From an uncultured Bacilli bacterium (lineage in GTDB: Bacteria > Bacillota_I > Bacilli_A > RFN20 > DUOF01): 52,541 bases of DNA. The translations under genes and the position numbers were made by a program. Shown one piece after another: positions 1-52,541 of this stretch. The notes below the pieces were generated by a model. That model had not been told where the DNA came from and did no database searches. It saw only the letters and a list, made by a program, of their open reading frames with translations. The stretch is from the NCBI GenBank assembly GCA_944363575.1, contig CALVUJ010000014.1:1-52541 (forward strand), in the 5' to 3' direction. The stretch's first letter is position 1. Each line of letters starts with the position of its first letter.

Positions 1-158
1 GGTATTAGCTAATCTTTCGATCAGTTATCCCCATCAATTAGGCAGGTTACTCATGTATTACTCACCCGTTCGCTACTAGAAGTATTGCTACTTCCCGTTC
101 AACTTGCATGTATTAGGCATGCCGCCAGCGTTAATCCTGAGCCAGGATCAAACTCTCT
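1..158 (-). rRNA. rrs: 16S ribosomal RNA, 5' end (partial)
   Basis: Read on the minus strand this is the start of 16S rRNA. The universal AGAGTTTGATCCTGGCTCAG stretch maps to 137-156, followed by GGATTAACGCTGGCGGC and CCTAATACATGCAAGT. The gene runs off the left edge of the window, so only about the first 155 bases (helices up to the V1/V2 region) are present. The exact mature 5' end is not certain and is placed a few bases before the universal motif. The GGATTAACGCTGGCGGC wording is typical of Mollicutes and related Bacilli. Confidence 0.97.
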
Positions 159-277
159 TATTTTTTTCTTTAGCTCTCGCTTTTTCTTAACTTAAATTTA
201 TTGCTGACGTTTCTATTTAGTTTTCAAAGATCATTTCTCTCATCGCTTCCCCCTCTTAGGACCCGCAATGCCGAATA

Positions 278-306
278 ATAATAGCATACATTTCATTGAA
301 TATCAA
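278..306 (-). promoter_or_regulatory. promoter directly upstream of 16S rRNA
   Basis: On the minus strand a -35 box TTGATA (301-306) and a -10 box TATTAT (278-283) are separated by 17 bases, with a TG extension one base before the -10. Transcription would start near 271, about 115 bases before 16S. The leader contains TGATCTTTGAAAACT, a motif typical of the pre-16S leader (boxA/processing region) in low-GC Gram-positives. It lies between tRNA-Leu and 16S, so rRNA can be made without reading through the tRNAs. Confidence 0.7.
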
Positions 307-337
307 TACTTTTTGTAGAAATATACACTTTTTTTGG

Positions 338-424
338 TGCCCAGAACCAGAATCGAACTGGCACGGGTCTCTCAACCCTCAGGATTTTAAGTCCTGTGCG
401 TCTACCTGTTCCGCCATCTGGGCA
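338..424 (-). tRNA. tRNA-Leu (TAA)
   Basis: Class II tRNA of 87 bases with a long variable arm. The anticodon loop reads CTTAAAA, giving anticodon TAA. The acceptor stem TGCCCAG pairs with CTGGGCA. No CCA is encoded after the acceptor (the next bases are CCA-like only in part), so the tail is probably added by nucleotidyltransferase. It is the last tRNA before the 16S gene. Confidence 0.95.
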
Positions 425-431
425 AACACAA

Positions 432-507
432 TGGTGATCCGTACAAGATTCGAACTTGTGACCCCGTGATTAAAAGTCACGTGCTCTACCTACTGAGCTA
501 ACGGACC
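432..507 (-). tRNA. tRNA-Lys (TTT)
   Basis: A 76-base cloverleaf including an encoded CCA end. The acceptor GGTCCGT pairs with ACGGATC and the anticodon loop is CTTTTAA, giving anticodon TTT. It lies 7 bases from tRNA-Leu in the same minus-strand cluster. Confidence 0.96.
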
Positions 508-516
508 AGCTTATAT

Positions 517-592
517 TGGCTGGGGTACCTGGATTCGAACCAGGGGAATGTCAGAGTCAAAGTCTGATGCCTTACCGCTTGGCTATACCCCA
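517..592 (-). tRNA. tRNA-Gln (TTG)
   Basis: A 76-base cloverleaf with encoded CCA. The acceptor TGGGGTA pairs with TACCCCA, the D-arm reads AGCCAAGCGGTAAGGC, and the anticodon loop CTTTGAC gives anticodon TTG. It is a member of the Val-Tyr-Gln-Lys-Leu cluster upstream of 16S. Confidence 0.96.
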
Positions 593-596
593 ACAG

Positions 597-681
597 TGGT
601 GGAGGAGGACGGATTTGAACCGCCGAACCCGTTGGGAATTGATTTACAGTCAACCGCGTTTGGCCACTTCGCTACTCCTCC
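597..681 (-). tRNA. tRNA-Tyr (GTA)
   Basis: An 85-base class II tRNA with encoded CCA. The acceptor GGAGGAG pairs with CTCCTCC, the anticodon loop is CTGTAAA (anticodon GTA), and a long variable arm is present as expected for bacterial tRNA-Tyr. It lies four bases upstream of tRNA-Gln. Confidence 0.96.
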
Positions 682-692
682 AAGTTCACAAT

Positions 693-726
693 TGCCAGTG
701 GAGGATTTGCACCCCCTATTACTGTT
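693..726 (-). pseudogene. possible tRNA 3'-half remnant (Thr-like)
   Basis: In the 56-base gap between tRNA-Val and tRNA-Tyr the minus strand can fold a T-arm-like hairpin (stem GGGGG/CCTCC with a 7-base loop TGCAAAT, 700-716). It is followed by ACTGGCA, which could be the 3' strand of an acceptor stem. The order CAGTAATA, T-arm, GGCA recalls the 3' half of bacterial tRNA-Thr. There is no room for a 5' half and no CCA follows. The T-loop has TGC instead of the invariant TTC, so it would be a decayed gene. This is an inference from pattern only. Confidence 0.3.
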
Positions 727-737
727 CTGACATAAAA

Positions 738-813
738 TGGTGGATGCTGAGGGGCTCGAACCCCCGACCCTCGCCTTGTAAGGGCGATGCTCTACCAACT
801 GAGCTAAGCATCC
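738..813 (-). tRNA. tRNA-Val (TAC)
   Basis: A 76-base cloverleaf with encoded CCA. The acceptor GGATGCT pairs with AGCATCC, the anticodon stem is TCGCC/GGCGA and the loop CTTACAA gives anticodon TAC. It is the first gene of the tRNA-16S transcription unit; the promoter boxes lie about 30 bases upstream. Confidence 0.95.
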
Positions 814-841
814 ATATGGAACATATCAAATTCGCTTTTTC

Positions 842-870
842 AATATAACATCTTTATTGACCCTAGTCAA
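842..870 (-). promoter_or_regulatory. promoter of the tRNA-Val...16S operon
   Basis: On the minus strand TTGACT (865-870) and TATATT (842-847) are separated by exactly 17 bases, and a TGT precedes the -10 (extended -10). The predicted start lies near 835, some 20 bases before tRNA-Val. This is one of the best sigma-A-type promoters in the window, as expected for a stable RNA operon. The rest of 814-999 holds no gene that I can see. Confidence 0.75.
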
Positions 871-999
871 TATTTTTTTGATAAACTTTTTTATTTTTTT
901 ATATTTAACAATTGAATGCGTTTTATTATACATATGTTCTTATACTTTTACATATTAATATATGCGTTAACTTTTGATTATGAACTTATAAATTTATTT

Positions 1000-2268
1000 C
1001 TATTTTACTAAAATTTTTCTCATTTCTTTTTTATAAAACTCCACCCCTTGTTGATTAAAAGGATTAACTTCTAATAAATTTGCACTTATCATACAACTAT
1101 ACATAAAAGTAAACAATATATATCCTATATTAAATTCGTTAATTAAATCTATTTCAAAGGTGAAATTGTCAACCTTTCCTATCTGATAATGAGCTTTATT
1201 AGCCCCCTCTTGTGCACTTAAATTGATTTGCCCAAGAGACAATTCTGACAAATAATTTAAGTTGTCAATATCCTGTTTGTCCTTTTCTATAAAAACTTTT
1301 TCTTTTTCATTGGTCACTTTTATTTGGGTTATAAAAAAATCTTTTTTTCCTTGTTGAATGTATTGCCCTAAAGAATGTAAATCCGTAGAAAAATTAGCAC
1401 TCGCAGGAAATAAAGCCTTTCCGTCTTTTCCTTCTGACTCGCCAAACAGTTGCTTCCACCATTCAGCAAGCATATTAAAATATGGACTATATGTAACAAA
1501 AATTTCAATATTTTCATTGTTCATATATTGTTCATACCTATATGAAGCATATTGCTGAGCAATATTTTCTTCAAAGTTTTCGTTTTTAACATCTTTATAT
1601 GCTTCTTTCGCCCCATTTAAAAAGTTATCAATATCTATGCCAGCTACGCATATAGGCAATAACCCAACTGGCGTAAAAACGCTATATCTGCCACCAATAT
1701 CTTTAGGAATTATATATGATTTATATTGTTCAATGTCAGCCATTTCTCTAAGGCATCCATCTTTCTCGTCGGTCGTAACATAAATTCTTTTCCTATAATC
1801 ATCTCCGTATTTATCTTGTAACAACCTTTTTAACAACCTGAAAGCAATTGCCGTTTCTAACGTAGTCCCTGATTTAGAAATTACATTTACACAAAAATTC
1901 TTCTCTTTTAAATAGTTTAATGTATCTTCGGTATACCTCTCATCAAACGTGTTACCCAAATATATTACTTCCATATTTTTATTATAAAATCCTTTAACTG
2001 CTTCTATTACCGCCCTAGATCCTAAATATGATCCTCCTATTCCACAAACAACCAATACATCAGCCATTTTTTTTATTTCTTCAGCATCTTTTTTTATGTT
2101 TTCAATTATGTTTTTATCTATTGAATTAGGAAATTTATACCACCCAATGTAATCACTCCCCTGACAATTTCCTTCATTAAAGTTTTTTACTATTTCTTTT
2201 ATTTTCTCATTGTGTTTTAAAATGTCCTTCATTTTTGTTTTGCTGTAATCATAATTTATTTTTATCAT
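1000..2268 (-). CDS. pgi: glucose-6-phosphate isomerase
   Basis: Interconverts glucose 6-phosphate and fructose 6-phosphate in the cytoplasm (glycolysis and gluconeogenesis). The 422-residue protein has the sugar-phosphate-binding SIS-fold motifs CGIGGSYLGS (75-84) and SKSGTTLET (131-139), GGRYSVF (192-198), the catalytic GES.GKDG region (276-283) and the DLHSLGQ histidine segment (about 296-302). Its length is slightly short of the usual 440-450 residues of Gram-positive enzymes but no core motif is missing. It starts with an ATG overlapping the stop of the upstream S1-domain gene (ATATGA), so the pair is translationally coupled. The coupling of pgi to a YugI-like gene recalls the nearby placement of these genes in B. 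subtilis. Confidence 0.97.
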   Translation of the reverse strand: MIKINYDYSKTKMKDILKHNEKIKEIVKNFNEGNCQGSDYIGWYKFPNSIDKNIIENIKKDAEEIKKMADVLVVCGIGGSYLGSRAVIEAVKGFYNKNMEVIYLGNTFDERYTEDTLNYLKEKNFCVNVISKSGTTLETAIAFRLLKRLLQDKYGDDYRKRIYVTTDEKDGCLREMADIEQYKSYIIPKDIGGRYSVFTPVGLLPICVAGIDIDNFLNGAKEAYKDVKNENFEENIAQQYASYRYEQYMNNENIEIFVTYSPYFNMLAEWWKQLFGESEGKDGKALFPASANFSTDLHSLGQYIQQGKKDFFITQIKVTNEKEKVFIEKDKQDIDNLNYLSELSLGQINLSAQEGANKAHYQIGKVDNFTFEIDLINEFNIGYILFTFMYSCMISANLLEVNPFNQQGVEFYKKEMRKILVK

Positions 2269-2636
2269 ATAATTCCCAACCTTTCCTTAGCATCTTTTAC
2301 AAAATCGTTTATCCGTACTTTAATCGGTAAAAATTCTTCTTTTGCATTAATTTTTTCTTCAGCCAAAGAGTACTTCTTATTTTTATATCTTTTTCGCTTT
2401 CTTAAAGCCTTCAAACTTAATTTTGCTTTATTGTTTTCGTAATCTATATCTACTATTTTTGTTTCTATAATATCCCCTATTTTTACTATTTTACCAATAT
2501 CTGGAACAAATTCATCGGAAATTTCCGAAATGTGTATTAATCCAATAGTCTCGTTATCTAAATTCACAAAAACCCCATACGGTTTAATTCCAATTACTTT
2601 TCCTCTAACTATATTACCCGGATAATATTTTTTCAT
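2265..2636 (-). CDS. yugI: S1 RNA-binding domain protein (YugI/GSP13 family)
   Basis: A small 123-residue protein with one S1 domain (about residues 5-76: YPGNIVRGKV, GVFVNLD, GLIHISEIS, KIGDIIETKIVDID, KLSLKAL) followed by a basic stretch RKRKRYKNKKY. Proteins of this type (B. subtilis YugI, the GSP13/CvfD group) bind RNA or the small ribosomal subunit; the exact role here is inferred. The ATG start has a good ribosome-binding site (GAAGGA, 8 bases away). It is first in a two-gene operon with pgi, with a 4-base overlap. The intergenic space to the divergent nfu gene is about 80 bases. Confidence 0.85.
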   Translation of the reverse strand: MKKYYPGNIVRGKVIGIKPYGVFVNLDNETIGLIHISEISDEFVPDIGKIVKIGDIIETKIVDIDYENNKAKLSLKALRKRKRYKNKKYSLAEEKINAKEEFLPIKVRINDFVKDAKERLGII

Positions 2637-2720
2637 ATATTTTCCTTCTTTCTACTAATAAAGTATATCATTTTGTGTTATCATAAGTAAAGTTACATGA
2701 CAATAAAGAGGAGTGTAAAA

Positions 2721-2975
2721 ATGGAAAATATTAGTGAAAAAATTATTGAAGTCATAGAAAAAATTAAGCCTTTTTTACAAAACGATGGGGGAGACATTGA
2801 ATTTGTTAAATTTGAAAATGGTATCGTTTACATTAAAATGTTAGGAGCTTGTGCCGATTGTCTTAATCTAGATGAGACTATTTCTAACGGAGTTGAAATG
2901 ATTTTAATGGATGAAATACCAGGAATAATAGGTGTTGAAGTCCTTCCTAATGATTTTAATAGTCCAGCCAATTAA
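2721..2975 (+). CDS. NifU C-terminal domain Fe-S scaffold protein (Nfu/YutI type)
   Basis: An 84-residue protein consisting only of the Nfu domain, which carries a 4Fe-4S cluster between subunits and delivers it to target proteins. The cluster-binding pair is C44-A-D-C47 in GACADC, preceded by the typical NDGGDIEFV segment. The start at 2721 is preferred over an in-frame ATG at 2697 because the ribosome-binding site AGAGGAGTG sits just before 2721. The gene converges with the YutH-like gene and overlaps its end by 20 bases. B. subtilis yutI also lies near yutH. Confidence 0.92.
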   Translation: MENISEKIIEVIEKIKPFLQNDGGDIEFVKFENGIVYIKMLGACADCLNLDETISNGVEMILMDEIPGIIGVEVLPNDFNSPAN

Positions 2976-3837
2976 TAGGCCTAATATTATACTTATCCTT
3001 TAAATATTTATAAATTTTTTTTATTTTTTGCATTTCGTTTTCAATATTATAATTAATTTTAAAATTTTGTTCTTTTTTTATCACCTTCTCTTCAAGACAG
3101 TCAAATATCTTTGCTGGATATAAAATTCTAGACATAAATAATGATGCTAATTTACTTTCCATCTTATAATAATCTAACAAAGATACTAAATCATCAAAAT
3201 GTAAAAAATTACTTTTGTACAACTCAACCAAATCCCTTAATGGATGATCAACCACAAAATTAAAAGGATTAAAAAAATCAAATGAATCTAAATTATTTAA
3301 TCTTTTATGAACAATTGAAACTTCCTCTACTATCTCGCCATAATCTAAAATTAATTCACTTAAATACTGCAAAGCATTTTGTGCTAACCCTAGACTAAAC
3401 ATTGATATTTCTAGATTATTTTTATAATATACACTATCGATTCTTAAAGCATACAAAGCCTCTCTTTCAATATCTTCATGCCTTCTTTCCCATGTGGTAA
3501 GTAAATCCTTTAAATTGACACTTTTACCTTCTTCTTTAAAAATGTAATGAAACTTATTTAAATCTTTTAAAGACAACTTACCTTTTTGAATACTCACTAG
3601 AACATATTTTTTATTATCATAAAAAGACGATATTTTTCCTGATCTTGTTCTAATTATGTAAGGCCCTTTATCAAAAAAATTTTTTCTAATATTTTGAGCA
3701 TATTCATCTACTTGGCTTATATATTCATCACTTTCCTCTGTTTCAATCAATCTAAACAACCAATTATCAATACAAAAAAAGTTTTCTTGAAAATCCTTAG
3801 GATAATACCCATATTGTTCAAATAAAAAAGTTAACAT
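2956..3837 (-). CDS. YutH-like spore coat-associated protein (CotS kinase-like family)
   Basis: A 293-residue protein that I relate to the CotS/YutH family, spore-coat proteins with an aminoglycoside phosphotransferase-like fold. Supporting marks are the W-ERR-H motif near residue 112, a middle segment with SIVHKRL, and FVVDHPLRDLVELY in the C-terminal half, which resembles the VDH..RDLAE block of that family. The kinase catalytic residues are not obvious, as is common in coat members. It follows yunB with overlapping stop and start (TGATG) behind a strong AGGAGGTG site; a TTG one codon earlier is the alternative start. Partnership with yunB supports a sporulation role. The family call is from memory of motifs and context. 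Confidence 0.7.
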   Translation of the reverse strand: MLTFLFEQYGYYPKDFQENFFCIDNWLFRLIETEESDEYISQVDEYAQNIRKNFFDKGPYIIRTRSGKISSFYDNKKYVLVSIQKGKLSLKDLNKFHYIFKEEGKSVNLKDLLTTWERRHEDIEREALYALRIDSVYYKNNLEISMFSLGLAQNALQYLSELILDYGEIVEEVSIVHKRLNNLDSFDFFNPFNFVVDHPLRDLVELYKSNFLHFDDLVSLLDYYKMESKLASLFMSRILYPAKIFDCLEEKVIKKEQNFKINYNIENEMQKIKKIYKYLKDKYNIRPINWLDY

Positions 3838-4541
3838 CAATTAACACCTCCTATTACATTTGAACCAAAAAATGATTCTGGAATATCACCTTGTATTATT
3901 TTTATAACTAAAGGGATTGATATTTGATTCGTGCTTTCTTCACTTAAAATAGGAATGGACACCATTGATTTAGAACTTATTTGCAAGTTTATTTCGAGTA
4001 AAGCATTATTTATCCCATATTCTTTAAGTGTACTGACAATTTCACCACTAACTTCGCCAATTAGAGAATAACGAACTGGTATTTTTGCACCCAAATTTCC
4101 TAGAACAGAATTATTAAATGCTCGTGAGAAAGGAACTTCATATATTATTCCTCTTTTTAATTTATCATCACTTGTATTAATACCAACCTTTTCAATAAAA
4201 TCCTTTTCCAATAAACCATGTTCTAATTTATAAAGATATCCTTGCATCTTTTTTATCGATTTACTAGCAATAGAATTTAAAATTGCAGTGTTAAAATCCA
4301 AAGAAACAATTCCCTCATTTTCATAAATAACTATCTCTTCTTTTATATCTTCATTTATTTCATCCATCACAACTGTATTAACTATCTTAGTAATTATACT
4401 ATTACATTGATATCTTCCATATTCATAAATAACAGGCATAAGCTGCTTGCTTAAAAATTGTAATATAAGTACAAAAACAACAATTATATTAACTAAGAAA
4501 AATAATATTCTTTTTCTTATATAATGATTTTCATCATACAT
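3837..4541 (-). CDS. yunB: sporulation protein YunB
   Basis: About 234 residues with one N-terminal membrane segment (roughly 10-30) and a long extracytoplasmic part. The ordered blocks FNTAILNSIASKS, EVPFSRAFNNSVLGNLGAKIPVRY and YGINNALLEINLQISS match the YunB family (in B. subtilis a mother-cell sigma-E gene needed for normal spores). I chose the ATG at 4541 over a GTG three codons upstream because that GTG is itself part of the ribosome-binding site AGGTG. The gene heads a two-gene unit with the YutH-like gene. A sigma-E-like promoter candidate lies just upstream. This is one of four sporulation-linked genes in the window. Confidence 0.88.
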   Translation of the reverse strand: MYDENHYIRKRILFFLVNIIVVFVLILQFLSKQLMPVIYEYGRYQCNSIITKIVNTVVMDEINEDIKEEIVIYENEGIVSLDFNTAILNSIASKSIKKMQGYLYKLEHGLLEKDFIEKVGINTSDDKLKRGIIYEVPFSRAFNNSVLGNLGAKIPVRYSLIGEVSGEIVSTLKEYGINNALLEINLQISSKSMVSIPILSEESTNQISIPLVIKIIQGDIPESFFGSNVIGGVN

Positions 4542-4557
4542 ATATTTCACCTATCTC

Positions 4558-4586
4558 AATATATGCGTAATTTATTATAATTATTT
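4558..4586 (-). promoter_or_regulatory. candidate sigma-E-like promoter of yunB
   Basis: On the minus strand AAATAAT (4580-4586) lies 14 bases upstream of CATATATT (4558-4565), 16 bases before the yunB start. The B. subtilis sigma-E consensus is roughly KMATATT, 13-14 bases, CATACAHT, so both boxes match partly. In AT-rich DNA such matches occur by chance, so this is only a candidate, strengthened by a similar match upstream of cotE. Confidence 0.35.
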
Positions 4587-4626
4587 TATTTTTTTAGGGA
4601 AACATATAAAAGAGAGGAGAAAGAAA

Positions 4627-5112
4627 ATGAAATATAAACTTGTTAAAGACCTAATGACAACACCTGCTATTTATGTAGAAGATTCCACAACTATTAAAGA
4701 AGCAATATCTATTTTAAAGGAAAATAACATTGGTTTTTTGCCAATAACAAAAAAGGAAATCATTGTAGGTGTAGTTACGGACAGAGATATTCTTGTTAGA
4801 GGAATAGGCATCTACAAACTAAATACCAAAATTAGCAAAGTAATGACTTCTGGTAACATCTTCTTTGTTAGCCCTACAACTCCTGTTGATGAAGCAGCAA
4901 AAATTATGGCTAAAAATAAGATTAGAAGATTAGTGGTATTAGATAATGGATATGTTAAAGGTGTTATAACAACAAAAAATTTACTAAACGAACCAAGTTT
5001 ACTACCTTATATAACAAAAACATATATATCAGATAAAACACTTCCATCATATTCATCGTTTTCTAATTCAAACCCACACGATAGTATTGATGTAAACGAT
5101 TATCCATTATAA
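4627..5112 (+). CDS. tandem CBS-domain protein
   Basis: A 161-residue soluble protein made of two CBS domains (about 7-62 and 72-125) and a short unconserved tail rich in serine, asparagine and proline. The repeats show VKDLMTTPAIYVEDSTTIKEA and ISKVMTSGNIFFVSPTTPVDEAA, each followed by the VGVVTDRDI / KGVITTKNL type core. Such free-standing CBS pairs bind adenine nucleotides (AMP, ATP, sometimes cyclic di-AMP) and act as sensors; the partner cannot be told from the sequence. The ribosome-binding site is GAGAGGAG. It is a single gene ended by its own terminator. Confidence 0.92.
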   Translation: MKYKLVKDLMTTPAIYVEDSTTIKEAISILKENNIGFLPITKKEIIVGVVTDRDILVRGIGIYKLNTKISKVMTSGNIFFVSPTTPVDEAAKIMAKNKIRRLVVLDNGYVKGVITTKNLLNEPSLLPYITKTYISDKTLPSYSSFSNSNPHDSIDVNDYPL

Positions 5113-5134
5113 AAGAGCTCTGCTCTTTTTTTTT
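5112..5134 (+). terminator. intrinsic terminator after the CBS gene
   Basis: A 7-bp hairpin AAAGAGC/GCTCTTT with a 3-base loop, followed by a run of T. The stem begins at the stop codon of the CBS gene. Confidence 0.85.
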
Positions 5135-5140
5135 AAAAAC

Positions 5141-5163
5141 AAAAAAAGGAGTTTTACTCCTTC
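5141..5163 (-). terminator. intrinsic terminator after the lipoprotein operon
   Basis: On the minus strand AAGGAG, loop TAAAA, CTCCTT, then seven T. The stop codon TAA of the last lipoprotein gene lies in the loop, so the hairpin overlaps the coding end. Confidence 0.85.
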
Positions 5164-6413
5164 TCATATTCTCCATATTTTTCAATAAAATATTCCTTGA
5201 TTTGCTTATCATATATTTTCAAATCAGTATCTTCTAAGTAATAATCAAAAATCTCACTTTCTGAAATAGTATCTACTAAAAGCTCCGCTACAGAAACTTT
5301 ATTTTCAAAACTTGAACTACTATCTATAAGTTCCACAATAACTACATAATAAGTAGATGATCCGTCAAATAACACAATATCTCTAACTTCAGTGCTATCT
5401 TTCTCTCCATAAACTGGTGACATTAAATATTTATTAGTACCTATTGTAAATAAATAATCTTCAACATTTTCAGAAAATAGAACATCTCTTACTCCTTCAT
5501 ATAACACACTAGTGTCATCTTTTGTAACTACCTTGGTAACGATATACTCTTTTTCATTTATAAGATTTTCTTGATATTCCTTTCCTTCTTCTAAAGTGCA
5601 TCTTTTATCTCCACAAGTAGTATATTTTTCTAAGTAATTAAAATTAGAATCACTACTCGTATTTACTTTATTATATTCTTCTTCTATTTCATCTAAATCT
5701 TCAGTACGATGAATATTAGCAACATCTTCTAAACTCCTTATAAGAGTTCCATCATCAGAAGCATGATTTGTTAAAATATCTTGTACATATTTTTCTAAGT
5801 TTTCCCTAGTTTCATAATCTGTACTAGAACTTCTAGAAACAGAATAATATGATATTTTTCTTGCTTCCTTTCTATCAATTAAACTAGTTTTTTCATCAAG
5901 AACATACTTAACCTTAAGCATCTTTAGGAAAATATCATAATCAACTTCTTTATTTATATAATCAGTATAATCACAAGTAAAATATTCACTATCTAACTTT
6001 CCAGAAGTATAACCGTCACCGCACAAAACACTATATGATTCACTTCTTAAATACTTAACCACCAAATCTTCATTAAACTCACCATCGTATTTATATGTTT
6101 CATTATCTACAAAAGTTTCTTTAAAATATTCATTTAAATATTTTTCATATAGTGACATCATGTCAGTATCATTATCTATATTTAATTGCTTCTTCATAAC
6201 ATCTTTAAAAATATTTTTAGCAATTACTTCATCACTATTTTCCCTTAAGTAATCATAAACTTGACCAATTGTTAAAGCATCACCTTTATTAGAACTCAAA
6301 GCTTCATCTTTATTGCTAACATCTGCATAAGTATCCGCTACCTCATCTTTACCACACCCGAAGATAGAAACTAAAATTATGAAGCAACTAATAAATAATT
6401 TAAACTTTTTCAT
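5154..6413 (-). CDS. lipoprotein, family B copy 2 (paralogue of 8102-9388)
   Basis: A 419-residue predicted lipoprotein: signal peptide, then lipobox IFGC with lipidated Cys20. I do not recognise an established family. It is clearly related over its length to the lipoprotein at 8102-9388: both have YEVDGEF/YKYDGEFNEDLV-like segments, a conserved Cys followed about 20 residues later by CDY(T/S)DY, a K.R.VEY/KISYYS strand, and a C-terminal SPVYG/SPLAG..V.DI...D.S..YY.V segment. The region after residue 180 could be a decayed parvulin-like domain, as its neighbour is a parvulin, but that is inference. An extra cysteine pair (TTCGDKRC) is special to this copy. It starts at an ATG overlapping the upstream stop (TAATG) and is last in a four-gene operon. 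Confidence 0.75.
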   Translation of the reverse strand: MKKFKLFISCFIILVSIFGCGKDEVADTYADVSNKDEALSSNKGDALTIGQVYDYLRENSDEVIAKNIFKDVMKKQLNIDNDTDMMSLYEKYLNEYFKETFVDNETYKYDGEFNEDLVVKYLRSESYSVLCGDGYTSGKLDSEYFTCDYTDYINKEVDYDIFLKMLKVKYVLDEKTSLIDRKEARKISYYSVSRSSSTDYETRENLEKYVQDILTNHASDDGTLIRSLEDVANIHRTEDLDEIEEEYNKVNTSSDSNFNYLEKYTTCGDKRCTLEEGKEYQENLINEKEYIVTKVVTKDDTSVLYEGVRDVLFSENVEDYLFTIGTNKYLMSPVYGEKDSTEVRDIVLFDGSSTYYVVIVELIDSSSSFENKVSVAELLVDTISESEIFDYYLEDTDLKIYDKQIKEYFIEKYGEYEKE

Positions 6414-8071
6414 TATTCGCCACCTCCAGAACTATAAGCTTTAAACCCATCTTTATATGTATACGTACATCCTTTATTATCTAAGCATTGTAAAATAGGA
6501 ATTTCTTTTTTAATAACTAAACTATCTGCATACTCCGCTGAATTAGAATAACTCAAATAGCCCTCTGAAAAAACATTACTAATTTTAGTCTTAACATACT
6601 CTTTTTGAGCATTAATATATTGTTCAATAACATTTTTAATTTTCTCATTTTTAATTTCAAATTTTACCCCACTATATGTTCCACCTAAATAAGACTCAAA
6701 CATATCATAACGAATAAAATCTTCATTTCCAGCAAAATCACTATTATCACTAACTTTCATAATAGCGTATTCTTCAGCAAAGCCTTCTAATTCTTCTAAT
6801 CTCGTTTCATAATCACTTTCATCAATAGCTTTTTCTAAATAATTTTTATAACCATCAGTATTATCCACTTCTTTTGAATAATATTTTAATAACTCATCTT
6901 CCCCAACAAAAGCCGATTTAGTAATTGATAAAAAATGAATTCCTGAGTCGCTTCTAACAACTAAAATAGGAATACCTGATTCGTTTACTACTACATTTTG
7001 AGTACTCGCACTAGCAAATCCTGCTTCAGCCGTTAAAGGCATTCTAATATTATCGTAAGATTTAACGCTTTCTGTCCCATCAGATTGAAGAAATCTAAAT
7101 GTTCTTGAATTAAAAAGGTTATTGAAAATAATTGATCTAGTATAAAATCTTGATGAAGAAGATATATCAGATCCCGTTGAAGTAATATTAGAATCTGTCT
7201 TATCTGCTTCTTCGCTTAATTTAGTAATGTAAATTTGAGGAATGGCTTCAATTCCATTACCATAAACTGCTTCATTAACATAATTAGGTATACCCAAACT
7301 AGCATTTTCAAAAAGAGTACTATAACTAGCCAAAGCATACTTAACTTCATCAGAAATAGAAGTATCATTTAAAGTAACTAACCCTAAATCACCACCATTA
7401 TTTTTACTATTAGAATCATCGGAATATCTTAAAGCAACATTATAAAAACTTTCGCCACTTATTAAAGAATCAACAACATTTGCTAACTTCTCAGCAGTAT
7501 CTTCACTTACACTAACATTAAAATAATCGGTATTACCACTCGTACTTACACCAACTAAAATTTGACTAACATGATAAACATAATAATTATTCAAATATTC
7601 TTTATAGTAATTTTCTTTAGCATTAGTCCAATACTCATTAGTAATAATTTCTTCTTGTAAAGCAAAAATTTTCTTCTCAATCAATTCATCTTTACTTGCT
7701 ACTCCTTCTTCTTCCAAAGCCTCCGCTAAAGCATCTTTATATGATGTCCCGCTAATCGTAGCATTTTCTTTTATATCTTTGTCCCATTTTTCAACTTCGT
7801 TAACAATACGACTTCGCATACTATCAGTAACTGGAACAGCCGTTTTAATTAAAAGATCTTCTAGTTGTTCATAAAGATATTCAGCACTAATGTTAGAACT
7901 CACTAAACTATCATAAACTTGATCTGCTGTATAATTAACTCCATTGATTGTCGCTATGACTTCCTTACCATCTACTACTAAAACAGATTCTTCCTTTGAC
8001 TCATCTTTACAACCAACAAAGCAAAAAGCAACTATAAGTAACATCATAAACGATAATATTTTTTTTCTCAT
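6413..8071 (-). CDS. parvulin-type (PpiC/SurA-like) foldase lipoprotein, copy A2
   Basis: A 552-residue lipoprotein (lipobox CFVGC, Cys21) anchored on the outer face of the membrane. An N-terminal SurA/PrsA-like segment (VATINGVNYTADQVYDSL onwards) precedes a PpiC peptidyl-prolyl isomerase domain at about 165-285: HVSQILVGV, then ALRYSDDSNSKNNGGDLG, the hallmark SDD..S...GGDLG of parvulins. The remaining half is long and unlike PrsA, ending in a cysteine pair within QCLDNKGCTYTYKDGF. It probably helps fold exported proteins. The related copy A1 lies at 9400-11418. It is third of four genes in the operon, with a strong AGGAGGAG site. Confidence 0.85.
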   Translation of the reverse strand: MRKKILSFMMLLIVAFCFVGCKDESKEESVLVVDGKEVIATINGVNYTADQVYDSLVSSNISAEYLYEQLEDLLIKTAVPVTDSMRSRIVNEVEKWDKDIKENATISGTSYKDALAEALEEEGVASKDELIEKKIFALQEEIITNEYWTNAKENYYKEYLNNYYVYHVSQILVGVSTSGNTDYFNVSVSEDTAEKLANVVDSLISGESFYNVALRYSDDSNSKNNGGDLGLVTLNDTSISDEVKYALASYSTLFENASLGIPNYVNEAVYGNGIEAIPQIYITKLSEEADKTDSNITSTGSDISSSSRFYTRSIIFNNLFNSRTFRFLQSDGTESVKSYDNIRMPLTAEAGFASASTQNVVVNESGIPILVVRSDSGIHFLSITKSAFVGEDELLKYYSKEVDNTDGYKNYLEKAIDESDYETRLEELEGFAEEYAIMKVSDNSDFAGNEDFIRYDMFESYLGGTYSGVKFEIKNEKIKNVIEQYINAQKEYVKTKISNVFSEGYLSYSNSAEYADSLVIKKEIPILQCLDNKGCTYTYKDGFKAYSSGGGE

Positions 8072-8101
8072 TGCTTCTCCTCCTTTAATAAAACAAATAA
8101 A

Positions 8102-9388
8102 TTAATCAACAAATATATCAGGATATTGTGTTTTTAAATAAGCATAAACCTCTTCATCATGCACACTAATATTGTTTTTATTTTGTTCTAAATAATAATT
8201 AACACTATCACTAACTAATGACTCATTAGTAGCTAACACTTTAACAGCACGATAAATTAAATCTTCATTAGATTCACTATTAATAACATCAACCTTAACC
8301 AAATAATATTTGCTATTTGAAGTATCAGTAATTCTAATATCACTTGCATCAACATTTGACCCTGCAAGAGGAGAAACCAAATAATAACTATTATTTATCT
8401 TAATAGTCTTACTAACATTTGCATCTAACACGTTATCGCTCAAGATTCTTTCTACTAGAGTAGAATTAAGTATACTATTACTATCGCTAGTTATAACAAC
8501 ATCATCGTAATAACTTTCTTCATACACTTCTTGCTTCTTTAAATGTAGCCCTTCTTCTTTACTATATTTATACCCACCAGTATAATCAGATAATATACTA
8601 CCATTAGAATCTTCACTTGTACCAATTTTAGCATACTCTTCACCAATATCCGTAATTAACTTTTCAACCCAGCTATCCTTAATTTCTTCTAAAGTCAACG
8701 TTGAATCGCTCGCAGCTAATTCATTAACTTTTTCAGTAATAAAATCCCAAGCATCTTCATCACTACTAGATATTGAAACATACTCTACTACTCTTGCTTT
8801 TTTAGTAGTAAGTAAATTAGTTTTATCTTTCAAAACCTTATCATAGATATATTTTTCATTCAAAATCTCATTTATTACATCCACCTTCAAAGCTTTTTCT
8901 TTATAATCACTATAATCACACAACAAATATTCATCCACTGTTACACCATCCGTTTTATAAGTCGGACCATATTCATTATTCTCGCAAGTAACATTATATA
9001 AACTAGCTTTTAATGACTTAACCAAAAGTTCTTCATCAAACTCACCATCAACTTCATAATTACCACTTTCAATCAATTCATCCATTTTTTCAGCCATTTT
9101 AGCATCATATCTAGCCTTCCAAGTAGCATCGCTTAAAATACTATCAGAAATAATTTGAATTAACTTATCTGCCACTACTTCATTACCAGAACTTGACTTT
9201 AAATTTTCATATAACTCTTGCAAATTCAAACTTTTAGTGCCTTCCGTTAATCCAGAAACAATTTGATTTTCACCATTACTAACATTAGCTGTTATACTTT
9301 CTTTTCCTGTATCATTGCTACAAGAACACCCAGCTAGTACAAATGATGCACAAGCAAGCAAACCTAAAATTTTCTTATTTCGTCTCAT
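8102..9388 (-). CDS. lipoprotein, family B copy 1 (paralogue of 5154-6413)
   Basis: A 428-residue lipoprotein with lipobox VLAGC (Cys21, and a further Cys23). It belongs to the same unrecognised family as the 419-residue gene two positions downstream and shares the spaced cysteines (VTCENN ... LLCDYSDY), the DGEFDEELLVKSLKAS block and the C-terminal KYYLVKVDVI strand. It has no catalytic motif that I can identify. Its constant pairing with a parvulin lipoprotein suggests a joint role in secreted-protein folding, or that it is itself a divergent foldase with an N-terminal helical holder domain. The ATG follows AGGAGGAAAG. The gap to the upstream gene is 11 bases. Confidence 0.75.
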   Translation of the reverse strand: MRRNKKILGLLACASFVLAGCSCSNDTGKESITANVSNGENQIVSGLTEGTKSLNLQELYENLKSSSGNEVVADKLIQIISDSILSDATWKARYDAKMAEKMDELIESGNYEVDGEFDEELLVKSLKASLYNVTCENNEYGPTYKTDGVTVDEYLLCDYSDYKEKALKVDVINEILNEKYIYDKVLKDKTNLLTTKKARVVEYVSISSSDEDAWDFITEKVNELAASDSTLTLEEIKDSWVEKLITDIGEEYAKIGTSEDSNGSILSDYTGGYKYSKEEGLHLKKQEVYEESYYDDVVITSDSNSILNSTLVERILSDNVLDANVSKTIKINNSYYLVSPLAGSNVDASDIRITDTSNSKYYLVKVDVINSESNEDLIYRAVKVLATNESLVSDSVNYYLEQNKNNISVHDEEVYAYLKTQYPDIFVD

Positions 9389-9399
9389 TTACTTTCCTC

Positions 9400-11418
9400 C
9401 TACTCTACATTTTCTATCCATTTAGCATACAAAACAATCTTGTTTTTAGTAGAACTTCTACTTGTATCAATAGATACAACTTTCGTTCCTTCTTTATAAT
9501 CACTAGTTGAATACCAACCATCAAATGTATAATTTTCACGAGTAGGTACTGCTAATTCAAAAGCAGAATCACCTATATGATATGACTCAACATATTCAGC
9601 AGGCATTGTACCATCATTCTCATCATACTCTAACATTATCTCAAAGCCATTTTCATAACTATATTTACACAAACTTTTACCATCGCCATTAGCAACTACA
9701 CTACATTCCATAGGAATCTTTCTACTAATAATTTCTTCAGAATGAGCAAGACTAACTAATTTATAATATTCACTCCATCCTTCAACAATTGAATTCATAC
9801 TCTTTAAATCTATTAATTCTTTTTGAGCAGCAATATAACTTTCTACAGCCTTCTTAACATCTTCATTAACAATAACAATGTTACCTTTCTCCATAAAATA
9901 CTCAACCATATCATATGAAATAAATTGATCTTCCCCAGCAACTTCACCAGAAGTAATTCCTCTTTTAGCATATGTCTTAACAATTTCCTCTAACTCATCA
10001 ATAACATCGTTTCTATCAGTTTGCTTTTCTCCACCTTTAAGATCAACGTATGTTTTATATTGCTCTAATTCATTCTTATATGCTGTAATTTCAGTATTAA
10101 TTTCATCTTCACTCTTACCTTCATTTACTAAAACTTTTCTTTTTTCTTCAACCATTTTCTCAATCATACTATCTTGATCCATTGAGAAAAATAACTTCGC
10201 ATTCGTATCAAAAGGAGAAACATTAACTGTTAAGAAATGTATCCACAAATCACTGCTACTACCTCTAGCACATACTACAAACACAATGTTCCCATTTTCA
10301 TCAGTTAAAACGTTTTTACTAACCCCGTTAATATTAATAGAAACAACATTCTCAGGTGCGTCTTCATCTAAATCATAAGCAATAACACTAATACCTGGAT
10401 TATTAAAAGTTTGATTAAATATTATTGATCTTGAATATAAAGAATTATATCCATACGCATTATAAATTGTATCTTTACTTTCAGTGTCATCGCCTTCATA
10501 CATACGAATATCTTCATAAGAAGAACTCTCACTACTATCTCCTAAAGCCTCTATATCACTAGCATTTATAACTCCAAAATTATAACCAGTCGTACTACTA
10601 CTATACAAACTCAAAACATCATTAGTTAAGCCAATTACTTCTGAAGTTTGATTTTTCAAAAGAGCATCAAAAACAAAAACACCATGCAAAAACTCACTAA
10701 CGAAACTAGTAGTTAAATCCATATGATACCCAAGACCTGTATCTTTGCTACCAGTATCTTCAGAAACCTGATTCATAATATAAGAAAATTTATAACCATT
10801 AACAAGCATATCATATACTTTATGTAAAGCTTTAGCATCACTACTATCAATCGTAGTCGCATACATACCTCTTGTACTATTATAACTAGTCTTAACTAAA
10901 ACATGCTTAACGTAATATGGTAAACGAGCTTCAAAATAAGCATCATAATACTCATCCTTTTTCTCTTCCCAATACATATCTTGCACTTTATCTAACTTAA
11001 CTTCATAGTAATAAGCGTTTTTCATTTCTTCAACTGAAGAATACCCTTCATCAGAAAGCAATTGCGTTCTTGCTTCATCTTCGCTAACACCATTTGAACT
11101 AGCATAAGTTGCAACTTCCTCCTCAAAAGCATCAAGTTTTAATTCCCAACTCGCTTCCATATTAGAATCAACTTCAACACTGCTCTCCACAACCATCTCT
11201 AAAATCTTAGAATATGCACTTTGAACACCTACACCAGAATTAAGCATATCACTAAATAACTCATCAGCACTATATGTCTTATCTCCTACTTTTAAAATAA
11301 TATCCTTGCCATCAATATTTAATTTATCAACGACACTATTATTCTCATCCTTACAGCCACCTATAAAACACACACAAAAACAAAACAGCAATACAAGTGG
11401 CAACCATCTTTTCTTCAT
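9400..11418 (-). CDS. parvulin-like foldase lipoprotein, copy A1, with C-terminal InlB-type repeat
   Basis: A 672-residue lipoprotein (lipobox FIGGC, Cys22), first gene of the operon. It is related throughout to the 552-residue copy A2: LKVGDKTYSADELFSDML, a parvulin-like region at about 170-290 (KHVLVKTSY ... VSEDTGSKDTGLGYHMD) in which the GGDLG core has changed to TGLGYH, then the shared IPMEC...LCKYSYENGF cysteine pair. Beyond that point only this copy has about 70 residues ending in YTFDGWYSTSDYKEG and IVLYAKW, the InlB B-repeat (Listeria-Bacteroides repeat) fold seen in surface proteins. The isomerase may be inactive. I use the ATG at 11418; a TTG one codon earlier is also possible. Confidence 0.82.
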   Translation of the reverse strand: MKKRWLPLVLLFCFCVCFIGGCKDENNSVVDKLNIDGKDIILKVGDKTYSADELFSDMLNSGVGVQSAYSKILEMVVESSVEVDSNMEASWELKLDAFEEEVATYASSNGVSEDEARTQLLSDEGYSSVEEMKNAYYYEVKLDKVQDMYWEEKKDEYYDAYFEARLPYYVKHVLVKTSYNSTRGMYATTIDSSDAKALHKVYDMLVNGYKFSYIMNQVSEDTGSKDTGLGYHMDLTTSFVSEFLHGVFVFDALLKNQTSEVIGLTNDVLSLYSSSTTGYNFGVINASDIEALGDSSESSSYEDIRMYEGDDTESKDTIYNAYGYNSLYSRSIIFNQTFNNPGISVIAYDLDEDAPENVVSININGVSKNVLTDENGNIVFVVCARGSSSDLWIHFLTVNVSPFDTNAKLFFSMDQDSMIEKMVEEKRKVLVNEGKSEDEINTEITAYKNELEQYKTYVDLKGGEKQTDRNDVIDELEEIVKTYAKRGITSGEVAGEDQFISYDMVEYFMEKGNIVIVNEDVKKAVESYIAAQKELIDLKSMNSIVEGWSEYYKLVSLAHSEEIISRKIPMECSVVANGDGKSLCKYSYENGFEIMLEYDENDGTMPAEYVESYHIGDSAFELAVPTRENYTFDGWYSTSDYKEGTKVVSIDTSRSSTKNKIVLYAKWIENVE

Positions 11419-11451
11419 CAATAAAATTCCTCCTTATAATATGCACACTTC

Positions 11452-11480
11452 ATTTTATATTAAAACAAATTTTACTTCAA
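11452..11480 (-). promoter_or_regulatory. promoter of the four-lipoprotein operon
   Basis: On the minus strand TTGAAG (11475-11480), 17 bases, TAAAAT (11452-11457), about 30 bases before the first lipoprotein start. Moderate match to sigma-A boxes; no other candidate in the gap has correct spacing. Confidence 0.5.
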
Positions 11481-11570
11481 CAATTTTAACACTTTATTAC
11501 ATAAAACTTTATTTGACTTTTATCTTCAAATAATATATTCTTTATGTGAACATAAATAGGAGTTGATTAT

Positions 11571-12041
11571 ATGGAATTTAAATTTAAAAGAAAATATACT
11601 TTTTTCTTTTTCATAGCGTTACTTTTACACCTTTTAGTAATATCTTTTTGGTTTTTCTTCCCAAATGATTTACTAAAATCAGCACATGAAAAACAAACAA
11701 TTACTCTAATTGCCTTAATAAATTGTGAACTAATACTAATTTTTTATTTAGGATTATTTAGACAAAAATATTATGCCTACCATGATAAATTAATAATAAA
11801 ACGTTCACTTTTTAAAGATACGACAATTAACTACTCAACAATAAACAAAATAAAAGATAACCCTCGTGACACTATCTTTTTGGTCTTTGGTCATCGCCCT
11901 TCTTTCACAATATATTACACTGAAAAAAACAATAAAAAGAAAAAAATAATCATTCGTTCAGACAATTCTAAATTATTACAAACAATCATAAAAAACGAAA
12001 TAAACATTTCCACATTAAATAACAAAAAACTCACAAAATAA
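11571..12041 (+). CDS. small membrane protein with PH-like domain
   Basis: A 156-residue protein with two membrane helices (about 10-30 and 46-64) followed by a basic, beta-rich cytoplasmic part (YAYHDKLIIKRSLFKDTTINYSTI ...) that looks like a bacterial PH domain of the kind found in YdbS/YdbT-type membrane proteins. There is no catalytic signature. The ribosome-binding site is AGGAG, 8 bases before ATG. It is followed by a terminator whose stem includes its last codons, so transcription of the next gene is probably reduced. Function unknown. Confidence 0.65.
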   Translation: MEFKFKRKYTFFFFIALLLHLLVISFWFFFPNDLLKSAHEKQTITLIALINCELILIFYLGLFRQKYYAYHDKLIIKRSLFKDTTINYSTINKIKDNPRDTIFLVFGHRPSFTIYYTEKNNKKKKIIIRSDNSKLLQTIIKNEINISTLNNKKLTK

Positions 12042-12057
12042 TAATGTGAGTTTTTTT
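12026..12057 (+). terminator. intrinsic terminator overlapping the end of the PH-like gene
   Basis: AAAACTCACA pairs with TGTGAGTTTT across a 9-base loop, followed by T residues. The stop codon lies in the loop. Confidence 0.8.
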
Positions 12058-12074
12058 ATGTAGGAGTGATCATT

Positions 12075-12842
12075 ATAAATATTATTATCTTTAAAAATAT
12101 CTTAAAACATTTAACTAGTGAACGAACAAGTCTGCATGCTGGAAATCTCTCTTATTTAACCTTTGTAGCACATGTTCCCTCCTTTATTATAACCTTATCT
12201 ATCTTTAAAATTTTAAGTAAATACTTACCCATAATAGAACACCCCTATCTTGCCCAAATCTCAGATATTTTAAGTTTTTTAAACTTAAACAACATAACAA
12301 GCATCGTGATAAACATCATCTGTATAAACCTCTTATCAAGTGGCATATTTTCCCTTCTAACTACTTTCCAAAAACTATATAAAATACCTTTCAAAAATTA
12401 CTTACACAAAAAAATATACTCCCTAATGCTCGCTATAATTATCATCTTTATCATTGTCTTAAGCCTCTCTGTCTCCTTCACCATCCAACACTACACCATC
12501 TTTAAAAACATCACCTTTTTCATAGACCTAGCAATAATCTTTTTATCACTTCTAATTTTCTACAAACTATCAACCTTCCAAAAAATAAAAAACATATACA
12601 CCGGCACCATAATAAGCTCCTTAGTATTAACCATTTTCCTACACTTATTCTACACTATAATCACAAACTTCACTAAACTAAAACAATACTATGGAGCAAT
12701 AACTCCTATCATCATCCTACTTCTACTAATTTATTACTCCTGCTATATCATATATTTAGGAATAATTGTAAATTATGAAACTTCAAGAATAAAAATAATA
12801 AAAAAGCAAAAAATACTAACAGGCAAGATTACCAATGCCTAA
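12075..12842 (+). CDS. YihY/BrkB family membrane protein, non-canonical start codon
   Basis: About 255 residues, six or more membrane helices, with the N-terminal RTSLHAGNLSYLTFVAHVPSF segment typical of the YihY/virulence factor BrkB family (once called RNase BN); the biochemical role of this family is unsettled. The expected ATG is absent. The site AGGAG ends at 12066, and the bases that follow read TGATCATTATAAAT. A GTG at 12066 overlaps the site itself, so the plausible initiator is ATA (12075) or ATT (12072). No ATG, GTG or TTG occurs in frame for the next 100 codons that would keep the conserved N-terminus. It is shortly downstream of the terminated PH-like gene. Confidence 0.82.
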   Translation: MNIIIFKNILKHLTSERTSLHAGNLSYLTFVAHVPSFIITLSIFKILSKYLPIIEHPYLAQISDILSFLNLNNITSIVINIICINLLSSGIFSLLTTFQKLYKIPFKNYLHKKIYSLMLAIIIIFIIVLSLSVSFTIQHYTIFKNITFFIDLAIIFLSLLIFYKLSTFQKIKNIYTGTIISSLVLTIFLHLFYTIITNFTKLKQYYGAITPIIILLLLIYYSCYIIYLGIIVNYETSRIKIIKKQKILTGKITNA

Positions 12843-12856
12843 AAACTCATTTCCCA

Positions 12857-12886
12857 AATAAAAGAGTGGTCACCCACTCTTTTATT
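12857..12886. terminator. bidirectional terminator between the YihY-like gene and ktrA
   Basis: A 13-bp perfect stem (AATAAAAGAGTGG with CCACTCTTTTATT) and a 4-base loop, with A/T-rich flanks on both sides. It serves the two convergent genes. Confidence 0.85.
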
Positions 12887-13556
12887 AATTCTCCAAATAT
12901 TTTTCAAATTCATAAATACTATTATCTTCACCTATTAAATATAAAATATCATCTCTCTGTAACACCGTCGAAGCATTAGGCATCACTAAACCATTCTTCT
13001 TCCTAATAGCCACAATATTAAGATTAAAACGATTTCTAAACTCTAATTCCATTAAAGGTTTATTAAATAATTTCTCATTATCAATCTTAATTTGAACTAA
13101 CGAATGTTCATCATCCATACTAACAAAATCAGAAACTAAACGATGCATTTTTCTCTTCGCCACCATAATTCCAACTTCCTTCTCTGGCTTAACAATATCT
13201 TCAACACCTAAACTCTTTAAAACAGAACTCAACTTATCACTACCAGACTTAACCGTAATATTTGTAACACCAATATTCTTTAAAGCCATAACCGTCATAA
13301 TACAACCCTCAACATCATCACCAATACCCACAAAAACATGATCTACATTTTTAATACCAGTACTCTTTAAAGCCTCCTCATCCGTAGTATCTACAACACA
13401 CGCATAATCAACTTTATTAGCAATTCTTTGTATTTTTTCTTCATCACTATCAAGAACCATAACACTAACACCATACTTCAAAAAAGTCTCCACAACACTA
13501 AGACCAAAACTACCTAACCCAATAACACCAAACTCTTTCTTTACTTTAAAACCCAT
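12885..13556 (-). CDS. ktrA: KtrA/TrkA-type potassium channel regulatory subunit
   Basis: A 223-residue cytoplasmic RCK protein that gates a potassium transporter. The N-terminal nucleotide-binding Rossmann domain shows GLGSFG (13-18) and an acidic residue D37 at the end of strand 2; the C-terminal RCK_C (TrkA_C) domain, which in KtrA binds cyclic di-AMP, covers about 140-223 (NKPLMELEFRNRFNLNIVAIRK). Length matches B. subtilis KtrA. Its transporter subunit is the divergent gene at 13655. The ATG is preceded by AAGGAGAG. No cyclic di-AMP riboswitch of the ydaO type fits in the 98-base gap. Confidence 0.95.
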   Translation of the reverse strand: MGFKVKKEFGVIGLGSFGLSVVETFLKYGVSVMVLDSDEEKIQRIANKVDYACVVDTTDEEALKSTGIKNVDHVFVGIGDDVEGCIMTVMALKNIGVTNITVKSGSDKLSSVLKSLGVEDIVKPEKEVGIMVAKRKMHRLVSDFVSMDDEHSLVQIKIDNEKLFNKPLMELEFRNRFNLNIVAIRKKNGLVMPNASTVLQRDDILYLIGEDNSIYEFEKYLEN

Positions 13557-13595
13557 ACATTTCTCTCCTTAAATACTACAAATATTTACCGAACT

Positions 13596-13624
13596 ATTAT
13601 ATAATAACAACGTATTTAAATCAA
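13596..13624 (-). promoter_or_regulatory. promoter of ktrA
   Basis: On the minus strand TTGATT (13619-13624), 17 bases, TATAAT (13596-13601), about 40 bases before the ktrA start. Good sigma-A match. Confidence 0.65.
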
Positions 13625-13654
13625 TTTAAATAGAATATATTTGTGAGGTGCCTT

Positions 13655-15064
13655 ATGAAAGAATTTTTAAACAAAATAAATTTATTCAACTGCAAAACAT
13701 TACCAAGAAAAATCTTTACTTTTTACTTTGTATTCCTTTTCTTAGGAACATCTTTACTCCTTCTACCCATCTCTCAAAAAAACGGTGTAGAACAAGTATC
13801 ATTTATAGATGCTCTCTTCACAGCCTCTAGTGCCTTCTCTGATACCGGTTTAACATCCGTAGCAATAGATCAACAATTCAATGTTTTTGGCCAAATAATT
13901 ATCATGTTACTAATACAAATTGGAGGAATTGGTCTAATGGCCTTAAAAGTTATGCTTTTCTTATTTATAGGCAAAAAAATAGGCTTAAAAGAAAGAATGT
14001 TTGCTTCTGCTGAAAGAGGAACAGGAAAACTAGGTGGTACAGTTGATTTATTTAAGTCTGCACTTATAGGAATCTTTGCCACTGAATTAATCGCTACAAT
14101 CATTTTATCTATAAAATTTTATTTCTCCTATTATGACACACCTTCCTTCAATGGCAATATCCTAACAACCATTTTCCAAGCACTATTTATCGCTATCTCC
14201 AGCACAAACAATGCCGGTTTTGACATCTTAATAGGAGATGATTCTATGGCTATCTTTGCTAATGACTACTTAGTTCAAACAGTTATCATGATATGTTTAA
14301 TAATAGGTGGCTTAGGATTCCCTTTCTTTTATGACATAAAAAACTACATAACATGTAAAAAACAAAAAACCAAATTCACTATGTCTTTTTTCACTAAATT
14401 CGTCTTAAGAATCTACTTTTCAATATCTCTAATTTCTTTATTAATTGTCTTTATCATTGAATTAACAAGTGGCACTCTCCTATACAACGAAAATATATCT
14501 TTAACACAAAGAATTTTCTATGTCATATTCAATACAGTTGCTACTCGAAGTGCCGGTTTCTGCACTATAGATTTAAATAGTTTCACTCAAGGATCACAAG
14601 TTATCTTTGCCCTATTAATGTGGATAGGAGCAGCCCCAGCATCAACTGGAGGAGGCATACGTATAACCACCTTCTTTATTTGCATACTTGCTCTAATTGC
14701 TTACGGTAAAAATCGTAAAGAAGCCGTTTTTTTAGGAAGAAAAATACCAGAAGAAACAGTAACAAAATCTCTTCTAGTAACCTTTATCTCGCAAATTCTA
14801 TTATTCACGGTATCAATCATCGTTATCACAAGTTCAACAAACATCACCTTTTTACAAGCATACTTTGAAGCCGCAAGTGCCTTTGGAACAACCGGACTAA
14901 CACTAGGAATAACCCCACACTTAAACGTTTTAAGCAAACTATCAATTATCTTATTAATGTTCATTGGCCAACTTGGAGTAAGCAGCACCATTCTTATGTG
15001 GACTAGCAAAAAAAACAATGAAATCACAACTACCTACCCTGAAGAAGACATCCTTATAAACTAA
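13655..15064 (+). CDS. ktrB: KtrB/TrkH-type potassium transporter
   Basis: The ion-conducting membrane subunit that pairs with KtrA. About 469 residues with eight or more helices arranged as four repeated pore loops; the four selectivity-filter glycines can be seen in SDTGLTS (62-68), STNNAGFD, TRSAGFC and FGTTGLT. I place the start at the ATG 13655 behind GAGGTG; the upstream in-frame GTG lies within the ribosome-binding site. It is transcribed away from ktrA. Family assignment between KtrB and TrkH is by length and by the KtrA-type partner. Confidence 0.95.
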   Translation: MKEFLNKINLFNCKTLPRKIFTFYFVFLFLGTSLLLLPISQKNGVEQVSFIDALFTASSAFSDTGLTSVAIDQQFNVFGQIIIMLLIQIGGIGLMALKVMLFLFIGKKIGLKERMFASAERGTGKLGGTVDLFKSALIGIFATELIATIILSIKFYFSYYDTPSFNGNILTTIFQALFIAISSTNNAGFDILIGDDSMAIFANDYLVQTVIMICLIIGGLGFPFFYDIKNYITCKKQKTKFTMSFFTKFVLRIYFSISLISLLIVFIIELTSGTLLYNENISLTQRIFYVIFNTVATRSAGFCTIDLNSFTQGSQVIFALLMWIGAAPASTGGGIRITTFFICILALIAYGKNRKEAVFLGRKIPEETVTKSLLVTFISQILLFTVSIIVITSSTNITFLQAYFEAASAFGTTGLTLGITPHLNVLSKLSIILLMFIGQLGVSSTILMWTSKKNNEITTTYPEEDILIN

Positions 15065-15102
15065 ACATGTAAATATTTGTAAATGATAGTTAAATAAATT
15101 CA

Positions 15103-15131
15103 TTGTATTAACTTAAAAAATAATTTATAAT
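15103..15131 (+). promoter_or_regulatory. promoter of the jetABC operon
   Basis: TTGTAT (15103-15108), 17 bases, TATAAT (15126-15131), 28 bases before the jetA start. The -10 is a perfect consensus, so the operon is probably transcribed constitutively; no obvious operator repeat overlaps it. Confidence 0.7.
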
Positions 15132-15158
15132 TATATAGGTTAAATAGGAGTTGAAGTT

Positions 15159-16580
15159 ATGGGATTATTTGAAGTTTTACCTACTAATTTGTTTTCTGTT
15201 TTTAATTCCAAAAACAAAAATATCTATGTAAGTGCATTATTTGTATTAAGACAAGCATTTAAACAAGAATTAGTTATCGAAAAAGATACTTTAATTCACC
15301 AACTATCTTCTACCTTATCTACTGAATTATTATCACTAGATACTGACGAAGAAGAAGTTTTTAATGATGGAAAAAAATTAAACAAAGATGCCCTTTCCTT
15401 ATCTAGATTTATGGTAAAAAGATTATGTGAAACAGGTTGGATAGAAATTGAATATGGAGTAGACACTTCTTTCAAAGAATATATTGCTCTTGCACCTTAT
15501 TCAATAAAGATTATTAATACATTGTACGCTATCATGAAAGAAGATGAACAAGCTTACAATACACATATGTACTCCATTTACTCTAACCTTATACAAGCTG
15601 ACACTGACCGTCAAGACTTCATGTACACAGCTTTACTAAATGCTTACGATCGCACTAACGAACTAGAAAACGACTTAAAATCTTTATATCACAACATCCG
15701 CCGTAAATATAATAAACTTGGCTTTTTAAACACTGTAAACGAAGTCCTAGTAGATCACTTTGACAACTACCAAAAGAAAATAATAACTCAAATATACATG
15801 CCTTTAAAAACAAAAGATTCCTTAAATAGATTTAAAGGAAACATTGTTCAAATACTTTTAAAGTGGTTAAGAAATAGTGATTATATTGAAGAAATAGAAA
15901 AACAAGCCTTCAACTTTCAAAAATTTAATTCTCTTGATGAAGCTAGAGAAGATGTAATCACTAAGATTTATTTTGTTGTAGACAAACTAAACGAACTAGA
16001 AGAAATGATCGATAAAATAGATGAAAAGAACACAAACTACGTAAGTGCTACTACCGAAAAAATGAAAGCTTTGTTAAACAACGATAAAAGTATTAAAGCC
16101 AAAATGTCTAAATTACTTGATAAATTAGCAGACTCTCTAGTAGATAACACGCAAGATGAACTACTTCAAACATTTTACGATAACTTAAACTTGACTCAAA
16201 CGGCATACTTAAGTGAAAGTAGTTTATTTGTAAGAAGTTACACTGCTCCATTCTTATCAAGTGAGCCACTAGAACTAGATGATACCTCTTTTGATCACAT
16301 AGATGACATCGCAAGCAGTTTCATTGAAAACATGAACAACACATATTCTCATAAAAATGTCTTAGCCTATGTAGAAAACAAAATATTAAACAACAAAAAT
16401 GAATTACCTTCTTCACAACTAAAAATAAATTCAGATGAAGACTTAATACTAACAATTCATTCAATGTTAAAAGGCTGGGATAAAAACATTTTCTATAAAA
16501 TTGAATTAGAAAACGGAAATGTAGAAACAAGCGGTTACAAAATACCAAAAATGACATATTTAAGAAGGAGGAAGTTATAA
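15159..16580 (+). CDS. jetA: Wadjet JetA-like (MksF/MukF-type) kleisin subunit
   Basis: A 473-residue helical protein at the head of a three-gene SMC operon. The N-terminal segment (FEVLPTNLFSVFNSKNKNIYVSALFVL) matches the start of JetA-family proteins, and the middle is helical with coiled-coil tendency (about 150-330). JetA is the kleisin that links the heads of the JetC SMC dimer and binds JetB. In complete Wadjet systems the complex extrudes and cuts circular plasmid DNA; without JetD the closely related MksBEF type may act only in chromosome organisation. The ATG follows AGGAGTTG. The end overlaps the ribosome-binding site of jetB. Confidence 0.83.
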   Translation: MGLFEVLPTNLFSVFNSKNKNIYVSALFVLRQAFKQELVIEKDTLIHQLSSTLSTELLSLDTDEEEVFNDGKKLNKDALSLSRFMVKRLCETGWIEIEYGVDTSFKEYIALAPYSIKIINTLYAIMKEDEQAYNTHMYSIYSNLIQADTDRQDFMYTALLNAYDRTNELENDLKSLYHNIRRKYNKLGFLNTVNEVLVDHFDNYQKKIITQIYMPLKTKDSLNRFKGNIVQILLKWLRNSDYIEEIEKQAFNFQKFNSLDEAREDVITKIYFVVDKLNELEEMIDKIDEKNTNYVSATTEKMKALLNNDKSIKAKMSKLLDKLADSLVDNTQDELLQTFYDNLNLTQTAYLSESSLFVRSYTAPFLSSEPLELDDTSFDHIDDIASSFIENMNNTYSHKNVLAYVENKILNNKNELPSSQLKINSDEDLILTIHSMLKGWDKNIFYKIELENGNVETSGYKIPKMTYLRRRKL

Positions 16581-16581
16581 T

Positions 16582-17235
16582 ATGTGGCTAGATACTTACA
16601 ACAATTTAACTAATGGGGAAAAAGAAAGATTTGCTAAATTAACAAACTATTTACTAAACAAAACGTTTGTAACTAGAGAAATCTATGAAGTGAAAGATCG
16701 CTTAGGAAAAATAAATGCTGATTATCGCTTTATAGAAAAGTATTATGATTTATTTGAAGGATATCTAAAAGTTATAAATTATGTTTTAAAAGTAGATGAA
16801 GTATTAGGAGTTATTTATATAGAAAATGACTATGGTTATAACAAACTACGTTTAGACAAACTAACAACACTTGTTCTATTTACTTTAAGAACAATTTATG
16901 ATGAAGAAAAAGAAAGAAACGCAACAAGTAGTGTTGTCTACACCACAACTGCAAGTATCCTATACAAATTATTAGAATTAAAAATCGTACTAAAAAAACC
17001 AACAATGAAAGACATGGTCGATAGCATTCGTTTATTAGTAAATCAAAATATCCTAACTAAAATAGATGGATCAATTGATGATTCTGCTTGTCAATTAGCT
17101 ATTCTTCCTACTATTCTACTAGTAGTAACCAATGAAAAAATTGATGCTATTTATTCAATGGTTTTCCAAGAAGAAAAAGAATTACCAATTAACTTAAATC
17201 AAGAAGTTGATGACACAGTCTTCAATTTAGAATAA
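16582..17235 (+). CDS. jetB: Wadjet JetB-like (MksE/DUF4194) subunit
   Basis: A 217-residue winged-helix-type protein of the DUF4194/MksE kind, the KITE-like subunit that sits on the kleisin in SMC complexes. It is identified mainly by size, the N-terminal YLLNKTFVTREIYEVKDR segment, the GYNKLRLDKLTTLVLFTLRTIYDEE region and its place between jetA and jetC. Stop of jetA and start of jetB are one base apart, with AGGAGG inside jetA. It is followed by AAGGAGGAAG for jetC, so all three are one operon with tight coupling. Confidence 0.8.
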   Translation: MWLDTYNNLTNGEKERFAKLTNYLLNKTFVTREIYEVKDRLGKINADYRFIEKYYDLFEGYLKVINYVLKVDEVLGVIYIENDYGYNKLRLDKLTTLVLFTLRTIYDEEKERNATSSVVYTTTASILYKLLELKIVLKKPTMKDMVDSIRLLVNQNILTKIDGSIDDSACQLAILPTILLVVTNEKIDAIYSMVFQEEKELPINLNQEVDDTVFNLE

Positions 17236-17247
17236 GGAGGAAGAAAA

Positions 17248-20200
17248 ATGAAATTATTAAAGAAAATAGTTTTAATCAACTGGCATTATTTCCGTTTTGA
17301 AACTTTAGAATTAGATAAAATAAATTTCTTAACAGGTAAAAATGGTGCAGGTAAAACAACGGTAATTGATGCTATCCAACTATTAATGCTTGGAGATACA
17401 ACTGGACACTTCTTTAACAAAAGTGCTTCTGACAAATCAAGTAGAACCCTAAAAGGATACTTAAGATGTGAAGTTGGTGATGATGATAATGGAAATATGC
17501 TATATTTAAGAAATGGCCGTTTCACTTCTTACGTAGTAGGAGAATTCTATGATGATGTAAACAACGAATACTGCACGATTGGTGTTGTTTTTGATAACTA
17601 TGAAGATGGATCAATTGATTATAAATACTTTAGTTATGATGGCCCTGTACCTGAAAACAAGTTCGTTATCAACAAACTACCTTTATCAATCAAAGAATTA
17701 AAAGTTTACTTATTAGAAAACTATTATAAAAGCCAAATATCTTTCTTTGAAACAAACTCTGCCTACCGCGAATTCATTAAAGAAAAATTTGGGCATTTAT
17801 CTAATTCATTCTTTGGCTTATTCAAAAAAGCTATTCCATTTTCACCTATTTCTAACATTGAAACATTTATTACAGAATACGTATGTGATGTAAACTCTAC
17901 GATAGACATCGCTTCTATGCAAGAAAACATCCGTAACTATAAAAGATTAGAATCTGACACAGAAACACTAGCTAAACGTGTAGAAGAATTAAAACAAATT
18001 AAAGAAGTATATGAAACATGGAGAAACCAAGAAGATTCTTTCTTAACACAAAAATACATTTATCACCGTAGTGATCTACAAATCAAAAACAAACAACTAG
18101 AGCAAAATAAAGAAAAATTAACCGAAGGAAAAGAAGATCTAGGACAATACTCTTTATTAATTGATAAATGTGAACAAGAAATCAAAAATACGATTGCCGC
18201 TAAAGAAAAATTACTTGAAGAAAAATACTCCCTAGATATCTACAAACAACAAGCTGTAATTGAAGATAAAAAAGCTAAAATAGATGAACAAATAAAAGAG
18301 TTACAAAACAGTGTAGAAGCAATCGTAACTAACATGGACAACTATCAACTACAATGGATGGGATCCATCAATAAAATACTTGCTTGTGATGTACACGACA
18401 ACGAAAACATCAATGAACTAAAAGCTATTGCTAAACAATATTATAAAAGAATTGAAGAATTCAACACTAATATAGATTTAGAAAACTTAGACTTAGATTA
18501 CTTCGTTGAAATGCAAAAAAATATTAACAATCTAAAAACAGAAATAAGTGGAGTTCTACATTCATTCAAAGAAGAAATCAAGAAAAACAATCGCCGTCTA
18601 GCAGAAATATCATCTAATATATCTAACCTAGATCGCGGAGTAAAAAACTATGACCAAAGATTATTAACACTAAAAAGAATTATTGAACAAAAACTAAAAG
18701 AAAGACATAACAAAACAATTGAAGTATCCATTCTAGCCGATTTACTAGAAGTAAAAACACCACAATGGAAAAACGCAATTGAAGGATACTTAAATACTCA
18801 AAAATTTTATTTAATCATTGATCCAATCTATTTTGATGAAGCATTAAAAATATATGATGAAGTAAAATTTGAATATAATTTATATGATTTTGGATTAGTA
18901 GATTGCTTAAAAGTAAAACAAGCCAATCCTGTACGCATAAAAGGTTCTCTAGCAGAAGAATTAACTACTACGAACGATTATGCTCGTGCTTATATTGATT
19001 CTTTACTAGGTAACTTAATGAAATGTGATAAAGTAGAAGATTTAAGAAAATATTCTCGTTCAATCACTGAAACAGGTATGACTTATCAAGGATATGTAGC
19101 AAGACAAATCAACAAAGAAAGATGGCGTAATCACTACATCGGCATAAACTCTTTAGGCAATGAAAAACAATTCTTAGAAAATGAATATACTGATATTCAA
19201 AAAACTAACACTAAGTTAGAAAGTTTAATTACTACTTTTGAAGATGCTGCTCATGTAGAGGTTCTAAACACTAATGAGATAAAATCAATGAGTGAAATAA
19301 GTGTCGTATATAAGAAAATGCCTGATTTAGTTCACCAAAAAGATGAATTAGATAAAGAACTTGATAAATTAGATTTAAGTTATGTAGAAGTCTTAGAAGC
19401 CAAAATAGATAAAATGCAAAATAAAATTAGAGAATTCGAAGTACAAAAAGACGAATTACTAACAAGTCAAGTAAAACAAAGAAGCGAACTAGAAAGACTA
19501 GAGCAATTCGATATCCCTATGTATACAGATCAAGTAAAAGAAGCTAAAGAAGTTATTTATAACATGTTTAATAAAGCTTGGATCATGTCAACAGGTGAAC
19601 CTGCCTTCATTGAAGAATTAGAAAGAACTAAAAACATTACGACATTATTAAACTTCTATAAATCTAAGATAGACCACGTTGATAGTCAAAACAAAGGCTT
19701 AAGAGACAAACTAATCATGTTAAGAAGCCAATACAATTCAGTATACCATATTTCTTACAACCCAAATGCTGGAGACAATACACTATATGATGAAGAACTA
19801 GAAGAATTTGAAAGCAACAAACTAGTAGACTATCAAGAAAAAATCAAAATAGCTAAAGCTAACGCTATCGCTCAATTCAAAGACGATTTCCTAGCTAAAT
19901 TAAAATCTAACTTTGATACAGTAAAAATGCAAATAGATGCTCTAAACGATGCTTTAAGTGGCTCTAAATTTGGAACAGATTCTTACCACTTCATAATGAA
20001 TCCACGTACTGAATATAAAAACTATTATGATATGATTACCGATCCTCTTTTAATGGAAGGATACAGTGTAAACGAAGATGCTTTCCAAGAAAAATACAAA
20101 GACACAATTGAAGATTTATTTAGACAAATAACTTTCGCTGATACTACTTTAGATATAAATACTCGTAGTGAAATAGAAAGAAATATTGCTAAATTTACCG

Positions 20201-20607
20201 ATTATCGAACTTACTTAAAATTTGACTTAATCGTTACAGATAATGAAGGAAGAAAACAACACTTATCAAAAACATTATTAAAGAAATCAGGAGGAGAAAC
20301 CCAAACTCCATTCTACATTTCTGTACTTGCTTCATTCGCTCAACTATATCGAACTAACGATACATCAAATACGAAAAACCAAACAGTTAGACTTATCGTC
20401 TTTGATGAAGCCTTCTCTAAGATGGATAGTGAAAGAATTCAAGAATCAGTTAAATTACTTAGAAATTATGGCTTACAAGCTATACTAAGTGCCCCACCTG
20501 AAAAAATGTCTGACATTGTCCCTCTTGTAGATAACACCGTATGTATTGTAAGAGATGATCAAAATTCATTTATTAGAAATTATCAAAAAGAACTAGTCAC
20601 AGCCTAG
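17248..20607 (+). CDS. jetC: Wadjet JetC-like (MksB/MukB-type) SMC ATPase
   Basis: A 1119-residue SMC-type ATPase. Walker A GKNGAGKTT is at 30-38; the C-terminal head has the signature KKSGGETQTPFY (SGGE about 1014) and Walker B RLIVFDEAFSKMD (about 1047-1059), followed by ILSAPPEK. Two long coiled coils (about 225-480 and 640-800) flank a compact hinge-like region. The FDEAFSKMD wording and the N-terminal INWHYFRFETLELDKINFLTGKNG are characteristic of JetC rather than of housekeeping SMC or SbcC. All nucleotide-binding residues are present, so the ATPase is expected to be active. The coding end forms part of a terminator, and no jetD follows. Confidence 0.92.
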   Translation: MKLLKKIVLINWHYFRFETLELDKINFLTGKNGAGKTTVIDAIQLLMLGDTTGHFFNKSASDKSSRTLKGYLRCEVGDDDNGNMLYLRNGRFTSYVVGEFYDDVNNEYCTIGVVFDNYEDGSIDYKYFSYDGPVPENKFVINKLPLSIKELKVYLLENYYKSQISFFETNSAYREFIKEKFGHLSNSFFGLFKKAIPFSPISNIETFITEYVCDVNSTIDIASMQENIRNYKRLESDTETLAKRVEELKQIKEVYETWRNQEDSFLTQKYIYHRSDLQIKNKQLEQNKEKLTEGKEDLGQYSLLIDKCEQEIKNTIAAKEKLLEEKYSLDIYKQQAVIEDKKAKIDEQIKELQNSVEAIVTNMDNYQLQWMGSINKILACDVHDNENINELKAIAKQYYKRIEEFNTNIDLENLDLDYFVEMQKNINNLKTEISGVLHSFKEEIKKNNRRLAEISSNISNLDRGVKNYDQRLLTLKRIIEQKLKERHNKTIEVSILADLLEVKTPQWKNAIEGYLNTQKFYLIIDPIYFDEALKIYDEVKFEYNLYDFGLVDCLKVKQANPVRIKGSLAEELTTTNDYARAYIDSLLGNLMKCDKVEDLRKYSRSITETGMTYQGYVARQINKERWRNHYIGINSLGNEKQFLENEYTDIQKTNTKLESLITTFEDAAHVEVLNTNEIKSMSEISVVYKKMPDLVHQKDELDKELDKLDLSYVEVLEAKIDKMQNKIREFEVQKDELLTSQVKQRSELERLEQFDIPMYTDQVKEAKEVIYNMFNKAWIMSTGEPAFIEELERTKNITTLLNFYKSKIDHVDSQNKGLRDKLIMLRSQYNSVYHISYNPNAGDNTLYDEELEEFESNKLVDYQEKIKIAKANAIAQFKDDFLAKLKSNFDTVKMQIDALNDALSGSKFGTDSYHFIMNPRTEYKNYYDMITDPLLMEGYSVNEDAFQEKYKDTIEDLFRQITFADTTLDINTRSEIERNIAKFTDYRTYLKFDLIVTDNEGRKQHLSKTLLKKSGGETQTPFYISVLASFAQLYRTNDTSNTKNQTVRLIVFDEAFSKMDSERIQESVKLLRNYGLQAILSAPPEKMSDIVPLVDNTVCIVRDDQNSFIRNYQKELVTA

Positions 20608-20615
20608 TTCTTTTT
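20585..20615. terminator. bidirectional terminator between jetC and the 382-aa gene
   Basis: A perfect 12-bp stem, AAAAAGAACTAG with CTAGTTCTTTTT, and a 7-base loop. It includes the last codons and the stop of jetC and works on both strands, which isolates the jet operon from the convergent neighbour. Confidence 0.88.
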
Positions 20616-20632
20616 ATATACTATCTCAACTT

Positions 20633-21781
20633 TCATCTACCCATGTTCTTTTTATTTTCTTTAACTTTATAATTAATAACTTTTTTCCATTTATATTCCA
20701 TTTTTTGAGAAAAAATTCTCGTAAGTTCTAAACGTTCCTCATCATCAACATCAGGCTCAATCATTGAACACACTTCCCTATACGCAATCGTATCATAAAG
20801 ACGCGTTTCAATCTCCATAAAATCTTTATTTGAAACATCCCCAAAATAAATTGTATTATCATTCACAACATTAAAATTAAATTCCTCATCCTTACCAAAA
20901 TCTAACTTCATTTCCTCAAAACCAAAAAAAGCAACTAAAACATCACAAATATTCTTAATTGTAATCTCACGATGTTTCTTAGACAAATTATTCCATATAG
21001 GTATATAAAAAGCCATAATTGAAATTGATTGCTCATCAATACCTTTAGAATTCTCTATTTTCTCACAATAATCTTCCAAACATTTTTGTTCATTATTAAT
21101 CAACTCAGAAGCCATAAAAAAATAACCATTAACAAAATCTACCATCCTAGAACACTCTCTAGCCTTCATAATTTTCCTCGATATTCTCTTCAAATCATAC
21201 ACAAATTTTTTAAAAACACCAATAAACACAATTTTATCCAAAAAAGAGTAACCTTTTATAAAATAATTAAAATCCATTCTTTTAAAAAGCTCCACAAGTT
21301 GTTCATTAGCATAACAAAAAGCATCGCTTTTCCTAGGATTAAAAAAATAATAACCATATCCCTTTTTAAAAGGAATACTCGCAGGAAAATCCGAAATTGG
21401 AGAAACAAGAAAATTAAACTTCAACCGTTCAAAATCTTCATCACTATAACACCCTTTATCATTCCTACTAACACAAAGACTCTGATACTGCTCTCTTTTA
21501 AAATAAAAATACCTAAATAACACATCATAACCAGATGTAAATCTTTTCTTTTCTCCTATAAAAATATCTTTATATCCTTTATATTCCTCATTTGTTTCAA
21601 ACACAAAATTAGCCCTAGGCATACCCGTAGACTCACTCACTATCTCATCCAATTCCTCTAACAAAACCCTAATCTCATCTTCTTTTTTATACAAAAAATT
21701 AATGTCTACAAATTGATACACAACATTTCTTACATTACTCCCAATTAAACTATATCCCAAATTAAAATTCTCAATTATCAT
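20633..21781 (-). CDS. unrecognised 382-aa cytoplasmic protein
   Basis: I do not recognise this family. It is 382 residues, has no signal peptide or membrane helix, is aromatic-rich (for example VLFRYFYFKREQYQSL and FKKGYGYYFFNP) and ends in a strongly basic tail (KWKKVINYKVKENKKN). A middle helical region contains KFVYDLKRISRKIMKARECSRMVDF. It is not JetD: there is no Toprim-like E...DxD pattern and no match to the JetD layout. It stands alone, convergent with jetC, with its own near-consensus promoter, and ends with TGA, supporting the standard code. Position next to jetABC may be coincidental. Confidence 0.6.
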   Translation of the reverse strand: MIIENFNLGYSLIGSNVRNVVYQFVDINFLYKKEDEIRVLLEELDEIVSESTGMPRANFVFETNEEYKGYKDIFIGEKKRFTSGYDVLFRYFYFKREQYQSLCVSRNDKGCYSDEDFERLKFNFLVSPISDFPASIPFKKGYGYYFFNPRKSDAFCYANEQLVELFKRMDFNYFIKGYSFLDKIVFIGVFKKFVYDLKRISRKIMKARECSRMVDFVNGYFFMASELINNEQKCLEDYCEKIENSKGIDEQSISIMAFYIPIWNNLSKKHREITIKNICDVLVAFFGFEEMKLDFGKDEEFNFNVVNDNTIYFGDVSNKDFMEIETRLYDTIAYREVCSMIEPDVDDEERLELTRIFSQKMEYKWKKVINYKVKENKKNMGR

Positions 21782-21823
21782 ACAAAACTACACCTACCAC
21801 TTAAATACTAATCTTCTACTTAA

Positions 21824-21852
21824 ATGATACAACCCTATTATCAACCTGTCAA
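21824..21852 (-). promoter_or_regulatory. strong promoter of the 382-aa gene
   Basis: On the minus strand TTGACA (21847-21852), 17 bases, TATCAT (21824-21829). The -35 is a perfect sigma-A consensus. The start of the gene is about 40 bases downstream. Confidence 0.7.
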
Positions 21853-21868
21853 ACACTTTTTTCTAACA

Positions 21869-22516
21869 TCAATGATTAACAATAATCGGCTCCAACACCA
21901 TCACATCATGCTTCTTATTTTTCACAGCCTCTAATAAAAAACAATTAGAAAACTTTTTATTACTATCATAAATAAACCTCAATCTCCTAACACCAAAATT
22001 ATTACCATCCAATTCTTTAATCAAATCAACAAAATGACTACTCTTATACACCACCATAAACCTACCATTACTCTTTAAAAGACGACTACACGCTCTAACT
22101 AACTCACTAATACTCAAACTCTCATCATGCCTAGCCAATCTCAAACTACTATTATCATTAACTAAACTATTCTTAAAATATGGAGGATTACACACAATCA
22201 CATCAACCTTATCAATATCTAAATCCTGCACCCTTTTACAATATAACTCATACTTCTCTATCTTATTTAACTCCAAATTTTCCTTACATAACTTCAAAGC
22301 CTCTTCATTAATATCTACACCAATCAACTTACCATATTTAAACTTACTTGCATACAAAAGCAATGCCCCATTATTAGTACCAACATCTAACACAACCTCA
22401 TTTTTCTTTATCTCTATAAACTCCCCCAAAAAACAAGTATCACTATTAATCTTAAACATCTCACTATCTTGATATAAATAAATATCACTATTAGGCAAAT
22501 AATCTAAACTTCTCAT
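21869..22516 (-). CDS. trmN6: tRNA1(Val) adenine-N6 methyltransferase (TrmN6/YfiC-like)
   Basis: A 215-residue SAM-dependent methyltransferase related to the enzyme that modifies A37 of tRNA-Val. SAM-binding motif DVGTNNG at 44-50, acidic D68 after strand 2, and the catalytic NPPYF at 110-114, followed by ..LRLARHDESL, typical for this family. It is shorter than E. coli TrmN6 (about 245) but complete in the core. The start ATG overlaps the stop of the upstream membrane-protein gene (ATGA). The RNA substrate is inferred from family. Confidence 0.87.
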   Translation of the reverse strand: MRSLDYLPNSDIYLYQDSEMFKINSDTCFLGEFIEIKKNEVVLDVGTNNGALLLYASKFKYGKLIGVDINEEALKLCKENLELNKIEKYELYCKRVQDLDIDKVDVIVCNPPYFKNSLVNDNSSLRLARHDESLSISELVRACSRLLKSNGRFMVVYKSSHFVDLIKELDGNNFGVRRLRFIYDSNKKFSNCFLLEAVKNKKHDVMVLEPIIVNH

Positions 22517-23079
22517 TTGTACACAAACTCCACCTTAGCTCTACTAATTCTTTTTAAGTTTCTCCTTCTATTATAATTCGTAATAATATTTAAAAGAAGT
22601 TCTTCTCCTACTTCCCACAAAGCAACCCATCCTAAAATAGAAATACCCTCCATAAATACTTGCATCACCTCATTAGAACTCTCCACATTAGAAAAAAAAT
22701 AAACCCCAAGCAACAACACTCCAATAAAAGAATATCTTAAACACCTAGAAATAGAAGTATTCAACACATGCTTATTCCTATCTAACAAATAACTAAAATA
22801 AGACTTCATCGCAGCTTTAACATTCTTCTCTTTTACACTATCCTCTATCTCCTTAGGCAAATACAAATTAAGTTCAATATTATATTTCATAGGAATATCT
22901 AAAGAAGAATCCACCACATAATCAATAAAATCTTCCTCAATATCCCTTTTCCTAAAAGGCGTAGGATCCCATTCATTATAAATATCTTCATAATTATTCA
23001 AAGCAATATCAATTTTATAAGCATTATCCCTTTTATCATAATTATATAACCTATCCAATACACTCTTCTTTTTCTTCAT
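22513..23079 (-). CDS. unrecognised small membrane protein
   Basis: About 188 residues. The N-terminal 100 residues are soluble and charged, with YKIDIALNNYEDIYNEWDPTPFRKRDIEEDFIDY and a segment IPMKYNIELNLYLPKEI; two membrane helices follow (about 115-133 and 142-160), then a basic tail RRRNLKRISRAKVEF. I chose the ATG at 23079 because GAGGAGTG lies just before it, rather than the two upstream in-frame starts. It sits between truA and trmN6 with 4-base contacts on both sides, so it is probably co-transcribed. No family function known to me. Confidence 0.7.
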   Translation of the reverse strand: MKKKKSVLDRLYNYDKRDNAYKIDIALNNYEDIYNEWDPTPFRKRDIEEDFIDYVVDSSLDIPMKYNIELNLYLPKEIEDSVKEKNVKAAMKSYFSYLLDRNKHVLNTSISRCLRYSFIGVLLLGVYFFSNVESSNEVMQVFMEGISILGWVALWEVGEELLLNIITNYNRRRNLKRISRAKVEFVYK

Positions 23080-23083
23080 AATA

Positions 23084-23824
23084 TCACTCCTCATAATTAA
23101 CACAAACTAGATATAACCCACAAGCATCTACCTTATAATTACTTCTCTTTAATTCCTTACTATCCAATCTCTCTTTAATAAAACTCTCATCCTTAAACCC
23201 TTTACCAATCTCTAATAAAACCCCTACAATCATCCTAACCATATACCTCAAAAAACCATTACCCTTAAAATTAAAAGCAATTATATTATTCTCCTTATTA
23301 ATATCTATATTATAAATGCTACGTATATAATCTTTAACCTTCTCCTCTTCACTCGCACAAAAATTTTTAAAATCATGCTCACCTAAAAATAATTTGCTTG
23401 CCTCAATCATCCTAAAAAGATCCAACTCCCTATTATATTGATAAACATAATCTTTCATCAAAGGATCGTACTCCCCAACATTTACTAAATATCTGTATTC
23501 CTTACTAACACTACTATATCTAGCATGAAAAGACATCATAACTTCCTTAACATCCTTAACATAAATATCCTTAGCTAACAAAGAATTAAAAGCCCTTTTA
23601 AACTGCTCTCCTGTCATCTTCAAATTACTTTCAAAGTTAAACACTTGCCCTAAAGCATGCACCCCTTTATCTGTTCTCCCGCTACCAAAACTCTTCACTT
23701 CATAACCATGTATTTCTTTTAAAACTCTTTCAATCTCCCCTTGAACACTACGAAGCTTATCCTGTTTCTGATACCCATTAAAGTTCACTCCATTATAACT
23801 AACAATAACCTTAAAATTCTTCAT
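23084..23824 (-). CDS. truA: tRNA pseudouridine(38-40) synthase
   Basis: A 246-residue TruA that isomerises uridines 38-40 in the anticodon arm of tRNAs. The catalytic aspartate D52 is in SGRTDKGVHALGQ; other family marks are YNGVNFNGYQKQ, YRYLVNVGEYDP, FRMIEAS and FLRYMVRMIVG. The start at 23824 shares its A with the stop of ecfT (TAATG), and GGGGTGG precedes it; the upstream ATG at 23866 would lie inside ecfT and adds unlike residues. The order ecfA1-ecfA2-ecfT-truA is the same as in B. subtilis. Confidence 0.96.
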   Translation of the reverse strand: MKNFKVIVSYNGVNFNGYQKQDKLRSVQGEIERVLKEIHGYEVKSFGSGRTDKGVHALGQVFNFESNLKMTGEQFKRAFNSLLAKDIYVKDVKEVMMSFHARYSSVSKEYRYLVNVGEYDPLMKDYVYQYNRELDLFRMIEASKLFLGEHDFKNFCASEEEKVKDYIRSIYNIDINKENNIIAFNFKGNGFLRYMVRMIVGVLLEIGKGFKDESFIKERLDSKELKRSNYKVDACGLYLVCVNYEE

Positions 23825-24615
23825 TAAACCACCCCATTTAAAAATACAATAAGCCCTAACAAACAACCAAAAACCACAACACCCATAACATCTACTAGCC
23901 TTATCTTAAATCGCTTATACTGACTACGCTTATTACTACTATCATAGCCTCTCGCCACCATCGCATTAGTAAGCTCATCTGCTTTATCAAAACATGAAAT
24001 AAATAAAGGAATAATTAAACTCGTTAATCCTCTTAACTTATCTCTATATTTACCATATTTAAAATCAATCCCCCTACTAGTTTGAGCCTTTTTTATCCTT
24101 TCTAATTCTTCAAATAATGTAGGAATAAATCTCAAAGCAATAGAAACCATAATTGCAATCTCATACACATTAACCTTAAAAATCTTTAAAGGAGTTAAAT
24201 AAAACTCTAATGCATATGTTAACTCGCTAGGAGTAGTACTAGAACTAAGCAAAGTAGAAATCATTAAAATCATTACTAATCTTAAAAAGATATAAATAGT
24301 TTGTAAAATAGCTTCCTTATAAACATAGATACCCCAAATCTCAAACCAAACTTCCCCTTTAATAGTAAAAAGATTAATAACTAAAAGCATTAAAAACAAA
24401 AACCACATATGCCTAATAACCTTCAATAAAGGCTTAAACCTCAACTTCCCTATTACCATAAACAAACATAACAACAAAAACAAACAACCAAAACTAACAA
24501 TATTAAAATCTAAAAAGCAAAAAACTAAAAGCACAACCATCAAAACAATCTTAATCCGTGCATCAATCTTCGTTAAAAGCGAATGATTATTAACATATCT
24601 CCCAAAACTATCCAT
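23824..24615 (-). CDS. ecfT: ECF transporter transmembrane protein EcfT
   Basis: A 263-residue integral membrane protein with five or six helices that couples the two EcfA ATPases to different substrate-binding S components (vitamin and metal uptake). The coupling-helix motifs with Ala-Arg-Gly signatures are visible: KAQTSRGIDF and NAMVARGYDSS near the C-terminal half, plus an N-terminal LTKIDARIKI. Start ATG with GAGGTG. It overlaps ecfA2 by 8 bases and truA by one base. No S component gene is in the window. Confidence 0.95.
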   Translation of the reverse strand: MDSFGRYVNNHSLLTKIDARIKIVLMVVLLVFCFLDFNIVSFGCLFLLLCLFMVIGKLRFKPLLKVIRHMWFLFLMLLVINLFTIKGEVWFEIWGIYVYKEAILQTIYIFLRLVMILMISTLLSSSTTPSELTYALEFYLTPLKIFKVNVYEIAIMVSIALRFIPTLFEELERIKKAQTSRGIDFKYGKYRDKLRGLTSLIIPLFISCFDKADELTNAMVARGYDSSNKRSQYKRFKIRLVDVMGVVVFGCLLGLIVFLNGVV

Positions 24616-25444
24616 CTTTAAGCACCTCTTTTAAAGACTCAATACTCTTAATTTTTTCATCTTTAATCCCAATCTTATTTTTAACTTTAAGAATAAAAGG
24701 CTGCTCTAAACAACTATCCTTCAACACTCGATAATCTTCAAAAGCTTCACACACTGAACAATCTTTTATAATTTCACCCTTATTCAAAATAATAACCCTA
24801 TCAGCATACTCATAACACAAATCAGTATCATGACTAATCACAATTACTAACTTACCTTCTTCTTTTAATCTCTTCACTAACCCCATTATATCTCTAGTAG
24901 CAATTGGATCTAAACTAGAAGTAGGCTCATCTAAAATAACTACTCTTGGGTTAGAAGCTAAAACACCCGCAATTGCCACCTTACGCTTCTCACCACCTGA
25001 TAACTCAAAAGGAGATCGATCATAATATTCTTCACCCACACCCATTTCCTTTAAAGCTTTAATGGCTAACTCTTTAGCTTTTTTTTCATCTTTAAAAAAG
25101 TTGTAAGGCCCAAACATCACATCTTTTAATACATTTGTTTCAAACAATTGATATTCAGGAAACTGAAAAACAAATCCCACATTTTCCCTTAATTTATTAA
25201 TATTTTTCTCCTTATAAAACTTATCTAAAATAAATTTTTGATTATCTATTTCAATACTAACTTGCCCTGAAGTAGCTATAAGTAACCCATTAAGATGCTG
25301 AACTAGCGTAGATTTCCCACTTCCCGTAGACCCCATCACAAACACTATCTCACTCTTATTAAATAATAAATTAATCTTTTTTAAAGCATAATCTTCCTTC
25401 TTCTTATTATACTTAAAACTAACTTGATTAAACTTAATTTCCAA
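24608..25444 (-). CDS. ecfA2: ECF transporter ATPase EcfA2
   Basis: A 278-residue ABC ATPase of the energy-coupling-factor module. Walker A GSTGSGKST, Q-loop QFPEYQLFE, signature LSGGEKRK and Walker B VVILDEPTSSLDP are in order. I use a TTG start at 25444: the GTG at 25453 is part of the ribosome-binding site AGGTG, and the protein then begins EIKFNQVSFKYN, as expected. It overlaps the upstream ecfA1 only slightly. Forms an asymmetric dimer with EcfA1. Confidence 0.94.
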   Translation of the reverse strand: MEIKFNQVSFKYNKKKEDYALKKINLLFNKSEIVFVMGSTGSGKSTLVQHLNGLLIATSGQVSIEIDNQKFILDKFYKEKNINKLRENVGFVFQFPEYQLFETNVLKDVMFGPYNFFKDEKKAKELAIKALKEMGVGEEYYDRSPFELSGGEKRKVAIAGVLASNPRVVILDEPTSSLDPIATRDIMGLVKRLKEEGKLVIVISHDTDLCYEYADRVIILNKGEIIKDCSVCEAFEDYRVLKDSCLEQPFILKVKNKIGIKDEKIKSIESLKEVLKDG

Positions 25445-26240
25445 AGTAATCACCTAATTTCTTTAAAAAATCTTCTTCATTATAAACTAATGATGAATAA
25501 TGTAAAAACTTTTGAATTTCAATAATCTTAGGTAATCTCAAATTATACCTCTTAACATCAAGATTATAAAAACCTTCCTTATCACCATCATAAACTATTT
25601 TACCTTTATCTAACACAATTACCTTATCAGCCTTCAAAGTCTCATCTAAATCATGAGTAATAGAAATAATCGTTAAATTTTTCTCTTTCTTTAACTTTAA
25701 AATATTTTCTTTAAATTCTCTTTTAGAAACAGGATCTAACATACTTGTAGCCTCATCCAAAATTAATATCTCTGGATTAAGTGCTAGAACTCCTGCAATA
25801 GCCCCTTTCTGTTTCTGCCCACCTGACATCGCATAAGGTTCCTTACTCAATAAATCACTAACCCCACACAAATCACTAACTTCCCTAATAATATCATACA
25901 TCTTACTAGGCTCTACTCCATGATTCTCTAACCCAAAAATAATATCATCTTTTAAAGTAGTCCCCACATACTGATTATCAGGATTTTGAAAAATAACCCC
26001 TATTTTCTTCCTAATAAGACCCATATTCTCATTACTAAACAAAATATCATCAATATAAATCTGACCATCTTTATACTCTAACAAACCACTAATCAATTTA
26101 AGCAAAGTAGTCTTACCACTCCCATTAGAGCCTACTATACAAGTATAAGAATTTTTTTCTATCATAAAAGATAAATCTTTAATAAACTCTTTATCATCAT
26201 AAGAAAAACATAAATTTTTAACTTCAATAATGTTATTCAT
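25434..26240 (-). CDS. ecfA1: ECF transporter ATPase EcfA1
   Basis: A 268-residue ABC ATPase with Walker A GSNGSGKTT, Q-loop QNPDNQYVG, signature MSGGQKQ and Walker B ILILDEATSMLDP. The QNPDNQ wording is typical of EcfA1. It heads the minus-strand run ecfA1-ecfA2-ecfT-truA-membrane protein-trmN6, all overlapping or nearly so, and is preceded by AGAGAGG. The divergent DUF2804 gene begins less than 100 bases away. Confidence 0.95.
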   Translation of the reverse strand: MNNIIEVKNLCFSYDDKEFIKDLSFMIEKNSYTCIVGSNGSGKTTLLKLISGLLEYKDGQIYIDDILFSNENMGLIRKKIGVIFQNPDNQYVGTTLKDDIIFGLENHGVEPSKMYDIIREVSDLCGVSDLLSKEPYAMSGGQKQKGAIAGVLALNPEILILDEATSMLDPVSKREFKENILKLKKEKNLTIISITHDLDETLKADKVIVLDKGKIVYDGDKEGFYNLDVKRYNLRLPKIIEIQKFLHYSSLVYNEEDFLKKLGDYFGN

Positions 26241-26335
26241 TCTCTAACCTCTCTCGATACTATAATTTTAAATCATTTACCCTTATTTATTAACTATTTT
26301 ACAATAATTTTATAAAATAAAATTAGGTGATAACA

Positions 26336-27370
26336 ATGAACAAACAAATAACAACTCCTGGAAAACTCTTGAACGAACAAGGAGAACTAACAAACCCTGG
26401 ATACTCTACTTCCTTAATTCAAGAATATTCAAGAAACGATATCAAAGCTAATAAACTAAAAATAAAAGAATGGGATTATTATTTAATTTATAATGATAAA
26501 TATGCAGTAGCCTTAACTATCGCTGATAACTCATACATGGGACTTGTAAGTGTTTCATTAATTGATTTCACACAAGCAAAAGAACACACAACATCCTTAA
26601 TGAGTTTCTTCACAAATGGCAAAACTAACCTACCCTCTACTTCTAAAAAAGGAAATGTAGAAGTAAAAAATAAAAAAGTGCATATTCAATTTTTAAATAA
26701 TGAAAAAGAAAGAAGATTACTCTTAAAAATGAAAAATTACTATAAAAAGAAACCTTTAGAATTAGAATTTAGATTATTTGATGAACCAGAAGATTCCATG
26801 GTTATCGCTACTCCATTTAAAGAAAATAAAAAAGCCTTCTACTACAATCAAAAAATAATTGGAATGAAAGCTGAAGGTTATGTTTTATATGATAATGAAA
26901 AAATAACTTTTTCTAAAGAAAATACTCTCGCTTTATTAGATTGGGGACGAGGAGTGTGGACCTATAAAAACACTTGGTATTGGGGTGCAGGACACGGATA
27001 TATAAATGATAAACTAATAGGTTTTAATATTGGATATGGTTTTGGAGATACTAGTAATGCTAGTGAAAACATGCTTTTTATTAATGGAAAAGCACATAAA
27101 CTAGATCAAGTTACTTTCAATATTCCTGTTAACAAAAAAGGAAAAGAAGAATATTTAAAGCCTTGGACTTTTACCTCTAATGATAAACGTTTTGAAATGG
27201 ATTTTATGCCTATTATTGATCGTAAAGCTAAAACAGATATTGGTATCATTTGTAGCGATCAACATCAAGTATTTGGTAAATTCACAGGAACAATAATTCT
27301 TGATGATGGCACCAAAATACACTTAAAAGATTTTATTGGCTTTGCCGAAAAAGTTTATAATAAATGGTAG
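26336..27370 (+). CDS. DUF2804 family protein
   Basis: A 344-residue soluble protein of the DUF2804 family, function unknown. Family marks are ITTPGKLLNEQGELTNPGYS at the start, KIKEWDYYLIYNDKYAVALTIADNSY, LLDWGRGVWTYKNTWYWGAG in the middle, and FGKFTGTIILDDGTKIHL at the end. The start is the ATG at 26336 behind AGGTGATAAC; an in-frame GTG at 26327 belongs to the ribosome-binding site. It is single, divergent from ecfA1, with its stop one base from the stop of the next, convergent gene. Confidence 0.88.
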   Translation: MNKQITTPGKLLNEQGELTNPGYSTSLIQEYSRNDIKANKLKIKEWDYYLIYNDKYAVALTIADNSYMGLVSVSLIDFTQAKEHTTSLMSFFTNGKTNLPSTSKKGNVEVKNKKVHIQFLNNEKERRLLLKMKNYYKKKPLELEFRLFDEPEDSMVIATPFKENKKAFYYNQKIIGMKAEGYVLYDNEKITFSKENTLALLDWGRGVWTYKNTWYWGAGHGYINDKLIGFNIGYGFGDTSNASENMLFINGKAHKLDQVTFNIPVNKKGKEEYLKPWTFTSNDKRFEMDFMPIIDRKAKTDIGIICSDQHQVFGKFTGTIILDDGTKIHLKDFIGFAEKVYNKW

Positions 27371-27865
27371 TTATTCTTTTTTCATTTTCTTGTTAATAAA
27401 TAATAAAAAAGGATATGAAATAAAATTACCTAATAAGTAAACTATCTTCATAATTGTCTTTTCATATACTTTGCTACTAATATTACCATAAACAAAAACT
27501 TGCTCTACAAAAATACATACTCCACTTAACAAAATAATTAAATTAATTAGATTAAATAAAGAACTAAAAATAAAAGACACTTTCCCATCAACCATTGAAA
27601 TAGAAGTAAAAACAGTAACTACTAAATTAATAATAAAATAACTAGTATAAATACCCGCTACTTTCTTAAACTCTAATTCATTCTTTTCTAATAAATAAAA
27701 AATTAAAAACGTAAGAATAAAAATTAACCCTTTTACCATCACAAACAAAAAAGAAATAAAACCATTAATACAACTATAATCACTTAAAAAAGTAAATAAA
27801 ATAGCTAAAATTGAAATAATCGCAATCGACATCTCTTTATCTAATCTAAAAAAAGTTTTATGCAT
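27371..27865 (-). CDS. small four-helix membrane protein, unknown
   Basis: About 164 residues with four hydrophobic helices (roughly 10-30, 33-55, 72-92 and 100-122) and a basic C-terminal tail (FINKKMKKE). There are no conserved polar motifs to suggest transport or enzymatic activity. The start is the ATG at 27865 behind AGGTGATTATA. It is convergent with the DUF2804 gene and divergent from the HtrA-type gene. Confidence 0.65.
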   Translation of the reverse strand: MHKTFFRLDKEMSIAIISILAILFTFLSDYSCINGFISFLFVMVKGLIFILTFLIFYLLEKNELEFKKVAGIYTSYFIINLVVTVFTSISMVDGKVSFIFSSLFNLINLIILLSGVCIFVEQVFVYGNISSKVYEKTIMKIVYLLGNFISYPFLLFINKKMKKE

Positions 27866-27991
27866 TATAATCACCTAATAAATCATATTTATTAATAAAA
27901 ATAAATATGCTTGTAACTAAAAAAGTTTTTACCCAACACTAAAAATTAATAGACATTTTATTTTTATACTCTATTTATTATTTTCTAACAA

Positions 27992-28000
27992 TGTTATAAT
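27992..28000 (+). promoter_or_regulatory. extended -10 promoter of the HtrA-type gene
   Basis: TGTTATAAT: perfect TATAAT with a TG extension, about 20 bases before the start codon. No convincing -35 box at the usual distance, which is tolerated by extended -10 promoters. Confidence 0.4.
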
Positions 28001-28018
28001 TGTAAAGGAGTGATAGTT

Positions 28019-29185
28019 ATGAAAAAATTTAAATATTTATTATTATGCTTAATAAGCGTTTTTACTTTAACTGCTTGTAATCTGTATGTTCTAGATGATT
28101 ATACTAATAATGGAAGCGATAATAGCGATAGCACCAATACTTCCACTAGTACATCCCCTAGCACTGGAACCACTATTATTACAAGCGGCATTAATTATAC
28201 TGGTTTCATTAATTACACTGAAGAAATACCTACAACTAATAATTCTTGGGATGATATCTACGAACAAGTAAGAAGTTCTGTCGTAACTATACGAAACATT
28301 GTAAATGGAAACACATCTTCTACTGGAAGTGGTGTCTTCTTTGCTGAAGATAGCATGACTAATGGCTATGCCTACATTTTCACTAATGCTCATGTTGTAA
28401 CCGGGGCAACTTCTATCGAAGTATTGTTATCAAATAGCACCCTAGTACAAGGAACAATCGTTGGTTATGACACTAATGAAGATGTGGCTGTAATCCAAAT
28501 ACCTAAACGAAATGATTACACCATTGCAACTTTAAGAAAATCTAGCACTTTAAGAATAGGAGAAGAAATTTTAACTATTGGTAGCCCACTTGGTGAAAAA
28601 TACTCTGAAACAGCTACTTCTGGAATTATTTCTAACTTAAATATCGCTATAACCCCTGATGAATCAACAATTGATTTATATTTAATCCAAATAGATGCTG
28701 CTCTAAATCCTGGTAACAGCGGAGGCCCTCTATTTGATAATAATGGTAACTTAATAGGCATAAATACGATAAAATTAGTATCTTCTGAAACAACTGATAA
28801 TATTGAAAGTTTTAACTATGCTATACCTATTTCTCATTTTTCTCTTGTAGCAAACTATCTTTTACAAGGTAGCTTATATTATCGTCCTTTCTTGAATATA
28901 ACCATTATTGATATTCGTCTATTAAACATGAGTGAAAGAAGTTATTATGATTTAGAAATAAATAAAGGATTATTAATTACTGACATTGGAAATACAAGTC
29001 CACTTAAAAATAAAGCAACAAATGGACAAGTTATCACACACATTGAAAATGTTGAAGTATCTAAAGCCACAGACTTTAGTGTAGAGTTACTAAAATATGC
29101 CCCAAATGAAACCATAACTCTAACCATCTGTAATGCCGATGGAACAAACTCTAAAAATATTGATATAACTCTACTTAAAAGATAA
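28019..29185 (+). CDS. htrA: HtrA/DegP-type serine protease, lipid-anchored
   Basis: A 388-residue surface protease for quality control of exported proteins. The signal peptide ends in a lipobox LTAC (Cys20), so it is probably lipid-anchored rather than held by a membrane helix as in most Bacillus HtrA proteins. A low-complexity Ser/Thr/Asn linker (30-60) follows. The trypsin-like domain has the triad His125 (TNAHVV), Asp155 (NEDVAV) and Ser234 (NPGNSGGPL); a single PDZ domain covers about 290-388. Start ATG at 28019 after GGAGTGATAG. Its end overlaps the convergent DUF1934 gene by 15 bases. Confidence 0.93.
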   Translation: MKKFKYLLLCLISVFTLTACNLYVLDDYTNNGSDNSDSTNTSTSTSPSTGTTIITSGINYTGFINYTEEIPTTNNSWDDIYEQVRSSVVTIRNIVNGNTSSTGSGVFFAEDSMTNGYAYIFTNAHVVTGATSIEVLLSNSTLVQGTIVGYDTNEDVAVIQIPKRNDYTIATLRKSSTLRIGEEILTIGSPLGEKYSETATSGIISNLNIAITPDESTIDLYLIQIDAALNPGNSGGPLFDNNGNLIGINTIKLVSSETTDNIESFNYAIPISHFSLVANYLLQGSLYYRPFLNITIIDIRLLNMSERSYYDLEINKGLLITDIGNTSPLKNKATNGQVITHIENVEVSKATDFSVELLKYAPNETITLTICNADGTNSKNIDITLLKR

Positions 29186-29545
29186 TTTCGTCTTATAATT
29201 GCCTATAGTAATATTATTTTGACTCAAAGTATAATCAAGCAAAATAAAGTTATCATTTAATTCTATATTTAAAGCAAAAGTGGTGATTTTAAAAACATAA
29301 TCACCATTTTTTATTTCTCCTTCCATAAAATGCTTATCTTTAAAATTATAACACGAATCATTAAAAAATACTTTCATTACCCCTTGACTATAAACGTATT
29401 TAAAACGATTATCACTATTAGTAAAATACACTACAATTTCTTCATCATTACTCTTATAATAACCATTCCCTATAATCTCTTCCTTTTGAATAACACCATC
29501 AATTTCACTATTAATCTCTAAAACACAATCTACTTTTCTCTGCAC
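29171..29545 (-). CDS. DUF1934 (YwiB-like) calycin-type protein
   Basis: A 124-residue, beta-rich protein that fits the DUF1934 family (B. subtilis YwiB): GVIQKEEIIGNGYYK, EEIVVYF, RFKYVYSQGVMKVFF, then ALNIELNDNFILLDYTL and GNYKTKLSF. Function unknown; the fold is lipocalin-like. The GTG at 29545 is taken as the start because GGTG stands 7 bases before it; earlier in-frame codons overlap that site. It is a single gene between two plus-strand envelope genes. Confidence 0.75.
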   Translation of the reverse strand: MQRKVDCVLEINSEIDGVIQKEEIIGNGYYKSNDEEIVVYFTNSDNRFKYVYSQGVMKVFFNDSCYNFKDKHFMEGEIKNGDYVFKITTFALNIELNDNFILLDYTLSQNNITIGNYKTKLSFK

Positions 29546-29629
29546 TAAAATCACCATTTAAATTATACTATTAACCAAATAAAATGTATATCTTTTAAAT
29601 ACATACCCATACTACAAATGGTGATTAAA

Positions 29630-31483
29630 ATGAAAAAAGGACTAAAAATTTTCTCCGCTATTACCATAATACTTTCATTATTTATTTATTCCTTAACTTA
29701 TTTCATCCCTTCACCCACCCTAAATAAAACAAACTATATTGCTTTTTACGATAAAAACAATAATTTAATATACTCTGAAGTTTACCAAAACAAAAGCGAA
29801 TACATTGACTTAGAAAATTTAAACAAATACACCTACCAAGCCTTCATTGCTATTGAAGATAAAAACTTTTATAATCATAAAGGTTTTGATATTAAAAGAA
29901 ATATTCAAGCCTTCTTTATTAATTTATTTTCTTTTTCTATTAAACAAGGTGCTAGCACAATCACCCAACAATATGCCCGAAACACCCTTTTAACAAACAA
30001 AAGAAATCTATCTAGAAAAATAAAAGAAGCCTTTTACACCATTCAAATAGAAAGAAAATATACTAAAAATCAAATACTAGAGGGATATTTAAATAGTTTA
30101 TATTTTGGACACGGTCTAACAGGAATTGATGCCGCTAGTAAATATTATTTTAATAAAAGTCCCTATGATTTAACTATTGCTGAATCTGCTATGCTCGCTG
30201 GCCTTTGCAATGCACCTGCAATTTATTCTCCCCAAATAAATAAAGAAAAAGCCATTCAAAGGCAACGCCTTGTACTCTATCAAATGTTAATTCAAGATTA
30301 TATCACTCAAAAGCAGTACCAAGATGCTTTAAAAGAAGAAATATCTTATTATTTTCAAAAAGAAAATTCCTCTAATTTAAATTATTATACAGATGCTATT
30401 ATAACTGAACTAGAAAAACTAAACATTTATACAAAAGATAATTTAAAAAAAGGCTTAAAAATATACACTAACATTAACATTGAACTAACTAATAAAATAA
30501 ATGATATTTTAAAAAAATACATGCCATCTGACAAAGACACTCAAACAAGTATAATTATCATGGAGCCTTTTACTAACAAAATTATTTATCTAACAGGTGG
30601 CTTTGATTACAACGAATCTTCTTATAACAGAGCAATAAACTCCACAAGACAAATAGGATCAACCATAAAACCTTTACTATATTCTTTAGCACTTGCTAAT
30701 GGCTTTTCTCCTAACACTTTATTAACAAGTGAAGAAACTACCTTTAACATAGAAAACATCGGAACATATTCCCCTAAAAACCCTAACAACAAATATGCTA
30801 ATACAGAAATAGATATGATTCAAGCTATTTCCTTGTCAGATAACATATATGCTTTAAAAACTCTTTTATTACTAGGAAGTGAAAATTTGGTAAGTTTATT
30901 AAAATTATTTGATATAGAAAATATAGAAGCACTCCCATCTATAGCCCTAGGAACAGTAAACACTTCGCTATTAAAACTAACCTCTATCTACAACACCTTT
31001 GCTTCCCTAGGCGACTACTACAAACCTTCTTTTATAACAAAAGTAACGGATGCTAACGATAACATATTATACACTTCATCAAACACCTATAAAACGATTC
31101 TAGATCACTCAAACACTTTAATTCTAAATCAAATGTTAACCTCAACCTTTGATGAATCCTTATCCTCCTATCTCTCACCAACCATGGTTAACTACAAACC
31201 TTACAATATTTATGCTGCCAAAAGCGGAACAACAAAAAATGATGCCTATGTAATGGCCTTTAACCCTAATTACACCATCGGCATCTGGACAGGCTCTGAT
31301 TCTAATAACGGCCTAACAAACTACACTCTCTCAAAACAACTATTTAAAGAAATAAGCAATATCTTAGAAGAAGGCAAAAATCCTTCTTGGTATAACACAA
31401 ACTACCATCTAAAAGCTCTAAGATATAATCCAAACACTCACACTTTTGATAATACTGGAAAATTATATTACTTCAAAAAATAA
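29630..31483 (+). CDS. class A penicillin-binding protein (transglycosylase/transpeptidase)
   Basis: A 617-residue bifunctional peptidoglycan synthase. An N-terminal membrane helix (8-27) is followed by a GT51 glycosyltransferase domain: catalytic Glu76 in EDKNFYNH, then QGASTITQQYARN and GYLNSLYFGHG. The transpeptidase has the SxxK (STIK, Ser344), SDN (403-405) and KSGTT (531-535) motifs. It is at the small end of the family, with no C-terminal extension. Start ATG at 29630 after GGTGATT. Presence of a complete class A PBP shows a cell wall, so the organism is not a wall-less mollicute. Confidence 0.96.
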   Translation: MKKGLKIFSAITIILSLFIYSLTYFIPSPTLNKTNYIAFYDKNNNLIYSEVYQNKSEYIDLENLNKYTYQAFIAIEDKNFYNHKGFDIKRNIQAFFINLFSFSIKQGASTITQQYARNTLLTNKRNLSRKIKEAFYTIQIERKYTKNQILEGYLNSLYFGHGLTGIDAASKYYFNKSPYDLTIAESAMLAGLCNAPAIYSPQINKEKAIQRQRLVLYQMLIQDYITQKQYQDALKEEISYYFQKENSSNLNYYTDAIITELEKLNIYTKDNLKKGLKIYTNINIELTNKINDILKKYMPSDKDTQTSIIIMEPFTNKIIYLTGGFDYNESSYNRAINSTRQIGSTIKPLLYSLALANGFSPNTLLTSEETTFNIENIGTYSPKNPNNKYANTEIDMIQAISLSDNIYALKTLLLLGSENLVSLLKLFDIENIEALPSIALGTVNTSLLKLTSIYNTFASLGDYYKPSFITKVTDANDNILYTSSNTYKTILDHSNTLILNQMLTSTFDESLSSYLSPTMVNYKPYNIYAAKSGTTKNDAYVMAFNPNYTIGIWTGSDSNNGLTNYTLSKQLFKEISNILEEGKNPSWYNTNYHLKALRYNPNTHTFDNTGKLYYFKK

Positions 31484-31508
31484 AAAAAGCAATGATTTCT
31501 CATTGCTT
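31482..31508. terminator. terminator between the PBP gene and the Ig-like surface gene
   Basis: Stem AAGCAATG/CATTGCTT with a 6-base loop. On the minus strand it is followed by seven T, an excellent terminator for the surface-protein gene; on the plus strand the tail is weaker. Confidence 0.8.
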
Positions 31509-31512
31509 ATTC

Positions 31513-32502
31513 TTAATATAATCTCTTTTTATAATCAATAATCTTTTGCGTAATAATCAAGACACAACTTACAATTAAAACAACCACTAATGCTAACAAA
31601 ATTAATTCACCAAAATCATAATCAAACAAACCTGTATCACCCGTAGTTGAAGTATCATTAGTAGGAATATTCTTATCATCAGAAACATCTTGACTCTCCA
31701 TGTTATATTCAACAAACTTAGAATATCCATTACCTGTTCTTGCTAAAACATAAAGATATTTATATGAACCATCCGTAGGTTTTTCAATTTCTACAGCTAC
31801 ACTACTAGAAAGAGAAAATGCTGGAGCACCAGAAACTATACTATCAGCTTTAGCTAGCAAGAAGTCACTTGCCGTAGTGATATTCCTTTCATCAGCAGAA
31901 AAGAAATAATCAACATTTGTAATAATACTTGTTCCAGCACCTGATGCATCAGAAACAGCTATATTTGCACTATATTTTGAACCAGCATCAGATATAGAAA
32001 TGCTTGGAATATTGTATTGATCATTTGAATTATAATAAATTACTTTTATAGTTTCATCTTTCTTTTGATCCCAAGTAATAGGCCAAAGAGAAGCATAATA
32101 TTTAAGGTCAACATAATATGTACCAGCAGGAGCCACACTATTTCTACTTGAAATATCTGCAGTTTCAGTAAAAGTTAACTCCCCAAAAGGAATAGTAAAC
32201 TTCCCTTGATTATCTACATATGGAATCTTCTTACTTTCCTTTGTAGCTCTCCCATCAGGTGCAATAACACGATATGTTACATACGTATCCCATTCTTTAA
32301 CAAGTGAAAATTCAGCCTGAAACTCCCAAACATTAGAATTAGAAAAGTAATACGTATTTTCCTTGCTAGCACTTCCTACAACAGCTTTATTTGAATTCAA
32401 CATAACAGCATCTGCTGCTGCCGCAGAAATTCCACCAAATAAAAACATTGCAAAAATCATACAAGGAATACACATAAATACCCATTTAAACTTTAAACGC
32501 AT
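31513..32502 (-). CDS. secreted, C-terminally membrane-anchored surface protein
   Basis: A 329-residue protein with an N-terminal signal peptide (cleavage after about AAAA at 27-31), a beta-rich external region, a linker rich in Thr, Asp and Asn (about 270-292) and a C-terminal membrane helix (about 297-319) with a KIIDYKKRLY tail. The external part (TYVTYRVIAPDGRATKE, PAGTYYVDLKYYA) suggests one or two Ig-like domains but no specific family. The anchoring layout resembles the larger protein at 50040-52541. The start is ATG after GGGGTGG. It is a single gene with its own promoter and terminator. Confidence 0.7.
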   Translation of the reverse strand: MRLKFKWVFMCIPCMIFAMFLFGGISAAAADAVMLNSNKAVVGSASKENTYYFSNSNVWEFQAEFSLVKEWDTYVTYRVIAPDGRATKESKKIPYVDNQGKFTIPFGELTFTETADISSRNSVAPAGTYYVDLKYYASLWPITWDQKKDETIKVIYYNSNDQYNIPSISISDAGSKYSANIAVSDASGAGTSIITNVDYFFSADERNITTASDFLLAKADSIVSGAPAFSLSSSVAVEIEKPTDGSYKYLYVLARTGNGYSKFVEYNMESQDVSDDKNIPTNDTSTTGDTGLFDYDFGELILLALVVVLIVSCVLIITQKIIDYKKRLY

Positions 32503-32529
32503 TTAAAACCACCCCATCCATCTGACTTT

Positions 32530-32558
32530 AGTATATCACCTAATAATCAATAAATCAA
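32530..32558 (-). promoter_or_regulatory. promoter of the 329-aa surface protein gene
   Basis: On the minus strand TTGATT (32553-32558), 17 bases, TATACT (32530-32535). Good sigma-A match about 30 bases before the start. The rest of the gap 32503-32678 shows no gene. Confidence 0.65.
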
Positions 32559-32678
32559 TCTTTTTTTGTTCAAGGCAGTTCTCTATAATACTCTTCTTCA
32601 TTAATTTACTTTTCTCTAGAAATAATTAAAGAAAAAAAACAATCACTCTTTACCTTCAATAATTAATTACCTAAAACA

Positions 32679-33182
32679 TTATTTATTCATATAGTTAACA
32701 TTAATGCTATTAATATCATCACTATTAACCCACTCATCCTCACTATTAGTAATTTGAACTTTTAACTTCGTTTCACCAATAACATCTAAACTTAACTCTT
32801 TATCAACCTTAACGGTAACCTTCCCATCATCACCTAAAGACAAAGCACTACAAGTAGGATATTTCACACATTGACACACTAACTCACTACTATCACTTAA
32901 TTCTTCACCACTTTTTAATCTAATATTAAATTCATCAATATATTCTATCGTATCACGATGTATAAAAGTATCACTATCATTATTATAGCCATACCAAACA
33001 TGCAAATCGTACTTCCCTTTAGCAAATACTTTCCCATTTTCATAACTACCAACATAATAATGATTAATAATCCAACACCCTAAAAGTTTACTAGGAACAT
33101 TTGCTAAATTTAAAATAATATCACTCGTATTAGCAATCTTCCCCTTACCAATAACAGCTTTAGTAACTATCTCTCTATACAT
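32679..33182 (-). CDS. cotE: outer spore coat morphogenetic protein CotE
   Basis: A 167-residue match to CotE, the protein that organises the outer spore coat in Bacillus. Shared blocks in order: YREIVTKAVIGKGK near the start, LLGCWIINHYY, KGKYDLHVWYGYN, and LDVIGETKLKVQI before an acidic C-terminal region; the acidic tail is shorter than in B. subtilis (181 residues). The start is the ATG at 33182 after GGGTGATT. In B. subtilis cotE follows miaB-ymcA directly; here three genes are inserted but the order is kept. A sigma-E-like promoter candidate lies just upstream. With yunB, spoVS and the YutH-like gene it is the strongest evidence of sporulation. Confidence 0.93.
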   Translation of the reverse strand: MYREIVTKAVIGKGKIANTSDIILNLANVPSKLLGCWIINHYYVGSYENGKVFAKGKYDLHVWYGYNNDSDTFIHRDTIEYIDEFNIRLKSGEELSDSSELVCQCVKYPTCSALSLGDDGKVTVKVDKELSLDVIGETKLKVQITNSEDEWVNSDDINSINVNYMNK

Positions 33183-33203
33183 TAACAATCACCCTTTCAG
33201 TTA

Positions 33204-33233
33204 ACTATATGAGATAGCCTCTTTCATTTATTC
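33204..33233 (-). promoter_or_regulatory. candidate sigma-E-like promoter of cotE
   Basis: On the minus strand GAATAAA (33227-33233), 15 bases, CATATAGT (33204-33211). This partly fits the sigma-E consensus (KMATATT, 13-14 bases, CATACAHT), and B. subtilis cotE has a sigma-E promoter. It lies between the end of mscL and the cotE start. Chance matches are common in such AT-rich DNA. Confidence 0.35.
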
Positions 33234-33713
33234 GCTTTTATTATCTTTTAATAAATCTCTAATCTCTCTTAACAAAACAACTTCATCACTATCAACTTTT
33301 ACTTCTTTTTTAACCTCTTTAACTTCTTCTACTTCTTTCTTTTCAAGTTTCTCTAACATCGCTTTAACTCTAGCTATTATCCTTATAACAATAAACATCG
33401 TCGTAGCCACTATTAAAAAGTAAATAATAGACTGCAAAAAAGCCCCATACCTAATAGAAGCACCTTCACCTAGCTTAACCTCCAAATCTTCTAAATTCAT
33501 ATCACCTATAAAAAAGCCCATAAGCCCACCAATGATATCTTTAACAAAAGAGTTAACTATTGCCGTAAACGCACTACCTACCGCTACTGCCACCGCTAAA
33601 TCAACGATATTACCCCTAAAAATAAACTTTTTAAATTCCGCTCTTGTCTCTTTTCTCTTCTCTTTTCTTCTTTTTTTCTTTTCTTCTTTTTTTCTTTTAC
33701 TCTCTTCGTCCAT
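33228..33713 (-). CDS. mscL: large-conductance mechanosensitive channel MscL
   Basis: A 161-residue channel that opens under membrane tension to release solutes during osmotic downshock. The core is clear: FKKFIFRGNIVDLAVAVAVG (S1 helix and TM1), a periplasmic-type loop, and TM2 with SIIYFLIVATTMFIVIRII. Unusual is an N-terminal extension of about 25 residues made almost only of Lys, Arg and Glu ahead of the S1 helix, which normally starts at the N-terminus. The start is firm (GGAGTGG before ATG, no internal Met). The C-terminal bundle is also extended and charged. It lies after a terminator that follows the PH-domain gene. Confidence 0.95.
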   Translation of the reverse strand: MDEESKRKKEEKKKRRKEKRKETRAEFKKFIFRGNIVDLAVAVAVGSAFTAIVNSFVKDIIGGLMGFFIGDMNLEDLEVKLGEGASIRYGAFLQSIIYFLIVATTMFIVIRIIARVKAMLEKLEKKEVEEVKEVKKEVKVDSDEVVLLREIRDLLKDNKSE

Positions 33714-33724
33714 ATTACCACTCC

Positions 33725-33751
33725 AAAAAAAAGTTTGCTAATATAGCAAAC
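33725..33751 (-). terminator. intrinsic terminator after the PH-domain gene
   Basis: On the minus strand GTTTGCTA, loop TAT, TAGCAAAC, then eight T. The first stem base is the last base of the stop codon region. mscL begins only about 12 bases beyond, so mscL either depends on read-through or on a promoter inside the upstream gene. Confidence 0.85.
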
Positions 33752-34206
33752 TACTCAAAAAATTGTTCATTATTTTCTCTAGCAGTTAAAGATGCATTAA
33801 AGACACCCTTTTGAAGTTCATGATTATTTTTCACCGCAGAGATTAAATCATAAGTTAAATATAAATAACGATCCAAATTATGACCCTTATCAATTGTCAT
33901 CTGTACTACCTCTCTATTAATAAATCGCAAAACAATCTCTGAATCACAATCTAAACCAAAACCAGGTGTAACAATTGAATAAGAAATAACATCTTTAAAC
34001 ATATATGTCGCATACTCTACTGACTTACCAGTAACTTGCCTATAATCGATGTACAATAACCTAATATTAGTAAACACCATTATATCTCTTATACCCTTTA
34101 ATGCAAAAGCAATCTTCTCATTAGGAAACAAAAGTCTATTAACAATTCTTGGAACTCTTGTTTCTCCCATCAAATCTAATTTTAATGTAGCTAATTCACC
34201 TTCCAT
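33751..34206 (-). CDS. bacterial PH-domain protein
   Basis: A 151-residue soluble protein with a single bacterial PH domain (about 20-125): RLLFPNEKIAFALKGIRDIMVFTNIRLLYIDYRQVTGK followed by YMFKDVISYSIVTPG and EIVLRFIN. This is the YvbH/bPH-1 type; such proteins are of unknown biochemical role and often lie near stress or envelope genes. Strong AGGAGGGG site. It is transcribed after a zinc-ribbon membrane protein gene (15-base gap), suggesting a linked function. Confidence 0.78.
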   Translation of the reverse strand: MEGELATLKLDLMGETRVPRIVNRLLFPNEKIAFALKGIRDIMVFTNIRLLYIDYRQVTGKSVEYATYMFKDVISYSIVTPGFGLDCDSEIVLRFINREVVQMTIDKGHNLDRYLYLTYDLISAVKNNHELQKGVFNASLTARENNEQFFE

Positions 34207-34220
34207 ATTTACCCCTCCTA

Positions 34221-34646
34221 TTAAATTTTCCTAGCAAGATCTACTAAATCAATATCGCCAATAAAAGCCAATATTGCCAAAACTATAATACAACCAAAAG
34301 CAACCCTCATACCTAATTTATATTTCTTACTCTTACTTGCATTAGGATTCTTATATGGTATAAGAGATTGAAAAAGTGTATACAACAAAATTAAAATACA
34401 CAAACAAATATAAGACATAAAAATTGATAACCCTTTACAAGAAAACCAAATATATATAAATAACAAAATAGATAAGAAGAAATCAATCCACATCTTTAAA
34501 TGATTCGTTGAAGTCACTTTAATAATTCCTAATATTGATTTAATCTTCTTTTTAGGCTTTCTCTCGGCTTTGGACTGCTCCGTACCACACATACTACAAA
34601 AAGTCTGCCCTGGCTCAATCTCAAAACCACATCTTTGACATCTCAT
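34221..34646 (-). CDS. zinc-ribbon membrane protein
   Basis: A 141-residue protein starting with a zinc-ribbon made by Cys3-x2-Cys6 and Cys17-x2-Cys20 (MRCQRCGFEIEPGQTFCSMC), a basic linker (RKPKKKIKS), and three membrane helices (about 52-70, 77-95 and 114-130). Such N-terminal zinc ribbons fused to helices are common in Bacilli but have no general function. Start ATG after GGGGGTAG. It pairs with the PH-domain gene downstream. Confidence 0.72.
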   Translation of the reverse strand: MRCQRCGFEIEPGQTFCSMCGTEQSKAERKPKKKIKSILGIIKVTSTNHLKMWIDFFLSILLFIYIWFSCKGLSIFMSYICLCILILLYTLFQSLIPYKNPNASKSKKYKLGMRVAFGCIIVLAILAFIGDIDLVDLARKI

Positions 34647-34715
34647 AACACTACCCCCAATACCCTATACATTTTTAATTATCGCATAAACATATTTGTT
34701 TTAAAAGTATTTTTT

Positions 34716-35009
34716 TTAGATAAAAGACAAAATGTCACTAACTTCTTTCAATAAATCATATATTTCTTCTTTACTACTTTCATATTCTTTAACTAAAATA
34801 TGATCCTTATATTCCCTCTCTAACCTATAATACTCCTTCACCTTTTCTTCATCTCTACTCTTACAATTATCTCTTTTAATCTTCTCCATCTTTTCTCTTA
34901 ATTCAATCAAAAAAACATTCTTATCTACTTCTTCTTTTACTTTTAAATAATGCTTATAACTCTCATTCTCTTTTAAAAGAAGATTAAGAGATTTAGCTAA
35001 CTCATCCAT
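34716..35009 (-). CDS. ymcA: YlbF/YmcA family regulator (YmcA/RicA-like)
   Basis: A 97-residue all-helical protein of the YlbF/YmcA family. In B. subtilis YmcA, YlbF and YaaT form the Y-complex, which binds RNase Y and steers mRNA maturation, sporulation and competence. The identity as YmcA rather than YlbF is inferred from the neighbour miaB, since miaB-ymcA-cotE is the Bacillus order. The ATG at 35009 overlaps the miaB stop (ATGGATGA) after GAGGGGGAAG. RNase Y is also encoded in this window (45272-46822). Confidence 0.8.
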   Translation of the reverse strand: MDELAKSLNLLLKENESYKHYLKVKEEVDKNVFLIELREKMEKIKRDNCKSRDEEKVKEYYRLEREYKDHILVKEYESSKEEIYDLLKEVSDILSFI

Positions 35010-36447
35010 CAATTGCTTCCCCCTCTAAGGTCCATGTTTTAGAAGTCGTAATCTTAACCTCTACAATCTTCCCAATCATCTCTTCTTTACCTTTAAAATT
35101 AACTAACTTATTCTCTTCACTATAACCCGATAAAATATTTTTATTCTTCTTAGAATACCCTTCCACTAATACCTTCAAAACTCTACCAACATAACCATCA
35201 TTTCTCTTTTTCGCAGACTCACTAACAGCATCTACTAACAAATTAAAACGTCTCTTCTTCTCCTCTTCACTAACATTATCTTCCATCTTAGAAGCAGGCG
35301 TACCCTCTCTAGGAGAATAAATAAAAGTATAAGCACTATCATACTCTAACTCTTTAACAGCCCTTAAAGTATTATTAAACTGCTCTTCAGTTTCATTTGG
35401 AAAGCCTACAATAATATCCGTAGAAATACTACACCCTTTAACTTTATCTCTTAAAGAATTATATAACTTTTTATACTCTTCATACTTGTAACGCCTACCC
35501 ATTCTACGAAGAACCTCATCATCTCCTGATTGAATAGGTAAATGAATATAAGGCATAATATTATCGCACTTAGAAATAACATCAACCATCTCATCAGTAA
35601 AATTCCAAGGATGACTAGTAACAAAACGAATTCTCTCAATACCAACTTTACTAACTTCTTTTAACAAACTAGCAAAATCATATCCCTTATTCAAATCATT
35701 ACCATAAGCATTAACATTTTGTCCTAACAAAGTAACTTCCTTAAAACCTTTATCTTTTAAATCTCTAACTTCCTTTAAAATATCTTCCATTAACCTGCTT
35801 CTCTCTTTACCCCGAGTATAAGGCACTATACAATATGTACAAAACTTATCACACCCATACATAATGTTAACCCAAGCTTTCAAATTATTACTCCTAGCAA
35901 CAGGCAAATTCTCATAAATAACACTCTTATTAGAAAAAACTTCTACTACTCTCTCTTTATTCAATAAAGCATCTTTTAATAATAAAGGTAACCTATTAAT
36001 ATTATGCGTACCAAACACTAAATCTACTTGAGGATAAGACTTTAAAATCTTCTCTACTACATGCTCCTGTTGTGCCATACACCCACATATTCCAAACACT
36101 AAATCAGGCTTAACAACTTTTAATTTTTTTAAAGCCCCAATTTCCCCAAACACTTTCTCTTCCGCATTCTCTCTAACCGCACAAGTATTAAGTAACACAA
36201 CATCCGCATCTTCTACCTCATTGCTCTTCTTATACCCCAAAAACTCTAAGATACCAGCAATAACCTCACTATCTGCCTCATTCCCTTGACACCCATATGT
36301 ACGAATAAAATACTTCTTATCCTTCCCTACATTAACCATATCGCTAGGAACATCTAATCCATCTTTATTAATAATAATCTCTTTTTTCCTATCTACAGCT
36401 TCTTTTAAAGAAGGCTTATGAAAATATTTACTATAATCTTTACTCAT
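35002..36447 (-). CDS. miaB: tRNA-2-methylthio-N6-dimethylallyladenosine synthase MiaB
   Basis: A 481-residue radical-SAM methylthiotransferase acting on i6A37 of tRNAs. The N-terminal UPF0004 domain has three cluster cysteines (C53 in YGCQGN, C89 in NTCAVRENA and C123 in CGCMAQ). The radical SAM motif is CDKFCTYC (199-206), and a C-terminal TRAM domain follows (KVLVEGYSKKNKNILSGY). GCQGN has Gly where GCQMN is usual, but no cluster ligand is lost. It starts two bases after the ABC permease gene ends and overlaps ymcA. Confidence 0.97.
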   Translation of the reverse strand: MSKDYSKYFHKPSLKEAVDRKKEIIINKDGLDVPSDMVNVGKDKKYFIRTYGCQGNEADSEVIAGILEFLGYKKSNEVEDADVVLLNTCAVRENAEEKVFGEIGALKKLKVVKPDLVFGICGCMAQQEHVVEKILKSYPQVDLVFGTHNINRLPLLLKDALLNKERVVEVFSNKSVIYENLPVARSNNLKAWVNIMYGCDKFCTYCIVPYTRGKERSRLMEDILKEVRDLKDKGFKEVTLLGQNVNAYGNDLNKGYDFASLLKEVSKVGIERIRFVTSHPWNFTDEMVDVISKCDNIMPYIHLPIQSGDDEVLRRMGRRYKYEEYKKLYNSLRDKVKGCSISTDIIVGFPNETEEQFNNTLRAVKELEYDSAYTFIYSPREGTPASKMEDNVSEEEKKRRFNLLVDAVSESAKKRNDGYVGRVLKVLVEGYSKKNKNILSGYSEENKLVNFKGKEEMIGKIVEVKITTSKTWTLEGEAIDG

Positions 36448-36448
36448 T

Positions 36449-38116
36449 TTAATCCACCTTGTCTAATAACTTATTTTCATTTCTCTTAAACAAGTATACA
36501 ACAATACCTAACAAAACAACAAGAACTGCACTAACAATAAGCGACACTATCCAATAATTCAAAGTAACTCCAACCTTATAACAAACAAAAGCCACTACGC
36601 CAAAAAAACCACACTCTGCTAAAGTAACAAGCATTGAAAAGAAACCATTCAAATTACTTTTGACCGCAGCATTTTCATCCGCCCATTTAATCTTAGGCCT
36701 ACGTAAATCAATATAAATATTAAAATAATTACTTAAAATAATTACTAAAATCACTGGAATAAGCAAACTAATAATTGCCCCAATATCCATCTTCAAAACA
36801 TATGCCATAATAGCTACTATAAGAATGCCAATTACATCAAGAATGCACGCAAATAAAACTTTAGCATTTATTTGTTTAAAAGCACTCACTGGTATCACTT
36901 TCATAAACCAAGCATTGCTACCTTCCCTTGAAATAGAAGTAGAGGCCGCCATTGATGAACAAGTAAAAAAAGTTAAACTAGCTAATGCTATAAAAAAGAC
37001 ATAAACATTATCATATTGATTATTTAAAAATGCTAAATTAAGCATACTTTCTTCCTCACCACTAGAAGAATAACCCATAATAAAAGAAAATAACATGATA
37101 AAAGGAAATAACACTACTATCAAAACAATATTTAACATAAAAACAGGAGTCCTCTTAACAGTTAACCACTCTTTCATTAACAAATAACCAAAACACCCAC
37201 GATTATCACTTATTTTTAATTTATCAAAATCCGTTTTTTTCTTATTACTACCCTTAACTACTGTCAAAGTTTTAAGATAAAGTTTATCCCCTAAAAAATA
37301 AATAAATAATAAGGCTATTAAATTAATCCCAATAAACGTAATCAAAGAAAAAACTCCACCCAAATCATTATAATTAACTAACGCACTAACCCCACTATTA
37401 TAAAAAGGAAAAAGACGTCTAAAATAAGGCAATAATTCACTCTCTAAATTAGCAACTGTTCCCCCAATATTATCCATATTAATTTCCATAGCACTTCCAA
37501 GAATTTCATTATATCCAAAAGAAAAAGCTAAGATTAAAATCATTGATACATACATAAAAAGATCTTTATTCTTCATAACTCCTGTAAACCTTGTAATTAT
37601 TAAAATAACAAAAGTCACCACAACCGAAGGAATAATAGGCAATAACAAAAAAACAATTAACATATAAACATAATACAAAACACCTGCATCAATTCCAATT
37701 CCTACCCCTATCAAACAAGGCAAAACAAACATAAACAAAATATAATACTCAGTAACTAAAGAAACTAAAAACTTACTAATCATCAAATCCCTAGGCTCAA
37801 TAGGCAAAGGCAGCAAATACTCACTATCTTTACTCAAATAAAAAACACTAACCACTGAAAATATTGAAAAAATAATTGTCGTTAAACCCGCTAAAGGAAG
37901 AATAAGACCTAATATAATTTTTCTAATATCTATCGCTTCTAAAATATTACTAATAACTAAAGCAATCGGAACACCCACACTAGCTATTACAAACACAAAT
38001 AACAAAACTATTAAGGCTCCCCCTAAAACCTTACTTTTTTTCTTTTTATCATCCGTTGATCCCACAAACAAATTAGTCTTTAACAAGACCTTAGTTAATG
38101 CCCATATCTTACTCAT
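36449..38116 (-). CDS. ABC-2 type transporter permease
   Basis: A 555-residue membrane protein with about twelve helices, the permease of a two-gene ABC exporter with the ATPase encoded just upstream (8-base overlap). The SKDSEYLLPLPIEPRDLMISKFL segment after the second helix is typical of large Bacilli ABC-2 permeases that recall the EcsB/YthQ type. Substrate unknown. It has no signal peptide. The gene ends two bases before miaB, so the exporter and the miaB-ymcA genes probably share a transcript. Confidence 0.82.
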   Translation of the reverse strand: MSKIWALTKVLLKTNLFVGSTDDKKKKSKVLGGALIVLLFVFVIASVGVPIALVISNILEAIDIRKIILGLILPLAGLTTIIFSIFSVVSVFYLSKDSEYLLPLPIEPRDLMISKFLVSLVTEYYILFMFVLPCLIGVGIGIDAGVLYYVYMLIVFLLLPIIPSVVVTFVILIITRFTGVMKNKDLFMYVSMILILAFSFGYNEILGSAMEINMDNIGGTVANLESELLPYFRRLFPFYNSGVSALVNYNDLGGVFSLITFIGINLIALLFIYFLGDKLYLKTLTVVKGSNKKKTDFDKLKISDNRGCFGYLLMKEWLTVKRTPVFMLNIVLIVVLFPFIMLFSFIMGYSSSGEEESMLNLAFLNNQYDNVYVFFIALASLTFFTCSSMAASTSISREGSNAWFMKVIPVSAFKQINAKVLFACILDVIGILIVAIMAYVLKMDIGAIISLLIPVILVIILSNYFNIYIDLRRPKIKWADENAAVKSNLNGFFSMLVTLAECGFFGVVAFVCYKVGVTLNYWIVSLIVSAVLVVLLGIVVYLFKRNENKLLDKVD

Positions 38117-38834
38117 CGTCCACTAACTCCAAAAACATCTTCTCTAAAGACTCATCTTCTCCAACTTTATTTTTCATCTCATCAATAGTGCCATCAAACA
38201 CTAACTTGCCCTTAGAAATAATTGCTACTTTATCACACAACTTCTCTGCCACCTCTAAAACATGCGTAGAAAATAACACCACATTCCCCTTTTTAGCATG
38301 TTCTTTCATCATTTCCTTCAAAGTAAAAGAAGACTTAGGATCTAACCCCGTCAAAGGCTCATCTAAAATCCAAATCTTAGGCTCATGAATTAAAGCCCCA
38401 ATAATAGCTATCTTCTGTCTCATACCATGCGAATAACTCTCAATTTTATTATTTAAAACTTCATTCATCTCTAATATCTTCGCATACTTAAAAATATTTT
38501 CTCTTAACTTAATCTTATCCATTCCATACACAGAACCCACAAAATTCAAATACTCAATTCCCTTTAACTTCAAAAATAAATCTGGATTATCACTCACAAA
38601 CCCAAACTCTTTTTTAGCTAAAGTAGGCTCCTTACTAATATCTATATCATTAATCAATATCTCGCCTTCATCAGCCTTTAAAATACCCGTAATCATTTTT
38701 AAAGTTGTTGTCTTACCCGCCCCATTAGGCCCTAAAAATCCATGAATAAAACCCTCTTCTATTTCTAGACTAAGATTATCAACAGCCTTAAAACCCTTTC
38801 CAAAAGTCTTACTAACATTACTCAATTTAATCAT
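38109..38834 (-). CDS. ABC transporter ATP-binding protein
   Basis: A 241-residue ABC ATPase of the drug/export type. Walker A GPNGAGKTT, the Q-loop region FVSDNPDLF, signature YSHGMRQK (in place of LSGGQ, common in this subfamily) and Walker B WILDEPLTGLDP are in order, and the H-loop STHV follows. With the permease downstream it forms a putative exporter, of the kind often used for peptides or lipids. The start is ATG after GTGGTGATA. Confidence 0.94.
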   Translation of the reverse strand: MIKLSNVSKTFGKGFKAVDNLSLEIEEGFIHGFLGPNGAGKTTTLKMITGILKADEGEILINDIDISKEPTLAKKEFGFVSDNPDLFLKLKGIEYLNFVGSVYGMDKIKLRENIFKYAKILEMNEVLNNKIESYSHGMRQKIAIIGALIHEPKIWILDEPLTGLDPKSSFTLKEMMKEHAKKGNVVLFSTHVLEVAEKLCDKVAIISKGKLVFDGTIDEMKNKVGEDESLEKMFLELVDDE

Positions 38835-38955
38835 ATTATCACCACTAACAATTATAAAACAAACATTATCTATTTATCATTATTTTTTTATAAAAAAAAC
38901 AATAAATTCGTATTCTATAAGAAAAAATATGTTAGTATATATTCGAGGTGTTTTT

Positions 38956-39882
38956 ATGCAAACAAAATATACAATTATTGTACCAGTTTTTAACGAAGAA
39001 GAAACAATCCCTTTATTTTATAAAAGAATTATACCAGTCATGGAACAAACTAAAGAACCATTTGAAATAATTTTTATTAATGATGGAAGTAAAGATAATA
39101 CGTATAATATTCTTAACTCTCTAGCTAAAACAGATAAAAGAATAAAAGTAATTGATTTTTCAAGAAATTTTGGGCAACAATCTGCGATACTATGTGGATT
39201 TAAAGAAAGTAAAGGAGAAGCAATTATTAATATCGATGTTGATTTACAAGACCAACCTGAAGCTATTCTAAAAATGATTGAAAAATGGAAAGAAGGATAT
39301 GAAATCGTTCATGCTAGAAGAGTAACTAGAAAAGGTGAAACTTTCTTAAAGAAATGGACTGCTAATGCTTACACTAAATTCTTTAAAAAAGTAACTAATT
39401 TAGATGTCCCTTTAAAAGTAGGAGATTTTAAACTATTTGATCGCAAAGTAGTAAATGCCATCTATAATTTACCTGAACACGATCGTTTTTTAAGAGGTAT
39501 AACTAGTTGGGTAGGATATAAACAAACTTTCGTTGATTTTGAAAGAGAAAAAAGAGCAGCCGGCACTACTAAATATAATTATAAAAAATTAATTAAGTTA
39601 GCTAAAGATGGCCTAGTAGCCAACAGTGACTACCCTCTAACCCTAACTCTTAAAAACGGTATCTTTTTCTCATTTGCTTCTTTATCATGTTTCTTAGTTT
39701 TTATTATTCTTGCTTGCTTTAAAATAACCTTACCATTAACGGCATGGTTATTTCCAACAATTACCCTACTATTTTCTATTATGATGATACATAACGGTTT
39801 AACTAATTTATATATTGCTAGAATATATAAAGAAACACAAGGACGACCTAATTATATAATTAGAGAAAAAATTAATTTTTAA
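38956..39882 (+). CDS. GT2 glycosyltransferase (GtrB/DPM-like), membrane-anchored
   Basis: A 308-residue glycosyltransferase that probably transfers a sugar from a nucleotide donor to undecaprenyl phosphate, as in GtrB, ArnC or YkcC. The GT-A domain shows TIIVPVFNEEETIP, FINDGSKDNT, the DVDLQDQPE motif (DxD region) and KVGDFKLFDRKV; two C-terminal helices (about 233-255 and 263-285) anchor it. Start ATG at 38956 after GAGGTG; an earlier ATG at 38929 lies inside the leader. It overlaps the convergent COG2426 gene by 11 bases. Sugar and acceptor are not determined by sequence. Confidence 0.9.
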   Translation: MQTKYTIIVPVFNEEETIPLFYKRIIPVMEQTKEPFEIIFINDGSKDNTYNILNSLAKTDKRIKVIDFSRNFGQQSAILCGFKESKGEAIINIDVDLQDQPEAILKMIEKWKEGYEIVHARRVTRKGETFLKKWTANAYTKFFKKVTNLDVPLKVGDFKLFDRKVVNAIYNLPEHDRFLRGITSWVGYKQTFVDFEREKRAAGTTKYNYKKLIKLAKDGLVANSDYPLTLTLKNGIFFSFASLSCFLVFIILACFKITLPLTAWLFPTITLLFSIMMIHNGLTNLYIARIYKETQGRPNYIIREKINF

Positions 39883-40504
39883 CTTCTTTCTTTTTAATAA
39901 AAGCTCGTAAAATATAAAATAAAATCAAAACAACAAAAAGCACAATAAACACATAAAAAATAATTAAGGCTTTATCACCTAATAATTTACTAACTAAAGT
40001 CATAATTAAAGCTGCACAAATAGCTCCAACGGAAACAGAAGTAAAACTCTTCCAAAAACCCATTTGAAGGAAGACAGCTACTGCACTACCTGTCCATACT
40101 CCTGTTAAAGGCAAAGGAATAGCTACGAAAGTCATAACACCTAACCATCTTTTCAATTCACGGTGTTTTTTCGTTTTACTATCTTCTTCAATCTTATCAC
40201 TTTGCTTTTTAAATTTTTCTTCAAACGACTCAACAATTCTTCTAAAAAACTTTGTTTTCTTTAAAAAATTAAAAATAGGAATTAATAATAGAATAATGAT
40301 AATCGCTGAAATAAACGACCCCACTAAACTATACAGACTAGCTTCAAACAAACTTAAAGCATTATCCCCCCATATTTCTTTACTACTCCCAAAAGGAATT
40401 GCCCCCCTTAATTCTACAATAGGAACCATTGCAATAAATATCGTTGCTAAAATAGCATTATCCCCAAAAATCTTCAAAACTATTTCTTGTATTATTTCAC
40501 TCAT
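39872..40504 (-). CDS. COG2426 small multidrug export-like membrane protein
   Basis: A 210-residue membrane protein of the Sm_multidrug_ex/COG2426 family. The family marks are VPIVELRGAIPFG near residue 30 and VAIPLPLTGVWTGS near 130; four or five helices. Despite the family name, the function has not been shown for most members; DedA-like roles in lipid handling are possible. It follows uppS with stop and start touching (40504), so it belongs to the same transcript as yfhO-like and uppS. Confidence 0.85.
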   Translation of the reverse strand: MSEIIQEIVLKIFGDNAILATIFIAMVPIVELRGAIPFGSSKEIWGDNALSLFEASLYSLVGSFISAIIIILLLIPIFNFLKKTKFFRRIVESFEEKFKKQSDKIEEDSKTKKHRELKRWLGVMTFVAIPLPLTGVWTGSAVAVFLQMGFWKSFTSVSVGAICAALIMTLVSKLLGDKALIIFYVFIVLFVVLILFYILRAFIKKKEVKN

Positions 40505-41238
40505 TACTTTAATCCTCCAAATCTTCTATTTCTATTTTGATATTCAATTATAACACCTTCTAATTCTTTTTCTTTAAAATCTGGCCAATATGTTTTTGTA
40601 AACACTAATTCACTATACGCTATTTGCCATAACAAAAAATTAGAAAGTCTCGTTTCGCCACTTGTCCTAACTAATAAATCAATCTCAGGCAAACCATATG
40701 TCATCAGATAACTCTCCACAACACTTTCATCTATCTTAGATATTTCCTGTTTATTACACACACAATCATTCGCTACTTTCTTAACCATCTCCACAATCTC
40801 GCTTCTAGCACCATAATTAATAGCAATATTTAAAATAATACCCGTATTATTTTTAGTCTCATCCATCGTCAAATACATTAAATCACTAAACTTCTTATCC
40901 AACTCATCAATTTTTCCTATAAACATTAACCTAATAGCGTTTTTCATAAAACTTTCTTTACCTTCTTTTAAAAATTTTTCAAGTAAAGAAAAGATATAAT
41001 CAATTTCTTCTTTAGGTCTTTTCCAATTCTCTGTAGAAAAAGCAAATAAAGTAATGACTTTAACCCCAAATTTCTTCGCACTTAAAGCTAAGCTTTCAAT
41101 CCTTTTTGCTCCCTCTTCATGACCCTTAGCTCTAGGTAAGCCCCTTTTCTTAGCCCATCTACCATTGCCATCCATAATAAATGCAATATGCTTAGGAACC
41201 TTATTTGAATCAATTTTATTTTTCTTAAACATTCTCAT
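40504..41238 (-). CDS. uppS: undecaprenyl diphosphate synthase
   Basis: A 244-residue cis-prenyltransferase that makes the C55 lipid carrier for wall polymers. Marks: KHIAFIMDGNGRWAKKRG (catalytic Asp23), TLFAFSTENWKRP, AINYGARSEI and DLLVRTSGETRLSNFLLWQ. Full family length. The start ATG (41238) overlaps the end of the YfhO-like gene by 14 bases with AAGGAAG before it. It is usually followed by cdsA; here COG2426 follows instead. Confidence 0.97.
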   Translation of the reverse strand: MRMFKKNKIDSNKVPKHIAFIMDGNGRWAKKRGLPRAKGHEEGAKRIESLALSAKKFGVKVITLFAFSTENWKRPKEEIDYIFSLLEKFLKEGKESFMKNAIRLMFIGKIDELDKKFSDLMYLTMDETKNNTGIILNIAINYGARSEIVEMVKKVANDCVCNKQEISKIDESVVESYLMTYGLPEIDLLVRTSGETRLSNFLLWQIAYSELVFTKTYWPDFKEKELEGVIIEYQNRNRRFGGLK

Positions 41239-44089
41239 TTACTTCTTCCTTTCTTTTCACAAAATATACCCCAATATAAATACCATATATAACTAACCCG
41301 ACAAAACTACAAATAAACCCTTCCTTAACACCATTAGGTTTAAAAGAAACAGAAACATCTATCTCTTTAATCTCGTTTTTAACAACTATCCCTAAAAAAC
41401 TCCCATTAACCCTAACCAATTCATAATCAGGATTATCGCATACCCACTCATCACTATATGTAACTGGAAGCACAACCACTTGATCATACTCACTTAAAGA
41501 ATCTCTAGTATACTTAACATTAATAACAGATTTATTATAACTTAAACTTTTATTTATACCAAACATATTACTATAATTTAAATATTTATCTAAATCTTTT
41601 TCTTGATAAATAAGCTTAAGTTTAACATCACTATTAAACAAACCACTATTTAATTTCAAATATTTAGGAACAAACTCTTTTAATGAACAAAACCCATTTA
41701 AACAATATCTATAATTATTTTCCTCATCAATAAAAACTAATTCATACATCCCTTCATAAAAATTAAGATCAAAAGAAAGATATGTATCACTACTAATCTT
41801 CCCTTCTACATCCAAAAGCAAATACTCTTCATCATTAACTTCATCTTTTAAAATCACCAAATATCTTACTCCATCTATTTCCCCATCACTATCTATAACA
41901 ATCTCATCTATCTTATTAGAAAAATTACAAATATATACTCCATCAAAAACACAACGATCACTCTTACCATCACTTACAATACTTACCTTTTCTATGTTAC
42001 TATAATCATCTGCTTTAACAATAAAAGAACCACTAAATCCCTCTTTAACTATCCCTAACTCACTAACATATTTCCCATCATCTTCCTTAACTAACTTTAA
42101 TTCTTCATCCAAATAAAGCACTTCACTATCATCTTTAATATAACTAAAAGGTATTTCTTTTAAATTATATTCCCCATCCAAAATAACTCCATCAAACAAC
42201 TTATCTTCAAACTGCACCAAATCCCCATCTTCTACATTCATAACTTCACTATAAAAACTCTCATACACATAAAAAGGATTATAATTCTCATTCAAATAAA
42301 CAATATAGTTATCATCCTTATAATATTCCTTTAAAAAATCTAAATGATAATCCCTACCATCATTAGAAACCATCACATACTTATAATCAAGCACTCTACT
42401 ATAATATGGATCATAACGATTAAAATAATCATTAATTAACTCCCCATCTACACTATTATCATAAAGACCACTAAAATAATAAGAATACTTAGTAAAAAAA
42501 GAATGAAAACTAAATTCATTAACAAAAGCACTATCCACAAAACGATTATTATTAAACCTAATTAGAGAATCAACATGAACTCTTTCTAAACTTCCTTCAT
42601 CAATATCTAACTTTTCTAAACTATCATTTAACTCACTTCTTTTATCTACTATTAACTCCTTATATGGTTTTGAAAAAGGAACCGAAAAATTAAATAAAAG
42701 CACAACTATCATCTCAGCCCCAACAACTAAATATAACATATCATAATGCTTAAAAAAGTAAAACAAGCCATACAATAACATAAAAACTAACGTTATCACA
42801 CACATAACAACATAAAAAACATAATACAAACTACTAACATCACTTATTAACTTATAAATTCCATACCCAAAAGACACACTATATAAAACCAAAAAACTAA
42901 TAAAAACCTTCTTTTTGTCTTTCCTACTAAAATCACCAATTTTACAATTATTCAAAACATGCCCTAAATAATATAACAAAACAATATTAATAAAAGAAAA
43001 CCATCTTGTATAAGCAATCCCTACACCCGAAAAAATCATCGAAAAAATTGGGAAAATCATAAAAACCAATATAACACCCAAAGACCATTTATAAACCTTA
43101 CTAGCCTTATCTTTCATAAAAAACAAAAAAGACAAAACCACTAAATTAAAAATTCCTATATAATAACTATAATGCCTATCAAAATACACCCCTCCATCTG
43201 GAGAGTTCAAATTCAAACTAGTAACCCCTGTTTCATACACGAATAAATGATAAATTAATTTAAAATAAAAATGTGGATAATAAAATAATTTAAAATCGCT
43301 ATAATCTCTAGAAGTATAATTAAGTATATATAAAATGCTTGGTAGTAAAATAAATAAGCCCATTACTACCCCTAAAACAATATGCAAGCCAAAAACAAAT
43401 ATCTCTTTTAATAATTTTTTAAAATTAAAATAATTATCTCTAATAAACGAAACAACATACCCAAATAACATAAAAATAAATAACGTATACGCATTATAAA
43501 AATTATATAAAATAAGTGCTACACAATATAAAGGTAAAACCCATTTCTTTCCTTCATTATAATACTTAACCATTAATAAACTACATGGCAAGTAAAAAAA
43601 CAAAGAAAAATAAGTAGGATAAGTAGCAAAAGCCCATGCCCCACCACAACAAAAATAAACTAACGAAATAAACAAAACGACCCATCTCTTATAATTACAC
43701 TTCAACAAGAAATAAGCAAAAACAATAGTCCCCAACACGACCTTTAATAACTCAACACACGAAAAAGCAATAATATCATCACACAAAAAACTAAACAAAA
43801 AAGTTAATAAAGAAAAAATATCTATTGGTAAATAATAAATATCAGCATATACAGATGCCCCACTATTATTAGAATAATTAAACCAAGATAACTTACCCTC
43901 TTTAAAATATCTAATATATTGCCCTAAAATAGGACTATATTGAACAACATCATCAGAATTACTATGAAAATACGAATCATTAAACAATAAAAAACTTTGA
44001 TAAATAACCATAACTAAAAAACAAACTATTGCAACAAACAATAATAAATTTTTGTTATTACCCAATATTTTATCTTTAAACCATTTCAT
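41225..44089 (-). CDS. YfhO-like large membrane glycosyltransferase-type protein
   Basis: A 954-residue membrane protein of the YfhO kind: about twelve helices in the first half (10-450), an extracytoplasmic region of about 420 residues rich in acidic residues, and a final helix near 925. The first loop NDSYFHSNSDDVVQYSPILGQYIR carries the acidic pair typical of GT-C-fold lipid-sugar transferases. YfhO of B. subtilis is linked to glycosylation of lipoteichoic acid. No nucleotide-sugar site is present, so the donor would be a lipid-linked sugar, perhaps that made by the GT2 gene at 38956. It is directly upstream of uppS in the same operon. Confidence 0.8.
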   Translation of the reverse strand: MKWFKDKILGNNKNLLLFVAIVCFLVMVIYQSFLLFNDSYFHSNSDDVVQYSPILGQYIRYFKEGKLSWFNYSNNSGASVYADIYYLPIDIFSLLTFLFSFLCDDIIAFSCVELLKVVLGTIVFAYFLLKCNYKRWVVLFISLVYFCCGGAWAFATYPTYFSLFFYLPCSLLMVKYYNEGKKWVLPLYCVALILYNFYNAYTLFIFMLFGYVVSFIRDNYFNFKKLLKEIFVFGLHIVLGVVMGLFILLPSILYILNYTSRDYSDFKLFYYPHFYFKLIYHLFVYETGVTSLNLNSPDGGVYFDRHYSYYIGIFNLVVLSFLFFMKDKASKVYKWSLGVILVFMIFPIFSMIFSGVGIAYTRWFSFINIVLLYYLGHVLNNCKIGDFSRKDKKKVFISFLVLYSVSFGYGIYKLISDVSSLYYVFYVVMCVITLVFMLLYGLFYFFKHYDMLYLVVGAEMIVVLLFNFSVPFSKPYKELIVDKRSELNDSLEKLDIDEGSLERVHVDSLIRFNNNRFVDSAFVNEFSFHSFFTKYSYYFSGLYDNSVDGELINDYFNRYDPYYSRVLDYKYVMVSNDGRDYHLDFLKEYYKDDNYIVYLNENYNPFYVYESFYSEVMNVEDGDLVQFEDKLFDGVILDGEYNLKEIPFSYIKDDSEVLYLDEELKLVKEDDGKYVSELGIVKEGFSGSFIVKADDYSNIEKVSIVSDGKSDRCVFDGVYICNFSNKIDEIVIDSDGEIDGVRYLVILKDEVNDEEYLLLDVEGKISSDTYLSFDLNFYEGMYELVFIDEENNYRYCLNGFCSLKEFVPKYLKLNSGLFNSDVKLKLIYQEKDLDKYLNYSNMFGINKSLSYNKSVINVKYTRDSLSEYDQVVVLPVTYSDEWVCDNPDYELVRVNGSFLGIVVKNEIKEIDVSVSFKPNGVKEGFICSFVGLVIYGIYIGVYFVKRKEEVNENV

Positions 44090-44149
44090 CTTTTCAACCT
44101 CATTACTTAACCATTATACAATCTAACTACCCTAAAAGCAATTCAACTA

Positions 44150-44174
44150 AAAAAAAAGAGTTCTAAGAACTCTA
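44150..44174 (-). terminator. intrinsic terminator after spoVS
   Basis: On the minus strand AGAGTTC, loop TTA, GAACTCT, then eight T. The stop codon of spoVS touches the stem. Confidence 0.85.
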
Positions 44175-44435
44175 TAAAAACTTAACAACTAATTTAATAG
44201 CCGTTTTAATCTGACCTTCAATCGTCACTTCCCAAAATGAAGGAATTACCACAATCTCTTTACCACTTGGAGCCACAAACCCCCTAGCAATAGCTACCGC
44301 TTTGATTGCTTGATTTAAAGCACCTGCTCCAATTGAATGTATCTCTACATTCTCTTTTTCCTTTAAAATATTTACTAATGCTCCCGCTACTAAATTGGGA
44401 TTAGATTTTGTTGATACCTTTAATATTTCTGTCAT
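44172..44435 (-). CDS. spoVS: stage V sporulation protein S
   Basis: An 87-residue protein nearly collinear with SpoVS: LKVSTKSNPNLVAGALVNIL, VEIHSIGAGALNQAIKAVAIARG and GKEIVVIPSFWEVTI. SpoVS is an Alba-like nucleic-acid-binding protein that is needed for late sporulation in B. subtilis; members also occur in non-spore-formers, so it alone does not prove sporulation. Strong AAGGAGG site. It follows ymdB, as in B. subtilis, and ends with a terminator. Confidence 0.97.
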   Translation of the reverse strand: MTEILKVSTKSNPNLVAGALVNILKEKENVEIHSIGAGALNQAIKAVAIARGFVAPSGKEIVVIPSFWEVTIEGQIKTAIKLVVKFL

Positions 44436-44486
44436 TATTATTTCCTCCTTATCCTAATATATTTTTTTCCTATCCTGATTATGATA

Positions 44487-45266
44487 TTAATTTGGTATAA
44501 TATGAATTCTTTCTATACTCTTACTTTTTCCATCCTCTTCATCAATATCCAAAATAACTGCACAAACTTCCCCTTCATTTTCTGCTGGAGTATGTTTCTT
44601 AAAATCATAATCTTTAGAAAATGCTATCGCATCATTAATTTCTATGCCAAGAACACTCTCATATGCCCCACAAAAACCAACATCGCTAATATATGCAGTC
44701 CCTTTAGGCAGTACTCTATTATCAGCTGTTTGAACATGAGTATGCGTACCTAACACCGCACTTACTCTACCATCAAAATAATACGCCAAACTCTTCTTCT
44801 CCCCATTAGCCTCTGCATGAAAATCAACAATATGCACTTTCTCTTCACACTCATCTACAATATCTTCTAAACAAGAAAAAGGATTCAAACACTCAAACTC
44901 TCTAATAAAAACCCTACCTAATAAATTAGTAATCCTAACTTTTCCTTTTACTGTATCTATTACAACACTACCTTTGCCTTCTACAACACCATCAATATTT
45001 AACGGCCTAGCAATATTATTAACACTATCTAACCATTTTAAAATATCGCTATTCTTTAAAAAATGATTACCCATCGTAAAAGCTTGTACTCCCATACCCA
45101 TCAACTCATCATATATTTTTTTAGTCATCCCTTTGCCATGTGCACTATTTTCACCATTAGCAATAACTAAATCAACAGCATATTTTTCTTTCAATATAGG
45201 CAAATACTTCTTTATAACATCTCTACCACTCTTACTATATATATCACCAAAAAACAAAATCTTCAT
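44487..45266 (-). CDS. ymdB: YmdB metallophosphoesterase (2',3'-cyclic nucleotide phosphodiesterase)
   Basis: A 259-residue calcineurin-like phosphodiesterase with the YmdB layout. Metal ligands visible: FGDIYSKSGRD (Asp8), NGENSAHGKG (Glu39, Asn40), MGNHFLKN (Asn67, His68), HAEANGEK and GTHTHVQTAD. YmdB controls switching between motility and biofilm in B. subtilis and affects RNA turnover; it lies between rny and spoVS as in Bacillus. Five bases separate it from rny; no strong ribosome-binding site apart from GAGGTTG within rny. Confidence 0.96.
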   Translation of the reverse strand: MKILFFGDIYSKSGRDVIKKYLPILKEKYAVDLVIANGENSAHGKGMTKKIYDELMGMGVQAFTMGNHFLKNSDILKWLDSVNNIARPLNIDGVVEGKGSVVIDTVKGKVRITNLLGRVFIREFECLNPFSCLEDIVDECEEKVHIVDFHAEANGEKKSLAYYFDGRVSAVLGTHTHVQTADNRVLPKGTAYISDVGFCGAYESVLGIEINDAIAFSKDYDFKKHTPAENEGEVCAVILDIDEEDGKSKSIERIHIIPN

Positions 45267-45271
45267 ATTAA

Positions 45272-46822
45272 CTACTTAGCAACCTCATTAGCTCTTGTTT
45301 CTCTTATAACGGTAACTTTAATTTGCCCTGGATATGTAAGTTCGTTTTCAATCTTATCTTTTAATTCCCTTGCAATTTTAAAAGCTTGTAAATCATCAAC
45401 CTTATCAGGTATAACCATAACCCTAACTTCTCTACCTGCTTGAATCGCATAGGCTTGGCTAACACCATCAAAAGACATTGATAACTCTTCTAGTTTCTCT
45501 ACTCTTTTAATATAGTTTTCTAATGTTTCACTTCTAGCACCTGGTCTTGCCGCACTTAAAGTGTCCGCTGCTGATACTAAATGAGAATAAACATTATTAG
45601 CCTCAACATCACCATGATGTGACTCAATCGCATTAATAACAATTGAATTTTCATTATATTTTTTAGCTAAACGAGCCCCAAGCTCAACATGACTTCCTTC
45701 AACCTCAAAATCTAAAGCCTTACCAATATCATGAAGTAACCCTGCTCTTCTAGCCAAGTTTTGATCTAACCCTAGTTCAGCTGCCATAATTCCTGTTAAG
45801 TATGCTACTTCCATTGAATGTTTCAAACCATTTTGCCCATAACTAGTACGATACTTTAACTTACCTATCGTTTGAATCATCTCATTACTCATTCTTGAAA
45901 TACCTAACTCAAAAATAGCATCTTCTCCAGCTTTCATAATAGACTCATTAACTTCTTCTTTTGCTTTCTCAACTACTTCTTCTATTCTACCAGGTTGAAT
46001 CCTTCCATCCTTAATTAAATTCTCCAAAGCAACACGTGCTATTTCCCTTCTAATAGGATCAAAACAAGACACCGTAATAACCTCTGGAGTATCATCAATA
46101 ATCAAGTCAACCCCCGTAAGTTGTTCAATTGTACGAATATTACGACCCTCTCGCCCAATAATTCTACCCTTTAACTCATCATTAGGTAAACTAACCGTGC
46201 TAATTGTACGATCTGCTGCCACTTCTTGTGAAAACTTTTCAATCGCTATACTTAAAATTTGCTTTGCCGTATCATTAGCCTTTAACCTAGCCTCTTCTTC
46301 CTTGTTTTTAATATACAACGCTGTTTCATTAGAAATCTTTTCTTCTACTATTCTAAATAATTCCTTTTTAGCATCCACTACCGACAAAGATGCAACTCTC
46401 TCTAACTCCTTAATAATAGACTCACTTTTAATATTAATCTCATATTCTCTACTATTTAATTGTTCTGTTTTTTCATTTAATTGTTTTAATTTATTTTCTA
46501 AATTTTCTTCCTTAACTAAAAGAGCATTATCTCTCCTATTAATGTTATCTTCTCGAACATTAAGCTTATTCTCAGCTTCAAGAATTTCACTCTTCATCTC
46601 TCTAATCTCTTTTTCAGCAACTTGCTTCATCTCATAAGTAAGTGCCTTAGCTTCAACCTCAGCACCATGTAACAAATCACTAGCCTTCTTCTCAGCCTCT
46701 TTTATCGTAGCACTTACCTTAGAATCTAAATTCTTAAGACCAAACATCGGCCTAACCCTCATTAAAACAATTCCACCAACAACACCAACAACTAAACCAA
46801 GTAGGATCCAAACAAACACCAT
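45272..46822 (-). CDS. rny: ribonuclease Y
   Basis: A 516-residue membrane-anchored endoribonuclease that starts mRNA decay. Order: N-terminal membrane helix (3-22), long coiled coil (about 30-195), KH domain with [18 protein letters not shown], and HD domain with the metal-binding pair in [14 protein letters not shown] and IESHHGDVE. Full length compared with B. subtilis (520). The partner YmcA-like protein is encoded at 34716. Start ATG after GGGGGAAG. It is followed by ymdB and spoVS. Confidence 0.97.
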
Positions 46823-46925
46823 TTATTCTTCCCCCATTCATTTAGTGATTATTTATAAAACGTATATTTCTATACATTATTATTCTAATATATTTTTCCT
46901 CATTTTAACAATAATTACTCGCTCA

Positions 46926-47543
46926 TTATTTACACTTTTTTATATTTCTTTCCTTAATCTCGCCAAACATAGCCCCGCTTATCTTACTAGCCAACTCTTT
47001 TTCAAAATCGCCATCAATCAAAACCTTCTCTCCTTTCCACAACTTTTTAAAAATATCCCCTTTATTACTCACATAAAACTTCTCAAAATCATCAAAAAAT
47101 CCAGAATAAAGACTACTTGACTCATAACAAGGATCCTCATTAAGACTAATATTCAAACCCTTCTCACCTATATTCACACTAATATCATTAGCCATATAAT
47201 CAATCATTACCTCATTAACATTCTTATCCTCAAAACAATCTTCACCTAAAGAATGCAACAACACATGAACAAAAAAAACATTACCCCTCTTATCAGCCAA
47301 GCATTTCAAAGTCAAAATAATATAAGACATACCACCATCTTTAACACAAACAGGTTCATCCTCAACATATCTTTTTTCAAACCCTAAATCAAAAACACTA
47401 TTCTCTCTAGCAATACACACCCTAATATTCCTAGCTCTTTTAAAAATCTCTTCCCGATATTCTTCACCAAAATAATCTACAAACTCTTCCAAAAAAGCAC
47501 TAATATTATTCACAATTTTCCCTTCAACATATTCCTTAGTCAT
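46926..47543 (-). CDS. unrecognised protein with HxxxH (degenerate zincin-like) motif
   Basis: A 205-residue soluble protein of no family that I recognise. The segment FFVHVLLHSLGED (93-97 is H-V-L-L-H) followed by NVNEVMIDYMAND at 108-120 has the look of a zincin metallopeptidase helix and its downstream NE/D ligands, but the catalytic Glu of HExxH is replaced by Val94, so it may bind metal without peptidase activity, or be a chance likeness. The gene follows the two paralogous genes with an 8-base overlap and a strong AGGAGG site, and precedes rny. It sits in the recA-rny interval, where B. subtilis has other genes. Confidence 0.65.
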   Translation of the reverse strand: MTKEYVEGKIVNNISAFLEEFVDYFGEEYREEIFKRARNIRVCIARENSVFDLGFEKRYVEDEPVCVKDGGMSYIILTLKCLADKRGNVFFVHVLLHSLGEDCFEDKNVNEVMIDYMANDISVNIGEKGLNISLNEDPCYESSSLYSGFFDDFEKFYVSNKGDIFKKLWKGEKVLIDGDFEKELASKISGAMFGEIKERNIKKCK

Positions 47544-47877
47544 AATTTCCTCCTAATATCTGCTCCTTCAAAAGCAAAAATTCTTCCCAATTATCAGGAA
47601 ACTTGTTTTGTATTTTATATTTTCTCTTCTTATGGTTAATCTCCACCACTATACGATACATTTCCCCATTAACACTCCTGCATCCAATATACTCTTCTTT
47701 CCACCCAAAAACTAACCTTGAAATTTCCTTACCAACTTCATTAATAAAACTAATATCCTTACTAAGCACCTTCTCAAAACAAGAATTACCATCTATTAAA
47801 GAAATACGATCATTCCTTATAATAATAGTCTCTTCCTTCTTACTAAAATCCTTAATATTAACAATTGAAATCTCCAT
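47536..47877 (-). CDS. unrecognised 113-aa protein, paralogue of 47882-48217
   Basis: A small soluble protein with no family known to me. Over its C-terminal half it matches the next gene upstream: W-x2-EYIG-x-R, GE-x-Y-x-I-x-V-x-INHK, KYKI-x-NKFPDNWE-x-F and a final KE-x-IL. Both proteins also line up from residue 1 without gaps for the first 30 residues. The start is the ATG at 47877, as GGGGAGTAAG stands before it. It is clearly a tandem duplication within an operon. Confidence 0.68.
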   Translation of the reverse strand: MEISIVNIKDFSKKEETIIIRNDRISLIDGNSCFEKVLSKDISFINEVGKEISRLVFGWKEEYIGCRSVNGEMYRIVVEINHKKRKYKIQNKFPDNWEEFLLLKEQILGGNYD

Positions 47878-47881
47878 ACAC

Positions 47882-48217
47882 TTACTCCCCACTAAAAGAC
47901 AAAATCTTTTCCTTAATCATCATAAACTTTTCCCAATTATCAGGAAATTTATTCTCTATCTTATATTTCTTCCTTTTATGATTAATATTCACCTCAATCA
48001 AATATCTCTCACCATCATATACCCTATTACCAATATATTCCTGCCTCCATGAAAAAATAATTTTATATATTTCTTCACAAAACTTTTCTACCATAGCACC
48101 ACTATTTAGAATAACCCTCTCATATCTACCATCATCATAATATATTTTATCTGCCTTCAAAGTTATAATTTGCATCGTATTTCTCAAAGGCTTAACACAA
48201 CGAATAACGCATTCCAT
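47882..48217 (-). CDS. unrecognised 111-aa protein, paralogue of 47536-47877
   Basis: The first of the tandem pair, with the shared INHKRKKYKIENKFPDNWEKF block. It starts at an ATG that lacks any purine-rich ribosome-binding site, immediately after the recA terminator U-tract; the paralogue confirms this start, because the two proteins align from the first Met. An internal ATG at 48175 is the alternative. Position after recA and before rny is the only clue to function. Confidence 0.62.
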   Translation of the reverse strand: MECVIRCVKPLRNTMQIITLKADKIYYDDGRYERVILNSGAMVEKFCEEIYKIIFSWRQEYIGNRVYDGERYLIEVNINHKRKKYKIENKFPDNWEKFMMIKEKILSFSGE

Positions 48218-48225
48218 AATTAAAC

Positions 48226-48246
48226 AAAAAGGCTACTATTATAGCC
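48226..48246 (-). terminator. intrinsic terminator after recA
   Basis: On the minus strand GGCTA, loop TAATAG, TAGCC, then TTTTTG. The recA stop codon lies in the loop. A 5-bp stem, so probably leaky, which would allow some transcription of the small genes beyond. Confidence 0.65.
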
Positions 48247-49228
48247 CCAATTTACTCCTAACTGATTTTTCTAGTTCTTCTAAAACAACAGGATGCTCCT
48301 CTAAATACTTCTTAACAACCTCTCTACCTTGCCCAATTCTTTCACCATTATAATCATACCAAGAACCACTCTTCTTCACCATATCATTACTAACAGCTAA
48401 ATCAAGAATCTCTCCTTCTTTACACAACCCTTGTCCATATATCAAATCAACAGAAGCCGTCTTAAAAGGAGGAGCTACCTTATTCTTTACTACTTTAATA
48501 TTCATCACATTACCAACTACATCCGAACCATTTTTAATAGGTTCTCCCTTACGAACATCAAGCCTAATTGTCGAATAAAACTTTAAAGCTCTACCCCCAG
48601 GAGTAGTTTCAGGATTACCAAACATTATCCCAACTTTTTCTCTTAACTGATTAATAAAAATAATGGTACACTCACTTTTATTTAATAACCCTGTAATCTT
48701 TCTTAATGCTTTAGACATTAACCTAGCTTGAGCACCAACCTGAGCATCAGACATTTCCCCATCTAACTCTGCTTGAGGTACTAAGGCTGCCACTGAATCT
48801 ACTACAATTAAATCTACCGCTTGAGATTTAATCAAAATCTCAACAATTTCCATTGCCTGTTCACCTGAATCTGGTTGAGATAAAATCAAATCATCAATAT
48901 TAACCCCTAATCTTTTCGCATATTCTGGATCAATCGCATGTTCAGCATCAATAAACGCTGCTCTCCCACCTTTTTTTTGTGCAGAAGCAATCGCATGTAA
49001 TGCTACTGTTGTTTTACCACTTGACTCAGGTCCATAAATCTCTACTACCCTACCTTTAGGATAACCCCCAACACCTAAAGCTACATCTAATAAAAGAGAA
49101 CCAGAAGATATCGCATCAACTTTTACTGAAACTCTATCTCCTAACTTCATTATTGATCCTTGCCCATATTGCTTTTTAATAAGCTTTAATGCTTCATCCA
49201 AAGCATCCTCTTTTTTTACGTTTTCTAT
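48239..49228 (-). CDS. recA: recombinase A, apparent ATA start
   Basis: A roughly 329-residue RecA that forms filaments on single-stranded DNA for repair and SOS control. Walker [10 protein letters not shown], Walker B region [10 protein letters not shown], and [28 protein letters not shown] are intact; the C-terminal acidic tail is short. The start is odd: GGAGG is immediately followed by TTG (49234, no spacing), and the codon at the normal distance is ATA (49228), from which the protein would read [14 protein letters not shown], in line with the MSDRQAALDMALK start of B. subtilis. No ATG is available in frame near by. It lies between pgsA and the small paralogues. Confidence 0.96.
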
Positions 49229-49272
49229 AAACAACCTCCATTTATATTATCTATACACTAAAAAAAATAATT

Positions 49273-49848
49273 TTAACTCAAAACATCTTCTAATAAAACT
49301 TTTTTATTTTTCCAAAAATAATCAAAACCAGAAATTAAGGAAATTAATGCTGCTAAATAAGTTACCCACTCAACACCTTTTACTCCAGGTAAAGCTAACA
49401 CCAAAATCAAAGCAACCATTTGACTAATTGTCTTTAACTTTCCTAACTTAGAAGCTGCAATAACCGTGCCCCTCTCAACCATTATAAGCCTAATAACATC
49501 CACAATAATATCTCTACCCACCATAATAACGGTAACTAACCAATGAACGCTTCCTAAACCAGTTAAAATAATAAATAAAGAGTTAACCAATAACTTATCG
49601 GCAATAGGATCCATAAACTTACCAAATGTAGTAACCAAATTATATTTTCTAGCAATATGTCCATCTACAAAATCACTAAAAGAGCCAATAATAAATAATA
49701 CTAAAATACTAACACTCCTATAATCATACTCTAACTCCCAAAAGCCAAACTTCTTACCCTCAGGAAGTAGTGCCAAAACAATAATTACCAAAACAATAAT
49801 CATTCTTAAAATTGTTATTTTATTAGGCAAATTCATTTTTTTCTTCAT
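49273..49848 (-). CDS. pgsA: CDP-diacylglycerol--glycerol-3-phosphate 3-phosphatidyltransferase
   Basis: A 191-residue membrane enzyme for the first committed step of phosphatidylglycerol synthesis. The CDP-alcohol phosphotransferase motif (D-G-x2-A-R-x8-G-x3-D-x3-D) is complete in the segment DGHIARKY ... FGKFMDPIAD; about six helices. MNLPNKITILRM near the start is typical of PgsA. The ATG at 49848 follows AAGGAGTG; a start at 49872 would include the ribosome-binding region. The pgsA-recA order is as in B. subtilis except that cinA is absent. Confidence 0.95.
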   Translation of the reverse strand: MKKKMNLPNKITILRMIIVLVIIVLALLPEGKKFGFWELEYDYRSVSILVLFIIGSFSDFVDGHIARKYNLVTTFGKFMDPIADKLLVNSLFIILTGLGSVHWLVTVIMVGRDIIVDVIRLIMVERGTVIAASKLGKLKTISQMVALILVLALPGVKGVEWVTYLAALISLISGFDYFWKNKKVLLEDVLS

Positions 49849-49949
49849 AAAAACACTCCTTATTTCAAACAACTTTATTATAACTTTTAATTAGTAAATA
49901 TAAAAGAAAAAGCACTCAAAACTATGAATAAATAAAAAAGAAACAAAGA

Positions 49950-49986
49950 AAAAACAAAAAAACTAACTATCATCACCAATATGATA
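49950..49986 (-). terminator. possible terminator after the large surface protein gene
   Basis: On the minus strand TATCAT, 7-base loop, ATGATA, then after four bases a run of T. Weak stem, placed about 55 bases after the stop codon. The remainder of 49849-50039 shows no gene. Confidence 0.4.
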
Positions 49987-50039
49987 ATCTCCCTTGTATA
50001 AGCAAAAGTATAATCTCCTACTTTTTTACCAATAAATAA

Positions 50040-52541
50040 TTACTTTTTACTTCTCTTAATCTCTACCCAAACTCCTAAGAAAATACATAACGCCGTAACA
50101 ACAATACACCCACCAACAATCAAATAAGTTACTAACCTACTTTCTCCTTTCACAATAATTACTCTTGAAACCTCATTAGAAACATTACCACTACTATCAA
50201 CAGCCCAATAAGTAATCACATAAGAACCAGGTTTAGTACTATCAAACTCCGGCTCATATCGATAATTAATAGTCAAATTATCATCATAATTATCAGAAAC
50301 ATTTACATAACTCTCATGATCCGTTAATTCAGAACCCAGTTCCACTTTCACTACATCAGAGACAACCAATCTAACAACTGGAGCCTCCAAATCCTTAAAT
50401 GAAACCTCATATTTAATAGCAAAACTATTAATACCCCCATAACTATACCAAGAGCTAATATAATAAGTCCCAATCTTAGAAGAATCCACATCCTCCACAT
50501 CAACACAATTTTTATCTCCCGAATCATAACAAATACTAGTATGCAAAACGACATTATCAACATCACTAATAACGGCATTAAAACTATTCACATACTTATA
50601 ATCATAACCTACATACTCACTATTAATATTAAGTTGCCTCTTCTCCTCAAAATTACTTATATGAAATTTATTCGTATTATCAACAAGAATTATCTTAATA
50701 TATCGAACTTGCTCGGCACCTTTAGACTTATATGAATACTCTAAATACAAATCAATATTACACTTCATGGAATTTAACCCACATGTCTTATACTCATCCC
50801 CACCAATAAGTTCAAAAATATCCGTAGTCGCAGGAAATTCAAGTAAATCATCAACATTATCAATAATTAAAAGTTCCTCGTCTTCCTTAAAAAACAACAA
50901 CCTTTTCTTTTTATTAGAAGCATCGCCTATTTGCTCCCAAATAAACTTATCTAATTCACCCATAACAAAACTATCAAAAACAACCGCACTCTGACTACTA
51001 AACACCCTATTATACACATTAATTAACCCATCATAATCTTTATCATTATATTTATTTAAAGTATACTCACCCAAACTCATAGTGCCCTCTTCTATATCAC
51101 TATATTTAAAATTCTCATATTTATATACTTCACTATTACCATACAAATCAATTAATACCACACTAATATCAGCCTTAAAATACTGATTTGCAACCTCAAA
51201 ACAATTATACACTTTTTTAGTTCCCTCATCCTCCAAATACAAACATTCCAAAGGATGCTCACTATCCTCATTAAAATACATCTCTACCTCAGAAACATTA
51301 TAAGCACTTTCAACCTTCACTACCAATTGCTTACCAACATTCCCCTCCGAAGAAAAATCTCTTTCCTCAAAAATATTCGCTTCTCCATCTACAATAACAT
51401 TATCTACAATATAACCATACTTAACACCGATATAAACATGACCCACTTTATCTACAGCCTTAACATAAACAGCTACTTTTTCATTATTAAATTTTCCCCA
51501 ACTATCATCAATCTTCACCACAAACTCACTATCACTACTAACCATTGCCTGACTAAAATCAAATGTATCACCATCATTACAAACTCCATCAACAACATTA
51601 ACACATTCACCAACATGATAATAAACTTTATCCAAATTATTTTCCTCTATACTAATTCCAACTTCATATGATGACCTAGGATTACTATCAATATTATCCC
51701 CCGTAAAAGATATCACAGGACTCGTAACATCCACACTAAAATCAACATACGAAGCTACCGTCAATCTCATATTCGCCCCATCAACATTAACAATCGCCTC
51801 ATTACCAGCATTAAGTGTACTTAAAATAATCGTACCATCTACAATCTCACTATCAGGAACAACACTCTGTAAACTCAAAGAATCCGTAGTTAAAATGGCA
51901 TCCTCTATCTCTATATAATTATTTCCACCATCCAAAGAAAAACGCAAATTTTTCCACGTAACATCCGCTGTAAACTTAATCGATATTCTAATAACATCTT
52001 CCTCTTTATAATATTGCTTATCTCTTAAATTATTCCCTTGCTCATCAACTAAATAAGCCAACGCATAAATAGTATCTACAATTTTAAACCTCTCTTGTAT
52101 AGAGCTTTCCGCCTTTACTATATCACCATCAACAACCTTCACAAAAAACTGTTTACTTAAACTAGAAGCATACTTAGTAACATCATCAAGCACAATCTCC
52201 TTTGAAATATTATAAATAGGACCTCCATTCATTTCTTCACTAGTAAAAGCCGAAAATTCCGTATATTCACCAAGAGTACCAAATTTATAATAATACTTAT
52301 AATTCCTTAAATCATAACCATCTGATAACTCTAAAGTAAAAGAAAAATCCTTATAAACATACTCATTTTCATCTGAACTAAGAGAAAAAGAATGCACATC
52401 TTTTGTAATATAAACATACTTAGTATATATATCGTCTCCCTCAAATTCATATACAATCTTATACAATCCCTCATCACTTAAATCATATGTTTCCGTTACA
52501 TTACGCCTCTCCACAAAAAAAAAAAAAAAATCATTTCTAAC
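50040..52541 (-). CDS. large surface protein with Ig-like domains and C-terminal anchor (5' end outside window)
   Basis: More than 824 residues. The visible part is beta-rich, with repeated Ig-like units such as TSPVISFTGDNIDSNP ... IDDSWGKFNNEKVAVYVKAVDKVGH and a C-terminal DUF5011/HYR-like unit (APVVRLVVSDVVKVELGSEL ... PGSYVITYWAVDSSGNVSN), followed by a membrane helix and tail VEIKRSKK. No sortase motif; the anchor is the helix. A GTG at 52514 was the nearest start but has no ribosome-binding site; the frame stays open through a run of 16 T (five Phe codons) to the window edge, so the gene continues beyond. The run may also hide a frameshift. The function is probably cell-surface attachment or scaffolding. 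Confidence 0.75.
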   Translation of the reverse strand, partial: VRNDFFFFFVERRNVTETYDLSDEGLYKIVYEFEGDDIYTKYVYITKDVHSFSLSSDENEYVYKDFSFTLELSDGYDLRNYKYYYKFGTLGEYTEFSAFTSEEMNGGPIYNISKEIVLDDVTKYASSLSKQFFVKVVDGDIVKAESSIQERFKIVDTIYALAYLVDEQGNNLRDKQYYKEEDVIRISIKFTADVTWKNLRFSLDGGNNYIEIEDAILTTDSLSLQSVVPDSEIVDGTIILSTLNAGNEAIVNVDGANMRLTVASYVDFSVDVTSPVISFTGDNIDSNPRSSYEVGISIEENNLDKVYYHVGECVNVVDGVCNDGDTFDFSQAMVSSDSEFVVKIDDSWGKFNNEKVAVYVKAVDKVGHVYIGVKYGYIVDNVIVDGEANIFEERDFSSEGNVGKQLVVKVESAYNVSEVEMYFNEDSEHPLECLYLEDEGTKKVYNCFEVANQYFKADISVVLIDLYGNSEVYKYENFKYSDIEEGTMSLGEYTLNKYNDKDYDGLINVYNRVFSSQSAVVFDSFVMGELDKFIWEQIGDASNKKKRLLFFKEDEELLIIDNVDDLLEFPATTDIFELIGGDEYKTCGLNSMKCNIDLYLEYSYKSKGAEQVRYIKIILVDNTNKFHISNFEEKRQLNINSEYVGYDYKYVNSFNAVISDVDNVVLHTSICYDSGDKNCVDVEDVDSSKIGTYYISSWYSYGGINSFAIKYEVSFKDLEAPVVRLVVSDVVKVELGSELTDHESYVNVSDNYDDNLTINYRYEPEFDSTKPGSYVITYWAVDSSGNVSNEVSRVIIVKGESRLVTYLIVGGCIVVTALCIFLGVWVEIKRSKK

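Follow-up and report, generated by a model that had tools for sequence, protein, structure and literature searches.

The operon at positions 15,159 to 20,607 of the analysed contig of an uncultured Bacilli bacterium (the window: the whole stretch of 52,541 nucleotides) encodes the three core subunits of a Wadjet-type SMC complex but no JetD, the nuclease subunit that cuts plasmids, and raises the question of which function a Wadjet without its nuclease might serve. According to the comparisons described here, it is probably a JetD-less Wadjet core, derived from JetABCD and retained to extrude loops on the chromosome as an MksBEF/MukBEF-like condensin, in a lineage devoid of Smc-ScpAB; loop extrusion, the chromosomal role and the replacement of Smc-ScpAB are each presumptive elements of this reading.

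The genes jetA, jetB and jetC are intact open reading frames, separated by 1 nt (jetA-jetB) and 12 nt (jetB-jetC) and each preceded by a Shine-Dalgarno sequence (see Table 1). Pfam (E-values of 5e-91 for JetA, 5e-21 for DUF4194 in jetB and 2e-26 for SbcC_Walker_B in jetC) and PADLOC identify the core trio of a type I Wadjet in a single operon; the subunit identities, gene order and coupling read from the sequence in the first-pass annotation were thereby confirmed. Its three JetC motifs were likewise found, intact at columns showing no variation among 26 diverse JetC proteins. Among solved structures, JetC matched only JetC (8dk1/8dk2/8dk3, closest) and, weakly, MukB; no PDB match was obtained for JetB. 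The proteins do not belong to the MukBEF family, as the resemblance of JetC to the MukB N-terminal domain is weak (27.3 bits over 60 residues, Pfam) and MukE or MukF Pfam matches are absent from the operon, nor to Smc-ScpAB (JetC versus SMC_prok_B: 25.6 bits, cut-off 567). The gene content (SMC-like ATPase, kleisin and KITE subunit without MksG) is that of a nuclease-free MksBEF.

Table 1. Features of the jetABC operon (window coordinates).
Feature	Position	Strand	Description	Evidence
jetA	15159-16580	+	kleisin subunit, MksF/MukF-like, 473 aa	Pfam JetA 305.7 bits over 30-470; PADLOC JetA1 436 bits
jetB	16582-17235	+	KITE subunit, MksE-like, 217 aa	DUF4194 75.5 bits; PADLOC JetB1 217 bits
jetC	17248-20607	+	SMC-like ATPase, MksB-like, 1119 aa	PADLOC JetC1 1174 bits; SbcC_Walker_B and AAA_29 (Pfam)
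JetC Walker A	17335-17361	+	GKNGAGKTT	G30, N32, G35, K36 invariant in 26 JetC
JetC ABC signature	20287-20316	+	SGGETQTPFY	S1014-E1017, Q1019, P1021, Y1023 invariant in 26 JetC
JetC Walker B	20401-20427	+	FDEAFSKMD	D1053, E1054, F1056, D1060 invariant in 26 JetC
Terminator	20585-20615	strand-neutral	12-bp perfect stem and T tract over the jetC stop codon	-12 kcal/mol, z = -4.4

The perfect stem that had been noticed at the end of jetC is real and probably constitutes a terminator common to jetC and the convergent gene that follows at a distance of 26 nt. A strong promoter of the operon's own, as previously claimed, was not recovered: The consensus scan listed no site on the + strand upstream of jetA, though a TATAAT is present at about 15127. 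The convergent gene (20633-21781, - strand) encodes a 382-aa protein without Pfam, PADLOC or NCBIfam match; further upstream in the window, a gene for a 156-aa protein without Pfam match (11571-12041, + strand) lies just ahead of that of a BrkB-family membrane protein.

The genomes compared are all MAG-like, and family-level associations among them are phylogenetically clumped. A JetC profile search gave strong matches in all four genomes of the window's family and detected JetC in 120 of the 279 genomes of its order (E <= 1e-60). The scores fell into two groups that were also separated by the trees. The first, clade A, includes the window's operon; its 51 examined loci score >570 bits when their JetC is compared with that of the window. 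The other, hereafter the second type, is mixed and comprises 30 loci with scores of <310 bits. Clade A JetC was present in 53 of the 54 genomes of six families (f1-f4, f6 and f8), the exception being a genome of 65% completeness, and in some genera of family f5. Clade A is vertically inherited: Its JetC proteins form one clade, the loci are embedded in housekeeping genes with an order shared in 32 of them (glgC/D-like pairs, glgA, leuS, rpe and a PrkC-like kinase, names read from the sequences rather than from a family search), and dN/dS values of 0.04-0.14, where dS was measurable, document purifying selection.

The absence of jetD proved to be a property of this whole clade, as none of the 51 loci carries the gene next to jetC. 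Judged by PF09983 search and locus inspection, no JetD nuclease (DUF3322 plus JetD_C Toprim domain) belongs to the window's complex: JetD_C was found neither in the own genome (G000; 26 contigs, 1.13 Mb, 91% complete), where the first-pass annotation had proposed to look for it, nor in the other three genomes of the family. A jetD directly behind jetC in relatives, which that annotation had named as counter-evidence, does occur in some other families and, within the order, in the second JetABC type, but not in the orthologues of the window's operon. Degraded jetD genes beside the JetD-less operons were considered and rejected: A tblastn search of 98 JetD-less loci with 23 JetD proteins revealed no remnant next to jetC (best match E = 0.006, in an unrelated place), while each JetD-bearing locus was recovered by all 22 other JetDs. 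The N-terminal arm of JetB was considered as a former docking site of JetD, since about 16 residues precede the conserved phenylalanine in clade A and in families f10 and f26-f28 versus about 24 in most JetD-bearing systems. This candidate was discarded because the JetD-bearing Wadjets of family f14 share the short start (an ATG with a good Shine-Dalgarno sequence); arm length marks a JetB subgroup, not the loss of JetD.

It is very improbable that the window's JetABC is one half of a split Wadjet whose JetD or other nuclease is encoded at another locus. In favour of it, 9% of the own genome is missing, and two relatives (G041 and G158) possess a JetD match on a contig without detected JetC; however, of the 22 JetD_C matches that passed the cut-off in the order, 20 lie on the same contig as a second-type JetC, none adjoins clade A, and the domain is absent from all four genomes of the family. 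The unlinked JetD put forward initially is thus unsupported, the JetD proteins of the order being encoded beside a different JetABC type apart from the two cases mentioned. A non-homologous effector fared no better: No gene downstream of the operon is conserved throughout clade A, the neighbours that recur near the JetD-less operons have functions in metabolism or translation, and a conserved replacement gene was not found.

These results also bear on the possibility that JetABC is still a defence system that extrudes or traps invading plasmid or phage DNA and silences it or passes it to an unlinked or host nuclease. In its favour, PADLOC identifies the complex as a homologue of Wadjet, a system that senses small circles through JetABC (PMC10586767). 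Nevertheless, we regard this explanation as unlikely in view of the near-universal presence of clade A in six families, its synteny with housekeeping genes, the lack of defence genes among its annotated neighbours and of a conserved downstream partner, and the fact that a true Wadjet with JetD, where present, is a second, separate copy.

A search for the canonical condensin, likewise proposed at the outset, yielded a consistent picture. None of the order's 279 genomes had an Smc or ScpB match over the cut-off, the 7 SMC_hinge matches that passed the threshold all fell inside JetC reading frames, and ScpA was absent from 78 of 78 Smc-less genomes but found in both Smc-bearing genomes searched alongside as controls. 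A 391-bit C-terminal Smc fragment on a small contig (L045, G014:C55:381-1463) is possibly a contamination. In the class sample outside the order, Smc was detected in 88 of 156 genomes; families f10, f16, f26, f27 and f28 possess JetC and lack Smc, and about half of the Smc-less genomes are also devoid of JetC. JetD-less JetABC occurred in 28 of 68 Smc-less versus about 6-9 of 88 Smc-bearing genomes of this sample (Fisher p 3e-7 to 8e-6, kinship ignored). A literature search retrieved no paper linking the order, searched as RF39 (the name is a guess), to SMC loss.

Besides the own genome, 40 of 48 clade A hosts and all six hosts of genus g46 (see below) encode ParB, compared with 8 of 16 genomes without JetABC (Fisher p 0.006, kinship ignored); an involvement of ParB is offered as a suggestion only. 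No parS site was present within the window at <=2 mismatches. Two Smc-less genomes of family f16 with a JetD-less JetABC (G286 and G364) had no ParB match, so that JetABC there would have to work without ParB.

Loss of the nuclease is not confined to clade A. Among the 30 second-type loci, jetD abuts or overlaps the end of jetC in 17 and is missing in 13. The missing cases are unevenly distributed: JetD is missing from the second-type JetABC in 13 of the 20 hosts that lack clade A but in none of the 10 that possess it (one-sided hypergeometric 6.5e-4, worked by hand, kinship ignored, about four lineages). Moreover, all 13 two-copy genomes examined contained exactly one JetD-less and one JetD-bearing JetABC. 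Both patterns would be expected of a JetD-less complex with a single role in each cell. Outside the order, JetD was missing from all examined JetABC of families f16 (14/14), f28 (7/7), f26 (2/2) and f10 (3/3) and from two of three in f27, the third f27 complex coexisting, as a second copy, with a JetD-less one in its genome; in the Smc-possessing family f14, JetD-bearing and JetD-less complexes exist side by side.

On the JetC tree (LG+C20, 52 rows, without outside outgroup), the distribution of JetD requires 7 changes, at least 5 of them forced by starred branches; the AU test rejected a grouping of all JetD-less rows in one clade (p-AU = 4e-7). JetD appears to have been lost repeatedly in the class. 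As judged from these sequences, loss is favoured over gain because the position of jetD never varies, the gene always overlapping or abutting jetC, and because the JetD-bearing f14 Wadjets group within the set of clade A, f10 and f26-f28. Genus g46, which is without clade A, harbours up to three separate JetD-less JetABC lineages (L113, L116, L118-L120, L124-L126, L128, L130-L132), the order's own JetABC having been lost.

A further explanation takes JetABC for an SMC-like complex linked to DNA repair or replication, or for a relic, which has no global role on the chromosome and is tolerated by a reduced genome. Some genera of the order that are also Smc-less have indeed lost JetABC altogether, and loss of smc is tolerated in Corynebacterium glutamicum (PMC11898615). 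Against this stand the low dN/dS, the ATPase motifs intact in all rows and the occurrence in g46 of JetD-less lineages in the place of clade A; we consider it an unlikely account.

The reading as a nuclease-free condensin is favoured because Smc-ScpAB is absent from the entire order, clade A is vertically inherited under purifying selection, the loss of JetD is recurrent and ParB is retained, and because a precedent exists in the MksBEF complex of Pseudomonas aeruginosa; the non-cutting, condensin-like role, one of the two options initially considered, gains support from the absence of Smc-ScpAB, from the inheritance and selection of clade A, and from a recurrent JetD loss that is limited to cells with no further JetD-less copy. 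The MksBEF of P. aeruginosa is thought to have derived from JetABCD through loss of JetD (PMC10586767) and organises the chromosome beside Smc (PMC7485682). An origin of MukBEF and MksBEF from plasmid-defence Wadjets has been suggested in reviews, and MukBEF replaced Smc-ScpAB in enterobacteria (PMC10586767); MksBEF has been described as sporadic and usually present alongside Smc-ScpAB or MukBEF (PMC7485682).

In comparison with these systems, the window's complex shares with type I Wadjet (JetABCD/MksBEFG) the JetA-JetB-JetC order, the tight coupling and a family-level match of all three subunits, but its operon and genome lack JetD/MksG and its lineage is vertical and near-universal. Like the P. 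aeruginosa MksBEF, it is a nuclease-free kleisin-KITE-SMC complex; the former, however, coexists with Smc-ScpAB, from which the window's whole order is free, and among the Bacilli complexes JetD was apparently lost several times (class tree, without the P. aeruginosa protein). MukBEF is similarly Wadjet-like and stands in the place of Smc-ScpAB, whereas the JetC of the window has only the weak MukB N-terminal match (27 bits). MukBEF works with MatP; in most clade A hosts, by contrast, ParB is kept. With Smc-ScpAB itself, absent from the order according to Smc, hinge, ScpA and ScpB models, JetABC has the general kleisin/KITE/SMC architecture and the presumed role in common. What distinguishes the present case from the P. 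aeruginosa and enterobacterial precedents is its scale and recurrence, together with the lack of Smc-ScpAB.

In the proposed course of events, the ancestor would have been a plasmid-cutting JetABCD that was reduced to the JetABC core by loss of JetD. Dimers of JetC, together with the JetA kleisin and JetB KITE dimers, would hydrolyse ATP, hold DNA and extrude loops, a step that we infer from the solved Wadjet and MukBEF. Without JetD, a finished loop would have no cutting outcome, and the complex could act on the chromosome, perhaps in concert with the retained ParB. For the class as a whole, it seems on balance somewhat more plausible than otherwise that Wadjet was repeatedly disarmed by loss of JetD in several Bacilli lineages and became the sole chromosomal condensin where Smc-ScpAB was lost (the window's order, f10, f16, f26, f27 and f28), that newly disarmed Wadjets took the place of the resident complex in g46, and that related genera are without recognisable condensin. 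The genomes offer a large and recurrent natural series, from JetABCD alone or beside Smc, via JetABC plus JetABCD plus Smc (f14) and JetABC without Smc, to neither complex. Comparing matched complexes with and without JetD from this series makes the turn from defence to condensin directly testable; the series also indicates that some gut bacteria may be without any condensin.

The last member of this series does not result from thresholds that missed JetC: When the 80 JetC-negative genomes (75 from the order and 5 from elsewhere in the class) were retested with a 26-row JetC profile, 79 remained negative, and the sole match comprised 33 bits over 46 residues. Many genera of f5 (e.g. g17, g21, g27 and g45) possess neither Smc-ScpAB nor any JetABC, among them near-complete genomes (e.g. 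G060, G074, G090, G101, G133, G208 and G226); half of the tested f5-type genomes with neither complex also had no ParB match. Such f5 members may be bacteria without any recognisable condensin. In consequence, a condensin is dispensable in the order, and a replacement of Smc-ScpAB by JetABC, although we infer it, is not forced; that JetABC took over an essential task cannot be said from sequence.

A clade A JetC assigned to the f5 genus g27 (L092, on a 5.9-kb contig of G113) groups with family f2, which reflects either horizontal transfer or mis-binning. The genome-contig scan yielded a sole, close relative, Bacilli bacterium isolate RGIG6178 from sheep rectum, with a JetC identity of 77%.
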